A DNA stretch of 49,339 nt from a virus: positions 1-49,339 of IMG/VR virus record IMGVR_UViG_3300032236_001558; one strand, given 5' to 3'. The translations under genes and the position numbers were made by a program. Below are positions 1 to 49,339 of this stretch, piece by piece. The first letter of the stretch is position 1. Each line of letters opens with the position of its first letter. A model generated the notes under the pieces. That model ran no database searches and had not been told where the DNA came from. It saw nothing but the letters and a program-made list of their open reading frames with translations.

Positions 1-1124
1 CGATCAAATCTTGAATAAGGAATTTTTGAATCTAATTTAAGTTTATCTGCAAAATATGCTAATGCTTTTAAATCACTAAATGGCGTTGCATCTCCGCTAC
101 CTGTTAAAGGTGTAATATCAGGTGTTCCATTGGGAGTAGAAGGCATCAAATAGTTCTTAAAGAACTGGATATTCGGTCTACCATTTACAAATAGTTCTCC
201 ACTATCCTGATCCAATCTAATATCCTCTTTATAGATACTCATTAATTCAGCTAAAGATTGTTTAGCTTTTTGTGGGGACTTAGTTCCGACGGGAACTGTC
301 ATGGTCATTCTGAATGAAGAATTCATTACGTTCCAGATTACTCTGGTATGTTCCATGATTCTTAGTAAATTGAAGGATCTAATCAATCTTTCAGCATAGC
401 TTACTCTTGTTGTAGTGTTTCCCTTAGCGTATGAAATATAAATTATCTGTGAATCGTATAATTTTCTAGATAAAGATGGGTTATCTGGATATTGAATCCA
501 GCACTCAACGAAATTTCCATCGAGTTGTTTTTCAACTGAAGGTAATAACGAAGCAGGATCCAATTCTTTAAATCCTATAACATTTTTACCTCTAGAATCA
601 AATATAATCTCGAAAGAAAGAATTCCATCTATTAAAAAGTTTCTGAAAAAATGCCAAGCAGAAATACCTTCATTAAATCCGAAAAGGTTATAGATTTCTT
701 TATATCTGTCCTGTATATCCTGTTCCATTTCCTCACCTATACCCTTTATATCGGTTGATACAAAGTAGGAGAAAAAATTCTTATCATCATAAACTATAGC
801 TTCATCACAAACTGTGTCTAATATAAATTCTATCTCAGGATTCATAGCGAAATTCCTAAGAAACGTTTTCTTATCGATATAATCTTTATCAAAATAAGCT
901 ATGTACTGTTTAGCTGTGGTATCAGCCTTTTTTAAGGAGTATAAGAAATTTTCGTCTTCTATACCTCCTTGCTTTAAAAACATTGCCTCTGTGGTACCTA
1001 CTGCTTGGGAGTTTTTAACAACCATGTCTCCATAGCTCATGCCGAACGACCCTATTTTTCTAAGGTTGTTTAGTACGTTACTAAAAAATGGATTGCTCCT
1101 ATTATCTCCTAAGAATCCTGCCAT
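1..1124 (-). CDS. 20: Portal vertex protein, T4 gp20-like (3' end cut by window edge)
   Basis: This forms the dodecameric portal ring through which DNA enters the head and to which the neck attaches. About 374 residues are visible before the frame runs off the window, with no stop. The stretch 'IIFDSRGKNVIGFKELDP' and, further on, 'RVIWNVMNSSFRMTMTVPVG' followed by a Lys-rich helix and 'DQDSGELFVNGRP' match the order of blocks in T4 gp20 (clip/stem region). The ATG shares its A with the TAA of the upstream gene (TAATG), which suggests translational coupling. It is the last gene of the run gp55-gp4-unknown-portal. The frame was translated by hand. The family call rests on recognised similarity and not on a search. 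Confidence 0.88.
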   Translation of the reverse strand, partial: MAGFLGDNRSNPFFSNVLNNLRKIGSFGMSYGDMVVKNSQAVGTTEAMFLKQGGIEDENFLYSLKKADTTAKQYIAYFDKDYIDKKTFLRNFAMNPEIEFILDTVCDEAIVYDDKNFFSYFVSTDIKGIGEEMEQDIQDRYKEIYNLFGFNEGISAWHFFRNFLIDGILSFEIIFDSRGKNVIGFKELDPASLLPSVEKQLDGNFVECWIQYPDNPSLSRKLYDSQIIYISYAKGNTTTRVSYAERLIRSFNLLRIMEHTRVIWNVMNSSFRMTMTVPVGTKSPQKAKQSLAELMSIYKEDIRLDQDSGELFVNGRPNIQFFKNYLMPSTPNGTPDITPLTGSGDATPFSDLKALAYFADKLKLDSKIPYSRFD

Positions 1125-1696
1125 TATTGATATTTGTTATATATATCGTTCAAATCAGCCCCCTCTATGGATTTGGTGTTTAGATAGACTAAATACTTCC
1201 ATTCCTCTCTTCCTATTTCTTTTAATCCCCTAATTTTTTCCATTTTATATCCGGTGTATGCATGATTATACTTGATACCACCCATTAAAGTTTCTAACAT
1301 ATCCAAATCAAATTTCAAAGGCATCTGCGCAGATCTATCTCTTTTTTCGTTCTGATCCATGATTTTTCCATAAATAACATTTAATCTGATGAAAAAATTT
1401 GTTCTATCTCTTGGAGAAAGAAGAACTAGATCTATTCCTTTTATGATGCTTTTTGATGGTGTTACTTCTCTTGATTCCAGAAATACTATAGGCCTTCTGT
1501 TTATAAATCCTCTTTCTGCTTTCAATTCAGAATCATAGTAGAAAGCATATATCCTTCCTTGTATTATACCTCTTAATGGATCAGATGTTGTTAAAACCGA
1601 ATAATTTTTGGTGTAATGCAAAAAGCTTTCCTCTGCAAGCTTAGCAGGGGATCCAGCACTTTCTATAGCGTTCCTTATTTCTATTTTAAAATCCAT
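1124..1696 (-). CDS. Hypothetical protein between head completion protein and portal
   Basis: I do not recognise this 190-residue soluble protein. It is rich in charged residues, has no membrane segment or signal peptide, and contains a compact hydrophobic block 'IIKGIDLVLLSPRDRTNFF' near its middle. It sits between gp4 and the portal gene and overlaps the portal start by one base, so a role in head assembly or the neck is a positional inference only. Its ATG lies at the very end of the gp4 gene, which it touches. Confidence 0.75.
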   Translation of the reverse strand: MDFKIEIRNAIESAGSPAKLAEESFLHYTKNYSVLTTSDPLRGIIQGRIYAFYYDSELKAERGFINRRPIVFLESREVTPSKSIIKGIDLVLLSPRDRTNFFIRLNVIYGKIMDQNEKRDRSAQMPLKFDLDMLETLMGGIKYNHAYTGYKMEKIRGLKEIGREEWKYLVYLNTKSIEGADLNDIYNKYQ

Positions 1697-2190
1697 TATC
1701 TAAAGATGAAATTTTCGTCTATCGCACCGAATCTGTATCCATTATATTTTGCAAAGTTCATAGCAGCATCAAATTTTGCTCTGTTTACAATCCATATTTG
1801 CATTTGTTCGTTGTGTGATCTGATTCTTTTTTCAGTCATTGGACCCTTCAGAACAGGCTTTTTATCTAATTGATATTGTGATGATGGTTTTATCTCTATG
1901 ATCCAATCCTCTGTAACCCCGCTACTTTTTTGAACCTTAATGTAATAATCAGGATGATAGGTGTGTGTCTTTTTATCTATGGGATTCCAATATTCTATTT
2001 GTACTGCTTCTGAAGCCCATTTTAAAATATTGGGGTTCTGATCGCAATACATGCAAAATCTTCCCTCCCATGATGATCTATAGATTATGTTGTGAATATC
2101 ACCAATATACTTCTCGGGGTTTCTTGGTACGAATTTTCCCGATTTAAATCTGCCATTAGGTTTGACATTTTTTATATTGGTTTTAGACAT
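1696..2190 (-). CDS. 4: Head completion protein, T4 gp4-like
   Basis: T4 gp4 (gp50/gp4) acts late in head maturation, after packaging, and its fold is nuclease-like. This 164-residue protein shows the family pattern in order: 'GKFVPRNPEKYIGDIHNIIYRS', then 'SWEGRFCMYCDQNPNILKW', then 'YHPDYYIKV', then a 'WIIEIKP' strand. The acidic residues of 'HPDYYIK' and 'IEIKP' look like a PD-(D/E)XK nuclease core. A basic C-terminal half (KGPMTEKRIRSHNEQMQIW) ends in 'NRAKFDAAMNFAKYNGYRF', as in T4. The length matches T4 gp4 (about 150). The ATG overlaps the end of the gp55-like gene by 8 bases. Confidence 0.88.
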   Translation of the reverse strand: MSKTNIKNVKPNGRFKSGKFVPRNPEKYIGDIHNIIYRSSWEGRFCMYCDQNPNILKWASEAVQIEYWNPIDKKTHTYHPDYYIKVQKSSGVTEDWIIEIKPSSQYQLDKKPVLKGPMTEKRIRSHNEQMQIWIVNRAKFDAAMNFAKYNGYRFGAIDENFIFR

Positions 2191-2539
2191 TATAATTTTG
2201 GTTATCCTCTTTTGTAAGCCTAGAAAAAGGTATAGTCTTTATTGATCTTGTTGAGTGTATCTTTTTCCATCCTTTTTGCATGCCATTTTTAGCAATCTGT
2301 GAAATGAACGCAAACGGATTATCAGATTTATTAGGATCAAATCTGTCCCAATATTTAATTAAATCCTCCATTCCAAATGCTATGCAATCTTCTTTATCCT
2401 CTATATCTCTATAAGATTTTGTCTTAGAAAGACCGTTTACTATCAAGGTAAACATTTTAACTGTTTCTGCTGTTAATCTCCCTTTTTCTTTTGATTCTAA
2501 TAAAGCTCTTTTTAGATCTTTGTTTTTAACATACTCCAT
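2183..2539 (-). CDS. 55: Late-transcription sigma factor, T4 gp55-like, short form
   Basis: T4 gp55 directs host RNA polymerase to late promoters (TATAAATA). The 118 residues align along gp55 region 2: 'EYVKNKDLKRALLESK' at the start, 'MFTLIVNGLSK' in the next helix, then 'FGMEDLIKYWDRFDPNKSDNPFAFISQIAKNGMQKGWKK', which corresponds to the gp55 block with 'NPHAYITQACFNAF'. T4 gp55 is about 185 residues. This protein stops soon after region 2, so the C-terminal part that carries the sliding-clamp-binding tail in T4 is absent. It overlaps gp4 by 8 bases and lies just downstream of the 772-residue repeat-tailed gene. Confidence 0.82.
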   Translation of the reverse strand: MEYVKNKDLKRALLESKEKGRLTAETVKMFTLIVNGLSKTKSYRDIEDKEDCIAFGMEDLIKYWDRFDPNKSDNPFAFISQIAKNGMQKGWKKIHSTRSIKTIPFSRLTKEDNQNYNV

Positions 2540-2544
2540 TCGGT

Positions 2545-2802
2545 TTATTCTTCGTTATTTTCTTGGGAGAAATGACCTTGCAATGTTTCCATTTGTCTAG
2601 TTACGTCTTCCTCTAAAGCCACAAGCTTTTTGATAGCATCTTGTATGGTCTTCAATCCTATTTTACTGTTGGAATGGCTAGTTGTTTCTAATTCTTTCAA
2701 TTTACCGATGGTCTTTGTCAAATCATCTGCAAAAAAAGAGAGTTCGCTCCCTATACCTTCGGAAACGAACTCTTCTTCTCTATGTTCTGAAATAGTTTTT
2801 AC
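2545..2802 (-). CDS. ATG-less 85-codon open frame, probable -1 frameshift extension of the 772-residue protein
   Basis: I read this frame directly; it has no ATG near its beginning. From base 2802 it encodes 85 residues: an acidic start (VKTISEHREEEFVSEG) and then a helical, coiled-coil-like body (DDLTKTIGKLKELE and QDAIKKLVALEEDVTRQME), ending in TAA six bases before the gp55 start. It is exactly the -1 frame entered by slippage on the A9-G tract that ends the upstream 772-residue gene (0-frame AAA AAA AAG TAA). Its amino-acid composition looks like real protein. Alternatives are initiation at TTG or ATT inside the frame, or one missed base in the homopolymer, which would fuse both frames. 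Confidence 0.6.
   Translation of the reverse strand, partial: VKTISEHREEEFVSEGIGSELSFFADDLTKTIGKLKELETTSHSNSKIGLKTIQDAIKKLVALEEDVTRQMETLQGHFSQENNEE
2731..2773 (-). terminator. Strong hairpin followed by U7, terminator-like, inside the ATG-less frame
   Basis: On the minus strand AGAGTTCGTTTCC pairs with GGGAGCGAACTCT (13 bp with two G-U pairs, 9-nt loop), followed by C and seven T. It lies 26 bases after the stop of the 772-residue gene. The form is that of an intrinsic terminator. It also lies in an open frame and 28 nt downstream of a slippery tract, so it could instead pause ribosomes or polymerase. Confidence 0.6.
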
Positions 2803-5117
2803 TTTTTTTTTGTAGCAGGAGCTTTAGCTAACGTTGCTCTGTTAAGAGGCTCGTGATCGCTTTTACCATTTAACTTACTGTTACCTGGTGCTTTAGCTAA
2901 TGTCCATTTTTTGCCAAGAACTAATTTTTTAACTTTCTCTTTTTTGCCTGCTGGCGCTTTAGCGTAGTTAGTGTTCTTTTGAGATTCGATGATTGCTAAA
3001 TTATGATCTTTTAAATCCTCTACATCTTTTTTAGATCCTGCTGCTGTACTGTGAGGTGCATCTGCTAAATTAGCAGTCTTATCCTTTTGTACAAACTTTT
3101 TGCCAGTTTTTGCTGTGTGCTCTGGAGCAGTTGCTAATTCGTGCTTACCTGATGTTCCTTTTGGATCAGCTTTTAATTTCTTACCGCCTTTAACATCAGC
3201 ATTAGCTAAATTATGATCTTTTAAATCCTCGATATCTTTTGAGGATCCAGCAGATTTACCACCTGGTGCTACTGCTAAATTATGTTTTTTTGTATCCTGA
3301 ATGAATTTACCGTCTCCAGCAGCTGTTGCTTCTGGTGCAGTTGCTAAATTAGCATCCATTGATTCGTTTGTTTCATCTTCTTGTAAATCGTTAACTGGTT
3401 GTAATTCTATGTTATTGATTTCATCAGAGATATCAGTTACATCATTGAAGAAAAATTCTCCAGTTCTTCCGTTCTCGAACATAACAGTGTATGTTTTAGA
3501 ATTTCCATTAACACCTACAACTTTACCTTTTTCTCCGTTTCTGTTAATTTTAACATCGGTATTAATTCCATATCCTTCGCTCTCTACGATCTTAGATACT
3601 TTTTTAGCTCCTTTTTCGAATCTTTCAATCTCAACTGAAATTTGATTCCATTTAGATTTTAAAGCAATAGACTCATTGCTAAGCATTACTTGAGCTTCTT
3701 TGATTTCATCTGAATTTTGTAAAGCAGGATTTGATTCGATTGCTTTATTGATCTTATTAATTTCACTTTCTACTATAGCTAAGTTCTTTTTAATAGATTC
3801 TTTATCATTTTTCATGATAGCTAAGATTCTTTCTTCTTTTTCTAAAACTTCCGTCATAGATTCTGAAAGATCAAATCCTAAGAATTCTTTTACTATGTTA
3901 ACTGCTTGATTACCGTTTCCTTCTAAAAGTTCGTTCTTTTTCATAGCAGGGTTTACTTTATGAACGTAAACCTTTTCACCAAATTTAAATACATTAGCTT
4001 CTACACCTTCGTAGATTTTGGAAGAAATTTTCTTACCAAAATCAATTTCTGAAAGATAGTTAGCAGCTTCTACTACTTGAACTGCATTTTCTATTGCATT
4101 AGCAGATCCTTGAAATCCGTTTCTTAATTCAAATGATAGGGTGAATCCTAATCTATCTTCTGCTACTCTTTTACCGTTTAAGAAAATATTTTTAGTATCA
4201 GTATCGCTTTCAAAAACAACTGATAATTTATTTTTACCAAGATAAAGATCTAAACCACTTTCGTTAATTTTAACATTAGGATTAGAAAGTGCTAAAACAG
4301 CATTTAAGAATTTACCAGGAAGCTTTGAAGCTTCTGCTCTTTCCATAACTGATACTCCTTCTTCTGTAGCTCTAAAGAATCTATCAGATGTTACAAACAC
4401 TGATGAATTTTCAGTAACTAAGCTTGGAGCTATAATTGGATTAACACTACATGTATCAGATGCAACCTTAATGCTGAATCTGCTTGAAGTGTTATTTTCT
4501 AAATTTGATACTTTTTCAACCAAATTTCTAACTGTTGGATTGAATCCCCATTTCTTAAGATCCTTTAAAAGGCTTTCAGAAATTCTTTGATCTAAAGATA
4601 ACCAATTTCTCATTGATTCAACTATACCAGAAAATAAATCTCTACCTGCAGATCTGTTAATTTCTTCAATTGCTTTTGCTACCTCGATTTCTCTTCTATT
4701 GCTTTCAAAAGTTTTCTTTAGATTGTCCAATGCAGATTTTGCATTTTTTTCCCAGGAAAAGCTTTCTAATTCAGAAATCATAGATTCGATTAAGTAAGCC
4801 TCTGAAATACCTTTAATAGCTGCATGATTGATGTATTTCTCAACCAATACCTTAGCTTCAGGTAATTCAATGAATGATGTATTGTTTAATGCCATTGCTG
4901 TTTCTAACACACCAACAGAAAAAGATGGTTTAGCTAGCTTTCTGTCTTCTGTAGACATGTTAGCTATTTCTTGTTGTAAACCGTCTGTATATGAGCCAGC
5001 AGCACCTGGAGTAAAACCACCGTTACCACCCCAGCTCTCGTTTAAAAGAGCAGCAGCAGCCTTAGCTTTTTCCATTTTTATCTGTGACAGATTATCGTCG
5101 AAATTAATTCTATCCAT
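2799..5117 (-). CDS. Large head- or virion-associated protein with basic LAxAP repeat tail
   Basis: This is a 772-residue protein I cannot assign to a family. Residues 1-580 are a mixed globular/helical region with coiled-coil stretches (about residues 410-500) and a small beta segment with KOW/SH3-like spacing (about 540-570, 'GEKGKVVGVNGNSKTYTVMFENGRTGEFF'-type pattern shown in parts). An acidic linker follows, then a Lys/Ala-rich tail from about residue 595 to the end with about eight degenerate copies of a 23-24 residue unit of form xNLAxAPxxxAxGxKKxxxDxK. The gene ends in AAA AAA AAG TAA, a slippery sequence identical in form to that of dnaX. It precedes gp55, gp4 and the portal, so a head-core or DNA-binding structural role is plausible but unproven. 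Confidence 0.72.
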   Translation of the reverse strand: MDRINFDDNLSQIKMEKAKAAAALLNESWGGNGGFTPGAAGSYTDGLQQEIANMSTEDRKLAKPSFSVGVLETAMALNNTSFIELPEAKVLVEKYINHAAIKGISEAYLIESMISELESFSWEKNAKSALDNLKKTFESNRREIEVAKAIEEINRSAGRDLFSGIVESMRNWLSLDQRISESLLKDLKKWGFNPTVRNLVEKVSNLENNTSSRFSIKVASDTCSVNPIIAPSLVTENSSVFVTSDRFFRATEEGVSVMERAEASKLPGKFLNAVLALSNPNVKINESGLDLYLGKNKLSVVFESDTDTKNIFLNGKRVAEDRLGFTLSFELRNGFQGSANAIENAVQVVEAANYLSEIDFGKKISSKIYEGVEANVFKFGEKVYVHKVNPAMKKNELLEGNGNQAVNIVKEFLGFDLSESMTEVLEKEERILAIMKNDKESIKKNLAIVESEINKINKAIESNPALQNSDEIKEAQVMLSNESIALKSKWNQISVEIERFEKGAKKVSKIVESEGYGINTDVKINRNGEKGKVVGVNGNSKTYTVMFENGRTGEFFFNDVTDISDEINNIELQPVNDLQEDETNESMDANLATAPEATAAGDGKFIQDTKKHNLAVAPGGKSAGSSKDIEDLKDHNLANADVKGGKKLKADPKGTSGKHELATAPEHTAKTGKKFVQKDKTANLADAPHSTAAGSKKDVEDLKDHNLAIIESQKNTNYAKAPAGKKEKVKKLVLGKKWTLAKAPGNSKLNGKSDHEPLNRATLAKAPATKKK
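2805..3360 (-). repeat. Degenerate 23-24-codon repeats encoding (N)LAxAP units
   Basis: About eight imperfect units encode variants of HNLA-x-AP followed by an Ala/Gly/Lys-rich stretch. Two units, near 2997-3045 and 3207-3255, are also very similar at DNA level and encode K-D-(V/I)-E-D-L-K-D-H-N-L-A, which indicates recent internal duplication. Confidence 0.7.
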
Positions 5118-5138
5118 TTTGAGGGATTTATTTTTATT

Positions 5139-5148
5139 GTATATATCT
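5139..5148 (-). promoter_or_regulatory. AGATATATAC box, candidate late promoter for the repeat-tailed gene
   Basis: The minus-strand decamer AGATATATAC lies about 22 bases before the ATG at 5117. The identical decamer precedes the sheath gene (22693-22702). The 117-base stretch 5118-5234 between genes holds this box and AT-rich sequence, and I see nothing else in it. Confidence 0.45.
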
Positions 5149-5234
5149 ATGATCTAAAACCATTTTTTAAGCTTTTAGTGTTTAAACTCAGCATATCTAT
5201 TATATATCAAAAATTTGAAGGTATTCAATTAAAT

Positions 5235-8200
5235 CTATGTTGATGTGAATCTGAACGATAATTGAACTTTAGGAATGTCCCCTCCTGTACTATAGAAGGT
5301 AGATCCCCAGCACTGAATTCCAGTTCCGTAGGTTAATGTCAGAATTCTGAATTTTGTGCTATTATAAACCATCGGAAATATCTGTGCACCTGTATTAAGG
5401 TTGGTTATGGTTCCATTACCACCTGGTATTACGTTCGGAAGATGCTGCCAGCTACTTGCCCCGACATTACCAGTATAAGCCGGTTGGCTTGGCAATGTAG
5501 TGTCAAAAGAAAGACCATTAGGTAAGGTAACTAAATAATCGCCTGAACCGTATACACCACTAGTAGCAGTTTGGTTGTAGGTCATAACTATCTCCCATTC
5601 TTTCGAACCAATTTGGCGATAACTGATGTTATCTTGTGAAACCGTTCCTTTTCCGGGGGATGTTGTGGTTGCAGTTAATGTTATTGCTCCTGCACTTGTC
5701 CATGCTGGTATAATTCCCGTTGATGTTCCTGAAGTACCAGCTGATCCTGAAGATCCAGATGTTCCGTATGTATTGCCCAAGGTTTCTATGACTGATAAAT
5801 GTGCATAATCCCCTGTATCTACAGTAACCCCTGCTGGAATTCTGATTTGAATTGTATGCGCTCCAGCTGCTAAGTTTTCAACACTGAAAGAGCAAGGTAT
5901 AGTAAGATGGTAATTGGCAGAGTTAAAAAAATATGACGTTGATGCAGTTGTCACTCCATCTATAACTAAATCGAATTGCTTTGTACCCGTTGATGAAGGA
6001 ACATAAGCGGAGAAACTAAGATTGAGCATAAGGGTGCTTCCTGCAACCGATGTGTAGGATGTAGTCCATTCTGTAACTATAGTGGATCCTGATCTTGATG
6101 TTGCTTGAACGTTGTCTAGCAATTGAGTTATATTAAGATAACCACCAGATTGCCCGGATGTTCCTGAGGATCCGCTTGATCCTGTAGACCCAGAGGATCC
6201 CGTAGTTCCTGAGGTACCAGAGGATCCTCTTGTTCCGGAGGTTCCACTAGATCCTGAAGTACCTGACGCCCCTGTTCCTGATGTTCCTGATGTTCCGTTT
6301 GCTACTGGTGAATACCCAGAGATAACTTCAATGTCAAACCAAGGATAAGATCCCGTAGTATTAAAATCAGTACTTCCCCCTAATCCGAGTAATGTTGAAC
6401 CCTGTAATATTCTAAATGAAACAATGGCTGTTGATGCTACTGTGATAACTGCCTCTGATAAACCACCAAACGCACCATATGACGCACCATCCGAGGCGGA
6501 ATATGCAGATGATTGACTACCAATCCATGCTGATGATGTTTCATTATACCAACAGAAAGAAGGCCTAGAACCAACGGTACTTGCATAATAATTAGGAACC
6601 TGAGCCATCAATCTATATGTTTTACCAGCTGCAAGTGTAATTTGACCTGTACTTGTATTTAAAGAGATATCGGAACTTGCAGAATTATCTGATTGAGTGA
6701 AAACTACTAGGCTGTTTGCTGTTAAACCGGTTGTCTGTGCAGTCGATCTAGATCCCCTCATATAGCTAGCAGCTGCAGAAGCTCCAGAAGTACCAGAAGA
6801 TCCTGCCATACCCGAAGTTCCTGATGTTCCTGAACCTATTAATTCAACCATAGTTAATGTTGGCCCGCTAGCCTCGCCAAACTGGAAAGTTCCTGATATC
6901 CCAACCGTTTTTAATGAATATGTATATGTTCCCGCCGCCTGATCATCTATAAAAGTCACTGCATACGGAACATTTATATTTCCCTGGGAAGCTTCACCCT
7001 GTACTATATTACCAACTGCTGCCCCGTTTCTGTGAATTTGTAATCTCGCCCATCCAGCTCCTGACGTTGGATTGGCATCCCCTGTAACTGTGATACTAAC
7101 AGGCCCTCCCGTTGTTGTTATACTTCCGGAAACAAGTGTAACCCCTGTTGTTGATACACCATTAACCTGGGAACCTAAAATCTGAACATAATTCTGATCC
7201 CCCGTAAAGGAAGTACCCGATGTTCCTGAAGATCCTGTTGCACCCGATGATCCGGATGATCCTGACGATCCAGATGCTCCTGATGTTCCTGATGTTCCGT
7301 AAGTTGAACCAGATGTACCGGAAGATCCGTTACCCCCGGAAGAACCTGAGGTTCCTGCTGATCCGGAAGACCCGGGTGCAGCAGTGATTTGTTGGATGCT
7401 AAAGAATGTATTTAAATCTCCTCTAATTTTCTCGCCGTTTTGTGAATTAGTATTACCTGATGTTCTAATTTTAACACTAATATTACTTACTGGCGTATAA
7501 ATAAAATCAAGGTTTCCTGAAGTTATATTATAGCCACTATTTGATGCTTGTACTATTTCAACAATAGATGATAACTGGTTATTTGAGCTGTCGTAAAGAG
7601 CATATTGAAGAACATAGGTTGCTGCTGCACTCCAAGCTAAATTTGCGGTTATTCTATAAGTATAGCCTCCAGTTAAAGTTGCTAAGCCAGTTGAGGTGTC
7701 ATAAGGAATAGTTCCTGCATTTTTATTATTAAAAATAATATCTTTATTAGCCCAAGTACCTGATGGAATTGTTTGATCACCACTTCTGGTTGCATAAAGA
7801 AATTGACCAGGCGTATTTGATGAAATTCCTGATGTTCCTGATGATCCAGTTGCGCCTGAAGATCCAGAAGCTCCTTGAGCTCCTGCTGGACCGGAGGTAC
7901 CGGATGTTCCAGAAGATCCTGTTGCTCCTGAGGATCCACTAGCTCCTTGAGCTCCTGCTGGACCGGAGGTACCGGATGTTCCAGAAGATCCTGTTGCTCC
8001 TGAGGATCCACTAGCTCCTTGAGCTCCTGCTGGTCCAGAAGTGCCTGATGTTCCAGAAGATCCTGTTGCTCCTGAGGATCCACTAGCTCCTTGAGCTCCT
8101 GCAGCTCCATCAACCCCGGATAAACCAGACGTACCTGAAGTACCTGAAGGATTTCCGTAAATCCACTGTACCCTGCCTATTCCGTCGCCATCATTATCCG

Positions 8201-8894
8201 GATCTAAAGTGAGGTATTTTTGTACATCCGAATTTGCATCGTTGTTTTGGGGAATTCCCGGAAAATATATTCCTGATCCATCAACTCTAAAATCATTGAG
8301 GACGTGCAATCCCTCATTATCAACATGAGCAACTACCTGATCACCTACTACAAACCTTTGCTGATATTCTCTAGGTATAATATTTTCTATTACACCATCA
8401 TACGGTTCACCATACCCTGGATGCCTAACAAGTATTCCTGCTGTTCCTGATGTTCCGTCATCGTGATATACTATTCTGTGAGCATTTTCTCCAACTGCTG
8501 TATAAACGTGTGGCGCTATAGATAAAGTTCTTCCATCAAATGTCAAATTGGAGGATGCCGTTATAGATGTGCCATCATTTCCTATCCTTACTATTCTGTT
8601 AGCATCTTTATTTTGTACATCAAAAGAATCTCCTGATGTTCCAGATGTCCCCGATAATCCACTGGTCCCTGCTAATCCAACACCGGGCTCACCCGATAAT
8701 AAAATTGTCCATGTATTAAAGCTTCCAGATCCGTGATATTCTATCGGAGTAGCTATAAGTTCACCTGTTGATGAATTATAACTTACTACCCTAGCCTCAA
8801 TGTAATTGTTTTGATCGTGAACAATTTGAATAAAATCGTATTGTTGAAATCCTAAGTTAGGATCAGTGTTCAATATTATATTAGAATAGGACAT
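5235..8894 (-). CDS. Collagen-like tail fibre or surface fibre protein
   Basis: This 1219-residue protein alternates beta-rich modules with blocks of G-x-y triplets dominated by GTSG, GSSG and GASG. Collagen-like blocks lie at about residues 75-90, 250-350, 510-565, 690-710, 870-925 and 1075-1090. Between them are beta-sandwich-like domains of about 120-150 residues with Thr/Ser-rich strands, for example 'SVKIRTSGNTNSQNGEKIRG' and a similar later module. This layout is typical of trimeric phage fibres, in which collagen-like linkers space receptor-binding modules. The N-terminal about 60 residues may be the attachment domain. Two upstream genes (8904, 9548) end just before it, and the first shares the same GSSG tail. 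Host-receptor recognition is inference from architecture. Confidence 0.75.
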   Translation of the reverse strand: MSYSNIILNTDPNLGFQQYDFIQIVHDQNNYIEARVVSYNSSTGELIATPIEYHGSGSFNTWTILLSGEPGVGLAGTSGLSGTSGTSGDSFDVQNKDANRIVRIGNDGTSITASSNLTFDGRTLSIAPHVYTAVGENAHRIVYHDDGTSGTAGILVRHPGYGEPYDGVIENIIPREYQQRFVVGDQVVAHVDNEGLHVLNDFRVDGSGIYFPGIPQNNDANSDVQKYLTLDPDNDGDGIGRVQWIYGNPSGTSGTSGLSGVDGAAGAQGASGSSGATGSSGTSGTSGPAGAQGASGSSGATGSSGTSGTSGPAGAQGASGSSGATGSSGTSGTSGPAGAQGASGSSGATGSSGTSGISSNTPGQFLYATRSGDQTIPSGTWANKDIIFNNKNAGTIPYDTSTGLATLTGGYTYRITANLAWSAAATYVLQYALYDSSNNQLSSIVEIVQASNSGYNITSGNLDFIYTPVSNISVKIRTSGNTNSQNGEKIRGDLNTFFSIQQITAAPGSSGSAGTSGSSGGNGSSGTSGSTYGTSGTSGASGSSGSSGSSGATGSSGTSGTSFTGDQNYVQILGSQVNGVSTTGVTLVSGSITTTGGPVSITVTGDANPTSGAGWARLQIHRNGAAVGNIVQGEASQGNINVPYAVTFIDDQAAGTYTYSLKTVGISGTFQFGEASGPTLTMVELIGSGTSGTSGMAGSSGTSGASAAASYMRGSRSTAQTTGLTANSLVVFTQSDNSASSDISLNTSTGQITLAAGKTYRLMAQVPNYYASTVGSRPSFCWYNETSSAWIGSQSSAYSASDGASYGAFGGLSEAVITVASTAIVSFRILQGSTLLGLGGSTDFNTTGSYPWFDIEVISGYSPVANGTSGTSGTGASGTSGSSGTSGTRGSSGTSGTTGSSGSTGSSGSSGTSGQSGGYLNITQLLDNVQATSRSGSTIVTEWTTSYTSVAGSTLMLNLSFSAYVPSSTGTKQFDLVIDGVTTASTSYFFNSANYHLTIPCSFSVENLAAGAHTIQIRIPAGVTVDTGDYAHLSVIETLGNTYGTSGSSGSAGTSGTSTGIIPAWTSAGAITLTATTTSPGKGTVSQDNISYRQIGSKEWEIVMTYNQTATSGVYGSGDYLVTLPNGLSFDTTLPSQPAYTGNVGASSWQHLPNVIPGGNGTITNLNTGAQIFPMVYNSTKFRILTLTYGTGIQCWGSTFYSTGGDIPKVQLSFRFTST
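7849..8104 (-). repeat. 72-bp tandem repeats inside the collagen-like fibre gene
   Basis: There are three copies of a 72-bp unit (7849-7920, 7921-7992, 7993-8064) and a partial fourth to about 8104. Each encodes the 24-residue unit GASGSSGATGSS plus GTSGTSGPAGAQ. Copies two and three are nearly identical, so length variation by slippage or recombination is likely. Confidence 0.9.
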
Positions 8895-8903
8895 TTTTCT
8901 TTC

Positions 8904-9548
8904 TTATGGTTGTATTATTATAACTGTTCCACTAGTTCCGTGATAAGATCTAGATGATCCTGCAGTTCCAGAAGATCCTGAAGATCCTGATGTACTTCCG
9001 GAATATCCGCTGGTTCCGGATGATGCACTTCCTGCTGAAATCATCGCACCACCGGATGCGATCAATATCTGTAAATCTACAGAGCCTGAATGAGGATTAT
9101 ACAGAACTAATCCTCCCTGACTAAATTGAGGGCTTGATGTTCCAGTTCCGTTAGGATTTAATGGTATTCCAGATCCTGCACTATCTCCGGGTTGTCCTGT
9201 CCAAATATGGATCGAACCCATAGGATATGTTTTACCCTCATAGATTAAATTGATATATTTGTCAGTATCCTTAGTGAATGCTGAGGAATATTTAGCACTT
9301 ATTAAAAGAAACTTAACTTCTCCAAAGGAATTACCCAATCCTGCATCGTCCAATAAGAATGCTCTTCCCCCAGTCAGCGTTACACTTTGTGAAAAGAAGT
9401 CGTCAATATCCAATGAATAATCACAAAAACTAAAAGAATTCATAACAGAAGAATCCTTGGTAACGGTAAACGTACATCTATCAAAATGACCTCCTTGTAT
9501 AAGTGTATTTGCTAGATCTGCCTGACATATAAGTGGTGCCTTTGCCAT
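8904..9548 (-). CDS. Fibre-associated structural protein with GSSG tail, paralogue of the next gene upstream
   Basis: Residues 1-165 of this 214-residue protein form a beta-rich domain. The C terminus is a short collagen-like run (GTSG, GSTSGSSGSSG). The domain is clearly related to the neighbour at 9548-10111: 'DKYINLIYEGKTYPMGSIHIWTG' here matches 'DRIIYWEYKGNVFPCKNLMFLTG' there, and 'FSQGGLVLYNPHSGSVDLQILI' matches 'FSLGGIRINNPTLKEVELEILV'. The ATG overlaps the stop of that neighbour. The shared GSSG chemistry with the large fibre suggests assembly in the same structure. I do not recognise the family. Confidence 0.68.
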   Translation of the reverse strand: MAKAPLICQADLANTLIQGGHFDRCTFTVTKDSSVMNSFSFCDYSLDIDDFFSQSVTLTGGRAFLLDDAGLGNSFGEVKFLLISAKYSSAFTKDTDKYINLIYEGKTYPMGSIHIWTGQPGDSAGSGIPLNPNGTGTSSPQFSQGGLVLYNPHSGSVDLQILIASGGAMISAGSASSGTSGYSGSTSGSSGSSGTAGSSRSYHGTSGTVIIIQP

Positions 9549-10111
9549 TAATTCATTACTAATATTTCCAATTCAACCTCTTTTAATGTTGGGTTGTTTA
9601 TTCTAATACCGCCCAAGGAAAAATCTGGTGCTGTTGGTTGAGGATCCAGAGAAGGTGAAAAAACAGGAGCTGGTGAAACGTCTGCGTTATACGGTTCCAA
9701 ATCCCAGCCTTGATGTGGTTGGGAGTCTAGAGTCTTTCCTGTTAAAAACATTAAATTTTTACAAGGGAAAACGTTTCCTTTATATTCCCAATATATTATT
9801 CTATCGGTTTCTGCTATGCTTGGATCATACTTAACCCTTATAATTATTAATGAAACCTCTCCCTGGTCCTGAGCTATGTTACCGCCGTACAAATTATAGG
9901 ATCCTTCGGATGGTATGTAAATTCTTTTTTTGAAATTACCACCATTAATAGATGCAGGATGAAATAACGAAGACATGTCTACGGTATTCAAAACCTGTGA
10001 TCCCATCAGGATTTTTAAAAATGCTCCTTCAAAAACAATTCTTTTTTGTTTCTCTGGATTACAATCTATGTATTTAATATCCCTTGGATCTGTTGATAGT
10101 ACATTTGGCAT
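9548..10111 (-). CDS. Structural-cluster protein, paralogue of the adjacent fibre-associated gene
   Basis: This 187-residue beta-rich protein has no signal peptide or membrane segment. It shares two blocks with the next gene downstream (see 8904-9548) but lacks the collagen-like tail and has a Pro-rich loop instead (about residues 140-160, 'SPAPVFSPSLDPQPTAPDFS'). The pair therefore looks like a gene duplication followed by fusion of a fibre-type tail to one copy. It probably belongs to the distal tail or fibre attachment structure, judged only from position. I do not recognise a named family. Confidence 0.65.
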   Translation of the reverse strand: MPNVLSTDPRDIKYIDCNPEKQKRIVFEGAFLKILMGSQVLNTVDMSSLFHPASINGGNFKKRIYIPSEGSYNLYGGNIAQDQGEVSLIIIRVKYDPSIAETDRIIYWEYKGNVFPCKNLMFLTGKTLDSQPHQGWDLEPYNADVSPAPVFSPSLDPQPTAPDFSLGGIRINNPTLKEVELEILVMN

Positions 10112-10120
10112 CTTCTTGTC

Positions 10121-11617
10121 TTATAATCTTGTTGGATCTCCTTTAGTTACTAGAAGGTCGATAGGAACATCTTTCATATTTTCATAATCCTTTATGTTCT
10201 CTGACTTTTTTCTATAAACGTTACCTAATTTATATCCACCAAATTCTCCGTCATCCTCGCTGCCCTCTTCGGTGATCTCTTCCTCTTTTTCGTCCCCTGT
10301 AGCAGGCTCTTCCGAAATATAATCAGATTCACTTTCAATATAGGAGTCCTCAAAATATTGAGCCTCTTCTGAAAATTCCTCCATAGGCTTTACTGGTGTA
10401 TCCCCTATTACGAATGTTTTTTCTCCTTCCTCTTGTGGTATGAAAGAAATTATTTCTTCCCATTCAGCCTCTCTTCTTCTTTCCTCTTCCGCTAGTCTAG
10501 CAGCTTCTTCTTCCTCCGCTTTAATTCTTGCCTCTTCTTCCGCAAGTAATCTAGCCTCTTCTTCTGCTAATAATCTAGCTTCCTCTTCTGCAATCAATCT
10601 AGCAGCTTCTTCTTCCTCCGCTTTGATTCTTGCCTCTTCTTCCGCAAGTAATCTAGCCTCTTCCTCTGCTAGTAATCTAGCTGCTTCTTCCTCTTCCGCT
10701 TTGATTCTTGCTTCTTCCTCTGCGATTCTTCTAGCTTCTTCCTCTTCCGCAAGTCTCTTAGCTTCCTCCTCTTTTTCTATTTTCCATTTTTCAAAATCAT
10801 CAAGTTCTTTTTTCTTATCACTGATGTAGGAGAAAACAAAGTTAGCTGCAACAACCAATGCGATTGCTAATGGATCAAAAACAAGCATTAGAGCAACAAT
10901 AAACCAGTTTACAACCTGATCTAATGTTTTACCTGTCAATTTTGAAATATACTTTAACGGACCTACTTCATTAGCTAGATCCCCGTTTGTAGTTATGCCA
11001 AGAATCTCTGTTTCTAAACCTGAAATTTGCTGTGTTTTTGAAGCTATCGTGTCCTGTAACACCTTAATATCCTGATCCAAAGTTGCGCTTTCTTTTGTCA
11101 GCTGGTTCATTTGTGTTCTAACTGCTGCCACTGATTTATTTCCTGCTATAAGATTGTCAGCATTAGACTGCTGTCTACTTCTCATATCGGAAAGAATATT
11201 TTGTCGGTTATTCTTAGATTCTAACTGTTTTTCAGCCTGTTTTAGCTGATTTTCTAGCATTTCTTTTCTCTTGGTTATAACAAGAGTACTTTTATCTGAA
11301 TTCTCTACCTTATTTGCGGTTTCCTGATAAGCGGATGATAAGAACCCATAAATACCTGCTGATGTTATCATTATCAGCACAAAACATGCTACTGTTAAAT
11401 ATGCTCTTAAACCCCTGTTTACATCATTCCAAAATCTATATAAAAAGGAAGCGATTACCAATTTAGCAAATTCTAGGCTCGCTGCCATTATCATAACATT
11501 AGTAGAAGCCCCTGCAAACATCTTACCTATACCGAAAATAGAATAGAAAGCAGCAGAGAAGGAAATACTGGCAGCAGAAATAGCTACCAACCATGGAAAA
11601 ATTTTGTTCTCTTTCAT
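10121..11617 (-). CDS. Multi-pass membrane protein with long TolA-like Glu/Ala coiled coil
   Basis: Hydrophobic segments lie near residues 8-30, 38-58 and 72-95. A coiled coil of about 130 residues follows, then a fourth membrane segment ('NWFIVALMLVFDPLAIALVV'), then a long charged helix built from repeats of EEEARLLAEEEARIKAEEE type, and an acidic C-terminal tail. I place the start at the ATG at 11617 (MKENKIFPW), because an earlier frame start would put the terminator hairpin at 11655-11683 inside the gene. The protein would span the host inner membrane with a large cytoplasmic or periplasmic coiled coil. Such a protein is unusual inside a structural gene cluster, and its function is unknown. 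It could act in superinfection exclusion, lysis control or virion membrane contact. Confidence 0.7.
   Translation of the reverse strand: MKENKIFPWLVAISAASISFSAAFYSIFGIGKMFAGASTNVMIMAASLEFAKLVIASFLYRFWNDVNRGLRAYLTVACFVLIMITSAGIYGFLSSAYQETANKVENSDKSTLVITKRKEMLENQLKQAEKQLESKNNRQNILSDMRSRQQSNADNLIAGNKSVAAVRTQMNQLTKESATLDQDIKVLQDTIASKTQQISGLETEILGITTNGDLANEVGPLKYISKLTGKTLDQVVNWFIVALMLVFDPLAIALVVAANFVFSYISDKKKELDDFEKWKIEKEEEAKRLAEEEEARRIAEEEARIKAEEEEAARLLAEEEARLLAEEEARIKAEEEEAARLIAEEEARLLAEEEARLLAEEEARIKAEEEEAARLAEEERRREAEWEEIISFIPQEEGEKTFVIGDTPVKPMEEFSEEAQYFEDSYIESESDYISEEPATGDEKEEEITEEGSEDDGEFGGYKLGNVYRKKSENIKDYENMKDVPIDLLVTKGDPTRL
10470..10790 (-). repeat. Imperfect repeats encoding the EEEARLLAEEEARIKA helix
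   Basis: Imperfect repeats of roughly 45-110 bp (for example the cttcttcctccgctttaatt type) encode alternating Ala/Glu/Arg/Leu units. The same unit recurs near 10505-10530, 10608-10640 and 10686-10710. The opposite strand shows a meaningless Ser/Ala open frame as a by-product. Confidence 0.75.
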
Positions 11618-11654
11618 TCTTTTATTATATTTCTTAAACCTTATATATCCACAA

Positions 11655-11683
11655 GAAAAAGGCCCACTTAATAAAGTAGGCCT
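11655..11683 (-). terminator. Intrinsic terminator after the 150-residue gene
   Basis: The minus strand reads AGGCCTACTT, loop TATT, AAGTGGGCCT (10 bp, one G-U pair), followed by TTTTTCTT. It ends transcription from the gene at 11715-12167. A CATATATAG box directly abuts its 5' side. Confidence 0.85.
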
Positions 11684-11714
11684 ATATATGTGCAAAATGC
11701 AGTAAAAAGTCTAA

Positions 11715-12167
11715 TTATACAGCTTCTAATCCTTGTTGTGCTGCAGCTAAATCCTTGTTAAGATCCTCTAAATCCTTATTATCCTGAGAAACCGCCGATA
11801 ATGCCTGTTCTATCTTTTTGAACAGATCGATAAAGCTTTCTGCATTATCACTTCCTGTTGATTCATATCTATTTAAAAAATAGTGACTTGCCTCTATTGT
11901 AAGAGCGTTCAAGAAAATTACATCGTTTGATATGCCTTTTTCTGCAACCTCATTTAATTTCTTTTTGATTTCTAAGATACCCAATCCTTCTTTTCCTTTC
12001 CATGTGATTGACTCAATAACTTTAGAATAAACCTCTAAAGATGCAGAGTTCATGGAAACTGCATAAACTTTATTAGAAAGCTCTGCTATTTTAGCATCTA
12101 ACGCTGACTGTAAAGCAGCAACCTTAGCTTCATCGATAACTACTTCTTGTAAAACTTCTTCTGACAT
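11715..12167 (-). CDS. Small coiled-coil protein of unknown function
   Basis: This 150-residue acidic, almost fully helical protein starts 'MSEEVLQEVVIDEAKVAALQ' and ends in a heptad-like stretch 'DLEDLNKDLAAAQQGLEAV'. It contains a central aromatic motif (ITWKGKEGLG). There is no signal peptide or membrane segment. It is monocistronic: a TATAAATA box lies just upstream and an intrinsic terminator just downstream, so it is probably expressed strongly as its own transcript, possibly as a late structural or scaffolding component. I do not recognise the family. Confidence 0.7.
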   Translation of the reverse strand: MSEEVLQEVVIDEAKVAALQSALDAKIAELSNKVYAVSMNSASLEVYSKVIESITWKGKEGLGILEIKKKLNEVAEKGISNDVIFLNALTIEASHYFLNRYESTGSDNAESFIDLFKKIEQALSAVSQDNKDLEDLNKDLAAAQQGLEAV

Positions 12168-12178
12168 GTTTTTAATTT

Positions 12179-12186
12179 TATTTATA
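12179..12186 (-). promoter_or_regulatory. TATAAATA box, exact T4 late promoter consensus
   Basis: The minus strand carries TATAAATA 11 bases before the ATG at 12167. This is the consensus bound by T4 gp55-RNA polymerase, and a gp55 homologue is encoded at 2183-2539. The short distance would give a very short leader. Confidence 0.45.
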
Positions 12187-12214
12187 TTTTAGATTTTATA
12201 GAGGTTAAGTTTCA

Positions 12215-12964
12215 TTAAATCCCGTGTATTTTTTGAAATTCGGAACGTAGCTCTAAGAACTTTTTAAGGTAGGTCTTGAATTCATTCTTAGTCACTATGA
12301 ATATTTGTATGTCGGTTCTTTTTTCGTTTGCTATCCATATTTCTCCCCTATCTGGGATAACTCCGTATCTTTCGGCGTAAGCAAACATATATGCAGAGAT
12401 CTGCATTTTGTATGAGAGTATGTCATCATCCTCTTTAGGTGATGATGAGGATTTGAAATCCACAACAACATGATTTTCCTCATAATCTTCGAATATAAAA
12501 TCAGTTGCACCTGCCCACCCACCCTTGAAGTCACTCCACAAAAAAAGTTCATTGTGCAATACCGTTTTAATATTCTCCCAGAAATTTTCATGATAAAAAT
12601 TCCAAAAAAGATCCCTACCTCTCTTGATAAGTGATGCATTATCAGGTTCATCACTTTCTAAATCCTTTGCTACGTCTTGTGCTATCTGTAGGCATTTTTC
12701 TATCGATCTTGATGATGAGAATTCAAGCAGAAAGTTCTCAAGCATACTGTGCATAACGGTTCCCCTATAAGATGCGTCATCAAGTATTTTTTGCCATCTA
12801 GCTTCGCCAAACTTTTCTCTTAATGGTTTGAATTTAGGCTCTGTAATGAGCTTTAAAACTGTGGTAACGGAAGGAAAGATCATCTTTGTTGGATGATCAT
12901 TTCCAGTAACTTCATAAGCTCTACCCCACGGATATGCCTTTCTCTCGATGCTTGTGTTTTCCAA
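12215..12964 (-). CDS. PD-(D/E)XK nuclease, RecB/Cas4-like exonuclease domain
   Basis: This 249-residue protein has the ordered motifs of the RecB-like nuclease superfamily: N-terminal 'SVTTVLKLI', 'RGTVMHSMLENFL' with the motif-I His, 'GWAGATDFIF' (catalytic Asp), 'VVVDFKSSSSPK' (D-x-K core) and 'YKMQISAYMFAYAE' (Gln-x-x-x-Tyr motif). It probably degrades or processes single- or double-stranded DNA ends in recombination, or digests host DNA. The start is a TTG directly following the stop of the upstream gene (TAA then TTG). The next ATG is residue 28 and would remove the conserved N-terminal strand. It is grouped with the ECF sigma and dCMP deaminase genes. Confidence 0.82.
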   Translation of the reverse strand: MENTSIERKAYPWGRAYEVTGNDHPTKMIFPSVTTVLKLITEPKFKPLREKFGEARWQKILDDASYRGTVMHSMLENFLLEFSSSRSIEKCLQIAQDVAKDLESDEPDNASLIKRGRDLFWNFYHENFWENIKTVLHNELFLWSDFKGGWAGATDFIFEDYEENHVVVDFKSSSSPKEDDDILSYKMQISAYMFAYAERYGVIPDRGEIWIANEKRTDIQIFIVTKNEFKTYLKKFLELRSEFQKIHGI

Positions 12965-13435
12965 TTAAATTTTTGATATTACCCATTGGTATATGCTAGA
13001 GAACCAATGTGTGTAGTGCTGTATTATAATGACAGATGTCCAGAATATTATTCTTGTTGAAATCCACCATTTGGTAAAATCCCTGAAATAAGGGTAATAA
13101 ACCAAAAGATATGATGTTGAATCTGGTATTTCTTTGTACTCTGGTATTATAATCTCATGAAGATTTAAAGATGTTAGATATTCATTTAAACCTTTTGATT
13201 GATCTATTAAATATGCTGGCCAAAGTTCTCTTGGAAGATCTGGTGACATCGTTACCTCTGGCGGAAGATTTACGACAGTATAAATTCTTCCTATCCAATC
13301 AACCCTAAGATTATTTTTAACCCATAGGGGAGAATCCATCATTTCTTTCTTAGTTATTTTTCTAAGATAGATGTAATTTTTGATGTCTCTAATAACACCA
13401 AATATTTTAAAGATGCTAAAGAATAGTGATTTCAT
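12965..13435 (-). CDS. Hypothetical protein with C-terminal hydrophobic segment
   Basis: This 156-residue basic protein of unknown family begins 'MKSLFFSIFKIFGVIRDIKN' and has an aromatic-rich C-terminal stretch ('WWISTRIIFWTSVIII' followed by 'WFSSIYQWVISKI') that could be a membrane anchor. The middle has Pro-rich surface loops (NLPPEVTMSPDLPRELWP). It lies one base downstream of the sigma-factor gene and directly upstream of the nuclease gene, so it is co-transcribed with both. No function can be inferred. Confidence 0.7.
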   Translation of the reverse strand: MKSLFFSIFKIFGVIRDIKNYIYLRKITKKEMMDSPLWVKNNLRVDWIGRIYTVVNLPPEVTMSPDLPRELWPAYLIDQSKGLNEYLTSLNLHEIIIPEYKEIPDSTSYLLVYYPYFRDFTKWWISTRIIFWTSVIIIQHYTHWFSSIYQWVISKI

Positions 13436-13436
13436 A

Positions 13437-14060
13437 TTAGTCTATAAAATTTAATTTGATACCAGGAAACATTTCTCTTATTTTAATTCTTGCCCTTCTG
13501 ATTCTAGTAGCTACTGCTCTTTTCTTCATGTCATATTTATCAGCTATCTCTTGATACTTCATCTTGTGAATTTCTCTATCCATTAAAATATCTTTGTAGA
13601 TCGCTGGTAAATGTTCCATTTTCTCTAACACAACTTCGTATAGATCATCAAATCCGCCTTCCTGGTTATTAATTTCCCATTCAGGCTCTGAAAAAATATC
13701 TTCAGGTGTAATATCAGATAGAGGAATGAATTCGTCGTAATCTCTTCCTTCCAATTCAACAGATTCATAAACCAAAGGTGTAAACTTCTTTGAATTCTTT
13801 TTTATTAACAAAGATTCATTTCTTGCTATGTTATAAGCCCATGTAGAAAAATTTCCTCTAGCAGGATCATACTGAGCAACCTTAACCCAAATTTTCTCAA
13901 ATGTCTTTGATACTGCATCTTGAGCTACTTCCTCATCTATTAAAATAGATTTGCAATGATTCAATAAACCAGGCTTAATTCTATCATACAGATATTTAAA
14001 GTCCTTCTCTAATGATGTTTCTAAAAATTTTTCAGCTAATTCCTGGATGCTCTTTGCCAT
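13437..14060 (-). CDS. ECF-type sigma-70 family RNA polymerase sigma factor
   Basis: This 207-residue protein carries both ECF sigma domains. Sigma region 2 lies at about residues 22-90 ('LYDRIKPGLLNHCKSILIDE', then 'QDAVSKTFEKIWVKVAQYDP', then 'GNFSTWAYNIARNE'). Sigma region 4 lies at about 150-200 ('LPAIYKDILMDREIHKMKYQ', 'EIADKYDMKKRAVATRIRRA'), which is the -35-binding helix-turn-helix. It would redirect host RNA polymerase to a phage gene class and is a second sigma factor beside the gp55 homologue. It lies 12 bases after the dCMP deaminase stop. I see no anti-sigma gene next to it. Confidence 0.88.
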   Translation of the reverse strand: MAKSIQELAEKFLETSLEKDFKYLYDRIKPGLLNHCKSILIDEEVAQDAVSKTFEKIWVKVAQYDPARGNFSTWAYNIARNESLLIKKNSKKFTPLVYESVELEGRDYDEFIPLSDITPEDIFSEPEWEINNQEGGFDDLYEVVLEKMEHLPAIYKDILMDREIHKMKYQEIADKYDMKKRAVATRIRRARIKIREMFPGIKLNFID

Positions 14061-14072
14061 TTCGTGCTTGGT

Positions 14073-14543
14073 TTAGTGTTGTAAGTTAATATAAATTATT
14101 TCAATCCCTGCTTGGTTAAGCAGATCGAAAGAATCTAGCTTTCTATATACTTCAGAGAAGACTATTCTTTTAATACCGGATTGAATGATAAGTTTCGAAC
14201 AATCATAGCAAGGAGATAGAGTAACATACAGAGTACTTCCGTTTGATGAAACCGTATTCTTTGCAAGCTTTGTTATAGCATTAGCTTCTGCGTGTAAGAC
14301 AGAAGATAGTGTTTGATTATTTTCATCTTCGCAAATATTAGGAAATCCTGTCGGAGTTCCGTTATATCCGTCTGAAATAATTGTTTTGTCTTTTACTACC
14401 AAACATCCAACCTGACTTCTTTTGGAATGAGAATTGGATGCCCACACCTGAGCCATCTTTAAATACACAATATCCAATTTAAACTGCTTTAAATCCGGAC
14501 AGTTATCCTCAGTGTGCTCTGTGTAATTTTTATTGTTGATCAA
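14073..14543 (-). CDS. cd: dCMP deaminase
   Basis: This zinc-dependent enzyme converts dCMP to dUMP, feeding dTMP synthesis. The 156 residues contain the cytidine/deoxycytidylate deaminase motifs H84-A-E-A-N and P111-C-x-x-C115 and the family N-terminal helix 'MAQVWASNSHSKRSQVG' followed by 'DGYNGTPTGFPNICED', which contacts the nucleotide. It begins at a TTG overlapping the upstream gene by 14 bases, because no ATG precedes the first conserved helix. With the TS-like enzyme (38581) and the deoxyribonucleotidase (37980) it forms the phage's pyrimidine set, although the three genes are far apart. Confidence 0.92.
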   Translation of the reverse strand: MINNKNYTEHTEDNCPDLKQFKLDIVYLKMAQVWASNSHSKRSQVGCLVVKDKTIISDGYNGTPTGFPNICEDENNQTLSSVLHAEANAITKLAKNTVSSNGSTLYVTLSPCYDCSKLIIQSGIKRIVFSEVYRKLDSFDLLNQAGIEIIYINLQH

Positions 14544-14775
14544 TTTCTTCTACTTTTAAATTTCCTTTAAATAAATCAATTATTGGGTATACAGAATAAG
14601 CAGGAAATTTACCCAGCAGAGCAATTATCTTGTTAACCTCTTCTTCAGTGAAAGAATTTTTGCTCTTTAGCATTTCAATAGATTCCTTCGTATTATCGAA
14701 AGGATTTTCTAAAAAATTAACGATCTTATCTACAAGATCTGTTGAAATAATATAGACTTTTTTATTCTCTGACAT
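14530..14775 (-). CDS. Small hypothetical protein
   Basis: This 81-residue acidic helical protein starts at the ATG at 14775 (MSENKKVYIIS), which I prefer to an in-frame TTG 24 bases earlier because the TTG lies inside a promoter-like TATATTTG box. The sequence 'FLENPFDNTKESIEMLKSKN' followed by 'EEEVNKIIALLGKFPAYSVY' resembles small repeat helices, but I recognise no family. It overlaps the dCMP deaminase gene by 14 bases and is probably translated with it. Confidence 0.7.
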   Translation of the reverse strand: MSENKKVYIISTDLVDKIVNFLENPFDNTKESIEMLKSKNSFTEEEVNKIIALLGKFPAYSVYPIIDLFKGNLKVEEIDQQ

Positions 14776-14796
14776 CTTTTTTTTAAGTATACTACA

Positions 14797-14804
14797 CAAA
14801 TATA
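14797..14804 (-). promoter_or_regulatory. TATATTTG, Bacteroidota-type -7 box
   Basis: The minus strand reads TATATTTG, which fits the Bacteroidota -7 consensus TAnnTTTG, 21 bases before the ATG at 14775. No clear -33 TTTG is visible. The same octamer occurs at 36560-36567. Confidence 0.4.
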
Positions 14805-14833
14805 CCTAAAAAGTTTCGTAATAAAAAATGTAA

Positions 14834-16534
14834 TTATGAGAACTTAGGAGTACTCTCGGTAACTATTAACGGACCCTGTAGAGTTTTTAGAATTTCCCTC
14901 ATAACTTTTAGAAGATCATCGTTGCTTGGTCCTGCATCTTTACTTGTAGTATCCTCTGCAGGTTTTGTTTCAGATGCCGGGGTTTCCTTTGTTTTTTCCG
15001 CTGATGTTTCTTCACTAGCAGATTCAGTAATCGTGGTGGTAGGAACTGGTGCGGGCGGTGGTGCGGGTGATTCCTGCTTTGTTGGGGCCGGAGCGGGCTC
15101 TGTCATTTTAACAGGTTCCGATATCTTAGTGGCTGAAGAAATTGTGGTTGCTTGTGCTGTTGCTTTTTGTGCTTGCGAAATTGCTGCTGGGATTGGATTT
15201 ACTGCTGACATTTGTTGTGTCCCTGCAGATGTTGCTTGTGATACTCCCTGTGATGCTTCCTGCTGAGATTCCCCACCAAATGTTAGATCTAATCCTTTTT
15301 GTAGATTTTCCTCCTTGCCTGCAAACATCTTAGCTATATCGTCAGGCTTCATTCCGATGCTATCTCCTAGCATTTGAAGTAATGGTGTTTCTTCATCAGA
15401 AACCAAGCTTTTCTCTCTTAGTGCAACCGGTGTAGATTTTGCTTCTATTGGAGGATTTGCTGATGTTGGTGTTGCTTCTTGTTTAATAGCTGCTGGAGCT
15501 GCTGCGGACTTTGCTTCAGGGGTTACTGCTGGTGTTTCAGATTTTAATATAGGTGCAGACTTTGCGTCTTGATCCTGTAAAACCGATGTTGAATTATTAG
15601 TTACGTTGTTTGTTACATTTGAACTAAGAGCAACTAATTCATTTTTTGATGCTTCCTGTGTAGATGCCGCTGGTGTTGCTGGAGGCGTGGTAACCGGTGT
15701 TTCTGTTGCTTTAATTCCTTCAGGCTTTGCCTCTACTCTTTTACTTCCTGCAATTTTAGCACCATTCCTACCGGTTGTCAGGGCATCCATCATTTCATCC
15801 TCTTTCCTGGCTTTTTCCAATCTTGCCATATACTCAGGATCGTCTTTTGTGTTTAGTTTTGATTCTGATATCTTTTTAGGAGTAATCGGATTTGTTTTGG
15901 CAGCAAGTTCTTTTGCTTTTACGAAAGAAGCTTCACCTTTGTCTAATATTGGCTTATCATTGGTTTCGTCAACTCTTTTTAAGCCTATCTCTTTGATAAA
16001 TTTAAGGACGGTGGAATCTAAAAGATTCTCTATGTCGTCTGGTTTTAATTTACTAAGTATAGGGCTATCCTCAAACGGATCGTCTGCACTTTTATCCTCT
16101 GCCCTGATGGCAGCTTGTATTTCTTGTAAACCCCCCTTAACAGTTGCAAAAGACATTCTAGTTGCTCCTGTTAATTCATTTACTGCGGTAGAATCATCAA
16201 ATCCTTTATAGGTATCGATTCCCTTTTGTATTAAGTTTTCCGGGCTTTCTTTTTTAAGATCGTTAATAAATCTAGCAGCTCCGAATAAAACCCTATCAGC
16301 AGCTATTTCTATACCTTTTTCATCTCCTAAAAGATTTTTAGGATCTTCCGGAAATGCAATAAAACCAAACGGGGGAAATACGCTATGCTGAGCATATTGT
16401 CTTGCCATATCAAAGGCTGCCTTTGGTGCATCAGCAACATCGGGGTTTTCTTTTTTAAGCTCTTCAACCCTTTTATTGTAATACTCGACCCTTTTCGTGT
16501 CTGTACTTAAATCGTGATATTGCTCTTCTGCCAA
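14834..16534 (-). CDS. Pro/Ala/Thr-rich low-complexity structural-cluster protein
   Basis: This is a 566-residue protein. An N-terminal helical region of about 200 residues ('MAEEQYHDLSTDTKRVEYYN', then 'FDMARQYAQHSVFPPFGFIA') is followed by a disordered stretch of about 300 residues rich in Pro, Ala, Thr, Ser and Glu (for example 'TPVTTPPATPAAST', 'PAPAPTKQESPAPPPAP'), and it ends in a short helix (DDLLKVMREILKTLQ). The start is a TTG at 16534, and an ATATATAG box lies 17 bases upstream. It follows the baseplate-type gene pair, so a tail or baseplate role is a guess. No family is recognised. Confidence 0.7.
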   Translation of the reverse strand: MAEEQYHDLSTDTKRVEYYNKRVEELKKENPDVADAPKAAFDMARQYAQHSVFPPFGFIAFPEDPKNLLGDEKGIEIAADRVLFGAARFINDLKKESPENLIQKGIDTYKGFDDSTAVNELTGATRMSFATVKGGLQEIQAAIRAEDKSADDPFEDSPILSKLKPDDIENLLDSTVLKFIKEIGLKRVDETNDKPILDKGEASFVKAKELAAKTNPITPKKISESKLNTKDDPEYMARLEKARKEDEMMDALTTGRNGAKIAGSKRVEAKPEGIKATETPVTTPPATPAASTQEASKNELVALSSNVTNNVTNNSTSVLQDQDAKSAPILKSETPAVTPEAKSAAAPAAIKQEATPTSANPPIEAKSTPVALREKSLVSDEETPLLQMLGDSIGMKPDDIAKMFAGKEENLQKGLDLTFGGESQQEASQGVSQATSAGTQQMSAVNPIPAAISQAQKATAQATTISSATKISEPVKMTEPAPAPTKQESPAPPPAPVPTTTITESASEETSAEKTKETPASETKPAEDTTSKDAGPSNDDLLKVMREILKTLQGPLIVTESTPKFS

Positions 16535-16570
16535 TTTGGAATTTATTTACTCTATATATTGATAGAATTA

Positions 16571-16831
16571 TTACTTACCCAAATTGAATATAGGGACCAC
16601 CCCATCTTTCTCTTGGAGTATTTTTTGATTTCTTTCCTCTATATCTTCGTTGATTTTATCAAGAATTATCTGAAATTCGAAATATGGCATTTTCTCAAGC
16701 TCACTAAAACTGATGTTGAAATCCCTAGAAAACTTATATTTTATATCAAAGTAGTTGTCCAAAGATATCTGAAACAATGTAAAGGGATCTGATTCCTCCG
16801 CGAAATCGAATGGGTGCAGTGACCTCGGCAC
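16571..16831 (-). CDS. Small ORF overlapping the baseplate-type gene, possible frameshift product
   Basis: This 86-residue frame starts at a GTG inside the last 86 bases of the gene at 16746-17729, in the +1 frame relative to it. The frame is also open upstream of the GTG across the part I checked (to 16860). The protein 'ELEKMPYFEFQIILDKINED' followed by 'EERNQ' resembles the helical tails of tail-assembly chaperones made by frameshifting. There is no Shine-Dalgarno sequence before the GTG. It could be an independent small protein or the C-terminal part of a frameshift fusion. Confidence 0.6.
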   Translation of the reverse strand: MPRSLHPFDFAEESDPFTLFQISLDNYFDIKYKFSRDFNISFSELEKMPYFEFQIILDKINEDIEERNQKILQEKDGVVPIFNLGK

Positions 16832-17729
16832 TGCATTTAGAACACTGAACAGATAGTGTGTTCTTTGTTGCGAAAGTTATTTGTTTAGATACAGTGTCTG
16901 CTAATACGAATTGGGTGTACGTCCATCCTTTAGAAATTCTTTCGTATTCATCATATGCTGATTCTGTTAGATCTCTCCAATTAGGAATCATAAAAGGAGA
17001 CATATTAGCAAAAGCCTCATCGTATTTTTTTCCCGAATTTACTTTGTCTCTTAGTATCTTTCTAATTTTTTGTGAAACACCAATCGTAGGGATGAATAAT
17101 TGAATAGCTGGATCGCCATTCTTAGGAACCAATTGAAAACATCCATTCTCGTGATCATAATACTTCTTCAATTTAGGATCTAATTTGAAATTTGAAAGTA
17201 TTGCTGATGTTAATTCAATGTCTTGAGGAATTGGACATTCTTCTTTATCACATTTTTTTTGAACTGGTATGTAAATTCTGTTTTCTCCCCTTATGAAGGT
17301 TAGGTCCCTAACTGACATAAAGATATAGAATCTATCCTCCTGGTAAATGTCCATGTAATTTAACACGCCATCTTTCCATCGCATCACACAACATTTAGAT
17401 ATTATGTGATTTATTTTATCGTCAATGTCAATCGGGTCATTCTCATCTATTGTTGAGAAGTGTCTAATTTCACCAACCTCTGCAGATCTGATTGTTATTT
17501 CTGTTTCAGGGGGATACCCAAATCCTTCTGATGGTAAGTTTGTTAATGGGATCTTTTTCCATGGCGATTCCATGCCTAAAGCTGCATCCTCTATTTCTTG
17601 TACAAATGATGCTTTACCCAATGATTTAGGAGGTTCTTGGATTTCCGGAACATCATCATATTCCAATCCGCTTGCGCTTTCTTTTTGTGACAAATGTTTT
17701 AAAGCTATCTCGTCTAAATTATCTTCCAT
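16746..17729 (-). CDS. Baseplate hub-type protein, T4 gp26-like, with Cys motifs
   Basis: This 327-residue protein has the family entry pattern 'IPLTNLPSEGFGYPPETEIT' followed by 'IRSAEVGEIRHFSTID', as in T4-like baseplate hub components of the gp26 group. A four-Cys set ('KKCDKEECPIP' and 'CSKCSAEV') may bind zinc. The central region contains 'DRFYIFMSVRDLTF' and 'LFIPTIGVSQKIRKILRDKV'. It is longer than T4 gp26 (208). The 3' end overlaps a small +1-frame ORF by 86 bases. It lies in the tail cluster downstream of the tube genes. Assignment to gp26 is by pattern only. Confidence 0.6.
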   Translation of the reverse strand: MEDNLDEIALKHLSQKESASGLEYDDVPEIQEPPKSLGKASFVQEIEDAALGMESPWKKIPLTNLPSEGFGYPPETEITIRSAEVGEIRHFSTIDENDPIDIDDKINHIISKCCVMRWKDGVLNYMDIYQEDRFYIFMSVRDLTFIRGENRIYIPVQKKCDKEECPIPQDIELTSAILSNFKLDPKLKKYYDHENGCFQLVPKNGDPAIQLFIPTIGVSQKIRKILRDKVNSGKKYDEAFANMSPFMIPNWRDLTESAYDEYERISKGWTYTQFVLADTVSKQITFATKNTLSVQCSKCSAEVTAPIRFRGGIRSLYIVSDIFGQLL

Positions 17730-17810
17730 AAAACTCTTTTATATTTTATCTATCTATACTCTTCTAGTATCGAGGACAAAATATAATTCGTCAAACACCT
17801 GAAAATTGGC

Positions 17811-18044
17811 CTATTTTCTATTTAAACGCCTCGTAAGCAAGATATAGGATAACCAAAAACAACCTGAAATTGAATAAAAGACTGCATCTGCAACCCAATA
17901 TGAACCACTCAGATCCATTATCAATTTGAACAGGGCGTCGTACCCAAAGGGGAGAAAGAACATCGCTAACATAAGAGACGTATCTTTGTAGAACATCAAT
18001 CTGTTCTCTTTCTCTTTTAATTTGTTTATTTTGTTTCGAATCAC
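17811..18044 (-). CDS. Small membrane protein, two transmembrane segments
   Basis: This 77-residue protein has a basic N terminus (MIRNKINKLKEKENR) and two hydrophobic segments, about residues 22-42 ('SLMLAMFFLPFGYDALFKLI') and 50-71 ('VADAVFYSISGCFWLSYILL'), ending in a basic tail (TRRLNRK). The start is a GTG, and an internal ATG at residue 17 is an alternative. Another frame of the same DNA is also open (17818-18054), but its product has no coherent composition. It lies between the tube genes' terminator and the baseplate gene. It could be a holin-like protein, but nothing proves this. Confidence 0.6.
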   Translation of the reverse strand: MIRNKINKLKEKENRLMFYKDTSLMLAMFFLPFGYDALFKLIMDLSGSYWVADAVFYSISGCFWLSYILLTRRLNRK

Positions 18045-18090
18045 CGTCGTCCATGTGTTAATCCAGATGGCTTTTTAAATGCGGAGCAAA

Positions 18091-18119
18091 TAAAAAGGCT
18101 TATCGGTAGGATAAGCCTT
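18091..18119 (-). terminator. Intrinsic terminator after the tail tube genes
   Basis: The minus strand reads AAGGCTTATC, loop CTACC, GATAAGCCTT (10 bp), then TTTA. A TGATATATAG box directly abuts its 5' side (18120-18129), as at 11682. It separates tube transcription from the downstream baseplate genes. Confidence 0.85.
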
Positions 18120-18142
18120 CTATATATCATTTTTAGTGCTTT

Positions 18143-18721
18143 TTAGTTAAACACGTCTTCGAAATAGTCTGCTCTGAACTCTGCAGCAATGGTGTACATG
18201 TTTGCTCCGTTGTCATATGTAAGTGGCATTGGATCAATAGCTTTTGTTGGGAAGCAATTCAAGAATTTCATTCTTCTGAAAACATCTCCTTGCTTATTGA
18301 AAATGCTAACTAAGATGTATGTTCCACCTGCATAGTTAGATTTAATTCCCATAGCTCCAGTTAATGGATTGTAAACTAAATCACTCCATTGTCTAAGTGT
18401 CTTGTGAACATAGTTAGAGTTATTATCATCCAAATTTGTTTGAAAGTTAACTGTTATCTTAACACCAGTATCATCTACTGCTGCTCCTGCATATCTTCTT
18501 CCTGCAAATTTGTAGTTTTGCATAACCGGATTTGGTGTTTTATCTACTGCCAATCCGCCTATTTGTGTTACATTCTCTACCATTAAGGTTCTTCCCCCGT
18601 TACCAACTGGGTTTGAAACCGCAGCAGGAGGCTGAATAATAACCTCGAACTGGTTTAAATATACCGGTTCGTAAAGGCTTACTGCCGCTTTTGCACTAGT
18701 AAAATGTGGTAATCCTGCCAT
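18143..18721 (-). CDS. 19: Tail tube protein, T4 gp19-like, copy 2
   Basis: This monomer stacks into the inner tail tube. The 192 residues begin 'MAGLPHFTSAKAAVSLYEPV', almost identical to the neighbouring copy, and show the tube-protein pattern 'NQFEVIIQPP', 'YAGAAVDDTGVKITVNFQTN', 'MGIKSNYAGGTYILVSIFNK' and 'FLNCFP', ending in 'AEFRADYFEDVF'. The length is slightly above T4 gp19 (163). It lies 9 bases downstream of the other tube gene and is followed by a terminator. The two copies have diverged considerably, so they probably occupy different places in the tube or baseplate, such as a tube initiator. Confidence 0.88.
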   Translation of the reverse strand: MAGLPHFTSAKAAVSLYEPVYLNQFEVIIQPPAAVSNPVGNGGRTLMVENVTQIGGLAVDKTPNPVMQNYKFAGRRYAGAAVDDTGVKITVNFQTNLDDNNSNYVHKTLRQWSDLVYNPLTGAMGIKSNYAGGTYILVSIFNKQGDVFRRMKFLNCFPTKAIDPMPLTYDNGANMYTIAAEFRADYFEDVFN

Positions 18722-18730
18722 TTTTTATTT

Positions 18731-19303
18731 TTATATAAATACGTCGTCGAAATAATCAACTGCCCAAGTAACTCTTAAAGAAAACAAGTTAGTGTTTGTG
18801 TAGTTTAAATCCATTTGTGATAATGGGGTCATAATAAAGCAATCTTTACAAGTTATTCTTCTATGAACATCTCCAGCTTTATTAAATACACTAATAACTA
18901 TATTTCCAGTATAGTCTTTTTTAAGGCCTAAAGCTCCTGTTAATGGGTTATAAATTAAATCTGCCCATTGTCTCATTGTTTTGAAAACATACATTGAGTT
19001 GTTTTCATCTAAGTTAACCTCAAAATTTATGGTAAGATCAAGACCTGTTCTTTGTGGTCTTGCTCCTGCATAGTATCTTTTAGCATTCTTGTACTGTTGA
19101 GTGATCTCACCAGGGTTTTGATCTACTGCTAATCCCTCTATACTCTTCACATGCTCTAAAAGTATATTCCCGTTATTAGGATTTCCCTGTGGGGGAACTA
19201 CAGCAGTAGGCGGAGTGATCAACACCTCAAACTGATTCGTAAAAATCGGTTCAAATTTGTTGACCGCTGCCTTAGAAGATGTATAATGTGGTAATCCTGC
19301 CAT
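18731..19303 (-). CDS. 19: Tail tube protein, T4 gp19-like, copy 1
   Basis: This 190-residue protein is a paralogue of the next gene, with the same start ('MAGLPHYTSSKAAVNKFEPI'), 'TNQFEVLITPP', 'RTGLDLTINFEVNLDENNSM', 'WADLIYNPLTGALGLKKDYT' and a C terminus 'TWAVDYFDDVFI'. These are the beta-barrel and stacking-loop blocks of T4 gp19. The start context is A-rich (ATAAAATAAAAAATG), with an ATATATAA box nearby. It lies 40 bases after the sheath gene stop, so the sheath-tube order is the T4 order. Confidence 0.9.
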   Translation of the reverse strand: MAGLPHYTSSKAAVNKFEPIFTNQFEVLITPPTAVVPPQGNPNNGNILLEHVKSIEGLAVDQNPGEITQQYKNAKRYYAGARPQRTGLDLTINFEVNLDENNSMYVFKTMRQWADLIYNPLTGALGLKKDYTGNIVISVFNKAGDVHRRITCKDCFIMTPLSQMDLNYTNTNLFSLRVTWAVDYFDDVFI

Positions 19304-19343
19304 TTTTTATTTTATATATTTCCTTTCGGATTTTTATATCAAA

Positions 19344-22300
19344 TTAACTAAATTGAATGAATCCTCCTGAAGCAATACCTCCGGTTCTAGCAACAGTTAC
19401 TCTGTTGATGAACTTGTGTATACCTCTAGCTGGTTCGATAATGATATCGATAATACCGATGTTTTGATCGATAATAGCTGGAGTATTGTTTGAAGAATCC
19501 ATGATAGTTAAGAAGTTGTAAATACCACCTACGTTTTTAACGCCTGATAAGTAGTTGTCTACTATTGTCTTAATTTCAAGTCTGATTGAATCTTCGTTGA
19601 AATCAAATACGTAGTTAGCTAAGATATCTTCTACACTCTCTTCAAGTGTGATCAATAAATCTCTAACGTGTAAGTTATTAAATGCTGAGTTAGTTCTTTG
19701 GTATCCTGTTTGGTTACCGAAGATTACTAATCCGATATTTCTTTTTCTTACAATTGGGTTAATTCCAAATGGCTCTAAGTAATCTCTGTCCTCTTGTGAG
19801 AAATCATACTCTAAACCTACTAGATTTGAACCTGATAATACACCTCTTTTTTGACCAGCCACGATTGAATAAGGTTCTCCTGTAACAAATTTTCTAATGA
19901 AATTGTTACTTACGTGTGCTGCAGGGGGTATATTTAAATTCTTACCATTCTCTCTGATTGTTAAAAATGGAGAGAATACACCGCAGAATTTAGCTCCACT
20001 GTCTTCGTCAGGTAATGTGAATCTGAACGAAGGATTTAAATCTAAGTTACCACCGTCTGCAATGTATTTAGCATTGATTAATGGTGCTGGCTCTGTAGCA
20101 GAAGGAGCATCTGTAAATCTAGGATCTACTGAATCTTTAAACTTCTGTAAAGAAGGAGCATTTATAATTGCTAAACATTTTTGTCTATTCTTAGCAAGTA
20201 ATGCTAATTGATATTTAGAATTAGTTTGTACTTGTCCGTCAAATGTATCAACCACATATCTAAATGTGATGATATTTCTGTCTGCTAATGTTCTAGAAAT
20301 GTTAGTATCCGTTAAAACATTAAGGATCTCATCTAATCTATCATCACTTCCGTTTGGTTTGTGTGTAGATTTCAATTGGAATCCTGGAAGATATGTAAAC
20401 TTGAATGTATCGATGAATTGGTGAATAGGTTTAAACTTATTTACCTTTCCAGAGAATAATTTAATTGGTCTATCAGTTTTAACGTAAATTGTGTAATTTC
20501 CCGGTGATCCTGGTACTGCTACTCTTTTAGCTTCAATAATTTTTGTTAATCTGTTTAGATAATTACCAACACTATTGCTGAACATATCAACCTCTTCAGA
20601 AACAAGATAATCTCCAACTTTTAAACCAGAATCAGCAACTTGTGTTGTTGTCATTTCAACTTGGTTGTCTGAAATTTGACTAACAATATCTACATACTCA
20701 TTTAAATTTCCTATCATAGAAATAACATTTAAACCAGCAGCTTTAGTAATGTGATTTTCCACAGTATCAGCAGGTCCATTGGAATTTATCATGTAGCTAT
20801 TGTTCCATCCAACTACGTCTTCTATTGTAGTGAATAAAGAATCAACATAAGCTTTCATTTCTATAGTTTTGAAATTATCTCTATCAATAGATTTTTCAAA
20901 CTTAATGTATTGAACTGATGAACCATCGTATGTCTTATGGATTACGTCACCTGTGCTAATTACGCCTTTATCATAATCAGAGTAGATACCAGATTCTTCG
21001 TATCCATAATATACGTTAGTTTCTGTATTTTGGTCCATTATAAGATCAAGATAATCAGCTTTGCAGAACTGATAGTGATTATCAGTTAAACTTGTATGAT
21101 AATAAGGACTAACAAGATGAGATGATGCTGTGAATAATGGATGTGACCATTTAATTCTTAATTGAACATTACCTGGTGCAACAGTTATTTCTTTAACCTC
21201 TACAATTTTCAATTTAACCAAATCACCATTTGCAAAATTCATCAATGCTTGAGCATTTCCTGTTAAATCTCCAGTAACTTTACCTACGATAAATTTAGGA
21301 CCTAATGATCCTGCTGTAGAAGATAAGAAAGTTTTAAGAGATGATAATTTATCTGCTTTAGTAACACCTGATATGTTTGTTTGCAAATAAGGATATCCGC
21401 CATCTAAAGCTGAACTGCTATATGTAACAAATTCGTTTTTATTAATACCACTTGTTGAAGGTGATTCAAATTCTGTTGAAAACACAGTAGCAACCTCAGT
21501 TAATGTTTTTGAATTATCATTAATATCATTTAAAGAATTTGGCTCATCTACTTGATATGTTAAATCCGCAGATAAAGGTGAGCTATAGCTTAGGAAATCA
21601 ATTTCTGTGATGATTGGATTTGAAGGATCTAATGCACCAGTTAGGTGGTGTCCAACTAAATCTAAATATGAATATTCACCAGATTCAAGATCGTCTAATC
21701 CCTCTTCGTTAACAGCACATAGAATACCTGTGCTTCCAACTTGATTGTTAATTAGGGTCTTTATGTATTGTGTGATACCGTTTTGATCTATAAAGTCAGG
21801 AATTAAACATCCTGTGATAGAGAAAACTACATTTACCTCTTTAAGAGCTAAGAAATTGTCTATTTGACTCTTGATAAATCCTTTCGATGTAAAATAGTTA
21901 GAGTATAATGGATCTAAAGCTAATTTTGAGTAATTAGCCCAATTTCCGCTTACTGCAATTACATCTACGAAATAATCGGAAATGTAATCATTAGGGTTCA
22001 TGAAAGAAGGAACGTTACTAGCTCCGAAGTATTCATGAGCAGTGATATCAAATCCTTTAATAGGTAATTTTGAGTCTACTGATTTCTTAACTATTACACT
22101 TACTGGATTTTGGCTTAGGTTAACTAAACTAAATAATTTTGATTTCTCCGTTGTATGTGTTGTGGCAAGAAGCATATTCGGATCAGGAAACCAAAATTTC
22201 TCTTTGTTGTAGTATGATGATACTAATCTATCTTGGTTAGGAAGATTAGCATTAACTTTTGTGTATTCATCCGTTGGATTTAAACCATTGATCTCCGCTG

Positions 22301-22676
22301 TGTCCAGGGAGAAAGCTCTATATCTCGCAACATCAGCACCGCTTGCTACGTCAGGTTCTGACATTTCGGTAACTGTATTGTTTAATTTAAGTAGATTCAA
22401 TGCAAAAACAGGACCGCTGTTTAAGCAAGTGAATATTGATCGATGAAAGAATGATCCTTTTTTCTCTAAAGATCTGTCTATATCACCAAAAACTGTAAGT
22501 GCTGTCTGAACATCAGGTACATAAACCGGAGTGTTGAAAGGTCCTTTAGTTGAAAAACCAACTACCAATCTAACTGTCTGAGGATTTACTACAATATTTT
22601 CAGAAGCATCAAATTCTAAGGTGTAGACACCAGAACTTTTAAAAACGGATAGATCCAGAGTTAACTTCTTTGCCAT
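19344..22676 (-). CDS. 18: Tail sheath protein, T4 gp18-like, enlarged
   Basis: This is the contractile sheath subunit. The 1110 residues (T4 gp18 has 659) begin with the sheath pattern 'SENIVVNPQTVRLVVGFSTK', 'GPFNTPVYVPDVQTALTVFG' and 'SGPVFALNLLKLNN'. The C-terminal core contains 'ADGGNLDLNPSFRFTLPDED', 'YDFSQEDRDYLEPFGINPIV', 'IVIFG'-like 'VIFGNQTGYQRTNSAFNNLH' and 'HKFINRVTVARTGGIASGGF'. The additional roughly 450 residues lie mostly in the middle (about 300-750), where T4-like sheaths carry exposed insertions. The gene stands directly downstream of the terminase gene and upstream of both tube genes. Confidence 0.92.
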   Translation of the reverse strand: MAKKLTLDLSVFKSSGVYTLEFDASENIVVNPQTVRLVVGFSTKGPFNTPVYVPDVQTALTVFGDIDRSLEKKGSFFHRSIFTCLNSGPVFALNLLKLNNTVTEMSEPDVASGADVARYRAFSLDTAEINGLNPTDEYTKVNANLPNQDRLVSSYYNKEKFWFPDPNMLLATTHTTEKSKLFSLVNLSQNPVSVIVKKSVDSKLPIKGFDITAHEYFGASNVPSFMNPNDYISDYFVDVIAVSGNWANYSKLALDPLYSNYFTSKGFIKSQIDNFLALKEVNVVFSITGCLIPDFIDQNGITQYIKTLINNQVGSTGILCAVNEEGLDDLESGEYSYLDLVGHHLTGALDPSNPIITEIDFLSYSSPLSADLTYQVDEPNSLNDINDNSKTLTEVATVFSTEFESPSTSGINKNEFVTYSSSALDGGYPYLQTNISGVTKADKLSSLKTFLSSTAGSLGPKFIVGKVTGDLTGNAQALMNFANGDLVKLKIVEVKEITVAPGNVQLRIKWSHPLFTASSHLVSPYYHTSLTDNHYQFCKADYLDLIMDQNTETNVYYGYEESGIYSDYDKGVISTGDVIHKTYDGSSVQYIKFEKSIDRDNFKTIEMKAYVDSLFTTIEDVVGWNNSYMINSNGPADTVENHITKAAGLNVISMIGNLNEYVDIVSQISDNQVEMTTTQVADSGLKVGDYLVSEEVDMFSNSVGNYLNRLTKIIEAKRVAVPGSPGNYTIYVKTDRPIKLFSGKVNKFKPIHQFIDTFKFTYLPGFQLKSTHKPNGSDDRLDEILNVLTDTNISRTLADRNIITFRYVVDTFDGQVQTNSKYQLALLAKNRQKCLAIINAPSLQKFKDSVDPRFTDAPSATEPAPLINAKYIADGGNLDLNPSFRFTLPDEDSGAKFCGVFSPFLTIRENGKNLNIPPAAHVSNNFIRKFVTGEPYSIVAGQKRGVLSGSNLVGLEYDFSQEDRDYLEPFGINPIVRKRNIGLVIFGNQTGYQRTNSAFNNLHVRDLLITLEESVEDILANYVFDFNEDSIRLEIKTIVDNYLSGVKNVGGIYNFLTIMDSSNNTPAIIDQNIGIIDIIIEPARGIHKFINRVTVARTGGIASGGFIQFS

Positions 22677-22692
22677 TTTGTATTTTTTACTT

Positions 22693-22702
22693 GTATATAT
22701 CT
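22693..22702 (-). promoter_or_regulatory. AGATATATAC box before the sheath gene
   Basis: The minus-strand decamer AGATATATAC ends 17 bases before the ATG at 22676. It is identical to the box at 5139-5148. Confidence 0.45.
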
Positions 22703-22706
22703 TTTC

Positions 22707-22734
22707 GAGCCTAGAACTTTGGGGAGTTCTGCTC
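22707..22734 (-). other. Hairpin between terminase and sheath genes
   Basis: The minus strand reads GAGC-A-GAACT, loop CCCCAAA, AGTTC-TAG-GCTC, giving stems of 6 and 4 bp with a small bulge. No T-run follows on the minus strand, so it is not a classical terminator. It may mark the 3' end or a processing point of the terminase message just before the sheath promoter box. Confidence 0.5.
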
Positions 22735-22758
22735 TTTAACTATATATCAAATAATTCA

Positions 22759-24567
22759 TCAAAAGAAGTCCTTAAAAACGTTATAAGTCTCCATTTCTCT
22801 TGCCCCTGCATCGCCAGTCATGTTGCCTTCGCCCGATTCTGCCATCTTTTTATTGATCGCATTTTTGTATTTTTCTGGGATAGTGTCATAAATATCCATC
22901 ACGGAGTACATGAAATCCTGATATTCAAAAACTGAATTTGCATTTACTAGAGTCATTGCTATGTCATCTTTTCCAATTTGACTTTGGTAGATTCCCTTGC
23001 TAGTTTCACCAAAATTGCTTAGTTCCAGTATAGTATCAACTTCAGTAGGGATGATTCTAGAGTTTCTAGTGTTGATTTTCAGATCCTCACAATATTTCTC
23101 TTTTGTTTTTGGTGTAACCTTTACACCCGGCTTCATTTGCCTAGAACTTTCTGTGTGTTTTGTGTAAACAAACATTTCCGAAAATAATTTTTCACCGCTC
23201 AATAATTTTTCAATTAGATATTCGCCTCTATAGTCTACCTCCATCACTATTTTCACCTGTTCCGGATTAAATACCTCAGAGCATAGGATTTCTAGAAATA
23301 CCTTTAATTCTTCTATCTGGATCATGTTTGATCTAAATAGACCAACTTGAAGAAGTGAGAAAAAGTCAGATTCATCTTCAAAAAATTTCTTTTCCTCTAT
23401 AAGTGCTAGTGGTTTTGGAGAGATCTTTAGAATATTAACAACGCTATAGTCACCCCCTCCACCCCCTGCTGTGTCAACAGAGATAACAAATCTTTTGTTT
23501 TCCCCATCTTCCCATAAATTGGACGGATCAAAGCTAGGATGCCAAATAAGATCATTATAATCTATAATTGAGTTTTGAAATGGCAGTAATTCTTTATGTA
23601 CAAATTTAACCTCTGTTTTCTTTAGCTTTTTAAGTGTGTAAGAGTCTAATAATAATTTAGAGGAGCTCAAAAATTGATTTCCATATTCCTGATTGAAATC
23701 CTCTTCCGAACCTAAATTTGCTATTTCTTTCTTTTTCCACTCATCATCCCTTCCAGGAACCTGCCACCAATCAACCCTAATTGGGTTAAATTCATTCTGT
23801 CCCTCGATAGCAGATTTATAAATCTCATAAAATTTATTCATTCCGTTAGGTGTAGAAGTAATAATAATCCTTGATATTTTGGAAGAAGAAATCGTAGGAT
23901 ATACTGATTTAAAGAATTGCCCGATGAAATTTGGATTAATGTGGGCAAACTCATCCATGTATAAGAAATGGACAGTAAAACCGATGGATGACTGTTTAGT
24001 TGTCGTCTTAGCCATGATTCTGCATCCATTATCAAACTTCATGGTCATAACGTTGTACACAAATACTCCAGGTTTTAAGAAGAATGGAAGACCCTTCATA
24101 ATAATCTTGATCTTATCCATCAATTCAGTTGCGGTGTCACCAATATTTGCAAGAATCATAGCATTCTTGTCAAAATTGAAAAGAAGGTACCACAAAAGAA
24201 ATATAGAAGAGGTTACTGTTTTTCCACTCTGTCTTGGACTTAGGAATATATTAAATCGATGCTCTTGATACTGACTAAGAATTTGCTCTTGATAATCCCT
24301 TAAAGTAATCTTTCGAATACCCTCATCTGTCATAGCATTACAATATGTGTTAGCAAAATATCTAACATCGGAAGCGCATTTTTTAAATTCCTCAACCTCC
24401 CATTCTGTATACTCGAACAATATCCCACCTCTTCTTAATTCAGGATCGTTTTCATGAAATGGGTTGTCGACATCTTTGAAGTCCACCCCATTTTCATCTG
24501 CGTTCTGTATAATTTTATTGACCCTTTCTGTGGTCCAATAGTTACTTTGTTGTTTTTCTTCAGCCAT
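22759..24567 (-). CDS. 17: Large terminase, packaging ATPase/nuclease, T4 gp17-like
   Basis: This motor pumps DNA into the prohead and cuts the concatemer. The 602 residues carry Walker A 'SPRQSGKTV' at 110-118, Walker B 'FLYMDEFAHI' near 205, coupling motif 'ITSTPNGMNKFYEIY', and the RNase H-like nuclease domain with 'FVISVDTAGGGGGDYSVV' (first catalytic Asp), 'IVMEVDYRGEYLIEKL' (second) and 'IGKDDIAMTLVNA' (third). The length and order match T4 gp17 (610). It lies three bases after the candidate small terminase. Confidence 0.95.
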   Translation of the reverse strand: MAEEKQQSNYWTTERVNKIIQNADENGVDFKDVDNPFHENDPELRRGGILFEYTEWEVEEFKKCASDVRYFANTYCNAMTDEGIRKITLRDYQEQILSQYQEHRFNIFLSPRQSGKTVTSSIFLLWYLLFNFDKNAMILANIGDTATELMDKIKIIMKGLPFFLKPGVFVYNVMTMKFDNGCRIMAKTTTKQSSIGFTVHFLYMDEFAHINPNFIGQFFKSVYPTISSSKISRIIITSTPNGMNKFYEIYKSAIEGQNEFNPIRVDWWQVPGRDDEWKKKEIANLGSEEDFNQEYGNQFLSSSKLLLDSYTLKKLKKTEVKFVHKELLPFQNSIIDYNDLIWHPSFDPSNLWEDGENKRFVISVDTAGGGGGDYSVVNILKISPKPLALIEEKKFFEDESDFFSLLQVGLFRSNMIQIEELKVFLEILCSEVFNPEQVKIVMEVDYRGEYLIEKLLSGEKLFSEMFVYTKHTESSRQMKPGVKVTPKTKEKYCEDLKINTRNSRIIPTEVDTILELSNFGETSKGIYQSQIGKDDIAMTLVNANSVFEYQDFMYSVMDIYDTIPEKYKNAINKKMAESGEGNMTGDAGAREMETYNVFKDFF

Positions 24568-24570
24568 ATG

Positions 24571-25365
24571 TTAAAATAAATCGTCGTCGAGTTCTATTTT
24601 AGTCTCGTCTTCCAATTGCTGCTTTAATTCATTTTCTGGCGTAATTAGATCCTTCATTTTAGGATCTATCAGATTTTTGTCTATTTCTTCTACTATTTGT
24701 GCTTTTTTGACTATAACCTCTGTTTTAATTACGCTTTGTAAACCCTCCATAAGGGTTTTATTACCCCTAACCTTTACTGATCCACCCTCTCCGTTAATTC
24801 CTGGTATAGTAACCGGATTCCCGTCATTATCGACAATTTCTCTCTGTTGCACATTGCCAGAATTTCTAGCCTCGTTATTTAAATCCTTGTAGGTCTTTTC
24901 CATTTTGGAAAGATACTCCTGGAATTTTATAGGCATTTGCATTAATTGGTTTTGCATCTGCGTTAAAACCTCAAAATTTCTTGCCTGGTATTGTCCTCCT
25001 GCATCTATTTCGTCAAGCATTTTGGTAACAGCGTGTTGTGCTGTTCTTATTTGAAATGCCATCGTTGAAATACTAAGTGCATCTATTTTAGCTCTGTAAT
25101 TAACATAGTCGTCTTCGCTTATTACGTCAGAATCCATATGAAATTTGATCAACGAAGTTAGTATTGCTTTTGATTCCGCCTCAACCTCAGTTTTAAGAGC
25201 ATCAAAATTCATTATTCTTTCTGGCTTCATAGCAGGAATATCCGGTGCTGTTAATCCATCAAGGGTCTCATTAGAAAAGATTAAATCTTCTAATTGCTGT
25301 TTCTTTTTAAGTGCCTCTTCTACGCTAGGCTTTGTTGAAGTATTTTTAGGGGGTCTTCTCGGCAT
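24571..25365 (-). CDS. Candidate small terminase subunit (gp16 position)
   Basis: This 264-residue mostly helical protein has a basic N terminus ('MPRRPPKNTSTKPS'), a central coiled coil ('EVLTQMQNQLMQMPIKFQEY' and neighbours) and an acidic C terminus (EDETKIELDDDLF). In T4 the order is 14-15-16-17, and here this gene stands between the gp14-like gene and gp17, so it is the positional counterpart of the DNA-recognition subunit gp16, which also has a central coiled coil. It is longer than gp16 (164), and I see no certain sequence similarity. The start is set at the ATG at 25365, because the upstream in-frame TTG would overlap the gp14 stop. Confidence 0.6.
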   Translation of the reverse strand: MPRRPPKNTSTKPSVEEALKKKQQLEDLIFSNETLDGLTAPDIPAMKPERIMNFDALKTEVEAESKAILTSLIKFHMDSDVISEDDYVNYRAKIDALSISTMAFQIRTAQHAVTKMLDEIDAGGQYQARNFEVLTQMQNQLMQMPIKFQEYLSKMEKTYKDLNNEARNSGNVQQREIVDNDGNPVTIPGINGEGGSVKVRGNKTLMEGLQSVIKTEVIVKKAQIVEEIDKNLIDPKMKDLITPENELKQQLEDETKIELDDDLF

Positions 25366-25369
25366 AAAA

Positions 25370-27532
25370 TTATCTGTTTTTAGCAATCTTAGGAAGTTTA
25401 AGAACAGGTTTAGCGTTATCTATGATAATTGCTAATTGCGAATCCCCAACTACGTTTTGATTTAAGATTGCTGATTGTTTTTCTTTCTCTATCATGTTTT
25501 GGAATACTCTCAGATTTGTTAGATATAAAGGTCCTCCTAAAACTTTATAAGAATTATTATCTGTTCCCCATGTTACTTTCTGATTGTCAGTTTCCATGTC
25601 AGACGTCAATGCATATGTATACTTATCAGTATTTAATCCCTCTTTATAATGAGCTATTCCAAGATCCGATGTTTGTGCTTCTGGATTTTCTGGATTGTAA
25701 AGCATTTGCCAAACATTGATTGAGTGTTGTTTAAATATATTTGAAAAATTAAATACAAATCCGTACCATTCATCTAAGGATGGAATGAAATATCCATTCG
25801 GACTAGGGGTTCCTGCTCCGAAAGGAGATAATATCTCAAGATCATTTACTAGTATTCTGAAAGATCCTGTTTGAATATATTCTGTGCTTGTTGATGTTGT
25901 GTTAGTTCCTGACCATATCATTTGAATCCATATTCCCTTGTTATGATCATCCCTTCCGTATAACAGGGTTCTTGATTGTGCTTTTTGTACCTTCCATGTG
26001 GCAAGTGAAGATGTTACCTCCGTTCCATTATCCCTAACTTTGAAAGTGTATTGGTCTGGAATTTCTAATATCTTAAATCCACCAGATCTAGGTGCATCTG
26101 CCAATATCGAAACATATTCATCATTAGACGTCAATCTGTGTGGATTTGGCCAGGTAGAATGAACGATAAATCCATCACCTTGAGTGTATGATGATATAGA
26201 AACCTTAGGTGCTGGTCTGTTAACTAATTTTGTTTTGTCTATGTAATTTCTGGTTTTAAACCAACATGTGAAAGATAATTCCTCGCCGTCAGTTAGACCA
26301 GGAAGTGATTTATACCTTACTGCCTGTCTTTGTATTTCGGACTTACTGGATGCACCAGGATCATCATATACAAATCTCTCCAAATCATAATAGCTATTAA
26401 ACACTATAGTCCAGTTATTGTTTAAATCAAATTCTATAATAGGAAGGTAATGATCTATATAAGATCTAGTAGGATCCTCATTTCTTCTTTGTGATGATAC
26501 AAAATATTGCTGCTTTTTAGTCACCTTTTCAACTTCTTCCGCGGTTTCCTCCCCAAAAAGATCTTTTGTATTCACTGTGTAATCTAATAGCTCTTTCTCC
26601 GCAACCTTATTATTGAATTGGGTATTTTGTTTTACCTCATACTTCATTAATTGACATTTGAAGTAAACTGGATATAAATTATAGTCTCTGTGCAAATACG
26701 TTGATTCTATCTGATAGATTCTATTTGTAAGTGGAAAGAATATAATGTCTCTTTTTCTTGGTGCAGATCCTTTACCAAAAAATCCTTCAAAATATTTTCT
26801 GTCTATGTGAATTTCCAAAGGTTGCTCAAATTGGATCCCAAATGTGTCATATATTGGCTTGTTGTCAGGGAAGTTGTTTCCTGGAACCATAACTTTGATA
26901 CATTTCTCGTCAACAACATCAAATAAGCTGTATTCCTTTAATATCACATCCTTACCTCTTCCGTTCGGTTGAACTGAATAGTAGCTAACCTCGTGGCCAA
27001 ATAGGGTATTTACAGTTTTACTCAAATCCTGGTAAATATTAATACCTCTGTTTACATCATATGGATTGAATAATTTATCAGCAGGACAATCATTAAAAAT
27101 AACAGACTTTGTGTACATCTCTTTAGAGCACATTACTGCAGGTTTGGTAGCATAATCCCTATAATCTATGGTCTTATATTTAAGATCCAAATCAAAATTA
27201 TCAAGTGATATCTGTGGATGTAAATTGGTTCCCTCTGAGAGATGAGGACTTGCATCTTCACTAGAATAAGCTGTGAATTTAAACTCTAGATAAAGATCAT
27301 TGTCAGGATTTAGATCTAGCCCATCTATTACATTCTGCTCTAACGGCATCCATAATGACCAATTACTATTATTGGTGCTCCATCTAAATTCCTTTAGAAG
27401 ATAACTGCTGGGTTCTGCCTCCCCTGTAGTTTCTATAATCCAGCCATTGAATTTTTCAACCCCCTTAAATGGTGAATTATAATTGATAATTCTATAGTTC
27501 CCTATAGATGTAAATATAATAGGATCTGTCAT
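25370..27532 (-). CDS. 14: Neck protein, T4 gp14-like, with large C-terminal extension
   Basis: The central region of this 720-residue protein (about 170-340) follows T4 gp14 block by block: 'LFGHEVSYYSVQPNGRGKDV', then 'YDTFGIQFEQPLEIHIDRKY', then 'RKRDIIFFPLTNRIYQIEST' and 'YLHRDYNLYPVYFKCQLMKYE'. T4 gp14 has 256 residues. Here there is an added N-terminal domain of about 150 residues and an added C-terminal part of about 330 residues with beta-sandwich (LamG/concanavalin-like) character ('LTDGEELSFTCWFKTRN', 'EWYGFVFNFSNIFKQHSINV'). It would join head and tail, and the extension may form neck whiskers or bind glycans. An identical CGATATATAG box sits 5 bases before the ATG. Confidence 0.72.
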   Translation of the reverse strand: MTDPIIFTSIGNYRIINYNSPFKGVEKFNGWIIETTGEAEPSSYLLKEFRWSTNNSNWSLWMPLEQNVIDGLDLNPDNDLYLEFKFTAYSSEDASPHLSEGTNLHPQISLDNFDLDLKYKTIDYRDYATKPAVMCSKEMYTKSVIFNDCPADKLFNPYDVNRGINIYQDLSKTVNTLFGHEVSYYSVQPNGRGKDVILKEYSLFDVVDEKCIKVMVPGNNFPDNKPIYDTFGIQFEQPLEIHIDRKYFEGFFGKGSAPRKRDIIFFPLTNRIYQIESTYLHRDYNLYPVYFKCQLMKYEVKQNTQFNNKVAEKELLDYTVNTKDLFGEETAEEVEKVTKKQQYFVSSQRRNEDPTRSYIDHYLPIIEFDLNNNWTIVFNSYYDLERFVYDDPGASSKSEIQRQAVRYKSLPGLTDGEELSFTCWFKTRNYIDKTKLVNRPAPKVSISSYTQGDGFIVHSTWPNPHRLTSNDEYVSILADAPRSGGFKILEIPDQYTFKVRDNGTEVTSSLATWKVQKAQSRTLLYGRDDHNKGIWIQMIWSGTNTTSTSTEYIQTGSFRILVNDLEILSPFGAGTPSPNGYFIPSLDEWYGFVFNFSNIFKQHSINVWQMLYNPENPEAQTSDLGIAHYKEGLNTDKYTYALTSDMETDNQKVTWGTDNNSYKVLGGPLYLTNLRVFQNMIEKEKQSAILNQNVVGDSQLAIIIDNAKPVLKLPKIAKNR

Positions 27533-27537
27533 CGCTT

Positions 27538-27547
27538 CTATATATCG
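27538..27547 (-). promoter_or_regulatory. CGATATATAG box directly before the neck gene ATG
   Basis: The minus-strand decamer CGATATATAG lies 5 bases before the ATG at 27532. The same decamer at 48425-48434 precedes an ATG by 4 bases. If it is a -10 element, the transcript would be leaderless or nearly so. Confidence 0.4.
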
Positions 27548-27552
27548 GCGAT

Positions 27553-28350
27553 TTATTGAATGGTTTTTTCAGAAAGTATATCTACTCCTTTTAGAATGAC
27601 AGAATTATCAGGGGGAACCACGCCAAGCTCGGTTTTAACCTTGATACCGCCCTGCATTAGATTACCCCTAAACCTCTCTGTTGTAAGATCCAACTGAGGA
27701 AGATATGTTTCTGCATTCACAGAAAGGGTTAGTGTAATTCCCTCACCCCTTGTGCTCCCGTAGCTAAAATTAAATTGATTAGGCGTTTTTTCTGGTACAA
27801 CATCAGGTAATGACACCTGAACTGGTATTCTAAATCCGTTATATTCAAAATAATAAACGAAGTTTTTAAACAAAACTTCGATAACCCTTGCTTGAATCTT
27901 CAGGGCATCAGTTGTTGTGTCTACTTTTAGCTTAAGATTAAAAGTAGCATCGATAGGAATGGGAGACAGATAAGCCGAATATGCTTTCATTTCTGCTCCC
28001 CCGCTATCCTGCATAATTTCCTTTTCGTATGTTCCTCTAACATATTTATTAGTAGAAGATGCTGTATTAACTCTTGATCCAGAATATTCTAAGATGCCTC
28101 TTGGTATAACGTCATAGTTACCCTCTGCAAAAGCAGGATTTCCGTCACAATCTCCATAATTTATGTAAAAATCCTGCAAAAAGGATTCATCTCCTGCTAA
28201 AGAGTAGAAGAATGGAATGTAGATCTCCTGTACCTTCCCACCGCCAGATGTCTGAAAATATGTTATTTTCTCGTTTAATGATTTTAACATGCCAATAATA
28301 AGACCTCTAAAGAAAATATCATCGCTGTTAAATTTATCTAAAAAATTCAT
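27553..28350 (-). CDS. 15: Tail terminator / sheath stabiliser, T4 gp15-like
   Basis: gp15 caps the tail tube and sheath and forms the head-joining ring. The pattern of this 265-residue protein follows T4 gp15 (272): N-terminal 'FFRGLIIGMLKSLNEKITYF', 'KVQEIYIPFFYSLAG', 'IPRGILEYSGSRVN', 'LSPIPIDATFNLKLKVDTTT', then 'ARVIEVLFKNFVYYFEYNGF', and a conserved strand 'GEGITLTLSVNAETYLPQ' near the end. It lies between a small unknown gene and the gp14-like gene, which is the neck gene neighbourhood in T4. Confidence 0.75.
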   Translation of the reverse strand: MNFLDKFNSDDIFFRGLIIGMLKSLNEKITYFQTSGGGKVQEIYIPFFYSLAGDESFLQDFYINYGDCDGNPAFAEGNYDVIPRGILEYSGSRVNTASSTNKYVRGTYEKEIMQDSGGAEMKAYSAYLSPIPIDATFNLKLKVDTTTDALKIQARVIEVLFKNFVYYFEYNGFRIPVQVSLPDVVPEKTPNQFNFSYGSTRGEGITLTLSVNAETYLPQLDLTTERFRGNLMQGGIKVKTELGVVPPDNSVILKGVDILSEKTIQ

Positions 28351-28355
28351 AAATC

Positions 28356-28676
28356 TTATTTTATGTTTCTGCTTTCTTCAACCAATACATCTATCACAGG
28401 AAGTTCCGTGTATTTAAATTCTATCGGTAAATTCTTTTGATTTGTGTATTTTGGGTGGGAAAAAGATCCCTGATTGTATAGATTGTCAGTAAGCTCGTAC
28501 ACATTAGTAACATAATCATCCGTTAAAAATGTCTTGCCCCTATCAGCAGATACTGGATTCTCAAACTTATAAATGAAAAATTCACTAGCTGGAAGCTTTG
28601 AAAGAGATCTCTTATTATTCTTTGTGACAAAGAAATAGGAGTATGTCTGTATATCGTTTCTAGATGATATTACCAT
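28356..28676 (-). CDS. Small hypothetical protein at the head of the neck/terminase block
   Basis: This 106-residue protein starts 'MVISSRNDIQTYSYFFVTKN' and contains 'FIYKFENPVSADRGKTFLTD' and an acidic C terminus. It has no membrane segment. It is preceded by CAATATATAGGAGT, which combines the recurrent promoter-like box with an AGGAG one base from the ATG, a rare visible Shine-Dalgarno-like sequence in this window. It is followed 5 bases later by the gp15-like gene and may be a tail or neck component. The family is not recognised. Confidence 0.68.
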   Translation of the reverse strand: MVISSRNDIQTYSYFFVTKNNKRSLSKLPASEFFIYKFENPVSADRGKTFLTDDYVTNVYELTDNLYNQGSFSHPKYTNQKNLPIEFKYTELPVIDVLVEESRNIK

Positions 28677-28680
28677 ACTC

Positions 28681-28690
28681 CTATATATTG
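28681..28690 (-). promoter_or_regulatory. CAATATATAG box between gp46 and the neck block
   Basis: The minus-strand decamer CAATATATAG lies 4 bases before the ATG at 28676, in the 20-base gap after the gp46 stop. It marks the switch from replication/recombination genes to structural genes and may start the late transcript. Confidence 0.4.
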
Positions 28691-28696
28691 AAATTT

Positions 28697-30361
28697 TTAT
28701 ACCTTCTCTATAAGAAGATCTGAAAAATTATTCCTTTTTTGTATTTCCATCTTATAATCAAAGATCTCTGTTGGCATAGGAGCATGATTTATCACAAAAA
28801 CGTTCAATCCTAGGTCATCACATATCTTTCTTAATGTATTCAGAATGGTATAAACACCATCTGGATCGACGGAGCTGAATATTTCGTCTAAAAATAGAAG
28901 ATTGATTGAGCTAAATCTTATTTTCATTAGTTTTATTACGGATAGCAAAACTGCAAAATCCACTTTCTTCATTTCTCCTGTACTTAGGGTCGATGTTGAT
29001 ATCTCCTCTCCCATGTGAACGACTGATGCATTAAAATCCTCGTCAAATGTCACAGTGTATGGCAAATGCAGGGAATTCATCAATTCTGATATATTTCCAT
29101 TTAAAGATGGCAATATTGTTTTAAGAGCAAGCTGCTTTACCCCTTTCTCACCTAAAATATCTTCTATTTTTTTGATCCATTCGCTCTTTTTCTCCTCCTT
29201 GGTTTTATCCTGATTAAATTCTTGTACAGATTCTCTAGTTTCTTCTGCTATCTTTCTTAAAGAATCTAAACCTTGAGATGTTGGAGCATTTTTTAATTTT
29301 CTAAGCTCATCCTTTGCAGAGCTGATATTAACAGCTATTTTATTACCCTTATCTGTAATTGATGCTTTTTCCTTTTTCAATTCTCCTTCCTGGGTAACAG
29401 AATCATCATAATTTTTCTGATTAGATTTAAGATCTTCTTTTAATTCTGATAAATGTCTATTAAGATCGTCTTTTACGCTTTGGTGAAAATTTCCGGAAAG
29501 ATCTGATTCACAGGTTGGACATTTATCATTTTCGTAGAGCTTTATTTTTTTCTCTATTGTTTTTATTGATTCGTTAGTTCCTGTTATGATTCTATATAGT
29601 TTTCTTGTTTGATCTATTACCTCAGCTTCAGTTGTATTGAACTCCTCCATTTTATTCTTGTGCAGAGCAGCTAGAGAAGAAAATTTAGCAATCTTATCTT
29701 CTAAAGATTTTATTTCATCCTTAGATGTTTCCTTTATTCTCTCCGATAATGATTCCATCTCGCTCTGTGTCTTAACTATTGTTTTAGAAAGAGCTTCAAT
29801 TTCTCCGTTAATTCTAATTATGTTTTCTCTGATCCCTTTAGATTCTTCTTTCAAAAGATCCCTCATTTCATTTATAACATAGAATCCAAAGATTTTATCT
29901 ATAATTGATTTCTTGTCTGCCGGAGACATTTTAAGAAAACTTTTAAAATCATTGATCGATAGAGATATTGTATTATTAAATACGTAATTTGGTATCTGGA
30001 TTATATCATCTGTTAGATAATCCTGAACTGATCTAGATCCGGCCTTGTCATAAAGATCCCCATTAACATAGAGATTAAACATAGATGGATCCAATCCTCT
30101 TTCTACCATATACTCTTCACCATTAGCTACAAAGGTGATTTTAACCCATGCATTACCATTAATTCTGTTAGGAATATCCTTTAATTTTTTTCCGTCCAGT
30201 TTTCCGTACAATCCAAATGTTATCACATCGGAGATCGTGGATTTCCCTGCCCCGTTTTCCCCAACAACTAAATATAGACCAGTATTCTCGTTGAATGAAA
30301 GCGATTGTATCTTATTTCCATAAGATGCAAAATTTCTCCATTCTATCTTCGTTAATTTCAT
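28697..30361 (-). CDS. 46: Recombination nuclease ATPase subunit, T4 gp46 (SbcC/Rad50-like)
   Basis: This SMC-type ATPase works with gp47 to resect DNA ends and to degrade host DNA. The 554 residues show Walker A 'GENGAGKST' at 34-42, a long coiled coil interrupted by the zinc hook 'CPTCESDL' near residue 284, the ABC signature 'STLSTGEMKKVDFAVLLSVI' and Walker B 'NLLFLDEIFSSVDPDG'. The length matches T4 gp46 (560). Its start overlaps the gp47 stop by 4 bases, which implies translational coupling and equimolar synthesis. Confidence 0.95.
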   Translation of the reverse strand: MKLTKIEWRNFASYGNKIQSLSFNENTGLYLVVGENGAGKSTISDVITFGLYGKLDGKKLKDIPNRINGNAWVKITFVANGEEYMVERGLDPSMFNLYVNGDLYDKAGSRSVQDYLTDDIIQIPNYVFNNTISLSINDFKSFLKMSPADKKSIIDKIFGFYVINEMRDLLKEESKGIRENIIRINGEIEALSKTIVKTQSEMESLSERIKETSKDEIKSLEDKIAKFSSLAALHKNKMEEFNTTEAEVIDQTRKLYRIITGTNESIKTIEKKIKLYENDKCPTCESDLSGNFHQSVKDDLNRHLSELKEDLKSNQKNYDDSVTQEGELKKEKASITDKGNKIAVNISSAKDELRKLKNAPTSQGLDSLRKIAEETRESVQEFNQDKTKEEKKSEWIKKIEDILGEKGVKQLALKTILPSLNGNISELMNSLHLPYTVTFDEDFNASVVHMGEEISTSTLSTGEMKKVDFAVLLSVIKLMKIRFSSINLLFLDEIFSSVDPDGVYTILNTLRKICDDLGLNVFVINHAPMPTEIFDYKMEIQKRNNFSDLLIEKV

Positions 30362-31455
30362 GATTCTGTTTCTTTATCGGTTGTTCTTTTATATAATATC
30401 TTGATGGTTTTTTTCATTTTATCCTTAACTTCATCAGGTTCGTTAAGAGAGTTGATATATTCGTCAGCAAAATCTATTATAGAAAAGCTTCTTCCGTCTA
30501 GGCTGAAAAGTGCTTCCTCTATATTTTGATCATTCTGAATATTATCCTTGATTGGCGTAAAGGTTGTTTTAAGCTGCGTAGACACCATTTCGGTAAGTAC
30601 CCCTAATGAAGCTTTGACAGCAATCTTAGGGTCGATTAAAACATCCACAAAATTGTTTCTAAACAGGTCTTCTAGTTCAAGGGGAGTTTTTTCCAACACC
30701 TGATCAAACCCAATCTTAATAAATCTTGGTGAAAAATTATTTTCAAATAATATCTCCTCCTGAGTTTCCAAATCTAATAATAGAATCGCTTTTCTGTTAT
30801 CCATATCAGATCTTGTTAATTGATATGGAGATCCTAACATTCTAACCTTACCAAAATTTTGTGAATAGTGAATATGCCCTGAATAAACTCTATCGAAATT
30901 ATCTAATTTATTGTAGCCTATTCCATCTTCTATTTTTGTAAATTTATTAAAACTCAATCCCCTAATATCTGAATGACAAAAAAGATAGTCATGTTTTTCA
31001 GTTTCTGCTAATAATTCAACTGCAACTTCTTCATTGGCTCTCCAAGGCATTAGAAAAGCAGATCTTTCTCCAAATTTTATGGATATTGGATCTTCAAATA
31101 TATTAATATTAGGAATCCATTTAAGGGAAGCTAGTGAATTTATTTCATTGGATTCTTTTGCATATATGTCATGGTTTCCTACTATAACATAAACACCATC
31201 TTTAAATATCTTAGACAATTCACCAAAGATCTCTACACACAGATTTAAAACCTTCAAATTGATGCTTTGCCTAGAATCATAAACATCTCCTAGATGTATC
31301 AGCACATCTCCGGGTTTGTATTCTTTTTTAACTAACGGAATGAACCATTCGAAAAAATATTTTCTCATGATTTGTATCCATTCTTCTGAGCTGTTTCGAA
31401 CACCTAAATGGGTGTCCGTTATCATCCATAGTCTTTTTGCTTTCGCTATATTCAT
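30358..31455 (-). CDS. 47: Recombination nuclease subunit, T4 gp47 (SbcD/Mre11-like)
   Basis: This metallophosphoesterase is the nuclease partner of gp46. The 365 residues have the Mre11 phosphoesterase motifs in order: 'ITDTHLG' (I), 'HLGDVYDSR' (II), 'VGNHD' (III), 'FCHSDI' (IV) and 'YSGHIHYSQ' (V). The C-terminal part is a capping/helical region that contacts gp46. The length is close to T4 gp47 (339). It lies one base after a 152-residue unknown gene and overlaps gp46. Confidence 0.95.
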   Translation of the reverse strand: MNIAKAKRLWMITDTHLGVRNSSEEWIQIMRKYFFEWFIPLVKKEYKPGDVLIHLGDVYDSRQSINLKVLNLCVEIFGELSKIFKDGVYVIVGNHDIYAKESNEINSLASLKWIPNINIFEDPISIKFGERSAFLMPWRANEEVAVELLAETEKHDYLFCHSDIRGLSFNKFTKIEDGIGYNKLDNFDRVYSGHIHYSQNFGKVRMLGSPYQLTRSDMDNRKAILLLDLETQEEILFENNFSPRFIKIGFDQVLEKTPLELEDLFRNNFVDVLIDPKIAVKASLGVLTEMVSTQLKTTFTPIKDNIQNDQNIEEALFSLDGRSFSIIDFADEYINSLNEPDEVKDKMKKTIKILYKRTTDKETES

Positions 31456-31456
31456 C

Positions 31457-31915
31457 CTAAAATATTTTCTTGATCTTCTTCTTGGATACTATTCCAAATT
31501 TCTGATCCATTTCATTAACAATTAGCTCCTTATATTTCATATGAATCAATTCATATGCTTTTAAATAACCAACATTCATAAAATCACATATTGCAACAAA
31601 TTTTTCTACAGTAGTGAATTCCGTTTCTGCCATATCTTCTAATAGATCTTGAAATAAAAAAGGTATCAAATCCTTTGGTATTTTTTTATTTGGTCCAAGA
31701 GCACACCATCTTGATCTATGGAATATTTCATAAACAAGATCGTTTAATGCAGCAAGATGTAAATAATCTTCATCGTCTTCATCTTTTGATGCTTTAAATG
31801 ATCTATAATCCTTTGTTGTATCCTCAATCTGTAGGTATTCTGCGTAAGATGGATCTATCGGTACTGCTTCTGCTTCAGGAACTTCTACTTCCTCGATTAG
31901 CTTTTTTTGTTTCAT
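31457..31915 (-). CDS. Hypothetical acidic protein between helicase and gp47
   Basis: The N-terminal third of this 152-residue protein is acidic and probably disordered. The rest is helical, with 'FLFQDLLEDMAETEFTTVEK' followed by 'FVAICDFMNVGYLKAYELIH' and a basic C terminus (SKKKIKKIF). The helical part is faintly reminiscent of the T4 late co-activator gp33 ('IEKMVEEFGMSYLEA'), a partner one would expect beside gp55, but this is weak. It is translationally coupled to the helicase gene (one-base overlap). Confidence 0.6.
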   Translation of the reverse strand: MKQKKLIEEVEVPEAEAVPIDPSYAEYLQIEDTTKDYRSFKASKDEDDEDYLHLAALNDLVYEIFHRSRWCALGPNKKIPKDLIPFLFQDLLEDMAETEFTTVEKFVAICDFMNVGYLKAYELIHMKYKELIVNEMDQKFGIVSKKKIKKIF

Positions 31916-33219
31916 TAATTTTCATTCATTATTTGGGAGTTGGGATCCTCTGTGATCCTCATGTAACTATAATCTACTATAAATTTTTTATATGAATTTT
32001 TATATCCTTCGTCTCTATTTGCAAGTACCTTTATTTTATATTCATTATTGGAATACATTAAAGGATCCTGTATAATACCGAACATACCATCTACCGTTGC
32101 TACAAGGCCTGACGATTCTGAAGCAGAGTTCATAGAAAGATCTGTCGCGTCAAATTCAGATTGCTTCGTTTGTGTGGCAGTAACTATGGCCCATTCATTT
32201 CTTTGACCCATAGCTCTTAAATCCTCCGCTATCTGTTTAATCTTCATGTAGGTATTTTCAGTATTGGGATTTCTCCAGTTTTTCATAATGTTGATGTAGT
32301 CGATAACAACAATTTTAAATTTAATACCCTTTACCTCTTCTACTTTTCTGAGCCATTTTTCAACATCTAAAACAGAAGCCTGGCTGGTTCCGAATTCCTT
32401 GACATATAATTGTCCAGGAGTTGATAAATTATCAAATGCTAGGTTTCTGATTTTCTTTTTGATTATCTCGCCATCTTCCGTTGCATTATTGTATTCTGCC
32501 ATTTTAATACCAAGAAGATTTGATCCGACTCTCTTCATGTATTTTCTATCACTCAACTCTAAAGTGATAACTGCAACATTACTGGAAGCTCTAATAGCTT
32601 GTGCTGCAATATTTCCTAGCCATAATGTTTTACCAACCTTAGGCTGTCCAAGAAATACGTATAGATTTTTAGCAGAAAATCCACCACCGAGAACAAGATC
32701 TATAAAATCATATCCTGATGAGAATGTACTGGATTTAGGCTGCTTGTGATTTTCAGGATCGGTAAAATCCAATCCAAGATCAAAAGAAAAGTCTAAGCTA
32801 TTTCTTTCATTTACTATGGTTTTAAACGTATTAACAACGTCTTTAATATTCTCTGGACTAACCTCTGTTGATTTGATGTATGTGATTGCATCCATCGCAC
32901 TTTGCTCTAGATTCTTCCATTCAATCCACGATTCAGTATTCTCTCTTAACCACTCTGGATCATATTCACTCAGTTTTATATCAAATATGGTATCAACTTG
33001 ATTTTCAGGTAGCTTGTCGCCAAGTTTGAGCATTTTCACAATCTCCTTAACCTGCTGTGTGGAAGGTATCTGCGAATATTTCTTCCAGAAAGATTTTACA
33101 ATCTTAAATGCCTCCTGATATCTAACATCTTTGAAAAATGATGGCTTAGCCGATTCAACATAAATTGCATCGGAAACTATACTACAAAACCATACATTTT
33201 CTAAGTGGGAATTGACCAT
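31915..33219 (-). CDS. 41: Replicative DNA helicase, T4 gp41 / DnaB-like
   Basis: This hexameric helicase unwinds the fork and recruits primase. The 434 residues have an N-terminal helical domain and a RecA-like C-terminal domain: 'SGYDFIDLVLGGGFSAKNLY' before Walker A 'GQPKVGKTLW', then 'NVAVITLELSDRKYMKRVGS', Walker B 'KFKIVVIDYINIM' and 'TATQTKQSEFDATDLS' (motif H4 region). The size agrees with T4 gp41 (475) and DnaB. It lies two bases after the 97-residue gene, within the uvsX operon. Confidence 0.92.
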   Translation of the reverse strand: MVNSHLENVWFCSIVSDAIYVESAKPSFFKDVRYQEAFKIVKSFWKKYSQIPSTQQVKEIVKMLKLGDKLPENQVDTIFDIKLSEYDPEWLRENTESWIEWKNLEQSAMDAITYIKSTEVSPENIKDVVNTFKTIVNERNSLDFSFDLGLDFTDPENHKQPKSSTFSSGYDFIDLVLGGGFSAKNLYVFLGQPKVGKTLWLGNIAAQAIRASSNVAVITLELSDRKYMKRVGSNLLGIKMAEYNNATEDGEIIKKKIRNLAFDNLSTPGQLYVKEFGTSQASVLDVEKWLRKVEEVKGIKFKIVVIDYINIMKNWRNPNTENTYMKIKQIAEDLRAMGQRNEWAIVTATQTKQSEFDATDLSMNSASESSGLVATVDGMFGIIQDPLMYSNNEYKIKVLANRDEGYKNSYKKFIVDYSYMRITEDPNSQIMNEN

Positions 33220-33221
33220 AA

Positions 33222-33515
33222 TTAATAATGTGGGTTGTCTTTGATTTTATAAACTTTTTTAGTGCTTTGTTTAGATTTTTGTTTCTCGAAAATTCCTCTT
33301 TCTATAAGGGATTGCACCAATTCTCCGTGTTTGTTCTTTTCCCAACCCGATGGAAAAAAGGAGTTGAATGTTTGTTCGGAAAATTCTCCTTGAGGTCTTC
33401 CGTCGCGAACTAGATAACTATTTAGTTCAAATATAACATCCTCTTCAGTTGGGTATGATGGAAGATCTTTCCATATTCCCATGTGATATTTCATTTTGAT
33501 TTTATTCTTCTCCAT
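33222..33515 (-). CDS. Small basic hypothetical protein between uvsX and the helicase
   Basis: This 97-residue protein starts 'MEKNKIKMKYHMGIWKDLPS' and ends 'QKSKQSTKKVYKIKDNPHY'. The middle (TEEDVIFELNSYLV, 'FSEQTFNSFFPSGWEKNKHG', 'ELVQSLIERGIFEKQK') has winged-helix-like spacing and a basic tail, which suggests nucleic-acid binding. The start at 33515 overlaps uvsX by 14 bases. An internal ATG at 33494 would avoid the overlap. It could be a replication or recombination accessory protein, judged only from position. Confidence 0.65.
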   Translation of the reverse strand: MEKNKIKMKYHMGIWKDLPSYPTEEDVIFELNSYLVRDGRPQGEFSEQTFNSFFPSGWEKNKHGELVQSLIERGIFEKQKSKQSTKKVYKIKDNPHY

Positions 33516-34680
33516 CTTCTTCTGATTCTTCTCCGTTAACTATTGCATCAAGCTCGTTCATGTCAAATAAATCAGGCAATAAGAAGTGAGGTTTAATTGC
33601 TTTTTCGTCTATTTTTCTTAAAACCTCTTCTGTAAATACCTCAGGGGTAAATAACTGGGACGAGAAGATAGATTTTCCTAGGTGAGCAATTGCCCATTTA
33701 GTAGATGATGCGCTTGGTGTAAATTCCAATTCTCCTGTCTTTTTGTCAAGCTCTAGTTTTCCTCTTTCAATTCCGCAAATATCCCAAGAAACAAATTCTT
33801 CTAATCCAACATACGGATTCATACCATTAATGAAAGAGATATGGAATTTAGTAGGGTATGGTCTGGTGAATCTTGTTTTCTTTGGTGTTGATGTAACAAT
33901 GATACCTGTTTTTTTGTCATTACTGTCTTTAAGCTGTGCCTTAGACAACATAATAACATTACTCATAGAGAAGATAGGCCCGTCACCGCCAGAAGCTTCT
34001 TTTGTTGTCATGAAGCTACCGATACCTGCTGTTGTTGTGTGATTGGTACAGATCAATGGAATTCTAACACCTGTTAAATCTAATGTGATCTCTCTAAATA
34101 AACCTCTCATTTCCTTAGATCTAATACCCATATCCATTGCTGTTTTACCTTTTAAAGCGTCAGCAGATTCTTTCATTGTTGTAAGCATACCCAAGGAATC
34201 TAAAACTAATAGGATCTTAGGATCTGCTCCTTCTTTTCTTGCCTTTTTAATTTGATCAACTAAATTAGCAACGAAGATTTTGAAATCTGAAATAGATTTA
34301 ATTGGCTGATATCTAACAGTATTAGTATCTATACCGAATTTTTTTGCCATTGATCTATCAATAGCTCCTTCAGTGTCGCAATAGATGACGTTATATCCTT
34401 GTTTTTGTGATTCTCTCACAATATTCATACAAAGAAAGCTTTTACCAGTTTGCGGATCTCCTGCAATTCCCATTGATCTATTATTAGCGACACCTCCGAA
34501 AAGACTTCCGGAAAGCTGAGCATTCAAAACATAGTTTCCAGTTCCAATCCATTCAGTAACTTCGGAGAATTCATTCTCCTCTAAAATTGATCCTGCCTCA
34601 AATCCTTCAATTTTTGAAAGTTGTTTGTCAAGGTCTAAAAAAGAAAATTCTTTCTTAGATGTCGATTTTTCTTTAGCCAT
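33502..34680 (-). CDS. uvsX: UvsX recombinase, RecA-like
   Basis: This strand-exchange protein drives recombination-dependent replication. The 392 residues contain Walker A 'GDPQTGKS' at 74-81 ('MGIAGDPQTGKSFLC'), 'IYCDTEGAID' after it, Walker B 'KILLVLDSLGML', 'MDMGIRSKEMRGLFREIT', 'ICTNHTTTAGIGSFMTTKEA' and the DNA-binding loop region that follows. The length matches T4 UvsX (391). It opens the operon uvsX, 97-residue gene, gp41, 152-residue gene, gp47, gp46. An intrinsic terminator lies upstream at 34757-34791, so its promoter must lie between 34680 and 34757. Confidence 0.94.
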   Translation of the reverse strand: MAKEKSTSKKEFSFLDLDKQLSKIEGFEAGSILEENEFSEVTEWIGTGNYVLNAQLSGSLFGGVANNRSMGIAGDPQTGKSFLCMNIVRESQKQGYNVIYCDTEGAIDRSMAKKFGIDTNTVRYQPIKSISDFKIFVANLVDQIKKARKEGADPKILLVLDSLGMLTTMKESADALKGKTAMDMGIRSKEMRGLFREITLDLTGVRIPLICTNHTTTAGIGSFMTTKEASGGDGPIFSMSNVIMLSKAQLKDSNDKKTGIIVTSTPKKTRFTRPYPTKFHISFINGMNPYVGLEEFVSWDICGIERGKLELDKKTGELEFTPSASSTKWAIAHLGKSIFSSQLFTPEVFTEEVLRKIDEKAIKPHFLLPDLFDMNELDAIVNGEESEEDGEE

Positions 34681-34756
34681 AATTCATTAATTATTTAATC
34701 ATTATAGACAACAGAGTGATTAGATTTCCGTTTTTTTAGCAGTCATTTTGCATTAC

Positions 34757-34791
34757 GCACAAAAAAAGCAGGCATAAACCTGCTTTTTTAA
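34757..34791 (-). terminator. Intrinsic terminator after the small lipoprotein gene
   Basis: The minus strand reads AAAAAGCAGG, loop TTTATG, CCTGCTTTTTTT. The stem is symmetrical with A and T runs on both sides, so it could work on either strand. It separates the lipoprotein gene from the uvsX operon. Confidence 0.88.
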
Positions 34792-34805
34792 ATTAAGGGA
34801 CTTAA

Positions 34806-35009
34806 TTATTTTACTTCTTCAGTTTTCCATTCTTTCTTTGGTTCAGCTGTAGTTGCACTATCTGCTGGTATTTTAGCAGTAGAATCATTTGCAGAAACTG
34901 CAGATGAATCAACTTTAGCTGCTGTTGAATCTGTTGTTGCTCCGTTATTAGCTCCGCTTCCGCATGCTGTTAATGCTAAAACTGATAAAATTGCTAATGC
35001 TTTTTTCAT
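34806..35009 (-). CDS. Small secreted lipoprotein
   Basis: This 67-residue protein has a classical lipoprotein signal: basic start MKKA, hydrophobic core 'LAILSVLALTAC' with lipobox LTAC (Cys at residue 16), followed by a Ser/Thr/Ala/Asp-rich, probably disordered, tail. After signal peptidase II cleavage it would be a surface or periplasmic lipoprotein of about 50 residues. An AGATATATAA box lies about 24 bases upstream and a strong terminator follows, so it is a single-gene unit. A role in lysis or in altering the host envelope (superinfection immunity) is possible, but there is no direct evidence. Confidence 0.82.
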   Translation of the reverse strand: MKKALAILSVLALTACGSGANNGATTDSTAAKVDSSAVSANDSTAKIPADSATTAEPKKEWKTEEVK

Positions 35010-35032
35010 AATGTTTGTTTTTTATTTAGGTC

Positions 35033-35042
35033 TTATATATCT
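35033..35042 (-). promoter_or_regulatory. AGATATATAA box before the lipoprotein gene
   Basis: The minus-strand AGATATATAAGACCTAAATA shares ATATATAAGAC-TAAA with the region before the gene at 36259 (box at 36285-36294). This is an extended promoter-like similarity between two unrelated genes. Confidence 0.45.
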
Positions 35043-35058
35043 TTTTTACGCTCTTGTT

Positions 35059-35520
35059 TCATCTGCAAAGCTCATTAGCAACGCTAATAGCTATAAGGGT
35101 TTCTGGTTTTATTGCATAATTATAACCCATGCTTTCCATGTATCCGATAGCAGTCTTTACAATCATATTAGACCTGTATTTGGGGTTATTGTTATAATCC
35201 AGATCTATCTGATGTATATTAATACCTCCTTCCACCTTAAGGTAACCCGCAACGTCTATTGATCTTTGTAATTCTCCCCAGAGTTTAGTCCACATATCCT
35301 TTACTTTAGGTAGAACCTCCCTTTTATAGATAACATGAGCTCCTCTATTATCATATCTAAAAACAACTGTCGTCACATAAATAGTTTTTCCGGAATAGCT
35401 CTGACTGTCGCATCCGACATATATTTTTGTCTGTGGTCTTTTTTCCAATACGTTTTTAACGTATTTTAGTAAGTCCACAGTCTCGTTACTCCCGATCTTT
35501 CTAAAAGCCCTCGCTGACAT
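35059..35520 (-). CDS. RNase H-like protein of the YkuK/DUF458 family
   Basis: The DUF458 (YkuK) family has a predicted RNase H-like nuclease fold. This 153-residue protein shows the family start 'KIYVGCDSQSYSGKTIYVTT' with the catalytic-type Asp in 'GCDSQ', then 'VVFRYDNRGAHVIYKREVLP', 'GGINIHQIDLDYNNNPKYRS' with a second acidic cluster, and a C-terminal helix 'GYNYAIKPETLIAISVAN'. It could process RNA-DNA hybrids or structured RNA. It lies 11 bases after a small unknown gene. The family call is by motif recognition. Confidence 0.75.
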   Translation of the reverse strand: MSARAFRKIGSNETVDLLKYVKNVLEKRPQTKIYVGCDSQSYSGKTIYVTTVVFRYDNRGAHVIYKREVLPKVKDMWTKLWGELQRSIDVAGYLKVEGGINIHQIDLDYNNNPKYRSNMIVKTAIGYMESMGYNYAIKPETLIAISVANELCR

Positions 35521-35531
35521 TTGTTATCTTT

Positions 35532-35801
35532 CTATTTTCTGGTAAATTTTTCCTGGAATATGTGTCCTGCTACAAACCATTGTGATTCATCTTCGTTCTT
35601 TTTTAAAAAGAATGTCGCATCACTTATTTGACCTATTAGCGTGTATTCTTCATTTTCACAAACAAATGTTGCATCAAGATCATCCATCTTATATGGCCAT
35701 TTTGAAATGAATTTTGTTGCATTTCTTTCGAAATAATCTCTGTAATACTTCTGAAGGTCTTTTTCGATGCTTTTAACTTTTCTGAAATTACGATCGGTCA
35801 T
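35532..35801 (-). CDS. Small hypothetical protein
   Basis: This 89-residue protein starts 'MTDRNFRKVKSIEKDLQKYY' and has a C-terminal beta-rich half ('TFVCENEEYTLIGQISDATF', then 'FLKKNEDESQWFVAGHIFQE'). It has no signal or membrane segment. It is followed 11 bases later by the YkuK-like gene, with which it is probably co-transcribed. The family is not recognised. Confidence 0.65.
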   Translation of the reverse strand: MTDRNFRKVKSIEKDLQKYYRDYFERNATKFISKWPYKMDDLDATFVCENEEYTLIGQISDATFFLKKNEDESQWFVAGHIFQEKFTRK

Positions 35802-35827
35802 GTTTTTTACGTTTAGCTATTATACAA

Positions 35828-35856
35828 TAAAAAAGCCCCGGGGTTTCCGAGGCTTT
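35828..35856 (-). terminator. Intrinsic terminator after the 127-residue gene
   Basis: The minus strand reads AAAGCCTCGG, loop AAACC, CCGGGGCTTT, then TTTATTG (10 bp, one G-U pair). Confidence 0.88.
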
Positions 35857-35875
35857 CAAATATTAGTTAAAAAAA

Positions 35876-36259
35876 TTAATCTTTATACTTGTAATAATTA
35901 AATACCTCTTCAATATCATCAGCTGATGTTGTGATGTGATCAACAGCCCATTGTTCAACCTTTCCTGATGCTTGTACCATCGAGATTAATTGATTAGCCT
36001 GATCTGCTATCTTTTTAAGATTAGTGATTACCATATAAGGTCTTGGAGCGTTATCCTCTACCTCTAAATGTGCAGGGACCTCAGTTGAGAATGTATCTGT
36101 TGCTGGCTCTTCCGCTGGAAATTCATCGGTAGAATCAGTTTCTGTATCAGCACCCATATCTGTATCATCAGATACCGCTGGTGTGTTTAAATCGTCCTCT
36201 TGAGTTGCTTTGGAGATTCTATCTTTTTTATAATCCTCCATTGGTTTTAAATTCTGCAT
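35876..36259 (-). CDS. Acidic hypothetical protein
   Basis: The first 70 residues of this 127-residue protein are strongly acidic and low-complexity ('DDTDMGADTETDSTDEFPAE'), probably disordered. The last 55 form a helical domain ('RPYMVITNLKKIADQANQLI' and 'QWAVDHITTSADDIEEVFNY'), which resembles small phage proteins found beside virion genes. The start may be residue 1 or 7 (both Met). It has its own promoter-like box (36285-36294) and terminator, so it is a single-gene unit that may be made in quantity. Confidence 0.68.
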   Translation of the reverse strand: MQNLKPMEDYKKDRISKATQEDDLNTPAVSDDTDMGADTETDSTDEFPAEEPATDTFSTEVPAHLEVEDNAPRPYMVITNLKKIADQANQLISMVQASGKVEQWAVDHITTSADDIEEVFNYYKYKD

Positions 36260-36284
36260 AGAATGTTTTATATTTCTTTACGTC

Positions 36285-36294
36285 TTATATATTC
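36285..36294 (-). promoter_or_regulatory. GAATATATAA box before the acidic gene
   Basis: The minus-strand GAATATATAAGACGTAAAG lies about 25 bases before the ATG at 36259 and resembles the region before the lipoprotein gene (35033-35042). Confidence 0.45.
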
Positions 36295-36326
36295 CTTCTC
36301 AATATAATTTCCCGTAAAAAATGGTC

Positions 36327-36554
36327 TTATTGCTTACATTTTTTTAAAACTGAGCAAATTAAAGCACATTTTTCATATTCTTCCTCACCAGAAAAATATG
36401 ATAGCATAGACTCTAGTGTGCTTTTGCAATCATTTTTGGAAAGAATGTAGTCAATATTAGGAGATTTTAGGCATTCGTACAAATCATTATATGCTTCTGC
36501 AATAGATTCATCTATATAGCAGATTTTCTCATCGATTTTATTTATATTTTCCAT
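36327..36554 (-). CDS. Small Cys-containing hypothetical protein
   Basis: This 75-residue helical acidic protein has five Cys (in 'KICYIDESIAEAYNDLYECL', 'SKNDCKSTLES' and 'YEKCALICSVLKKCKQ'), which could give a metal site or disulphides, but there is no signal peptide. A TATATTTG box (Bacteroidota -7 type) ends only five bases before its ATG. The family is not recognised. Confidence 0.62.
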   Translation of the reverse strand: MENINKIDEKICYIDESIAEAYNDLYECLKSPNIDYILSKNDCKSTLESMLSYFSGEEEYEKCALICSVLKKCKQ

Positions 36555-36559
36555 GACCC

Positions 36560-36567
36560 AAATATAC
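36560..36567 (-). promoter_or_regulatory. TATATTTG, Bacteroidota-type -7 box
   Basis: The minus strand reads TATATTTG five bases before the ATG at 36554. The octamer is the same as at 14797-14804. If it is a functional promoter, the transcript would be nearly leaderless. Confidence 0.35.
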
Positions 36568-36601
36568 TAGGATTTTTGCTAATAAAAAAATGCACATACA
36601 C

Positions 36602-36625
36602 AAAAAACCCACCAATAAGGCGGGT
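36602..36625 (-). terminator. Intrinsic terminator after the zinc-ribbon gene
   Basis: The minus strand reads ACCCGCC, loop TTATT, GGTGGGT, then TTTTTG (7 bp, one G-U pair). Confidence 0.82.
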
Positions 36626-36648
36626 CCTTTGTCACGAGTTAAAGCCAT

Positions 36649-37476
36649 TTAGAATTTATTACCACAGGTTGGACAGAATTTCCAATCCTGCTTGTTTCTG
36701 GTACCGCATTCTGTGCAGTATGATCTTATTTCTTTAGCCTCTACATTCTTTTGGCTAATTGGTAGAATTTGATATTCCACTGCATTAGCATAGTAGGAAT
36801 TGAAATTACCATTGGCATTTTGAAAATCCTGGCTGGATTTAGATCCTGCTTCCACCCTACCAGTTTCTATAGAATCCGCTCTTTTATTAAGGGGTTCGTT
36901 TCTTAAAACAGAGGATGTAAACAAAGAAGTATCCTTGATACCCCTATCGGTAGTTCCGAGGCTCTGATTATAGAAGGTATTGAAGTTTCCCGAAGTTGTA
37001 TTACCTAAACCTGTAAGTGTATAGGTTCCTGATCCTGTGAATGTAGAATTTGTATTAGTCCATGTCACGGTGCTACCGCTCCCTGAATAAAATCCAGAAT
37101 ATGGAAGAACCTCATCGTAAAATTCAATTTTAACTAAACCATTATTAGCAATGGCTTCTTTAACCTCCTGAGAATTATTTACCTTATAGGTAGAAAATTT
37201 AAATTTTTCAGGCGAGTCCAAAAATCTTTCTAAAAAGACTCTTTGACCTGGATTTAGAATAATACCTCTTTCAGATATTCTTTTTCCATTAATGCTAATC
37301 TTAGCTAATACTGGGGATGTTTTTGGATTGAAAAGTTCAATCTCGAATTCGTCTCCATCATTAAGATAAACTTGATCTTTTAATGCTGGATAAACCTTTA
37401 AGCGGTTTTTCTTTTTTGTAATTTGGGCAACACACGGCTTACCGCTGTAGAACCCACTTGTTGAAGTGATGTACAT
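36649..37476 (-). CDS. Zinc-ribbon protein behind a structured leader
   Basis: I set the start at the ATG at 37476 (MYITSTSGFYSGKP), giving 275 residues, because an upstream in-frame GTG at 37527 lies inside a hairpin. The N-terminal half is beta-rich ('VYPALKDQVYLNDGDEFEIE', 'SINGKRISERGIILNPGQRV'), and a Gly/Ser/Thr/Asn-rich middle region follows. The C terminus is a double-zinc-ribbon type CxxC-x(13)-CxxC motif ('YCTECGTRNKQDWKFCPTCG'). The function is unknown; binding to nucleic acid or a partner through the ribbon is a reasonable guess. An unusually long leader with several hairpins lies upstream, and an intrinsic terminator lies downstream. Confidence 0.7.
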   Translation of the reverse strand: MYITSTSGFYSGKPCVAQITKKKNRLKVYPALKDQVYLNDGDEFEIELFNPKTSPVLAKISINGKRISERGIILNPGQRVFLERFLDSPEKFKFSTYKVNNSQEVKEAIANNGLVKIEFYDEVLPYSGFYSGSGSTVTWTNTNSTFTGSGTYTLTGLGNTTSGNFNTFYNQSLGTTDRGIKDTSLFTSSVLRNEPLNKRADSIETGRVEAGSKSSQDFQNANGNFNSYYANAVEYQILPISQKNVEAKEIRSYCTECGTRNKQDWKFCPTCGNKF

Positions 37477-37500
37477 GATTTGTTCACTTATATTTAGCAA

Positions 37501-37571
37501 CTTCCTTCGTGTCCCTCGTAAAGACACTCCAGGGCTTGTGGACCCGGAAGCAACTTAGAGTAAGCCTCTAA
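37501..37571 (-). promoter_or_regulatory. Structured 5' leader RNA (cluster of hairpins) before the zinc-ribbon gene
   Basis: On the minus strand the order is TTAGAG-GCTTA-CTCTAA (perfect 6 bp hairpin), then an outer stem CTTCC/GGAAG enclosing two hairpins, TCCA-CAAGCCC-TGGA and GTGTC-TTTACGAGG-GACAC. This three-way junction ends 24 bases before the ATG at 37476. A TAATATATAG box lies directly upstream (37579-37588), so the leader would be about 100 nt. This suggests cis-regulation or a protein-binding site. No known riboswitch class is recognised. Confidence 0.5.
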
Positions 37572-37578
37572 ATCATTA

Positions 37579-37588
37579 CTATATATTA
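37579..37588 (-). promoter_or_regulatory. TAATATATAG box before the structured leader
   Basis: The minus-strand decamer TAATATATAG would place the transcription start at about 37572, exactly at the beginning of the hairpin cluster. Confidence 0.4.
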
Positions 37589-37606
37589 TAATTGGGGATA
37601 TTTGTT

Positions 37607-38032
37607 TCAAATTCCTGATTCAGAAACAGAAACTATTTGTTGATGAACCCTTCCAAGAGAGGAGGTTAATTTATTGTTTATTTTCCTTTCGACAGCTCTT
37701 TTTCTAGATTCTAGATGATTTAGAAATCTTTTAGTTAAATCATAGGTGATAACTGTTGGAATTGAAATATCGTAAGAGTACAGACCATTTGTTACAATTA
37801 TTCTATCGCTCTCTATGCGACAAATTATTTCATTGTATTCTATAAAAAATGTTCCAGATATAGCAGAATACACCAGTTTAGATTGGGAATGTGACATTAA
37901 ATAGTTTGTTATATCAACTATCTTTAATTGATTATCCTTAAGTTCAGTTCTGGCCTTCTTGAAAGATGACTTTCTTTTTTTACTCAGATATTTCTTTATC
38001 TTGTACCAGATTAGGAGTTTGATCCGCTTCAT
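37607..38032 (-). CDS. Small basic hypothetical protein
   Basis: I use the ATG at 38032 (MKRIKLLIWYKI; 141 residues). Two in-frame TTG codons lie just before it. The N terminus is strongly basic ('KKYLSKKRKSSFKKARTELK'), then comes a beta-rich middle ('KLVYSAISGTFFIEYNEIIC', 'RIESDRIIVTNGLYSYDISI') and a basic helical C terminus. The composition suggests nucleic-acid binding. It overlaps the end of the deoxyribonucleotidase gene by 53 bases, so the two are co-transcribed. The family is not recognised. Confidence 0.65.
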   Translation of the reverse strand: MKRIKLLIWYKIKKYLSKKRKSSFKKARTELKDNQLKIVDITNYLMSHSQSKLVYSAISGTFFIEYNEIICRIESDRIIVTNGLYSYDISIPTVITYDLTKRFLNHLESRKRAVERKINNKLTSSLGRVHQQIVSVSESGI

Positions 38033-38522
38033 CAACAATTTCTTTAGTTAGTAAATAATTCAAAACTTCTTTCCATGATGGAAATTTTTCAGTTCCAAAA
38101 TGAATGTGTTCACCCTCGAAATCTGCAACACCATTAGCTATTCTATCATCTATTAAATAATCACCTTTTAATAATCCCTTATTGTGAGAGAGTATTAATT
38201 TTTTATTTGCGCTCTTGCCAAGATATTTTTGTACCCAAATTCTTTTGTCTGTCCATGCATAGGTGTTAGACCACATTGCAGTTGAAAGGATATAGGTATC
38301 ATATTTTGCTTGAAGTGATTGCCATGCCTCAATAGCTCCTGGCATAGGATCAAGATCTTTAAAAGCGAATGCGTGATTAAATGCCTGGAATTGATTTATG
38401 CCTTTGGACATTAATTCCTCGTGTCTTTTATCAAAATCACATAATACCCCGTCCATATCAACATAGACTACGGGCTTTCCTGTTTTTAAGGAAGCTCTAA
38501 GATATGCTGGGTTGTCGCTCAT
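37980..38522 (-). CDS. 5'(3')-deoxyribonucleotidase, HAD superfamily
   Basis: This enzyme dephosphorylates deoxyribonucleoside monophosphates and so shapes the nucleotide pool. The 180 residues show HAD motif I 'VYVDMDGVLCDFD' (nucleophile Asp and acid/base Asp), a cap region 'FNHAFAFKDLDPMPGAIEAW', motif II 'YILSTAMWSN', and motifs III/IV 'KGDYLIDDRIANGVADFEGE'. This order is typical of the NT5C type found in phages and Bacteroidota. It stands near the TS-like gene and may supply or recycle pyrimidine deoxynucleosides. Confidence 0.88.
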   Translation of the reverse strand: MSDNPAYLRASLKTGKPVVYVDMDGVLCDFDKRHEELMSKGINQFQAFNHAFAFKDLDPMPGAIEAWQSLQAKYDTYILSTAMWSNTYAWTDKRIWVQKYLGKSANKKLILSHNKGLLKGDYLIDDRIANGVADFEGEHIHFGTEKFPSWKEVLNYLLTKEIVDEADQTPNLVQDKEISE

Positions 38523-38580
38523 TGTTATATTTTTTAGTCTGGCGTAAATATAAAAGCATTAATCGAGAGATAAAAATGTT

Positions 38581-39366
38581 TTACTTTTTCTTTAATAAGA
38601 ATTTTTCATGCTTGAATGCATGTAATGATGTTATATGCATCGTATACATCCCAGGCTTCACGTCATTCCATGAATCCGGATCTTTCTCTCTTAATCTTTC
38701 AAGAAGCCAAATAACCTTTCTACATGCTAAATAAATGTCATCTCTAAAGTGTCTAAAGAAATCGCATGATCTAATATAATAAACAATATGCAAATAGTTA
38801 TGTCTTCTGATAAAATGATATCCAATAGTACAGGGTACTCTTTCTCCATTAGCCCCGCCAGTATCTTCAGGAAACCAAATAGGCAGGAATGCCTGTCTGG
38901 TGAAAGGTTCTTTTAACATTAGATCTATAACATCGTTAAAATCCCCATAATTAAATCTAATTCCTTTATGTGGATCTTCTGTTACACTCTTTTCGGCATA
39001 TTTAGGCCAAATCCTTTCTGGATATGTGTGTGAGAATTTTGCAGTTCCTCCAAACTCAGCATTATTCTTTTGAGCGAATGGCCACCAATTATGTGACGGG
39101 GGAGGATTTAAAGGTAATCCGCCAACTCTTTCCTCGAAATGATCGTCTGCCCACGGGAGGTTTGGAGATATCTGTTTGACTAACTCTGGTATATCTTCCA
39201 CCATAGTGCATGTAAATGAATGGTTTAAGATCTCAATCATAGCGAATTTATCGTCATGTTTTATATCTTTACCTTGCCATTTTTCTGTATGAACCTCATA
39301 GCAGAAATCATGCATTTTCTCTTTTGTCCAATCAATAGCTGCGTTAAATTTTCCAAAAACCTTCAT
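38581..39366 (-). CDS. Thymidylate synthase superfamily, dCMP hydroxymethylase-like
   Basis: Members of this superfamily transfer a one-carbon unit from methylene-tetrahydrofolate to C5 of dUMP or dCMP. This 261-residue protein has the conserved 'FTRQAFLPIWFPEDTGG', catalytic Cys179 in 'ERVPCTIGYHF', the phosphate-binding 'YYIRSCDFFRHFRDDIYLAC' and the C-terminal 'GMYTMHITSLHAFKHE'. In TS the position in 'RSxDxFLGxPFNI' is Asn and reads dUMP. Here the aligned residue is Asp210, as in T4 dCMP hydroxymethylase gp42. This points to dCMP as substrate and hence hydroxymethylated cytosine, which is inference from a hand alignment. An ordinary phage TS remains possible. Confidence 0.75.
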   Translation of the reverse strand: MKVFGKFNAAIDWTKEKMHDFCYEVHTEKWQGKDIKHDDKFAMIEILNHSFTCTMVEDIPELVKQISPNLPWADDHFEERVGGLPLNPPPSHNWWPFAQKNNAEFGGTAKFSHTYPERIWPKYAEKSVTEDPHKGIRFNYGDFNDVIDLMLKEPFTRQAFLPIWFPEDTGGANGERVPCTIGYHFIRRHNYLHIVYYIRSCDFFRHFRDDIYLACRKVIWLLERLREKDPDSWNDVKPGMYTMHITSLHAFKHEKFLLKKK

Positions 39367-39436
39367 TATCGTGTTTTATCTTGTATTTCTATCCCAAAAC
39401 AAAGGAAATATTTCAAACACTGCTTGTTTATTTTTT

Positions 39437-39446
39437 GATATATAAG
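39437..39446 (+). promoter_or_regulatory. GATATATAAG box before the plus-strand operon
   Basis: The plus-strand decamer GATATATAAG lies three bases before the ATG at 39450. It is the only copy I placed on the plus strand, and it starts the single plus-strand multi-gene operon. Confidence 0.4.
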
Positions 39447-39449
39447 AAA

Positions 39450-40265
39450 ATGGGAAAAGTTTTAAATTTTAAAGGATTTTTAAATGAAGGTGCATTCGGA
39501 TCATTAAGCGCATTTGTGTTTGTTCCGGTTGATAAAAACTTCAAATCTTTGGATACAGATATACCAAATTCAAAATTATCTTTGCCTTCTCAGAGAAGCA
39601 ATTCGGGGGTGGCTGGATATCTGGTGGTTCCAGCAACAGTTGAAACCAACGAATTAATGAAAAGTCCATATATGATGGGAGGAAAATATGGTGTTTCCGG
39701 ACATATTAAATATACAAAATCCGCTCTTAATGATGGAATAATAGTTATGAATGGTGGAGACGAATTCACAACAGGTTCAGCAACTGGTGTAGCATCAGTC
39801 ACTGCTAACGTTCCTGGATTTGGACAAAATGCAGCATATTATTTCAAATCGGGAAATGCATTGATCCTAGAGGAATTGATGAAGAAGGAAGGATGGGACG
39901 AAGAAACTATTGGGGATATCAAGGGAAGAAAAATAGGGAATGGATTTCCTTCTAATACAACACTGACATATCTGGCATTTGGAGGAATAGAAGAGGCTGC
40001 TAAACTAATTAAAGAATTATTTGCAGCAAGTTCAGAAGACATTGGATTAAAATTTGAAAATCCTGAAGTTGCCAAAAATTACGATTCCACAGATTTTTTA
40101 TTAAAAATGTTTTCAAATAATCCTGCGGGATTCGTAGAATTAAATTTCTCAGAGGGAACATTTGAAAAAATATCAGCATTAGCAAAAGAAACAGGAACCG
40201 AGGAGGTTTCAAAAACAATAGACAATCTTAGCGATTTAAAATCGTCAGGATTTTTTGAAGATTAA
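39450..40265 (+). CDS. Unknown protein with capsid-targeting-like leader, first gene of the MoxR-VWA operon
   Basis: This 271-residue protein starts at the ATG at 39450 (MGKVLNFKGFLNEG). The leader MGKVLNFKGFLNE followed by Gly fits the T4 prohead-protease site (L/I)-x-E|(A/G). The rest is Gly/Ala/Ser-rich near the N terminus, with a beta-type region 'SGHIKYTKSALNDGIIVMNG' and a helical C-terminal half ('EEAAKLIKELFAASSEDIGL'). I recognise no family. It lies 11 bases before the ATPase gene and has the same leader type as the next two genes. It could be an internal head protein or a substrate of the MoxR-VWA pair. Confidence 0.72.
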   Translation: MGKVLNFKGFLNEGAFGSLSAFVFVPVDKNFKSLDTDIPNSKLSLPSQRSNSGVAGYLVVPATVETNELMKSPYMMGGKYGVSGHIKYTKSALNDGIIVMNGGDEFTTGSATGVASVTANVPGFGQNAAYYFKSGNALILEELMKKEGWDEETIGDIKGRKIGNGFPSNTTLTYLAFGGIEEAAKLIKELFAASSEDIGLKFENPEVAKNYDSTDFLLKMFSNNPAGFVELNFSEGTFEKISALAKETGTEEVSKTIDNLSDLKSSGFFED

Positions 40266-40276
40266 AAAACAATTAA

Positions 40277-41767
40277 ATGAAAAGAATACAGGATTTTAAA
40301 ACATTTACTGGAGTTAATGAAGCTAACATTTTTTCCAAAGGAGCTGAAGCTGTTAAAAAAGCAGGAAGCTGGTTAATGAATTTAATAAAAATTCAAGCAA
40401 AAAATGAAATTCCTGTAAGGGATAAGAAGTATAATCCTGAATCAGAAAGCTTTGACGATCAAGCAACCCCTGAGGCATTTATTAAAATACATCTTCCCGA
40501 AGGATCAAAAGGAGAAGATTATAAATTCACAAGAAAATTTGAAAACGAAATGAGTGAGTCAGATCCAGCTTGGAAAATAGCACAAAAGACTCAAGATCCT
40601 GAAATAGATGATGTCAGTGCTCCTGAACTTAAAAAAGAATTAGCATACCATTTTAAAAATCCGGAATCAGGAAGACCCCTTTTGATCTGGGGAGCTCCTG
40701 GAATAGGCAAGACTTCTATTGTAAAATCATTTGGTTTAGAGGATATGGGAGTTCCTGTAATAGAAGTGATTCTTAGTCTAATGGAACCAACGGATGTAGC
40801 AGGATTACCTGGTACAGAAGCTGATAAAAAATATGGTGATGTTAAAAGATCAGTAAACTATCTTCCTATGATATGGCCTTTAGATAATGGTCCAGAGGGT
40901 AAAGGAGGAATTATATTTCTTGATGAAATAAACAGAGCACATCCATCAGTGCAAGCTGCAATGCTTAAAGTTGTATTGGATAGAGAAATTGCAGGCGCTA
41001 ATTATAAAATACCTAGCAAATGGTTAATACTTGCTGCTGCAAATAGACCGGAAGACGAACCGGGCGGATTAATCAGACCAATGAGTTTTGCACTTGCGAA
41101 CAGATTTGCACAAGTAAATCTTATTTCAGATCCTTCAAGCTGGACAGGATGGGCAAGAGGAAAGGGATTAAGCGATGATGTTGTTTCGTTTGTTGAATTA
41201 ATGCAGGAGTATTTCTACATGATGCCAGGAACATTAAGTTCATATGATACAACAATGGGTGTTACCCCTAGAGCATGGGATTATGCAGCGAAAGAATATC
41301 AAGATAGAAAAGAAGAAGCAGAAGCAAAAGGTACACAATTAAGTGAATTAGAAATTTCAAAAATATTCAATAAGCATTTAGGGAAAAAAGTATCCTCTGT
41401 TATCACAGACTTTTTGGAAACCACAAAAGTTTGGCCTATCAATAGAATAACTAAGGTATTCACAGATCCTTCCGATCCTACAATACAATTACCAATGTCA
41501 TCATCGGGAAAATATGATTTAAGAAAATCGTATGCTGTTATGTACATGATTTCAAAGTATAATGCAGGACAAACATTAACCAAAGATGAATTTAGCAATT
41601 TTATTACATATCTAACAGCTTTAGATTCTGGAGAAATCGCAATGAGCGGTTTAAATATGATCAAAAGAACTCACCCAGAGGTTAAAAATTATTTAGGAGA
41701 TACTTCTCTTGAAAAATACGTAACTCCATTTGTTACTAAATATAAGGGTTTCATGAAGGAAATCTAA
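40277..41767 (+). CDS. MoxR-type AAA+ ATPase (CobS-like), with capsid-targeting-like leader
   Basis: MoxR-family AAA+ ATPases remodel or activate partner proteins together with VWA-domain proteins. This 496-residue protein has Walker A 'GAPGIGKTS' at 139-147, Walker B 'IIFLDE' at 212-217 with 'INRAHP' after it, sensor 1 'LILAAANRPED' (Asn256) and an arginine-finger region 'ALANRFAQV' (Arg276). The N terminus 'MKRIQDFKTFTGVNEAN' resembles the leaders of both neighbours. The first 130 residues have no clear domain. It is followed one base after its stop by the VWA gene, which suggests coupled synthesis of a two-component machine. Confidence 0.88.
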   Translation: MKRIQDFKTFTGVNEANIFSKGAEAVKKAGSWLMNLIKIQAKNEIPVRDKKYNPESESFDDQATPEAFIKIHLPEGSKGEDYKFTRKFENEMSESDPAWKIAQKTQDPEIDDVSAPELKKELAYHFKNPESGRPLLIWGAPGIGKTSIVKSFGLEDMGVPVIEVILSLMEPTDVAGLPGTEADKKYGDVKRSVNYLPMIWPLDNGPEGKGGIIFLDEINRAHPSVQAAMLKVVLDREIAGANYKIPSKWLILAAANRPEDEPGGLIRPMSFALANRFAQVNLISDPSSWTGWARGKGLSDDVVSFVELMQEYFYMMPGTLSSYDTTMGVTPRAWDYAAKEYQDRKEEAEAKGTQLSELEISKIFNKHLGKKVSSVITDFLETTKVWPINRITKVFTDPSDPTIQLPMSSSGKYDLRKSYAVMYMISKYNAGQTLTKDEFSNFITYLTALDSGEIAMSGLNMIKRTHPEVKNYLGDTSLEKYVTPFVTKYKGFMKEI

Positions 41768-41768
41768 T

Positions 41769-43400
41769 ATGAAAAGATTAAGAAATTTTAAGGAGTATCA
41801 ATTACTGAAAGAGAATTTTTCTCAATATGGAATGACACAGGAAAATTACGAAAAATCCATAATGAGGGTAAAAAGATGCATTTCTAAGATTCTAATGAAA
41901 GGAGGGTTTTTCGGAAACGTGCTATCTGAAATACCGGTAGCAGTTTCTAAAGAGTGCAAGTTTTTCTCTACTGACGGAACTGTTTTTATATTTAATCCTG
42001 AAAACATTTTAGGAATGAGCGATGATGAAGTTATTTGGGCGATCAATCAAGGAATTATACATCTCGCTCTGCAGCACTTCGATAGAAAAAAAGACAAGGA
42101 TGAATCAATCTGGAATCAAGCTTGTGATATAGCTGCAGAACCATATTTAGAAGGTATAGGAAAATCAGCTCTTCCTCTTAAATATAAGGATCCTAAATTC
42201 AACGGAAAATCTTCAGAAGAGATATACTCGGAATTAGAAAAATCTGGTGGCGACAGCTCCTATAAATCGTATTGCGATGTATTAGAGCCTGGTGAAATAA
42301 ACACAGAAAAAACATCGGAGACCATAATGGGTGATATTGATTCAATCAGAGGAGATTCGGATCATGAGTTTGATAAGAAAGAATTCAGTGATAAAAAAGG
42401 AGAACAAGAAGAAACAGGAGACAATCAAACACCAATGGGAGATGAAGATGATAAAAAAGGTGAAGATGATACACAGTCAGATAATGGAGCATCTGACGGA
42501 GGAGATAATGGGGAAGGTGAAGAATCTGACGGAACAGGAGAAGGTGAAGGAGAATCTGGAGAGGGTGAGGGGAAAGAAGGAAAGGGTCAAAAAGGAAAAG
42601 ACGGTAAACCAACAGATAAAGAAGGAAGTACAGGTAATGAATGGAATAAAGGATCAGAGGAAGATAAAAAGGATTGGAACGAAAAAATAGAAAAAACTGA
42701 ACCTGTAAGTAAAAAAGATATTTCTAAAAAAATACAGGAGATAACAGAAAGAGCTGCTAATAAAGGAACGGGGGGTGGCGGAGTTTCACCAGCATTAAGA
42801 AAATTTATAGAAGACCTTGTCAATCCACAGATTGATTGGAGGAAGATACTTCAAAGATATGTTTCGGAAGCAGATGAAGATCCAACAATGTACAAAATAC
42901 CAAACAGAAGGTATGCATCAAGGGACATATATCTTCCGGGATTGAAAGGTAAAGAAGAAGGATTTGGAACAGTAGTTATTGCTGTTGATACGTCAGGAAG
43001 TATAGGACAAGACGAATACAATACATTCTTAGCAGAATCAAGAAGCGTATTAAAGACATTCCAACCGAAGGAAATATATATTATTTACTGTAGCGATGGT
43101 ATGGAACCACCTTCTGGCGGGATTGATAGATTAGCATCTGCAGCTCAGCCATTAGATAAATCCAAACAAATGTCTACAGGAGGTAACGATGGAGGATTTG
43201 ATCCCCCTATTAAGTGGGTAGAGCAAAATCTAATCAAGAAAGGTAAAGACTTAGCTTGTATGATATATTTCACTGATGGAGGTGCAAATGATCCAGAGAA
43301 ACCAAAATGGCACAGAAAGATGATATGGGCAATGACCACTAATCACAAAATGCCTTTCGGTAAACATGTAAATGTTCCGATTAATAAATTAAAAAAATAA
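41769..43400 (+). CDS. VWA-domain protein with metallopeptidase-like N-terminal domain (partner of the MoxR ATPase)
   Basis: This 543-residue protein has a leader 'MKRLRNFKEYQLLKEN'. An N-terminal domain follows, similar to the putative metallopeptidase domain of VWA-like proteins ('GMSDDEVIWAINQGIIHLAL', then Gln-His), but the HExxH zinc motif is replaced by H98-LALQ-H103, so it is probably not catalytic. An acidic Gly/Glu/Lys linker spans about residues 215-300. The VWA domain starts near 400 with MIDAS 'DTSGS' at 407-411 and 'IYFTDGGANDP' later. Such proteins bind client proteins and are moved by MoxR ATPases. Its function in a phage is unknown. Confidence 0.85.
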   Translation: MKRLRNFKEYQLLKENFSQYGMTQENYEKSIMRVKRCISKILMKGGFFGNVLSEIPVAVSKECKFFSTDGTVFIFNPENILGMSDDEVIWAINQGIIHLALQHFDRKKDKDESIWNQACDIAAEPYLEGIGKSALPLKYKDPKFNGKSSEEIYSELEKSGGDSSYKSYCDVLEPGEINTEKTSETIMGDIDSIRGDSDHEFDKKEFSDKKGEQEETGDNQTPMGDEDDKKGEDDTQSDNGASDGGDNGEGEESDGTGEGEGESGEGEGKEGKGQKGKDGKPTDKEGSTGNEWNKGSEEDKKDWNEKIEKTEPVSKKDISKKIQEITERAANKGTGGGGVSPALRKFIEDLVNPQIDWRKILQRYVSEADEDPTMYKIPNRRYASRDIYLPGLKGKEEGFGTVVIAVDTSGSIGQDEYNTFLAESRSVLKTFQPKEIYIIYCSDGMEPPSGGIDRLASAAQPLDKSKQMSTGGNDGGFDPPIKWVEQNLIKKGKDLACMIYFTDGGANDPEKPKWHRKMIWAMTTNHKMPFGKHVNVPINKLKK

Positions 43401-43404
43401 GAGT

Positions 43405-44043
43405 ATGAAAAAAATTCTCTCAATGATCATGATTATGATCGTATTTGCATTCGTTGCAAAAGCACAAGATGTTGTAATTTTAAAACACACGAATTACACA
43501 TCGCATTTTTCGAAATCGAAAAAATATCCAGTCCTTGTTGAATGGTGGGCAACAAAAGCAAAGGTTGCATGCGAAAAACCTTTAGCTAGAAAGGATAATT
43601 TCAAACCGGATCCATTATTACCAACAGAAACAGATCTTGGTGATGATTATAAAGGGAGCGGAACAGATAGAGGTCATATGATGCCCGCTGCTGACAATCT
43701 TTGTCAAACACCAGCAGTTCAGGATGAGTGTTTTTATTTTTCTAATATGGCTGCACAATACCATTCATTAAATGCAGGAGATTGGAAATCTTTAGAAACA
43801 TTAGAAAGACAATTGGCAACAGAAAAGGATTCAGTTCACGTTTGGTGTGGAAATATAGGAGAAGCTAAAAGAGTTGGAAAAGTAGCAGTACCTACTGAAT
43901 GTTGGAAGGTTATTTATGTTGTTAAAACTAAAGAATGGATGGCTTATACTTTTAAAAACACAACAGACAAACCATCAGGTTTAAACACCCACAAAGTAAC
44001 AGTTGCTGACATTACTAAATTAACTGGTCTTAAGTTTAACTAA
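43405..44043 (+). CDS. Secreted DNA/RNA non-specific endonuclease (NucA/EndoG-like)
   Basis: This 212-residue protein has a Sec signal peptide (MKKILSMIMIMIVFAFVAKA, cleavage after Ala20, then QDVV). The bba-Me nuclease motif 'D88-R-G-H91-MMPA' is followed by 'YFSNMAAQYHSLNAGDWKSL' with the metal Asn residues N114 and N123 and Glu131, the normal arrangement of Serratia/NucA nucleases. The gene starts four bases after the VWA stop, so it is the last gene of the plus-strand operon, and a terminator follows. An exported nuclease could degrade extracellular or competing phage DNA, or act on periplasmic DNA during entry. Confidence 0.9.
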   Translation: MKKILSMIMIMIVFAFVAKAQDVVILKHTNYTSHFSKSKKYPVLVEWWATKAKVACEKPLARKDNFKPDPLLPTETDLGDDYKGSGTDRGHMMPAADNLCQTPAVQDECFYFSNMAAQYHSLNAGDWKSLETLERQLATEKDSVHVWCGNIGEAKRVGKVAVPTECWKVIYVVKTKEWMAYTFKNTTDKPSGLNTHKVTVADITKLTGLKFN

Positions 44044-44062
44044 TAAATTGCAAAATAAAAAT

Positions 44063-44093
44063 AAAACCCAGATCTTTTAGGTCTGGGTTTTTT
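44063..44093. terminator. Bidirectional intrinsic terminator
   Basis: The plus strand reads AAACCCAGA, loop TCTTTTAGG, TCTGGGTTT, then TTT. The minus strand has T-rich sequence after the same stem (TTTTATTTTTATTTT). It ends the plus-strand operon and also the minus-strand RNA unit coming from 44.9 kb. Confidence 0.88.
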
Positions 44094-44100
44094 AATGCAT

Positions 44101-44193
44101 CCTACTCTGGAATCTCACTTTTTTACGTGAGGTGAACATCTAGCATCATACTGCGCATCATATGACTTTTACTACTAGAGGTAGGCGGAATTG
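44101..44193 (-). other. Structured stretch downstream of the cloverleaf-like RNA
   Basis: The ends pair (CCTAC-C-TCT with AGAGTAGG on the minus strand). Inside are a hairpin CTCAC/GTGAG and a repeated ATGATG/CATCAT element around TGCGCA. There is no T-loop consensus, so it is not a normal tRNA. A 25-codon open frame (MDSIPPTSSSK...) crosses it, but I do not call it a gene. It may be the 3' part of the RNA transcript that ends at the terminator. Confidence 0.35.
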
Positions 44194-44208
44194 AATCCAT
44201 GCTCAATG

Positions 44209-44366
44209 CTGATCAGGAAGGATTCGAACCTTCATGCGGCAATTCAATAAATGGCACTTATGCTTGCAAGCGTGTGGTCAACCCATTACCATTTATCTAT
44301 TTCGTGATCCGCGCCCCCGAGACAGGAGGGTATGTCTGCCGTGCGTGCGCTTTTCATCACCGATCA
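44209..44366 (-). ncRNA. 158-nt tRNA-like cloverleaf RNA with enlarged D and anticodon arms
   Basis: On the minus strand, TGATCGG (44366-44360) pairs perfectly (one G-U) with CTGATCA (44216-44210), forming a 7-bp acceptor stem with G as unpaired discriminator. Directly before the 3' acceptor strand is a canonical T arm GAAGG-TTCGAAT-CCTTC. Where a tRNA has its D arm there is a long hairpin (TGAT/ATCA, GCGC/GCGC, AGACA/TGTCT). In place of the anticodon arm there is an ATAAATGG/CCATTTAT stem with a 34-nt top. It starts 6 bases after the small lipoprotein stop. It could be a stable phage RNA, an intron-bearing tRNA or a tmRNA-like remnant. No tag frame was found. Confidence 0.6.
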
Positions 44367-44372
44367 GTATGA

Positions 44373-44495
44373 TTACCATCTATATACTTTATAAGTGTGA
44401 TATCTTTTAAAATGATGGTGGAAGTGTCCCTTTCTTACAGGTACACATCCACTTATAAATGAAATGATAATAATTAGTAGCACAATCTTTTTCAT
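44373..44495 (-). CDS. 40-residue lipoprotein
   Basis: I read this frame directly. The protein is a lipoprotein precursor with basic start MKKI, hydrophobic core 'VLLIIIISFISGC' ending in the lipobox Cys at residue 17, and a short His/Arg/Lys-rich mature part (VPVRKGHFHHHFKRYHTYKV). It starts two bases after the stop of the 76-residue membrane protein gene and is probably coupled to it. A small membrane protein followed by a tiny lipoprotein recalls inner/outer spanin pairs, but the upstream partner lacks the periplasmic coiled coil typical of them. Confidence 0.72.
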   Translation of the reverse strand: MKKIVLLIIIISFISGCVPVRKGHFHHHFKRYHTYKVYRW

Positions 44496-44497
44496 CT

Positions 44498-44728
44498 TTA
44501 AACCCTTGTATTAGTGTTCCTACGTCTTGCTTCTTCAGCTTCTCTATATATTCTAATCCAAGTTAACGATACGTCCACTAATGTCAATAATGGGGCTAAT
44601 ATGACTACCATAATAGTGTCCAATCCTGGCGATACCCCGATACCCCCACCTAAATCTGTTTTTTGGTATCTTTTATTTAATTGATAAATGCAATAAGCTG
44701 CTGAAAGCAGATAAATTATCCAAAACAT
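44498..44728 (-). CDS. Small two-pass membrane protein
   Basis: This 76-residue protein has hydrophobic segments at residues 1-17 ('MFWIIYLLSAAYCIYQL') and about 36-58 ('GLDTIMVVILAPLLTLVDVS'), with a Gly-rich loop (DLGGGIGVSPG) between them and a basic C terminus (REAEEARRRNTNTRV). It precedes the 40-residue lipoprotein by two bases. It could belong to lysis or envelope modification. No family is recognised. Confidence 0.7.
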   Translation of the reverse strand: MFWIIYLLSAAYCIYQLNKRYQKTDLGGGIGVSPGLDTIMVVILAPLLTLVDVSLTWIRIYREAEEARRRNTNTRV

Positions 44729-44831
44729 ATTTTTAATTTTTATTTTACTAAATTCGTTTTCTAAAAATAAACCAGATCAGTTTATTAGACATAATCTGGT
44801 TTATCTAAATTTCGGTACGAAAATGCGTATG

Positions 44832-44904
44832 AGCGGGAGACCAGGCTCGAACTGGCCACCTATAGCTTGGAAGGCTATCGCTCTACCGAATGAGCTACTC
44901 CCGC
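44832..44904 (-). tRNA. tRNA-Gly (anticodon TCC)
   Basis: This is a complete cloverleaf on the minus strand: acceptor GCGGGAG/CTCCCGC, D stem GCTC/GAGC, anticodon stem ATAGC/GCTAT with loop CTTCCAA (anticodon TCC), and T arm GCCAG-TTCGAGC-CTGGT. There is no encoded CCA. GGA/GGG codons are served; GGA is common in this AT-rich genome. Confidence 0.95.
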
Positions 44905-44907
44905 TTT

Positions 44908-46119
44908 TTAAATCAATCCTGGATTTTTTTCAAATTTAAATCCGGTTAGATCTTCGTATAATTTCTCTCCTTTGGATAGTCTAGGGAAATTATAAACAAT
45001 TGGATAGACTTTTTTATAGTATTCGTAAATACTTCTAACATATTCCTCTCCAAAGTTCTTTACTATGTATCCTATCACAATTACTTGAAAAATTTCAGAC
45101 CATTTGTAAAAAGTTAGATGAGAAAGACCATAAAAATCAAAATCAAATAATTCAGTAATGTCTCTCATCGAATTTACTTTGGTTGTTCTACCGTAATGTT
45201 CGTGATACTCTTTAGATCTTGTATATAATACTCCGTTAACGCGAATTGTTTCATCTATTTCGACGTCTTTATGAGAATTATGGATCATAGTGAATGGAAA
45301 TTCTAGATCGTCTAAATGGGATCCAAAATTAGCATCTAGCATGAATGGAGAATCTCTAAGTATGAATGTTCTTTTTTCTCTGACATCGTTTCTGTACTTT
45401 TCACTTATCTCAAGAAGATTCATATGGATCATCAGCTGCTCAATATAGCATTCACCGTTTTTAGTCGAATCTATGATTTCCTTATTTCTTATGTAATGAT
45501 CCAATGCCATCTGCGAAGCAATATTAAAATTCTCATAATCGTTAGCTATCACTATATTCATATTAGGTACTTCGCCTATTCTAAGATTATTCAATTTGAA
45601 TTCTGAATGATCCGCTACTAATTTATCAAAAAGACCAAGATATGTTATTTTAGCAGATTTGAAAAAAGAATCAGATTCCACAAGAGATGGATAATTATTA
45701 AATATATCGGCTAATTTTTCATCACCACCTTTATGAACGGGAGGTCTTATATCTTGGTGCGAGTATACGACCGATGCATCATATTTGGAAAAGTCTATCT
45801 TATTGTATATTAAGGTGTCAGTATCAATATGAACAAATGGCTCTTTTATTTCTCTGTATATTCTAAGTTTAGGTATACAAAAAAGATCCGACGTGGTGTC
45901 CTGTAGAATATCAGTGTTTATATCATCATACGGAAGACCTATATCAACTATTTGTTTCTTTACTGTATTGTTTGTATATAGTGAAATCCCACCGTGCTCT
46001 CTTTTTGCAAGCAGGACACTAAGCATTTGAACATACATTAGATCTTTCCAAATTATGCTCTTGTGCTTTTCGTTTTTAGTGTCAAATTTATTTGGAACGA
46101 ATGTGTGAATTAATTTCAT
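44908..46119 (-). CDS. Glycosyltransferase-like protein (GT-A fold, DxD)
   Basis: The N-terminal half of this 403-residue protein has the layout of retaining GT-A enzymes: 'MKLIHTFVPNK', 'HGGISLYTNNTVKKQIVDIG', then 'EPFVHIDTDTLIYNKIDFSK' with the D-x-D nucleotide-sugar motif (DTD), 'VYSHQDIR' and 'PNMNIVIANDYENFN'. The C-terminal half is helical. It resembles uncharacterised Bacteroidota proteins with a glycosyltransferase domain. With two oxygenases and an SGNH hydrolase nearby, it may modify host glycans, virion proteins or hydroxymethylated DNA. The substrate is unknown. Confidence 0.6.
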   Translation of the reverse strand: MKLIHTFVPNKFDTKNEKHKSIIWKDLMYVQMLSVLLAKREHGGISLYTNNTVKKQIVDIGLPYDDINTDILQDTTSDLFCIPKLRIYREIKEPFVHIDTDTLIYNKIDFSKYDASVVYSHQDIRPPVHKGGDEKLADIFNNYPSLVESDSFFKSAKITYLGLFDKLVADHSEFKLNNLRIGEVPNMNIVIANDYENFNIASQMALDHYIRNKEIIDSTKNGECYIEQLMIHMNLLEISEKYRNDVREKRTFILRDSPFMLDANFGSHLDDLEFPFTMIHNSHKDVEIDETIRVNGVLYTRSKEYHEHYGRTTKVNSMRDITELFDFDFYGLSHLTFYKWSEIFQVIVIGYIVKNFGEEYVRSIYEYYKKVYPIVYNFPRLSKGEKLYEDLTGFKFEKNPGLI

Positions 46120-46128
46120 CTAAAAATT

Positions 46129-46905
46129 CTATCTGAGCTTTTTTACCTCCCAGTATTTTAATTTTAGACCATAAACGTCAATTGGTTCCCTTTTCATATG
46201 TTCCCCCTTTCTTAATGGATATCCTTTTACCGTGTATCCTGCTAAAACTGATCTTCGAAAATGATCGCTGGTATTTTCACTAGATCCATGAACTATATGT
46301 GAATGAAGAAAAACTGCTTGTCCTTTTTTAGTCTTTGGTGTTACCCTAGTAAAATTATGACCCTCTGGCATAACACACGCCTTACCTCTTTCATTTCTCC
46401 ATCTGACTGGATTAAGTTTTGCCCTTTCCTCGTCTATTTCAATCGGCAGTATAGGAAGAAGATGGGATGTTTCATAGAACCAAACCCCTCCATTAGATTC
46501 ATCAGTGTCGTCAAGGGATATACTAACATTTGCAGTTTTATTCCAAGAGGTTTGCATGTAGAATGAATCTTGATGTGCATCTCTTCCTAGCTCTCCTGGT
46601 GGTTTAAAATAAGCCCAGGTTTGAACTCCTTGGATTTCCTCGTTCATTAGGAATTCCATCGCTTCTATTATTTTGGGATGCCCTAATATTTTGGAAACTA
46701 ATTCAGATTCTTTGTGTGGATGCATGTACGGATCATACTCCCCATACTTATCATCTGCCAGGTTTCTTTTTTCTCTAAGATCATTAAGGTCCTCTGATAT
46801 CAAATCAGCCTCTTCTGGCGTTATTAAATCTATAACAGAATAGCCCTTATACTTCCAATCGAAAGAAAGTATTTGCACTTCTTCGTGCGTTAGGTATTTA
46901 AACAT
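46129..46905 (-). CDS. Phytanoyl-CoA dioxygenase-family 2-oxoglutarate/Fe(II) oxygenase
   Basis: This family hydroxylates aliphatic substrates using 2-oxoglutarate and Fe(II). The 258 residues contain the iron triad H111-x-D113 ('RDAHQDSFYMQTS') and a distal His in 'AVFLHSHIVHGSSENTSDHF', followed by the 2-oxoglutarate Arg ('RRSVLAGYTVKGYP'). The conserved 'LDDTDESNGGVWFYETSHLL' lies between them. It stands directly upstream (9 bases) of the glycosyltransferase-like gene in the same operon. The substrate is unknown; DNA, protein or lipid hydroxylation is possible. Confidence 0.85.
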   Translation of the reverse strand: MFKYLTHEEVQILSFDWKYKGYSVIDLITPEEADLISEDLNDLREKRNLADDKYGEYDPYMHPHKESELVSKILGHPKIIEAMEFLMNEEIQGVQTWAYFKPPGELGRDAHQDSFYMQTSWNKTANVSISLDDTDESNGGVWFYETSHLLPILPIEIDEERAKLNPVRWRNERGKACVMPEGHNFTRVTPKTKKGQAVFLHSHIVHGSSENTSDHFRRSVLAGYTVKGYPLRKGEHMKREPIDVYGLKLKYWEVKKLR

Positions 46906-46923
46906 GGGGGTGTTTATTTTATG

Positions 46924-46933
46924 TTATATATAC
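46924..46933 (-). promoter_or_regulatory. GTATATATAA box before the PhyH/GT operon
   Basis: The minus-strand decamer GTATATATAA lies about 19 bases before the ATG at 46905, in the short divergent gap to the plus-strand SGNH gene. Confidence 0.4.
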
Positions 46934-46981
46934 CTTAATTGGAATATTCCATTTCTATAACCTATAATAAATAAAGATCAC

Positions 46982-47614
46982 ATGTACAATACCCTCTGGT
47001 CATTTGGGGATTCTTATACTGAGGGATTTAGTCCTCATTGGGCTAAAAAATATATTGAATGGAAAGGTTATAAACCTAGCAACTTCTCGGATCTTCTATG
47101 TAAGGACATGCACTTTTTCTTAAGAAATCTAGGGAGTGGAGGATCTGATAATTATTCTATATTCGATGAAATATGTAAAAATATAGATCAGATAAAAGAA
47201 AATGATTTTGTAATTATAGGATGGTCAAACCCAATAAGGTTTAGATTGGCAACAAAGTCTGACACATGGGCAAGCATTAGACCTGGTGATGATCACAACA
47301 CTGATTTATTCGATCATCTGTCTAAAGAATCTATAGATGAAATTTTAGTTAATAGAGAATCCTATCTCTTTGCACATGAGGTTGATTCATGGATAAAAAT
47401 AATAAACAAGGCATTACCTAACAATGACGTCATTCATTGGACTCCGTTTGGTGGAGCTATAACAAAATGTGAATTTATAAGATGCCAAACGGTATCAGAA
47501 GAAACAAATTTGCAAGTTGATGATGGACATTATGGTGAGAATGGTCATAGAGAGCTGTTTGAGATTTTCAAAACAAGATACACCAAACCCATAATTAAAA
47601 GACCTATAATCTAA
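46982..47614 (+). CDS. SGNH/GDSL hydrolase
   Basis: This 210-residue hydrolase has the SGNH blocks: block I 'SFGDSYTEGF' (nucleophile Ser11), block II Gly in 'NLGSGGSDNYS', block III Asn in 'VIIGWSNP' (Asn83) and block V with the D-x-x-H-type 'DDGHYGENGH'. It would act as an esterase or lipase, for example deacetylating a carbohydrate. No signal peptide is visible, so it works in the cell or in the virion. It is on the plus strand and its end overlaps the convergent oxygenase gene by four bases. It has no other plus-strand neighbours. Confidence 0.85.
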   Translation: MYNTLWSFGDSYTEGFSPHWAKKYIEWKGYKPSNFSDLLCKDMHFFLRNLGSGGSDNYSIFDEICKNIDQIKENDFVIIGWSNPIRFRLATKSDTWASIRPGDDHNTDLFDHLSKESIDEILVNRESYLFAHEVDSWIKIINKALPNNDVIHWTPFGGAITKCEFIRCQTVSEETNLQVDDGHYGENGHRELFEIFKTRYTKPIIKRPII

Positions 47615-48420
47615 GGACCTATAAAAGATTGAGCAGCAAATCTTTGAAATTTATTTTTAACCATTTCAATCGAATGTCCAACATTAAATTTTGTAAAATC
47701 CATGATTGCGTAATTTCCATAAACAGGAATGCATTTTTCATAGGGCTCTAAAAATCTATGAATTCCCCTTTCGTCCTTTATTAAATTATGCCCTAGAAAT
47801 AATTCGCCGCCGTCACCTTCGTGATAGGTATCAGGATCTGCAAGATATAAAATAATAACACAAGCACGTCCTGGATTCACGCCATCGAAATGAACCTCTG
47901 AAAAATCTCCATCCTCATATAAGCTAAATTGCTCAGTTACTATAAAAGTTTCTTTTTTATCCATCAATTCTGGATAAATCAATGATGTATGTTGTCTAAA
48001 TAGATTTTTATAAAAATCACTCAATTCCTTCATGTCAAAATCATCCCCATCAAAATTTTGTAAATTCAGTAATGACCATTGTTGTGTTGTTCTGATATTT
48101 CCCCCACCCTCGATAACTGCGTTAATAAAATCTTTTCTTTTTTGAACTCTATCGCTTAATATTTCGTGAAGTGATTCTTCATCTGAAGGTTTAGGACCAG
48201 TGTATGAATCGGATTTTAAATAGACATCTGGATTGTTCTGAGCAGTAAAATTATGTCTGTATCTGTATCTTTTTTCCTTGTCCTTACCTGTACTTCTTAG
48301 GCGTTCAGCCCATTTAGAAAATTCTTCTTCAGTTATTCCGGTCTGATCATTGAATATTTCTTGGATCTTACCAAGATGATATCCGTTGGTCATTAAATTA
48401 TTATAGATTACGTCATACAT
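47611..48420 (-). CDS. Prolyl 4-hydroxylase-like 2-oxoglutarate/Fe(II) oxygenase
   Basis: I use the second ATG (48420; 269 residues), because the CGATATATAG box at 48425-48434 would otherwise lie inside the gene. An ATG at 48438 is the alternative. The iron ligands are H177-x-D179 ('FSEVHFDGVNPG') and H249 ('FNVGHSIEMV'), with 'IILYLADPDTYHEGDGGELF' between them, the P4H pattern. The N-terminal about 130 residues are helical and charged. It is the second 2-oxoglutarate oxygenase in the region. The target may be a protein residue, including virion or host proteins. Confidence 0.82.
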   Translation of the reverse strand: MYDVIYNNLMTNGYHLGKIQEIFNDQTGITEEEFSKWAERLRSTGKDKEKRYRYRHNFTAQNNPDVYLKSDSYTGPKPSDEESLHEILSDRVQKRKDFINAVIEGGGNIRTTQQWSLLNLQNFDGDDFDMKELSDFYKNLFRQHTSLIYPELMDKKETFIVTEQFSLYEDGDFSEVHFDGVNPGRACVIILYLADPDTYHEGDGGELFLGHNLIKDERGIHRFLEPYEKCIPVYGNYAIMDFTKFNVGHSIEMVKNKFQRFAAQSFIGP

Positions 48421-48424
48421 AATT

Positions 48425-48434
48425 CTATATATCG
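48425..48434 (-). promoter_or_regulatory. CGATATATAG box before the P4H-like gene
   Basis: This minus-strand decamer is identical to the one before the neck gene (27538-27547) and has the same spacing (4-5 bases) to an ATG. Confidence 0.4.
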
Positions 48435-48462
48435 ACATATAGCGGGACGTACGGGATTAGTA

Positions 48463-49110
48463 TTAAAATAGATCTTCCTTTCTCCAAATATCAATTGAAT
48501 GACCTAAACCCCTTACTGTATTCCATTTTATGTAATCCACCTCAGTCTCTCTACCCTTTACCTCTATAAATTTAATTGTGTCGTCATTACATATAATTGT
48601 AAAATCTACTATATAAGTTCTTTCAATACCATACTTATCCAGATATTTAAATCGATCCCTTGAATAAAACCAATTTTTAATCTCTGAATTATTTTTAAGA
48701 ATGTCAAGTTTTTGACAGGCTTTTAATTCATAGCTCCCCTGCACTTTTATGTCACAGTAAGAAAACCATTTTGTAGTTCCACCTGCTACACGATTGCGCC
48801 CATTTGCGTATGCTTTTTTGTGTATTTCTGACCATTTTACACTAGAATGATTTCCCCATCCCTTAAATTTTGATGAGCATCTTTGACTACAGTATTCCTG
48901 ATTTCTCCTTTTGAATGGTCTTTTAAATTTTACTAAACAGTATTTACATTCTAATTCAATTTCTGGGTTTCTAAGCTTTTCCGAAACCTTTTGATTAATT
49001 TGCTGTCTCTTTTCTTTTGTACTAAATCCTCTAGAGCATTTTGCTGAACAGAATCTTCCAGATCCGTACTTACCGTCATGTGCAGATCCACAGTTTTCGC
49101 ATTTTTTCAT
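48463..49110 (-). CDS. Putative homing-type endonuclease: two zinc fingers plus PD-(D/E)XK domain
   Basis: This 215-residue protein has two treble-clef-like zinc fingers at residues 4-25 (C4-x2-C7, C21-x3-C25) and about 53-80 ('CKYCLVKFKRPFKRRNQEYC' ending in SQRC). A basic linker and a nuclease-type domain follow, with 'GSYELKACQKLD', 'IVDFTIICND' and 'FIEVKGRETE' (an E-D-ExK arrangement). It ends with a Vsr-like 'DYIKWNTVRGLGHSIDIWRK'. Proteins of this build occur as free-standing homing endonucleases in T4-like phages. It stands next to a tRNA gene, a frequent insertion neighbourhood, and its gene is preceded by a TCATATATAG box. Confidence 0.75.
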   Translation of the reverse strand: MKKCENCGSAHDGKYGSGRFCSAKCSRGFSTKEKRQQINQKVSEKLRNPEIELECKYCLVKFKRPFKRRNQEYCSQRCSSKFKGWGNHSSVKWSEIHKKAYANGRNRVAGGTTKWFSYCDIKVQGSYELKACQKLDILKNNSEIKNWFYSRDRFKYLDKYGIERTYIVDFTIICNDDTIKFIEVKGRETEVDYIKWNTVRGLGHSIDIWRKEDLF

Positions 49111-49115
49111 ATAAT

Positions 49116-49125
49116 CTATATATGA
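49116..49125 (-). promoter_or_regulatory. TCATATATAG box before the homing-type nuclease gene
   Basis: The minus-strand decamer TCATATATAG lies 5 bases before the ATG at 49110. In the remaining non-coding stretch 49126-49237 I see nothing but AT-rich spacer. Confidence 0.4.
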
Positions 49126-49237
49126 ATTCGAACTATGGAAATCTGCCGTTAATGACGAATAAATTTACTAACTTCACTTCATTCTGCACCATCCAAGTCA
49201 TGCTCTGGTTGACAAACGCCTCGTGAGTTAGAATTTG

Positions 49238-49309
49238 TAGCGGGGGCCGGATTCGAACCGACGACCTCCGGGTTATGAGCCCGGCGAGCTACCTCTGCTC
49301 TACCCCGCA
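49238..49309 (-). tRNA. Initiator-type tRNA-Met (anticodon CAT)
   Basis: The minus-strand cloverleaf has acceptor GCGGGG/CCCCGC with position 1 T opposite position 72 T (unpaired 1-72, the initiator hallmark), D arm GAGC-AGAGGTA-GCTC, and anticodon stem CCGGG/CCCGG with the three G-C pairs typical of initiators and loop CTCATAA. The variable loop is AGGTC and the T arm GTCGG-TTCGAAT-CCGGC. It is strikingly close to bacterial tRNA-fMet and unlike elongator tRNA-Met. No CCA is encoded. Confidence 0.88.
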
Positions 49310-49339
49310 ATATTTAAAAGATCTATTTCTATTGCAAGA

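Follow-up and report, generated by a model that had tools for sequence, protein, structure and literature searches.

The window, i.e., the whole stretch of DNA analysed here (49,339 nt of IMG/VR record IMGVR_UViG_3300032236_001558), represents part of the genome of a T4-like phage. It contains a cassette of three consecutive plus-strand genes in the order gene 1, AAA+ ATPase, and VWA protein, the latter two genes adjoining one base apart (Table 1). These open reading frames had been recognised in an initial annotation and were confirmed as intact with the N-termini quoted there, their leaders occurring far above chance (see below); the interval given at that time, 39450-41818, includes all three gene starts, while the third gene, encoding the VWA protein, extends to 43400. 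Gene 1 had no Pfam or PHROG family match, gave no match against phage records even at E 1, and was found only in close relatives; its AlphaFold model (five sequences) had a mean pLDDT of 47 and was too poor for use. Both Walker motifs are intact in the AAA+ protein, and the neighbouring gene encodes a VWA protein with a MIDAS motif; the MoxR-VWA pair is a probable remodelling machine. The HExxH zinc motif of active DUF2201_N metallopeptidases is absent from the window VWA protein, which has QGIIH instead. QGIIH was also found in the relative G001 and in cassette 1 of the relative G006, and HExxH is intact in the relative LR756500, in the second set of G001 and of the relative G004, and in the tagged set of G006.

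Table 1 Coordinates of the cassette features in the window
Feature	Position	Strand	Remarks
GATATATA box, candidate late (virion-gene) promoter element	39437..39444	+	just upstream of gene 1
Gene 1, 271 aa	39450..40265	+	intact ORF
Gene 1 leader MGKVLNFKGFLNE, predicted cut before Gly14	39450..39488	+	spacing as in T4 Y4-x-x-F7-I8-x-E10
MoxR-type AAA+ ATPase, 496 aa	40277..41767	+	AAA_5, AAA_3, phrog_1297
ATPase leader MKRIQDFKTFTGVNE, predicted cut before Ala16	40277..40321	+	sequence
ATPase Walker A, GAPGIGKT	40691..40714	+	alignment with homologues
ATPase Walker B, IIFLDE	40910..40927	+	alignment with homologues
VWA protein, 543 aa, N-terminal DUF2201_N (metallopeptidase-like) domain	41769..43400	+	PF13203, PF09967, phrog_1314
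VWA protein leader MKRLRNFKEYQLLKE, predicted cut before Asn16	41769..41813	+	sequence
Degenerate metallopeptidase motif, QGIIH versus HExxH of homologues	42048..42062	+	VWA protein alignment
VWA-domain MIDAS motif, DTSGS	42987..43001	+	VWA protein alignment

The leaders comprise 13, 15, and 15 residues (gene 1, ATPase, VWA), which is within the range of short T4-type leaders (about 10-20), and the alignment of VWA homologues without leader begins at approximately residue 22. Mutagenesis of the T4 IPIII leader assigned residues 4 and 7 to targeting and residues 8 and 10 to processing (PMC9026906). All four positions are kept in the leaders studied here, the aromatics equivalent to IPIII 4 and 7 being F7/F10 (gene 1), F7/F10 (ATPase), and F7/Y10 (VWA), and the predicted cut sites being LNE↓G, VNE↓A, and LKE↓N, respectively. 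Across five genomes, hydrophobic-x-Glu was found downstream of 62 of the 84 N-terminal cores versus 8 of the 36 internal cores (p 1.7e-7), with exactly the spacing of T4 in 36 of those 62; P3 was nearly always L/I/V and P1' mainly A/S/N/G. Aromatic positions were identical in 21/24 cases in orthologous pairs versus 31/60 for the remaining core positions, the pairs having been picked for possession of the core, so that aromatic class is conditioned and identity is not. The initial proposal that the leader is of the T4 capsid-targeting type and ends in a site for the prohead protease was supported by several lines of sequence evidence.

Leader frequency was determined with a regex requiring a basic start, a hydrophobic residue, a pair of aromatics spaced by three, and a subsequent Glu, using matches at internal methionines as the chance expectation; this fixed pattern and control were chosen because the leader was missed by a de novo motif search of G001 that used few random starts. 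In the window, 3/45 called genes matched (expected 0.2), all belonging to the cassette. The near-complete relatives G001, G004, and LR756500 yielded 13/257 (expected 1.5, p 4e-6), 17/221 (expected 0.95, p 1e-9), and 39/617 matches (expected 3.8, p 2e-14), respectively, i.e., a 9-18 fold excess, which persisted in G001 and G004 when the three matches each that are orthologues of window genes were removed. The search for further leader proteins suggested earlier was consequently empty for the rest of the window and productive in its relatives, and the view of the cassette as a special trio was corrected: it belongs to a genome-wide set, with 13 to 39 matches per genome in these three large relatives. 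No excess was obtained with the same regex over the entire T4 genome or in PAU, PTm1, MA9V-2, MaF61, Lak-A2, and XaC1; a closely similar regex had four matches in T4, including both MKTYQEFIAEA proteins. De novo searches found KYIKEYEEF at LR756500 N-termini and K-L--LYEA in PAU, where it sits on gp154 (annotated "internal capsid protein") and gp152 (annotated "scaffolding").

Beyond the leader, the carriers are unrelated and include a leucine-rich repeat protein, a nucleotidyltransferase-like protein, and a Fib_succ_major protein; in the orthologous pair G001 173750 / G004 141411, the alignment is confined to residues 1-23 (87% identity). The GATATATA box ahead of gene 1 is the sole plus-strand copy in the window, and in G001 and G004 the same box lies upstream of virion genes as well as of the majority of leader genes; an ATATATA box was counted for 11/16 leader genes versus 36/241 others in G001 (p 6e-6) and for 16/21 versus 27/200 in G004 (p 3e-9).

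The gp21-like protease that the initial annotation had proposed to look for was not recognised among the genes of the window, but gp21-type proteases (PF03420) are encoded by G001, G004, and LR756500 as well as by PAU, PTm1, Lak-A2, and MA9V-2; PTm1 and Lak-A2 have this protease, yet no clear leader excess. G001, whose gene 1 is 90% identical to that of the window, is among the protease-encoding genomes. In a 245-kb relative, the gp21-type prohead protease is fused to a scaffold, and the G001 protease-scaffold fusion contains 14 tandem units YxxY[LIV]xE, similar to the leader motif.

Leader status was largely shared between G001 and G004 reciprocal best hits (both with leader, 7; neither, 141; discordant, 4), and the ATPase and VWA proteins of LR756500, at about 30% identity, still carry leaders, as does an additional MoxR-VWA set of G004 and G005. 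Homologues of the pair examined in other phage groups have no leader and start at the folded domain. G006 (~71% identity) has kept this pair and the upstream box and lost the leaders, and a second, leader-tagged MoxR/VWA set lies ~6 kb from the untagged pair. Leaderless homologues had initially been regarded as speaking against the leader reading; they do exist, and we judge that they do not overturn it. They rather suggest, together with the loss in G006, that the core activity of the pair probably does not need packaging.

We consider it quite likely that the leaders act as capsid-targeting sequences of the T4 type and are cleaved off by the prohead protease, which would place the MoxR-VWA pair and the gene 1 product in the head. 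Packaging of the three proteins appears likely because of the T4 spacing, the protease in relatives, the recurrence on unrelated proteins, the distant conservation, the promoter box, and the scaffold repeat. Tagged proteins would be made with the head proteins during late infection, and the aromatic-x-x-aromatic part of the leader would very probably dock each of them into a prohead core built from the protease-scaffold fusion with its many copies of a similar motif. Cleavage after the leader Glu by the gp21-type protease is hardly less probable. The mature proteins may then be retained in the head and be delivered to the next host together with the DNA, which would involve passage of the MoxR protein through the portal channel and its assembly thereafter; this retention and delivery, for which injection is proposed by analogy with T4, we hold to be moderately probable. 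That the pair would remodel a host or phage complex in the new host, ahead of phage gene expression, is a tentative suggestion. The broader picture, in which large T4-like phages (host probably Bacteroidota) carry a ready-made MoxR-VWA machine and tens of proteins in the head, with a leader copying one scaffold-repeat unit and an action before phage gene expression, is possible at slightly short of an even chance.

The main rival to cargo is a virion-assembly role for the pair, whose leader would dock it in the prohead core for head building or maturation with no useful delivery. Iyer et al. (2021, PMC7824862) proposed such a role in other jumbo phages with a MoxR-vWA pair, referring to a precedent from an archaeal virus, and it agrees with the late-type box of the cassette and the retention of that box by the untagged G006 copy. 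We nevertheless regard it as rather unlikely: the other carriers named above are unlike assembly factors, and BLAST at the threshold used found no homologue of the pair in PAU, PTm1, MaF61, MA9V-2, and T4, all of which except MaF61 have the same protease type.

It is improbable that the leader addresses another place (membrane, host polymerase, or replication compartment) and merely resembles that of T4. Although it is a short basic-aromatic peptide and some carriers look hydrophobic (e.g., G001 105170 and 174625), the P3-P1-P1' pattern suits a protease site, the leader matches the scaffold repeats, its counterpart in PAU belongs to proteins whose annotations are scaffold and internal capsid protein, the carriers have the virion-gene promoter box, and among the G001 carriers scanned against Pfam there was no match to a replication family and none to a tail family above the cut-off (one phage tail lysozyme match was sub-threshold); a single exception, the RecA-like LR756500 245619, is without hydrophobic-x-Glu. 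That three adjacent genes resemble one another by chance or through simple paralogy could be entertained for a short, degenerate motif with a loose regex background of about 1 to 5 matches per genome, but is very remote in view of the excess in three genomes and of carriers unrelated outside the leader; both readings were rejected based on the genome-wide excess, the leader-only orthologue alignment, and the cut-site enrichment.

Giant phage head contents are usually identified only through mass spectrometry of cultured phages, and the MoxR-VWA AAA+ pair is widespread in phages. Should the leader function in the way suggested here, head cargo could be listed from sequence alone, including that of uncultured huge phages, the pair would be placed within the virion, and cargo recruitment by mimicry of the repeat in the fused protease-scaffold would be suggested. 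Since dozens of proteins are tagged in related giant phages, virion protein cargo may be sequence-readable. In a limited literature search, no previous description of leaders of this kind was found for huge phages, which is weak evidence of absence; the polyvalent-protein paper does not mention MoxR or vWA, the MA9V-1 paper presents virion proteins as SDS-PAGE bands only, and no mention of mass spectrometry was found in the MA9V-2 paper.

The kind of signal is already known, whereas its cargo, scale, and scaffold echo appear to be new. The T4 capsid-targeting sequence occurs on IPI-IPIII and Alt (Mullaney and Black 1996, as reviewed in PMC9026906, PMC3012670), and the leaders described here share with it the short N-terminal format, aromatics three residues apart, a hydrophobic-x-Glu cut site, the presence on otherwise unrelated proteins, and an encoded gp21-type protease (here in the genomes of relatives). 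In contrast to the handful of carriers in T4, up to about 40 were found per genome and include an AAA+ machine; the leaders are longer, beginning with approximately three additional residues and often having a spacer of variable length upstream of the cut site, and the protease is fused to a scaffold in which a similar motif is repeated in tandem. With its neighbouring ATPase and VWA genes and the same domains (phrog_1297, phrog_1314), the cassette resembles N4 gp24/gp25-type genes and the jumbo-phage MoxR-vWA pair with its N-terminal metallopeptidase domain (Iyer et al. 2021, PMC7824862); it differs from the known homologues examined in the capsid-type leader on both proteins, and its peptidase motif in the window is degenerate. 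The inner head proteins of SPN3US and of giant phages related to it have long propeptides, mostly >100 residues (PMC5694885), which are likewise cut from the N-terminus by the prohead protease before the proteins are later ejected, whereas the leaders here are 13-15 residues long and T4-like in sequence.

By gene content, the window (49,339 bases) is a fragment of a T4-like phage with relatives of gp17, gp18, gp19 and gp2/gp4-type DNA end and head-completion proteins, and further with the late sigma factor gp55, UvsX, a gp41-type helicase, gp46 and gp47. The cassette consists of three consecutive genes (see table), with a thymidylate synthase-like gene upstream in divergent orientation. A DNA/RNA non-specific endonuclease gene follows. 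In the VWA protein the HE of the HExxH position is lost, and peptidase activity is unlikely because the site reads QGIIH; paralogues of this protein in second cassettes retain HExxH. The window protein is likely a pseudo-peptidase and the paralogue likely an active copy, both occurring within the same phage group.

Coordinates of the features discussed (G001 and LR756500 are relatives carrying the leader; L021 and L022 are stretches of G001)
Sequence	Feature	Position	Strand	Remark
Window	GATATATA box	39437-39444		five bases before ATG of gene 1; one copy in window
Window	Gene 1	39450-40265	+	family search: no matches
Window	MoxR-type AAA+ ATPase	40277-41767	+	by family search
Window	DUF2201_N (metallopeptidase-like) and VWA domain protein	41769-43400	+	by family search
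Window	QGIIH	42048-42062		HExxH position of VWA protein
Window	DNA/RNA non-specific endonuclease	43405-44043		apparent signal peptide; immediately 3' of cassette
G001	Leader protein	105170-105862		long hydrophobic glycine-rich stretches
G001 (L021)	Protease-scaffold fusion	161872-163953		693 residues
G001 (L022)	Leader protein	173750-174331		very acidic, Glu-rich tail
G001	Leader protein	174625-175401		long hydrophobic glycine-rich stretches
LR756500	Leucine-rich repeat-like leader proteins	13446, 14298, 180972, 198758, 331856		13446 Pfam match; others by eye
PAU (JQ362498)	Proteins with MKTLSKLYEAKLNEA	9332-201592		about 20 proteins
T4 (NC_000866)	54-aa ORF beginning MKTFKEFIKEDMVAG	18966-19130	minus	conforms to leader pattern

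The frequency of the leader, a short N-terminal tag, was determined by scoring an identical N-terminal pattern at gene starts and, for the expected value, at internal methionines. The pattern was present in 13/257 genes (1.5 expected) of G001 (IMGVR_UViG_3300032331_003609, 244,850 bases) and 17/221 genes (0.95 expected) of G004 (IMGVR_UViG_3300008110_010000), both near-complete relatives, and in 39/617 genes (3.8 expected) of the 462-kb huge phage LR756500, the counts being approximate as genes were called with a simple caller. Corresponding p-values are only indicative because the pools include orthologues and some paralogues. The leader is not of chance origin. The initial annotation had described three neighbouring plus-strand genes with a common leader, which holds for all three. 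In LR756500 the leader is near-invariant across many unrelated proteins (e.g., MKYIKEYEEFILEA, MKYILEYEEFLLEA) and was also recovered by unsupervised motif search. Among cultured phages, PAU has a second sequence type, MKTLSKLYEAKLNEA, whose carriers include gp152 and gp154, annotated as scaffolding and internal capsid protein, respectively, and MA9V-2 has short leaders such as MKTFTYFINEA. The acidic G001 leader protein recalls the T4 core protein gp67, the glycine-rich ones could be membrane-active at ejection, and the leucine-rich repeat proteins are possibly an unusual class of head cargo.

In T4, amber-suppressor mutagenesis of IPIII, whose leader has ten residues, assigned targeting mainly to residues 4 and 7 and processing to 8 and 10 (Black's work, as reviewed in PMC9026906). 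Compared with the T4 leader (MKTYQEFIAE), that of gene 1 (MGKVLNFKGFLNE/G; slashes mark predicted cuts) has the four equivalent residues F7, F10, L11 and E13 at T4 spacing, whereas the ATPase and VWA leaders keep the aromatic pair with a spacer two residues longer before VNE/A and LKE/N. Hydrophobic-x-Glu follows in 62/84 N-terminal cores (aromatic-x-x-aromatic), 36 with T4's exact spacing; of the 62 sites, 60 have L, I or V at P3 and 37 have A, S, N or G at P1'. Scanning T4 with a similar pattern gave four matches, two of them MKTYQEFIAEA proteins taken from size and sequence to be IPII and IPIII. Judged from these residues, the window-group leader shares the anatomy of the T4 leader.

Among 152 reciprocal best hits between G001 and G004, the leader was in both members of 7 pairs, in neither of 141, and discordant in 4; read by eye, these four arise from split genes, the choice of start or the threshold of the pattern. 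Conservation in one pair was restricted to residues 1-23, as should be expected when a rapidly changing protein bears an address for cargo.

A Peptidase_S77 (gp21) domain, the protease whose presence the initial annotation suggested checking, was found in G001, G004 and LR756500 as well as in PAU, PTm1, Lak-A2 and MA9V-2. In the G001 fusion a gp21-type protease at the start is followed by the scaffold; a fusion of this type is annotated in PTm1 too, and MA9V-2 has one of 1,207 residues. The G001 scaffold contains 14 tandem YxxY[LIV]xE units (most YSEYLAEN-like, 14-residue period), which resemble in form the leader core and YQEFIAEA of the T4 IPIII leader; a stricter form of the unit is confined to this protein within the G001 proteome. 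The fusions are three to eight times enriched in hydrophobic-x-Glu with A, S, G or N as the next residue, and the MA9V-2 major capsid protein carries WSEFINEA near its start. Protease and scaffold fit a T4-type leader, which may be a copy of the scaffold unit. The proposal of a T4-type targeting and processing signal is well supported by residues and spacing, the relatives' protease and the scaffold units.

In both G001 and G004, the sequence ahead of the first genes of operons was most enriched in the heptamer ATATATA/GATATAT, the box being selected from all operon starts and not from leader genes. Many GATATATA sites occur in both genomes, upstream of virion genes (e.g., sheath, tube, protease) and of leader genes (G001, 11/16 leader genes vs 36/241 others; G004, 16/21 vs 27/200). 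Within the window alone, with gene 1 as the only cassette gene that opens an operon, the association was not significant. Its position and its likeness to T4's TATAAATA make the box a candidate for the late promoter in these phages.

MoxR-VWA genes were found in hundreds of phage records. The tag is modular, since the examined homologues of the pair in XaC1, SonariX, Callisto, S-TIM66, PhAPEC7 and Vibrio phage 2.275.O begin at or near the folded domain, even in XaC1 and SonariX, which have a gp21-type protease. The initial annotation had named leaderless homologues in related phages as a refutation; the homologues differ in this respect. At about 30% identity, LR756500 keeps the leader on both proteins of the pair: the VWA protein has MKYIKSYENFIFE/N, the ATPase a looser form. 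In the relative G006 (IMGVR_UViG_3300044638_008123), gene 1 is gone and the ATPase and VWA protein of this cassette have lost their leaders, though about 6 kb away leaders stand on an ATPase (MRRVSNFETFIKDRQQVNRNTVNE/G) and on a peptidase half containing HEIMH. Leaders are also present on the second ATPases of G004 and of another relative, G005 (MPSIKKFDQYVNE/D, MQKIKNFNTFINE/D), with a split VWA protein alongside. In G004 and near relatives (L142, L143, L145 from 7553) the VWA gene forms two ORFs, the first of 355, 323 or 411 aa depending on the contig, its length probably changing at a low-complexity stretch.

In the most likely course of events, tagged proteins would be expressed late, docked into the prohead core by the aromatic pair and cut after the leader Glu; the mature proteins would be retained in the head and delivered together with the DNA, and the MoxR-VWA pair would then act early on host complexes. 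The first of these steps have good sequence support, and the early role on host complexes, although plausible, is the weakest. The main rival is an assembly role of the pair inside the prohead, which the untagged G006 copy with its late-type box favours somewhat. For the leader itself, a function in targeting and processing is well supported.

The MoxR-VWA pair has been described, with a proposed role in virion assembly, by Iyer et al. (PMC7824862), and the leader on it appears to be new. The leader is a known kind of signal; its cargo, the number of its carriers and its relation to the scaffold appear to be new.
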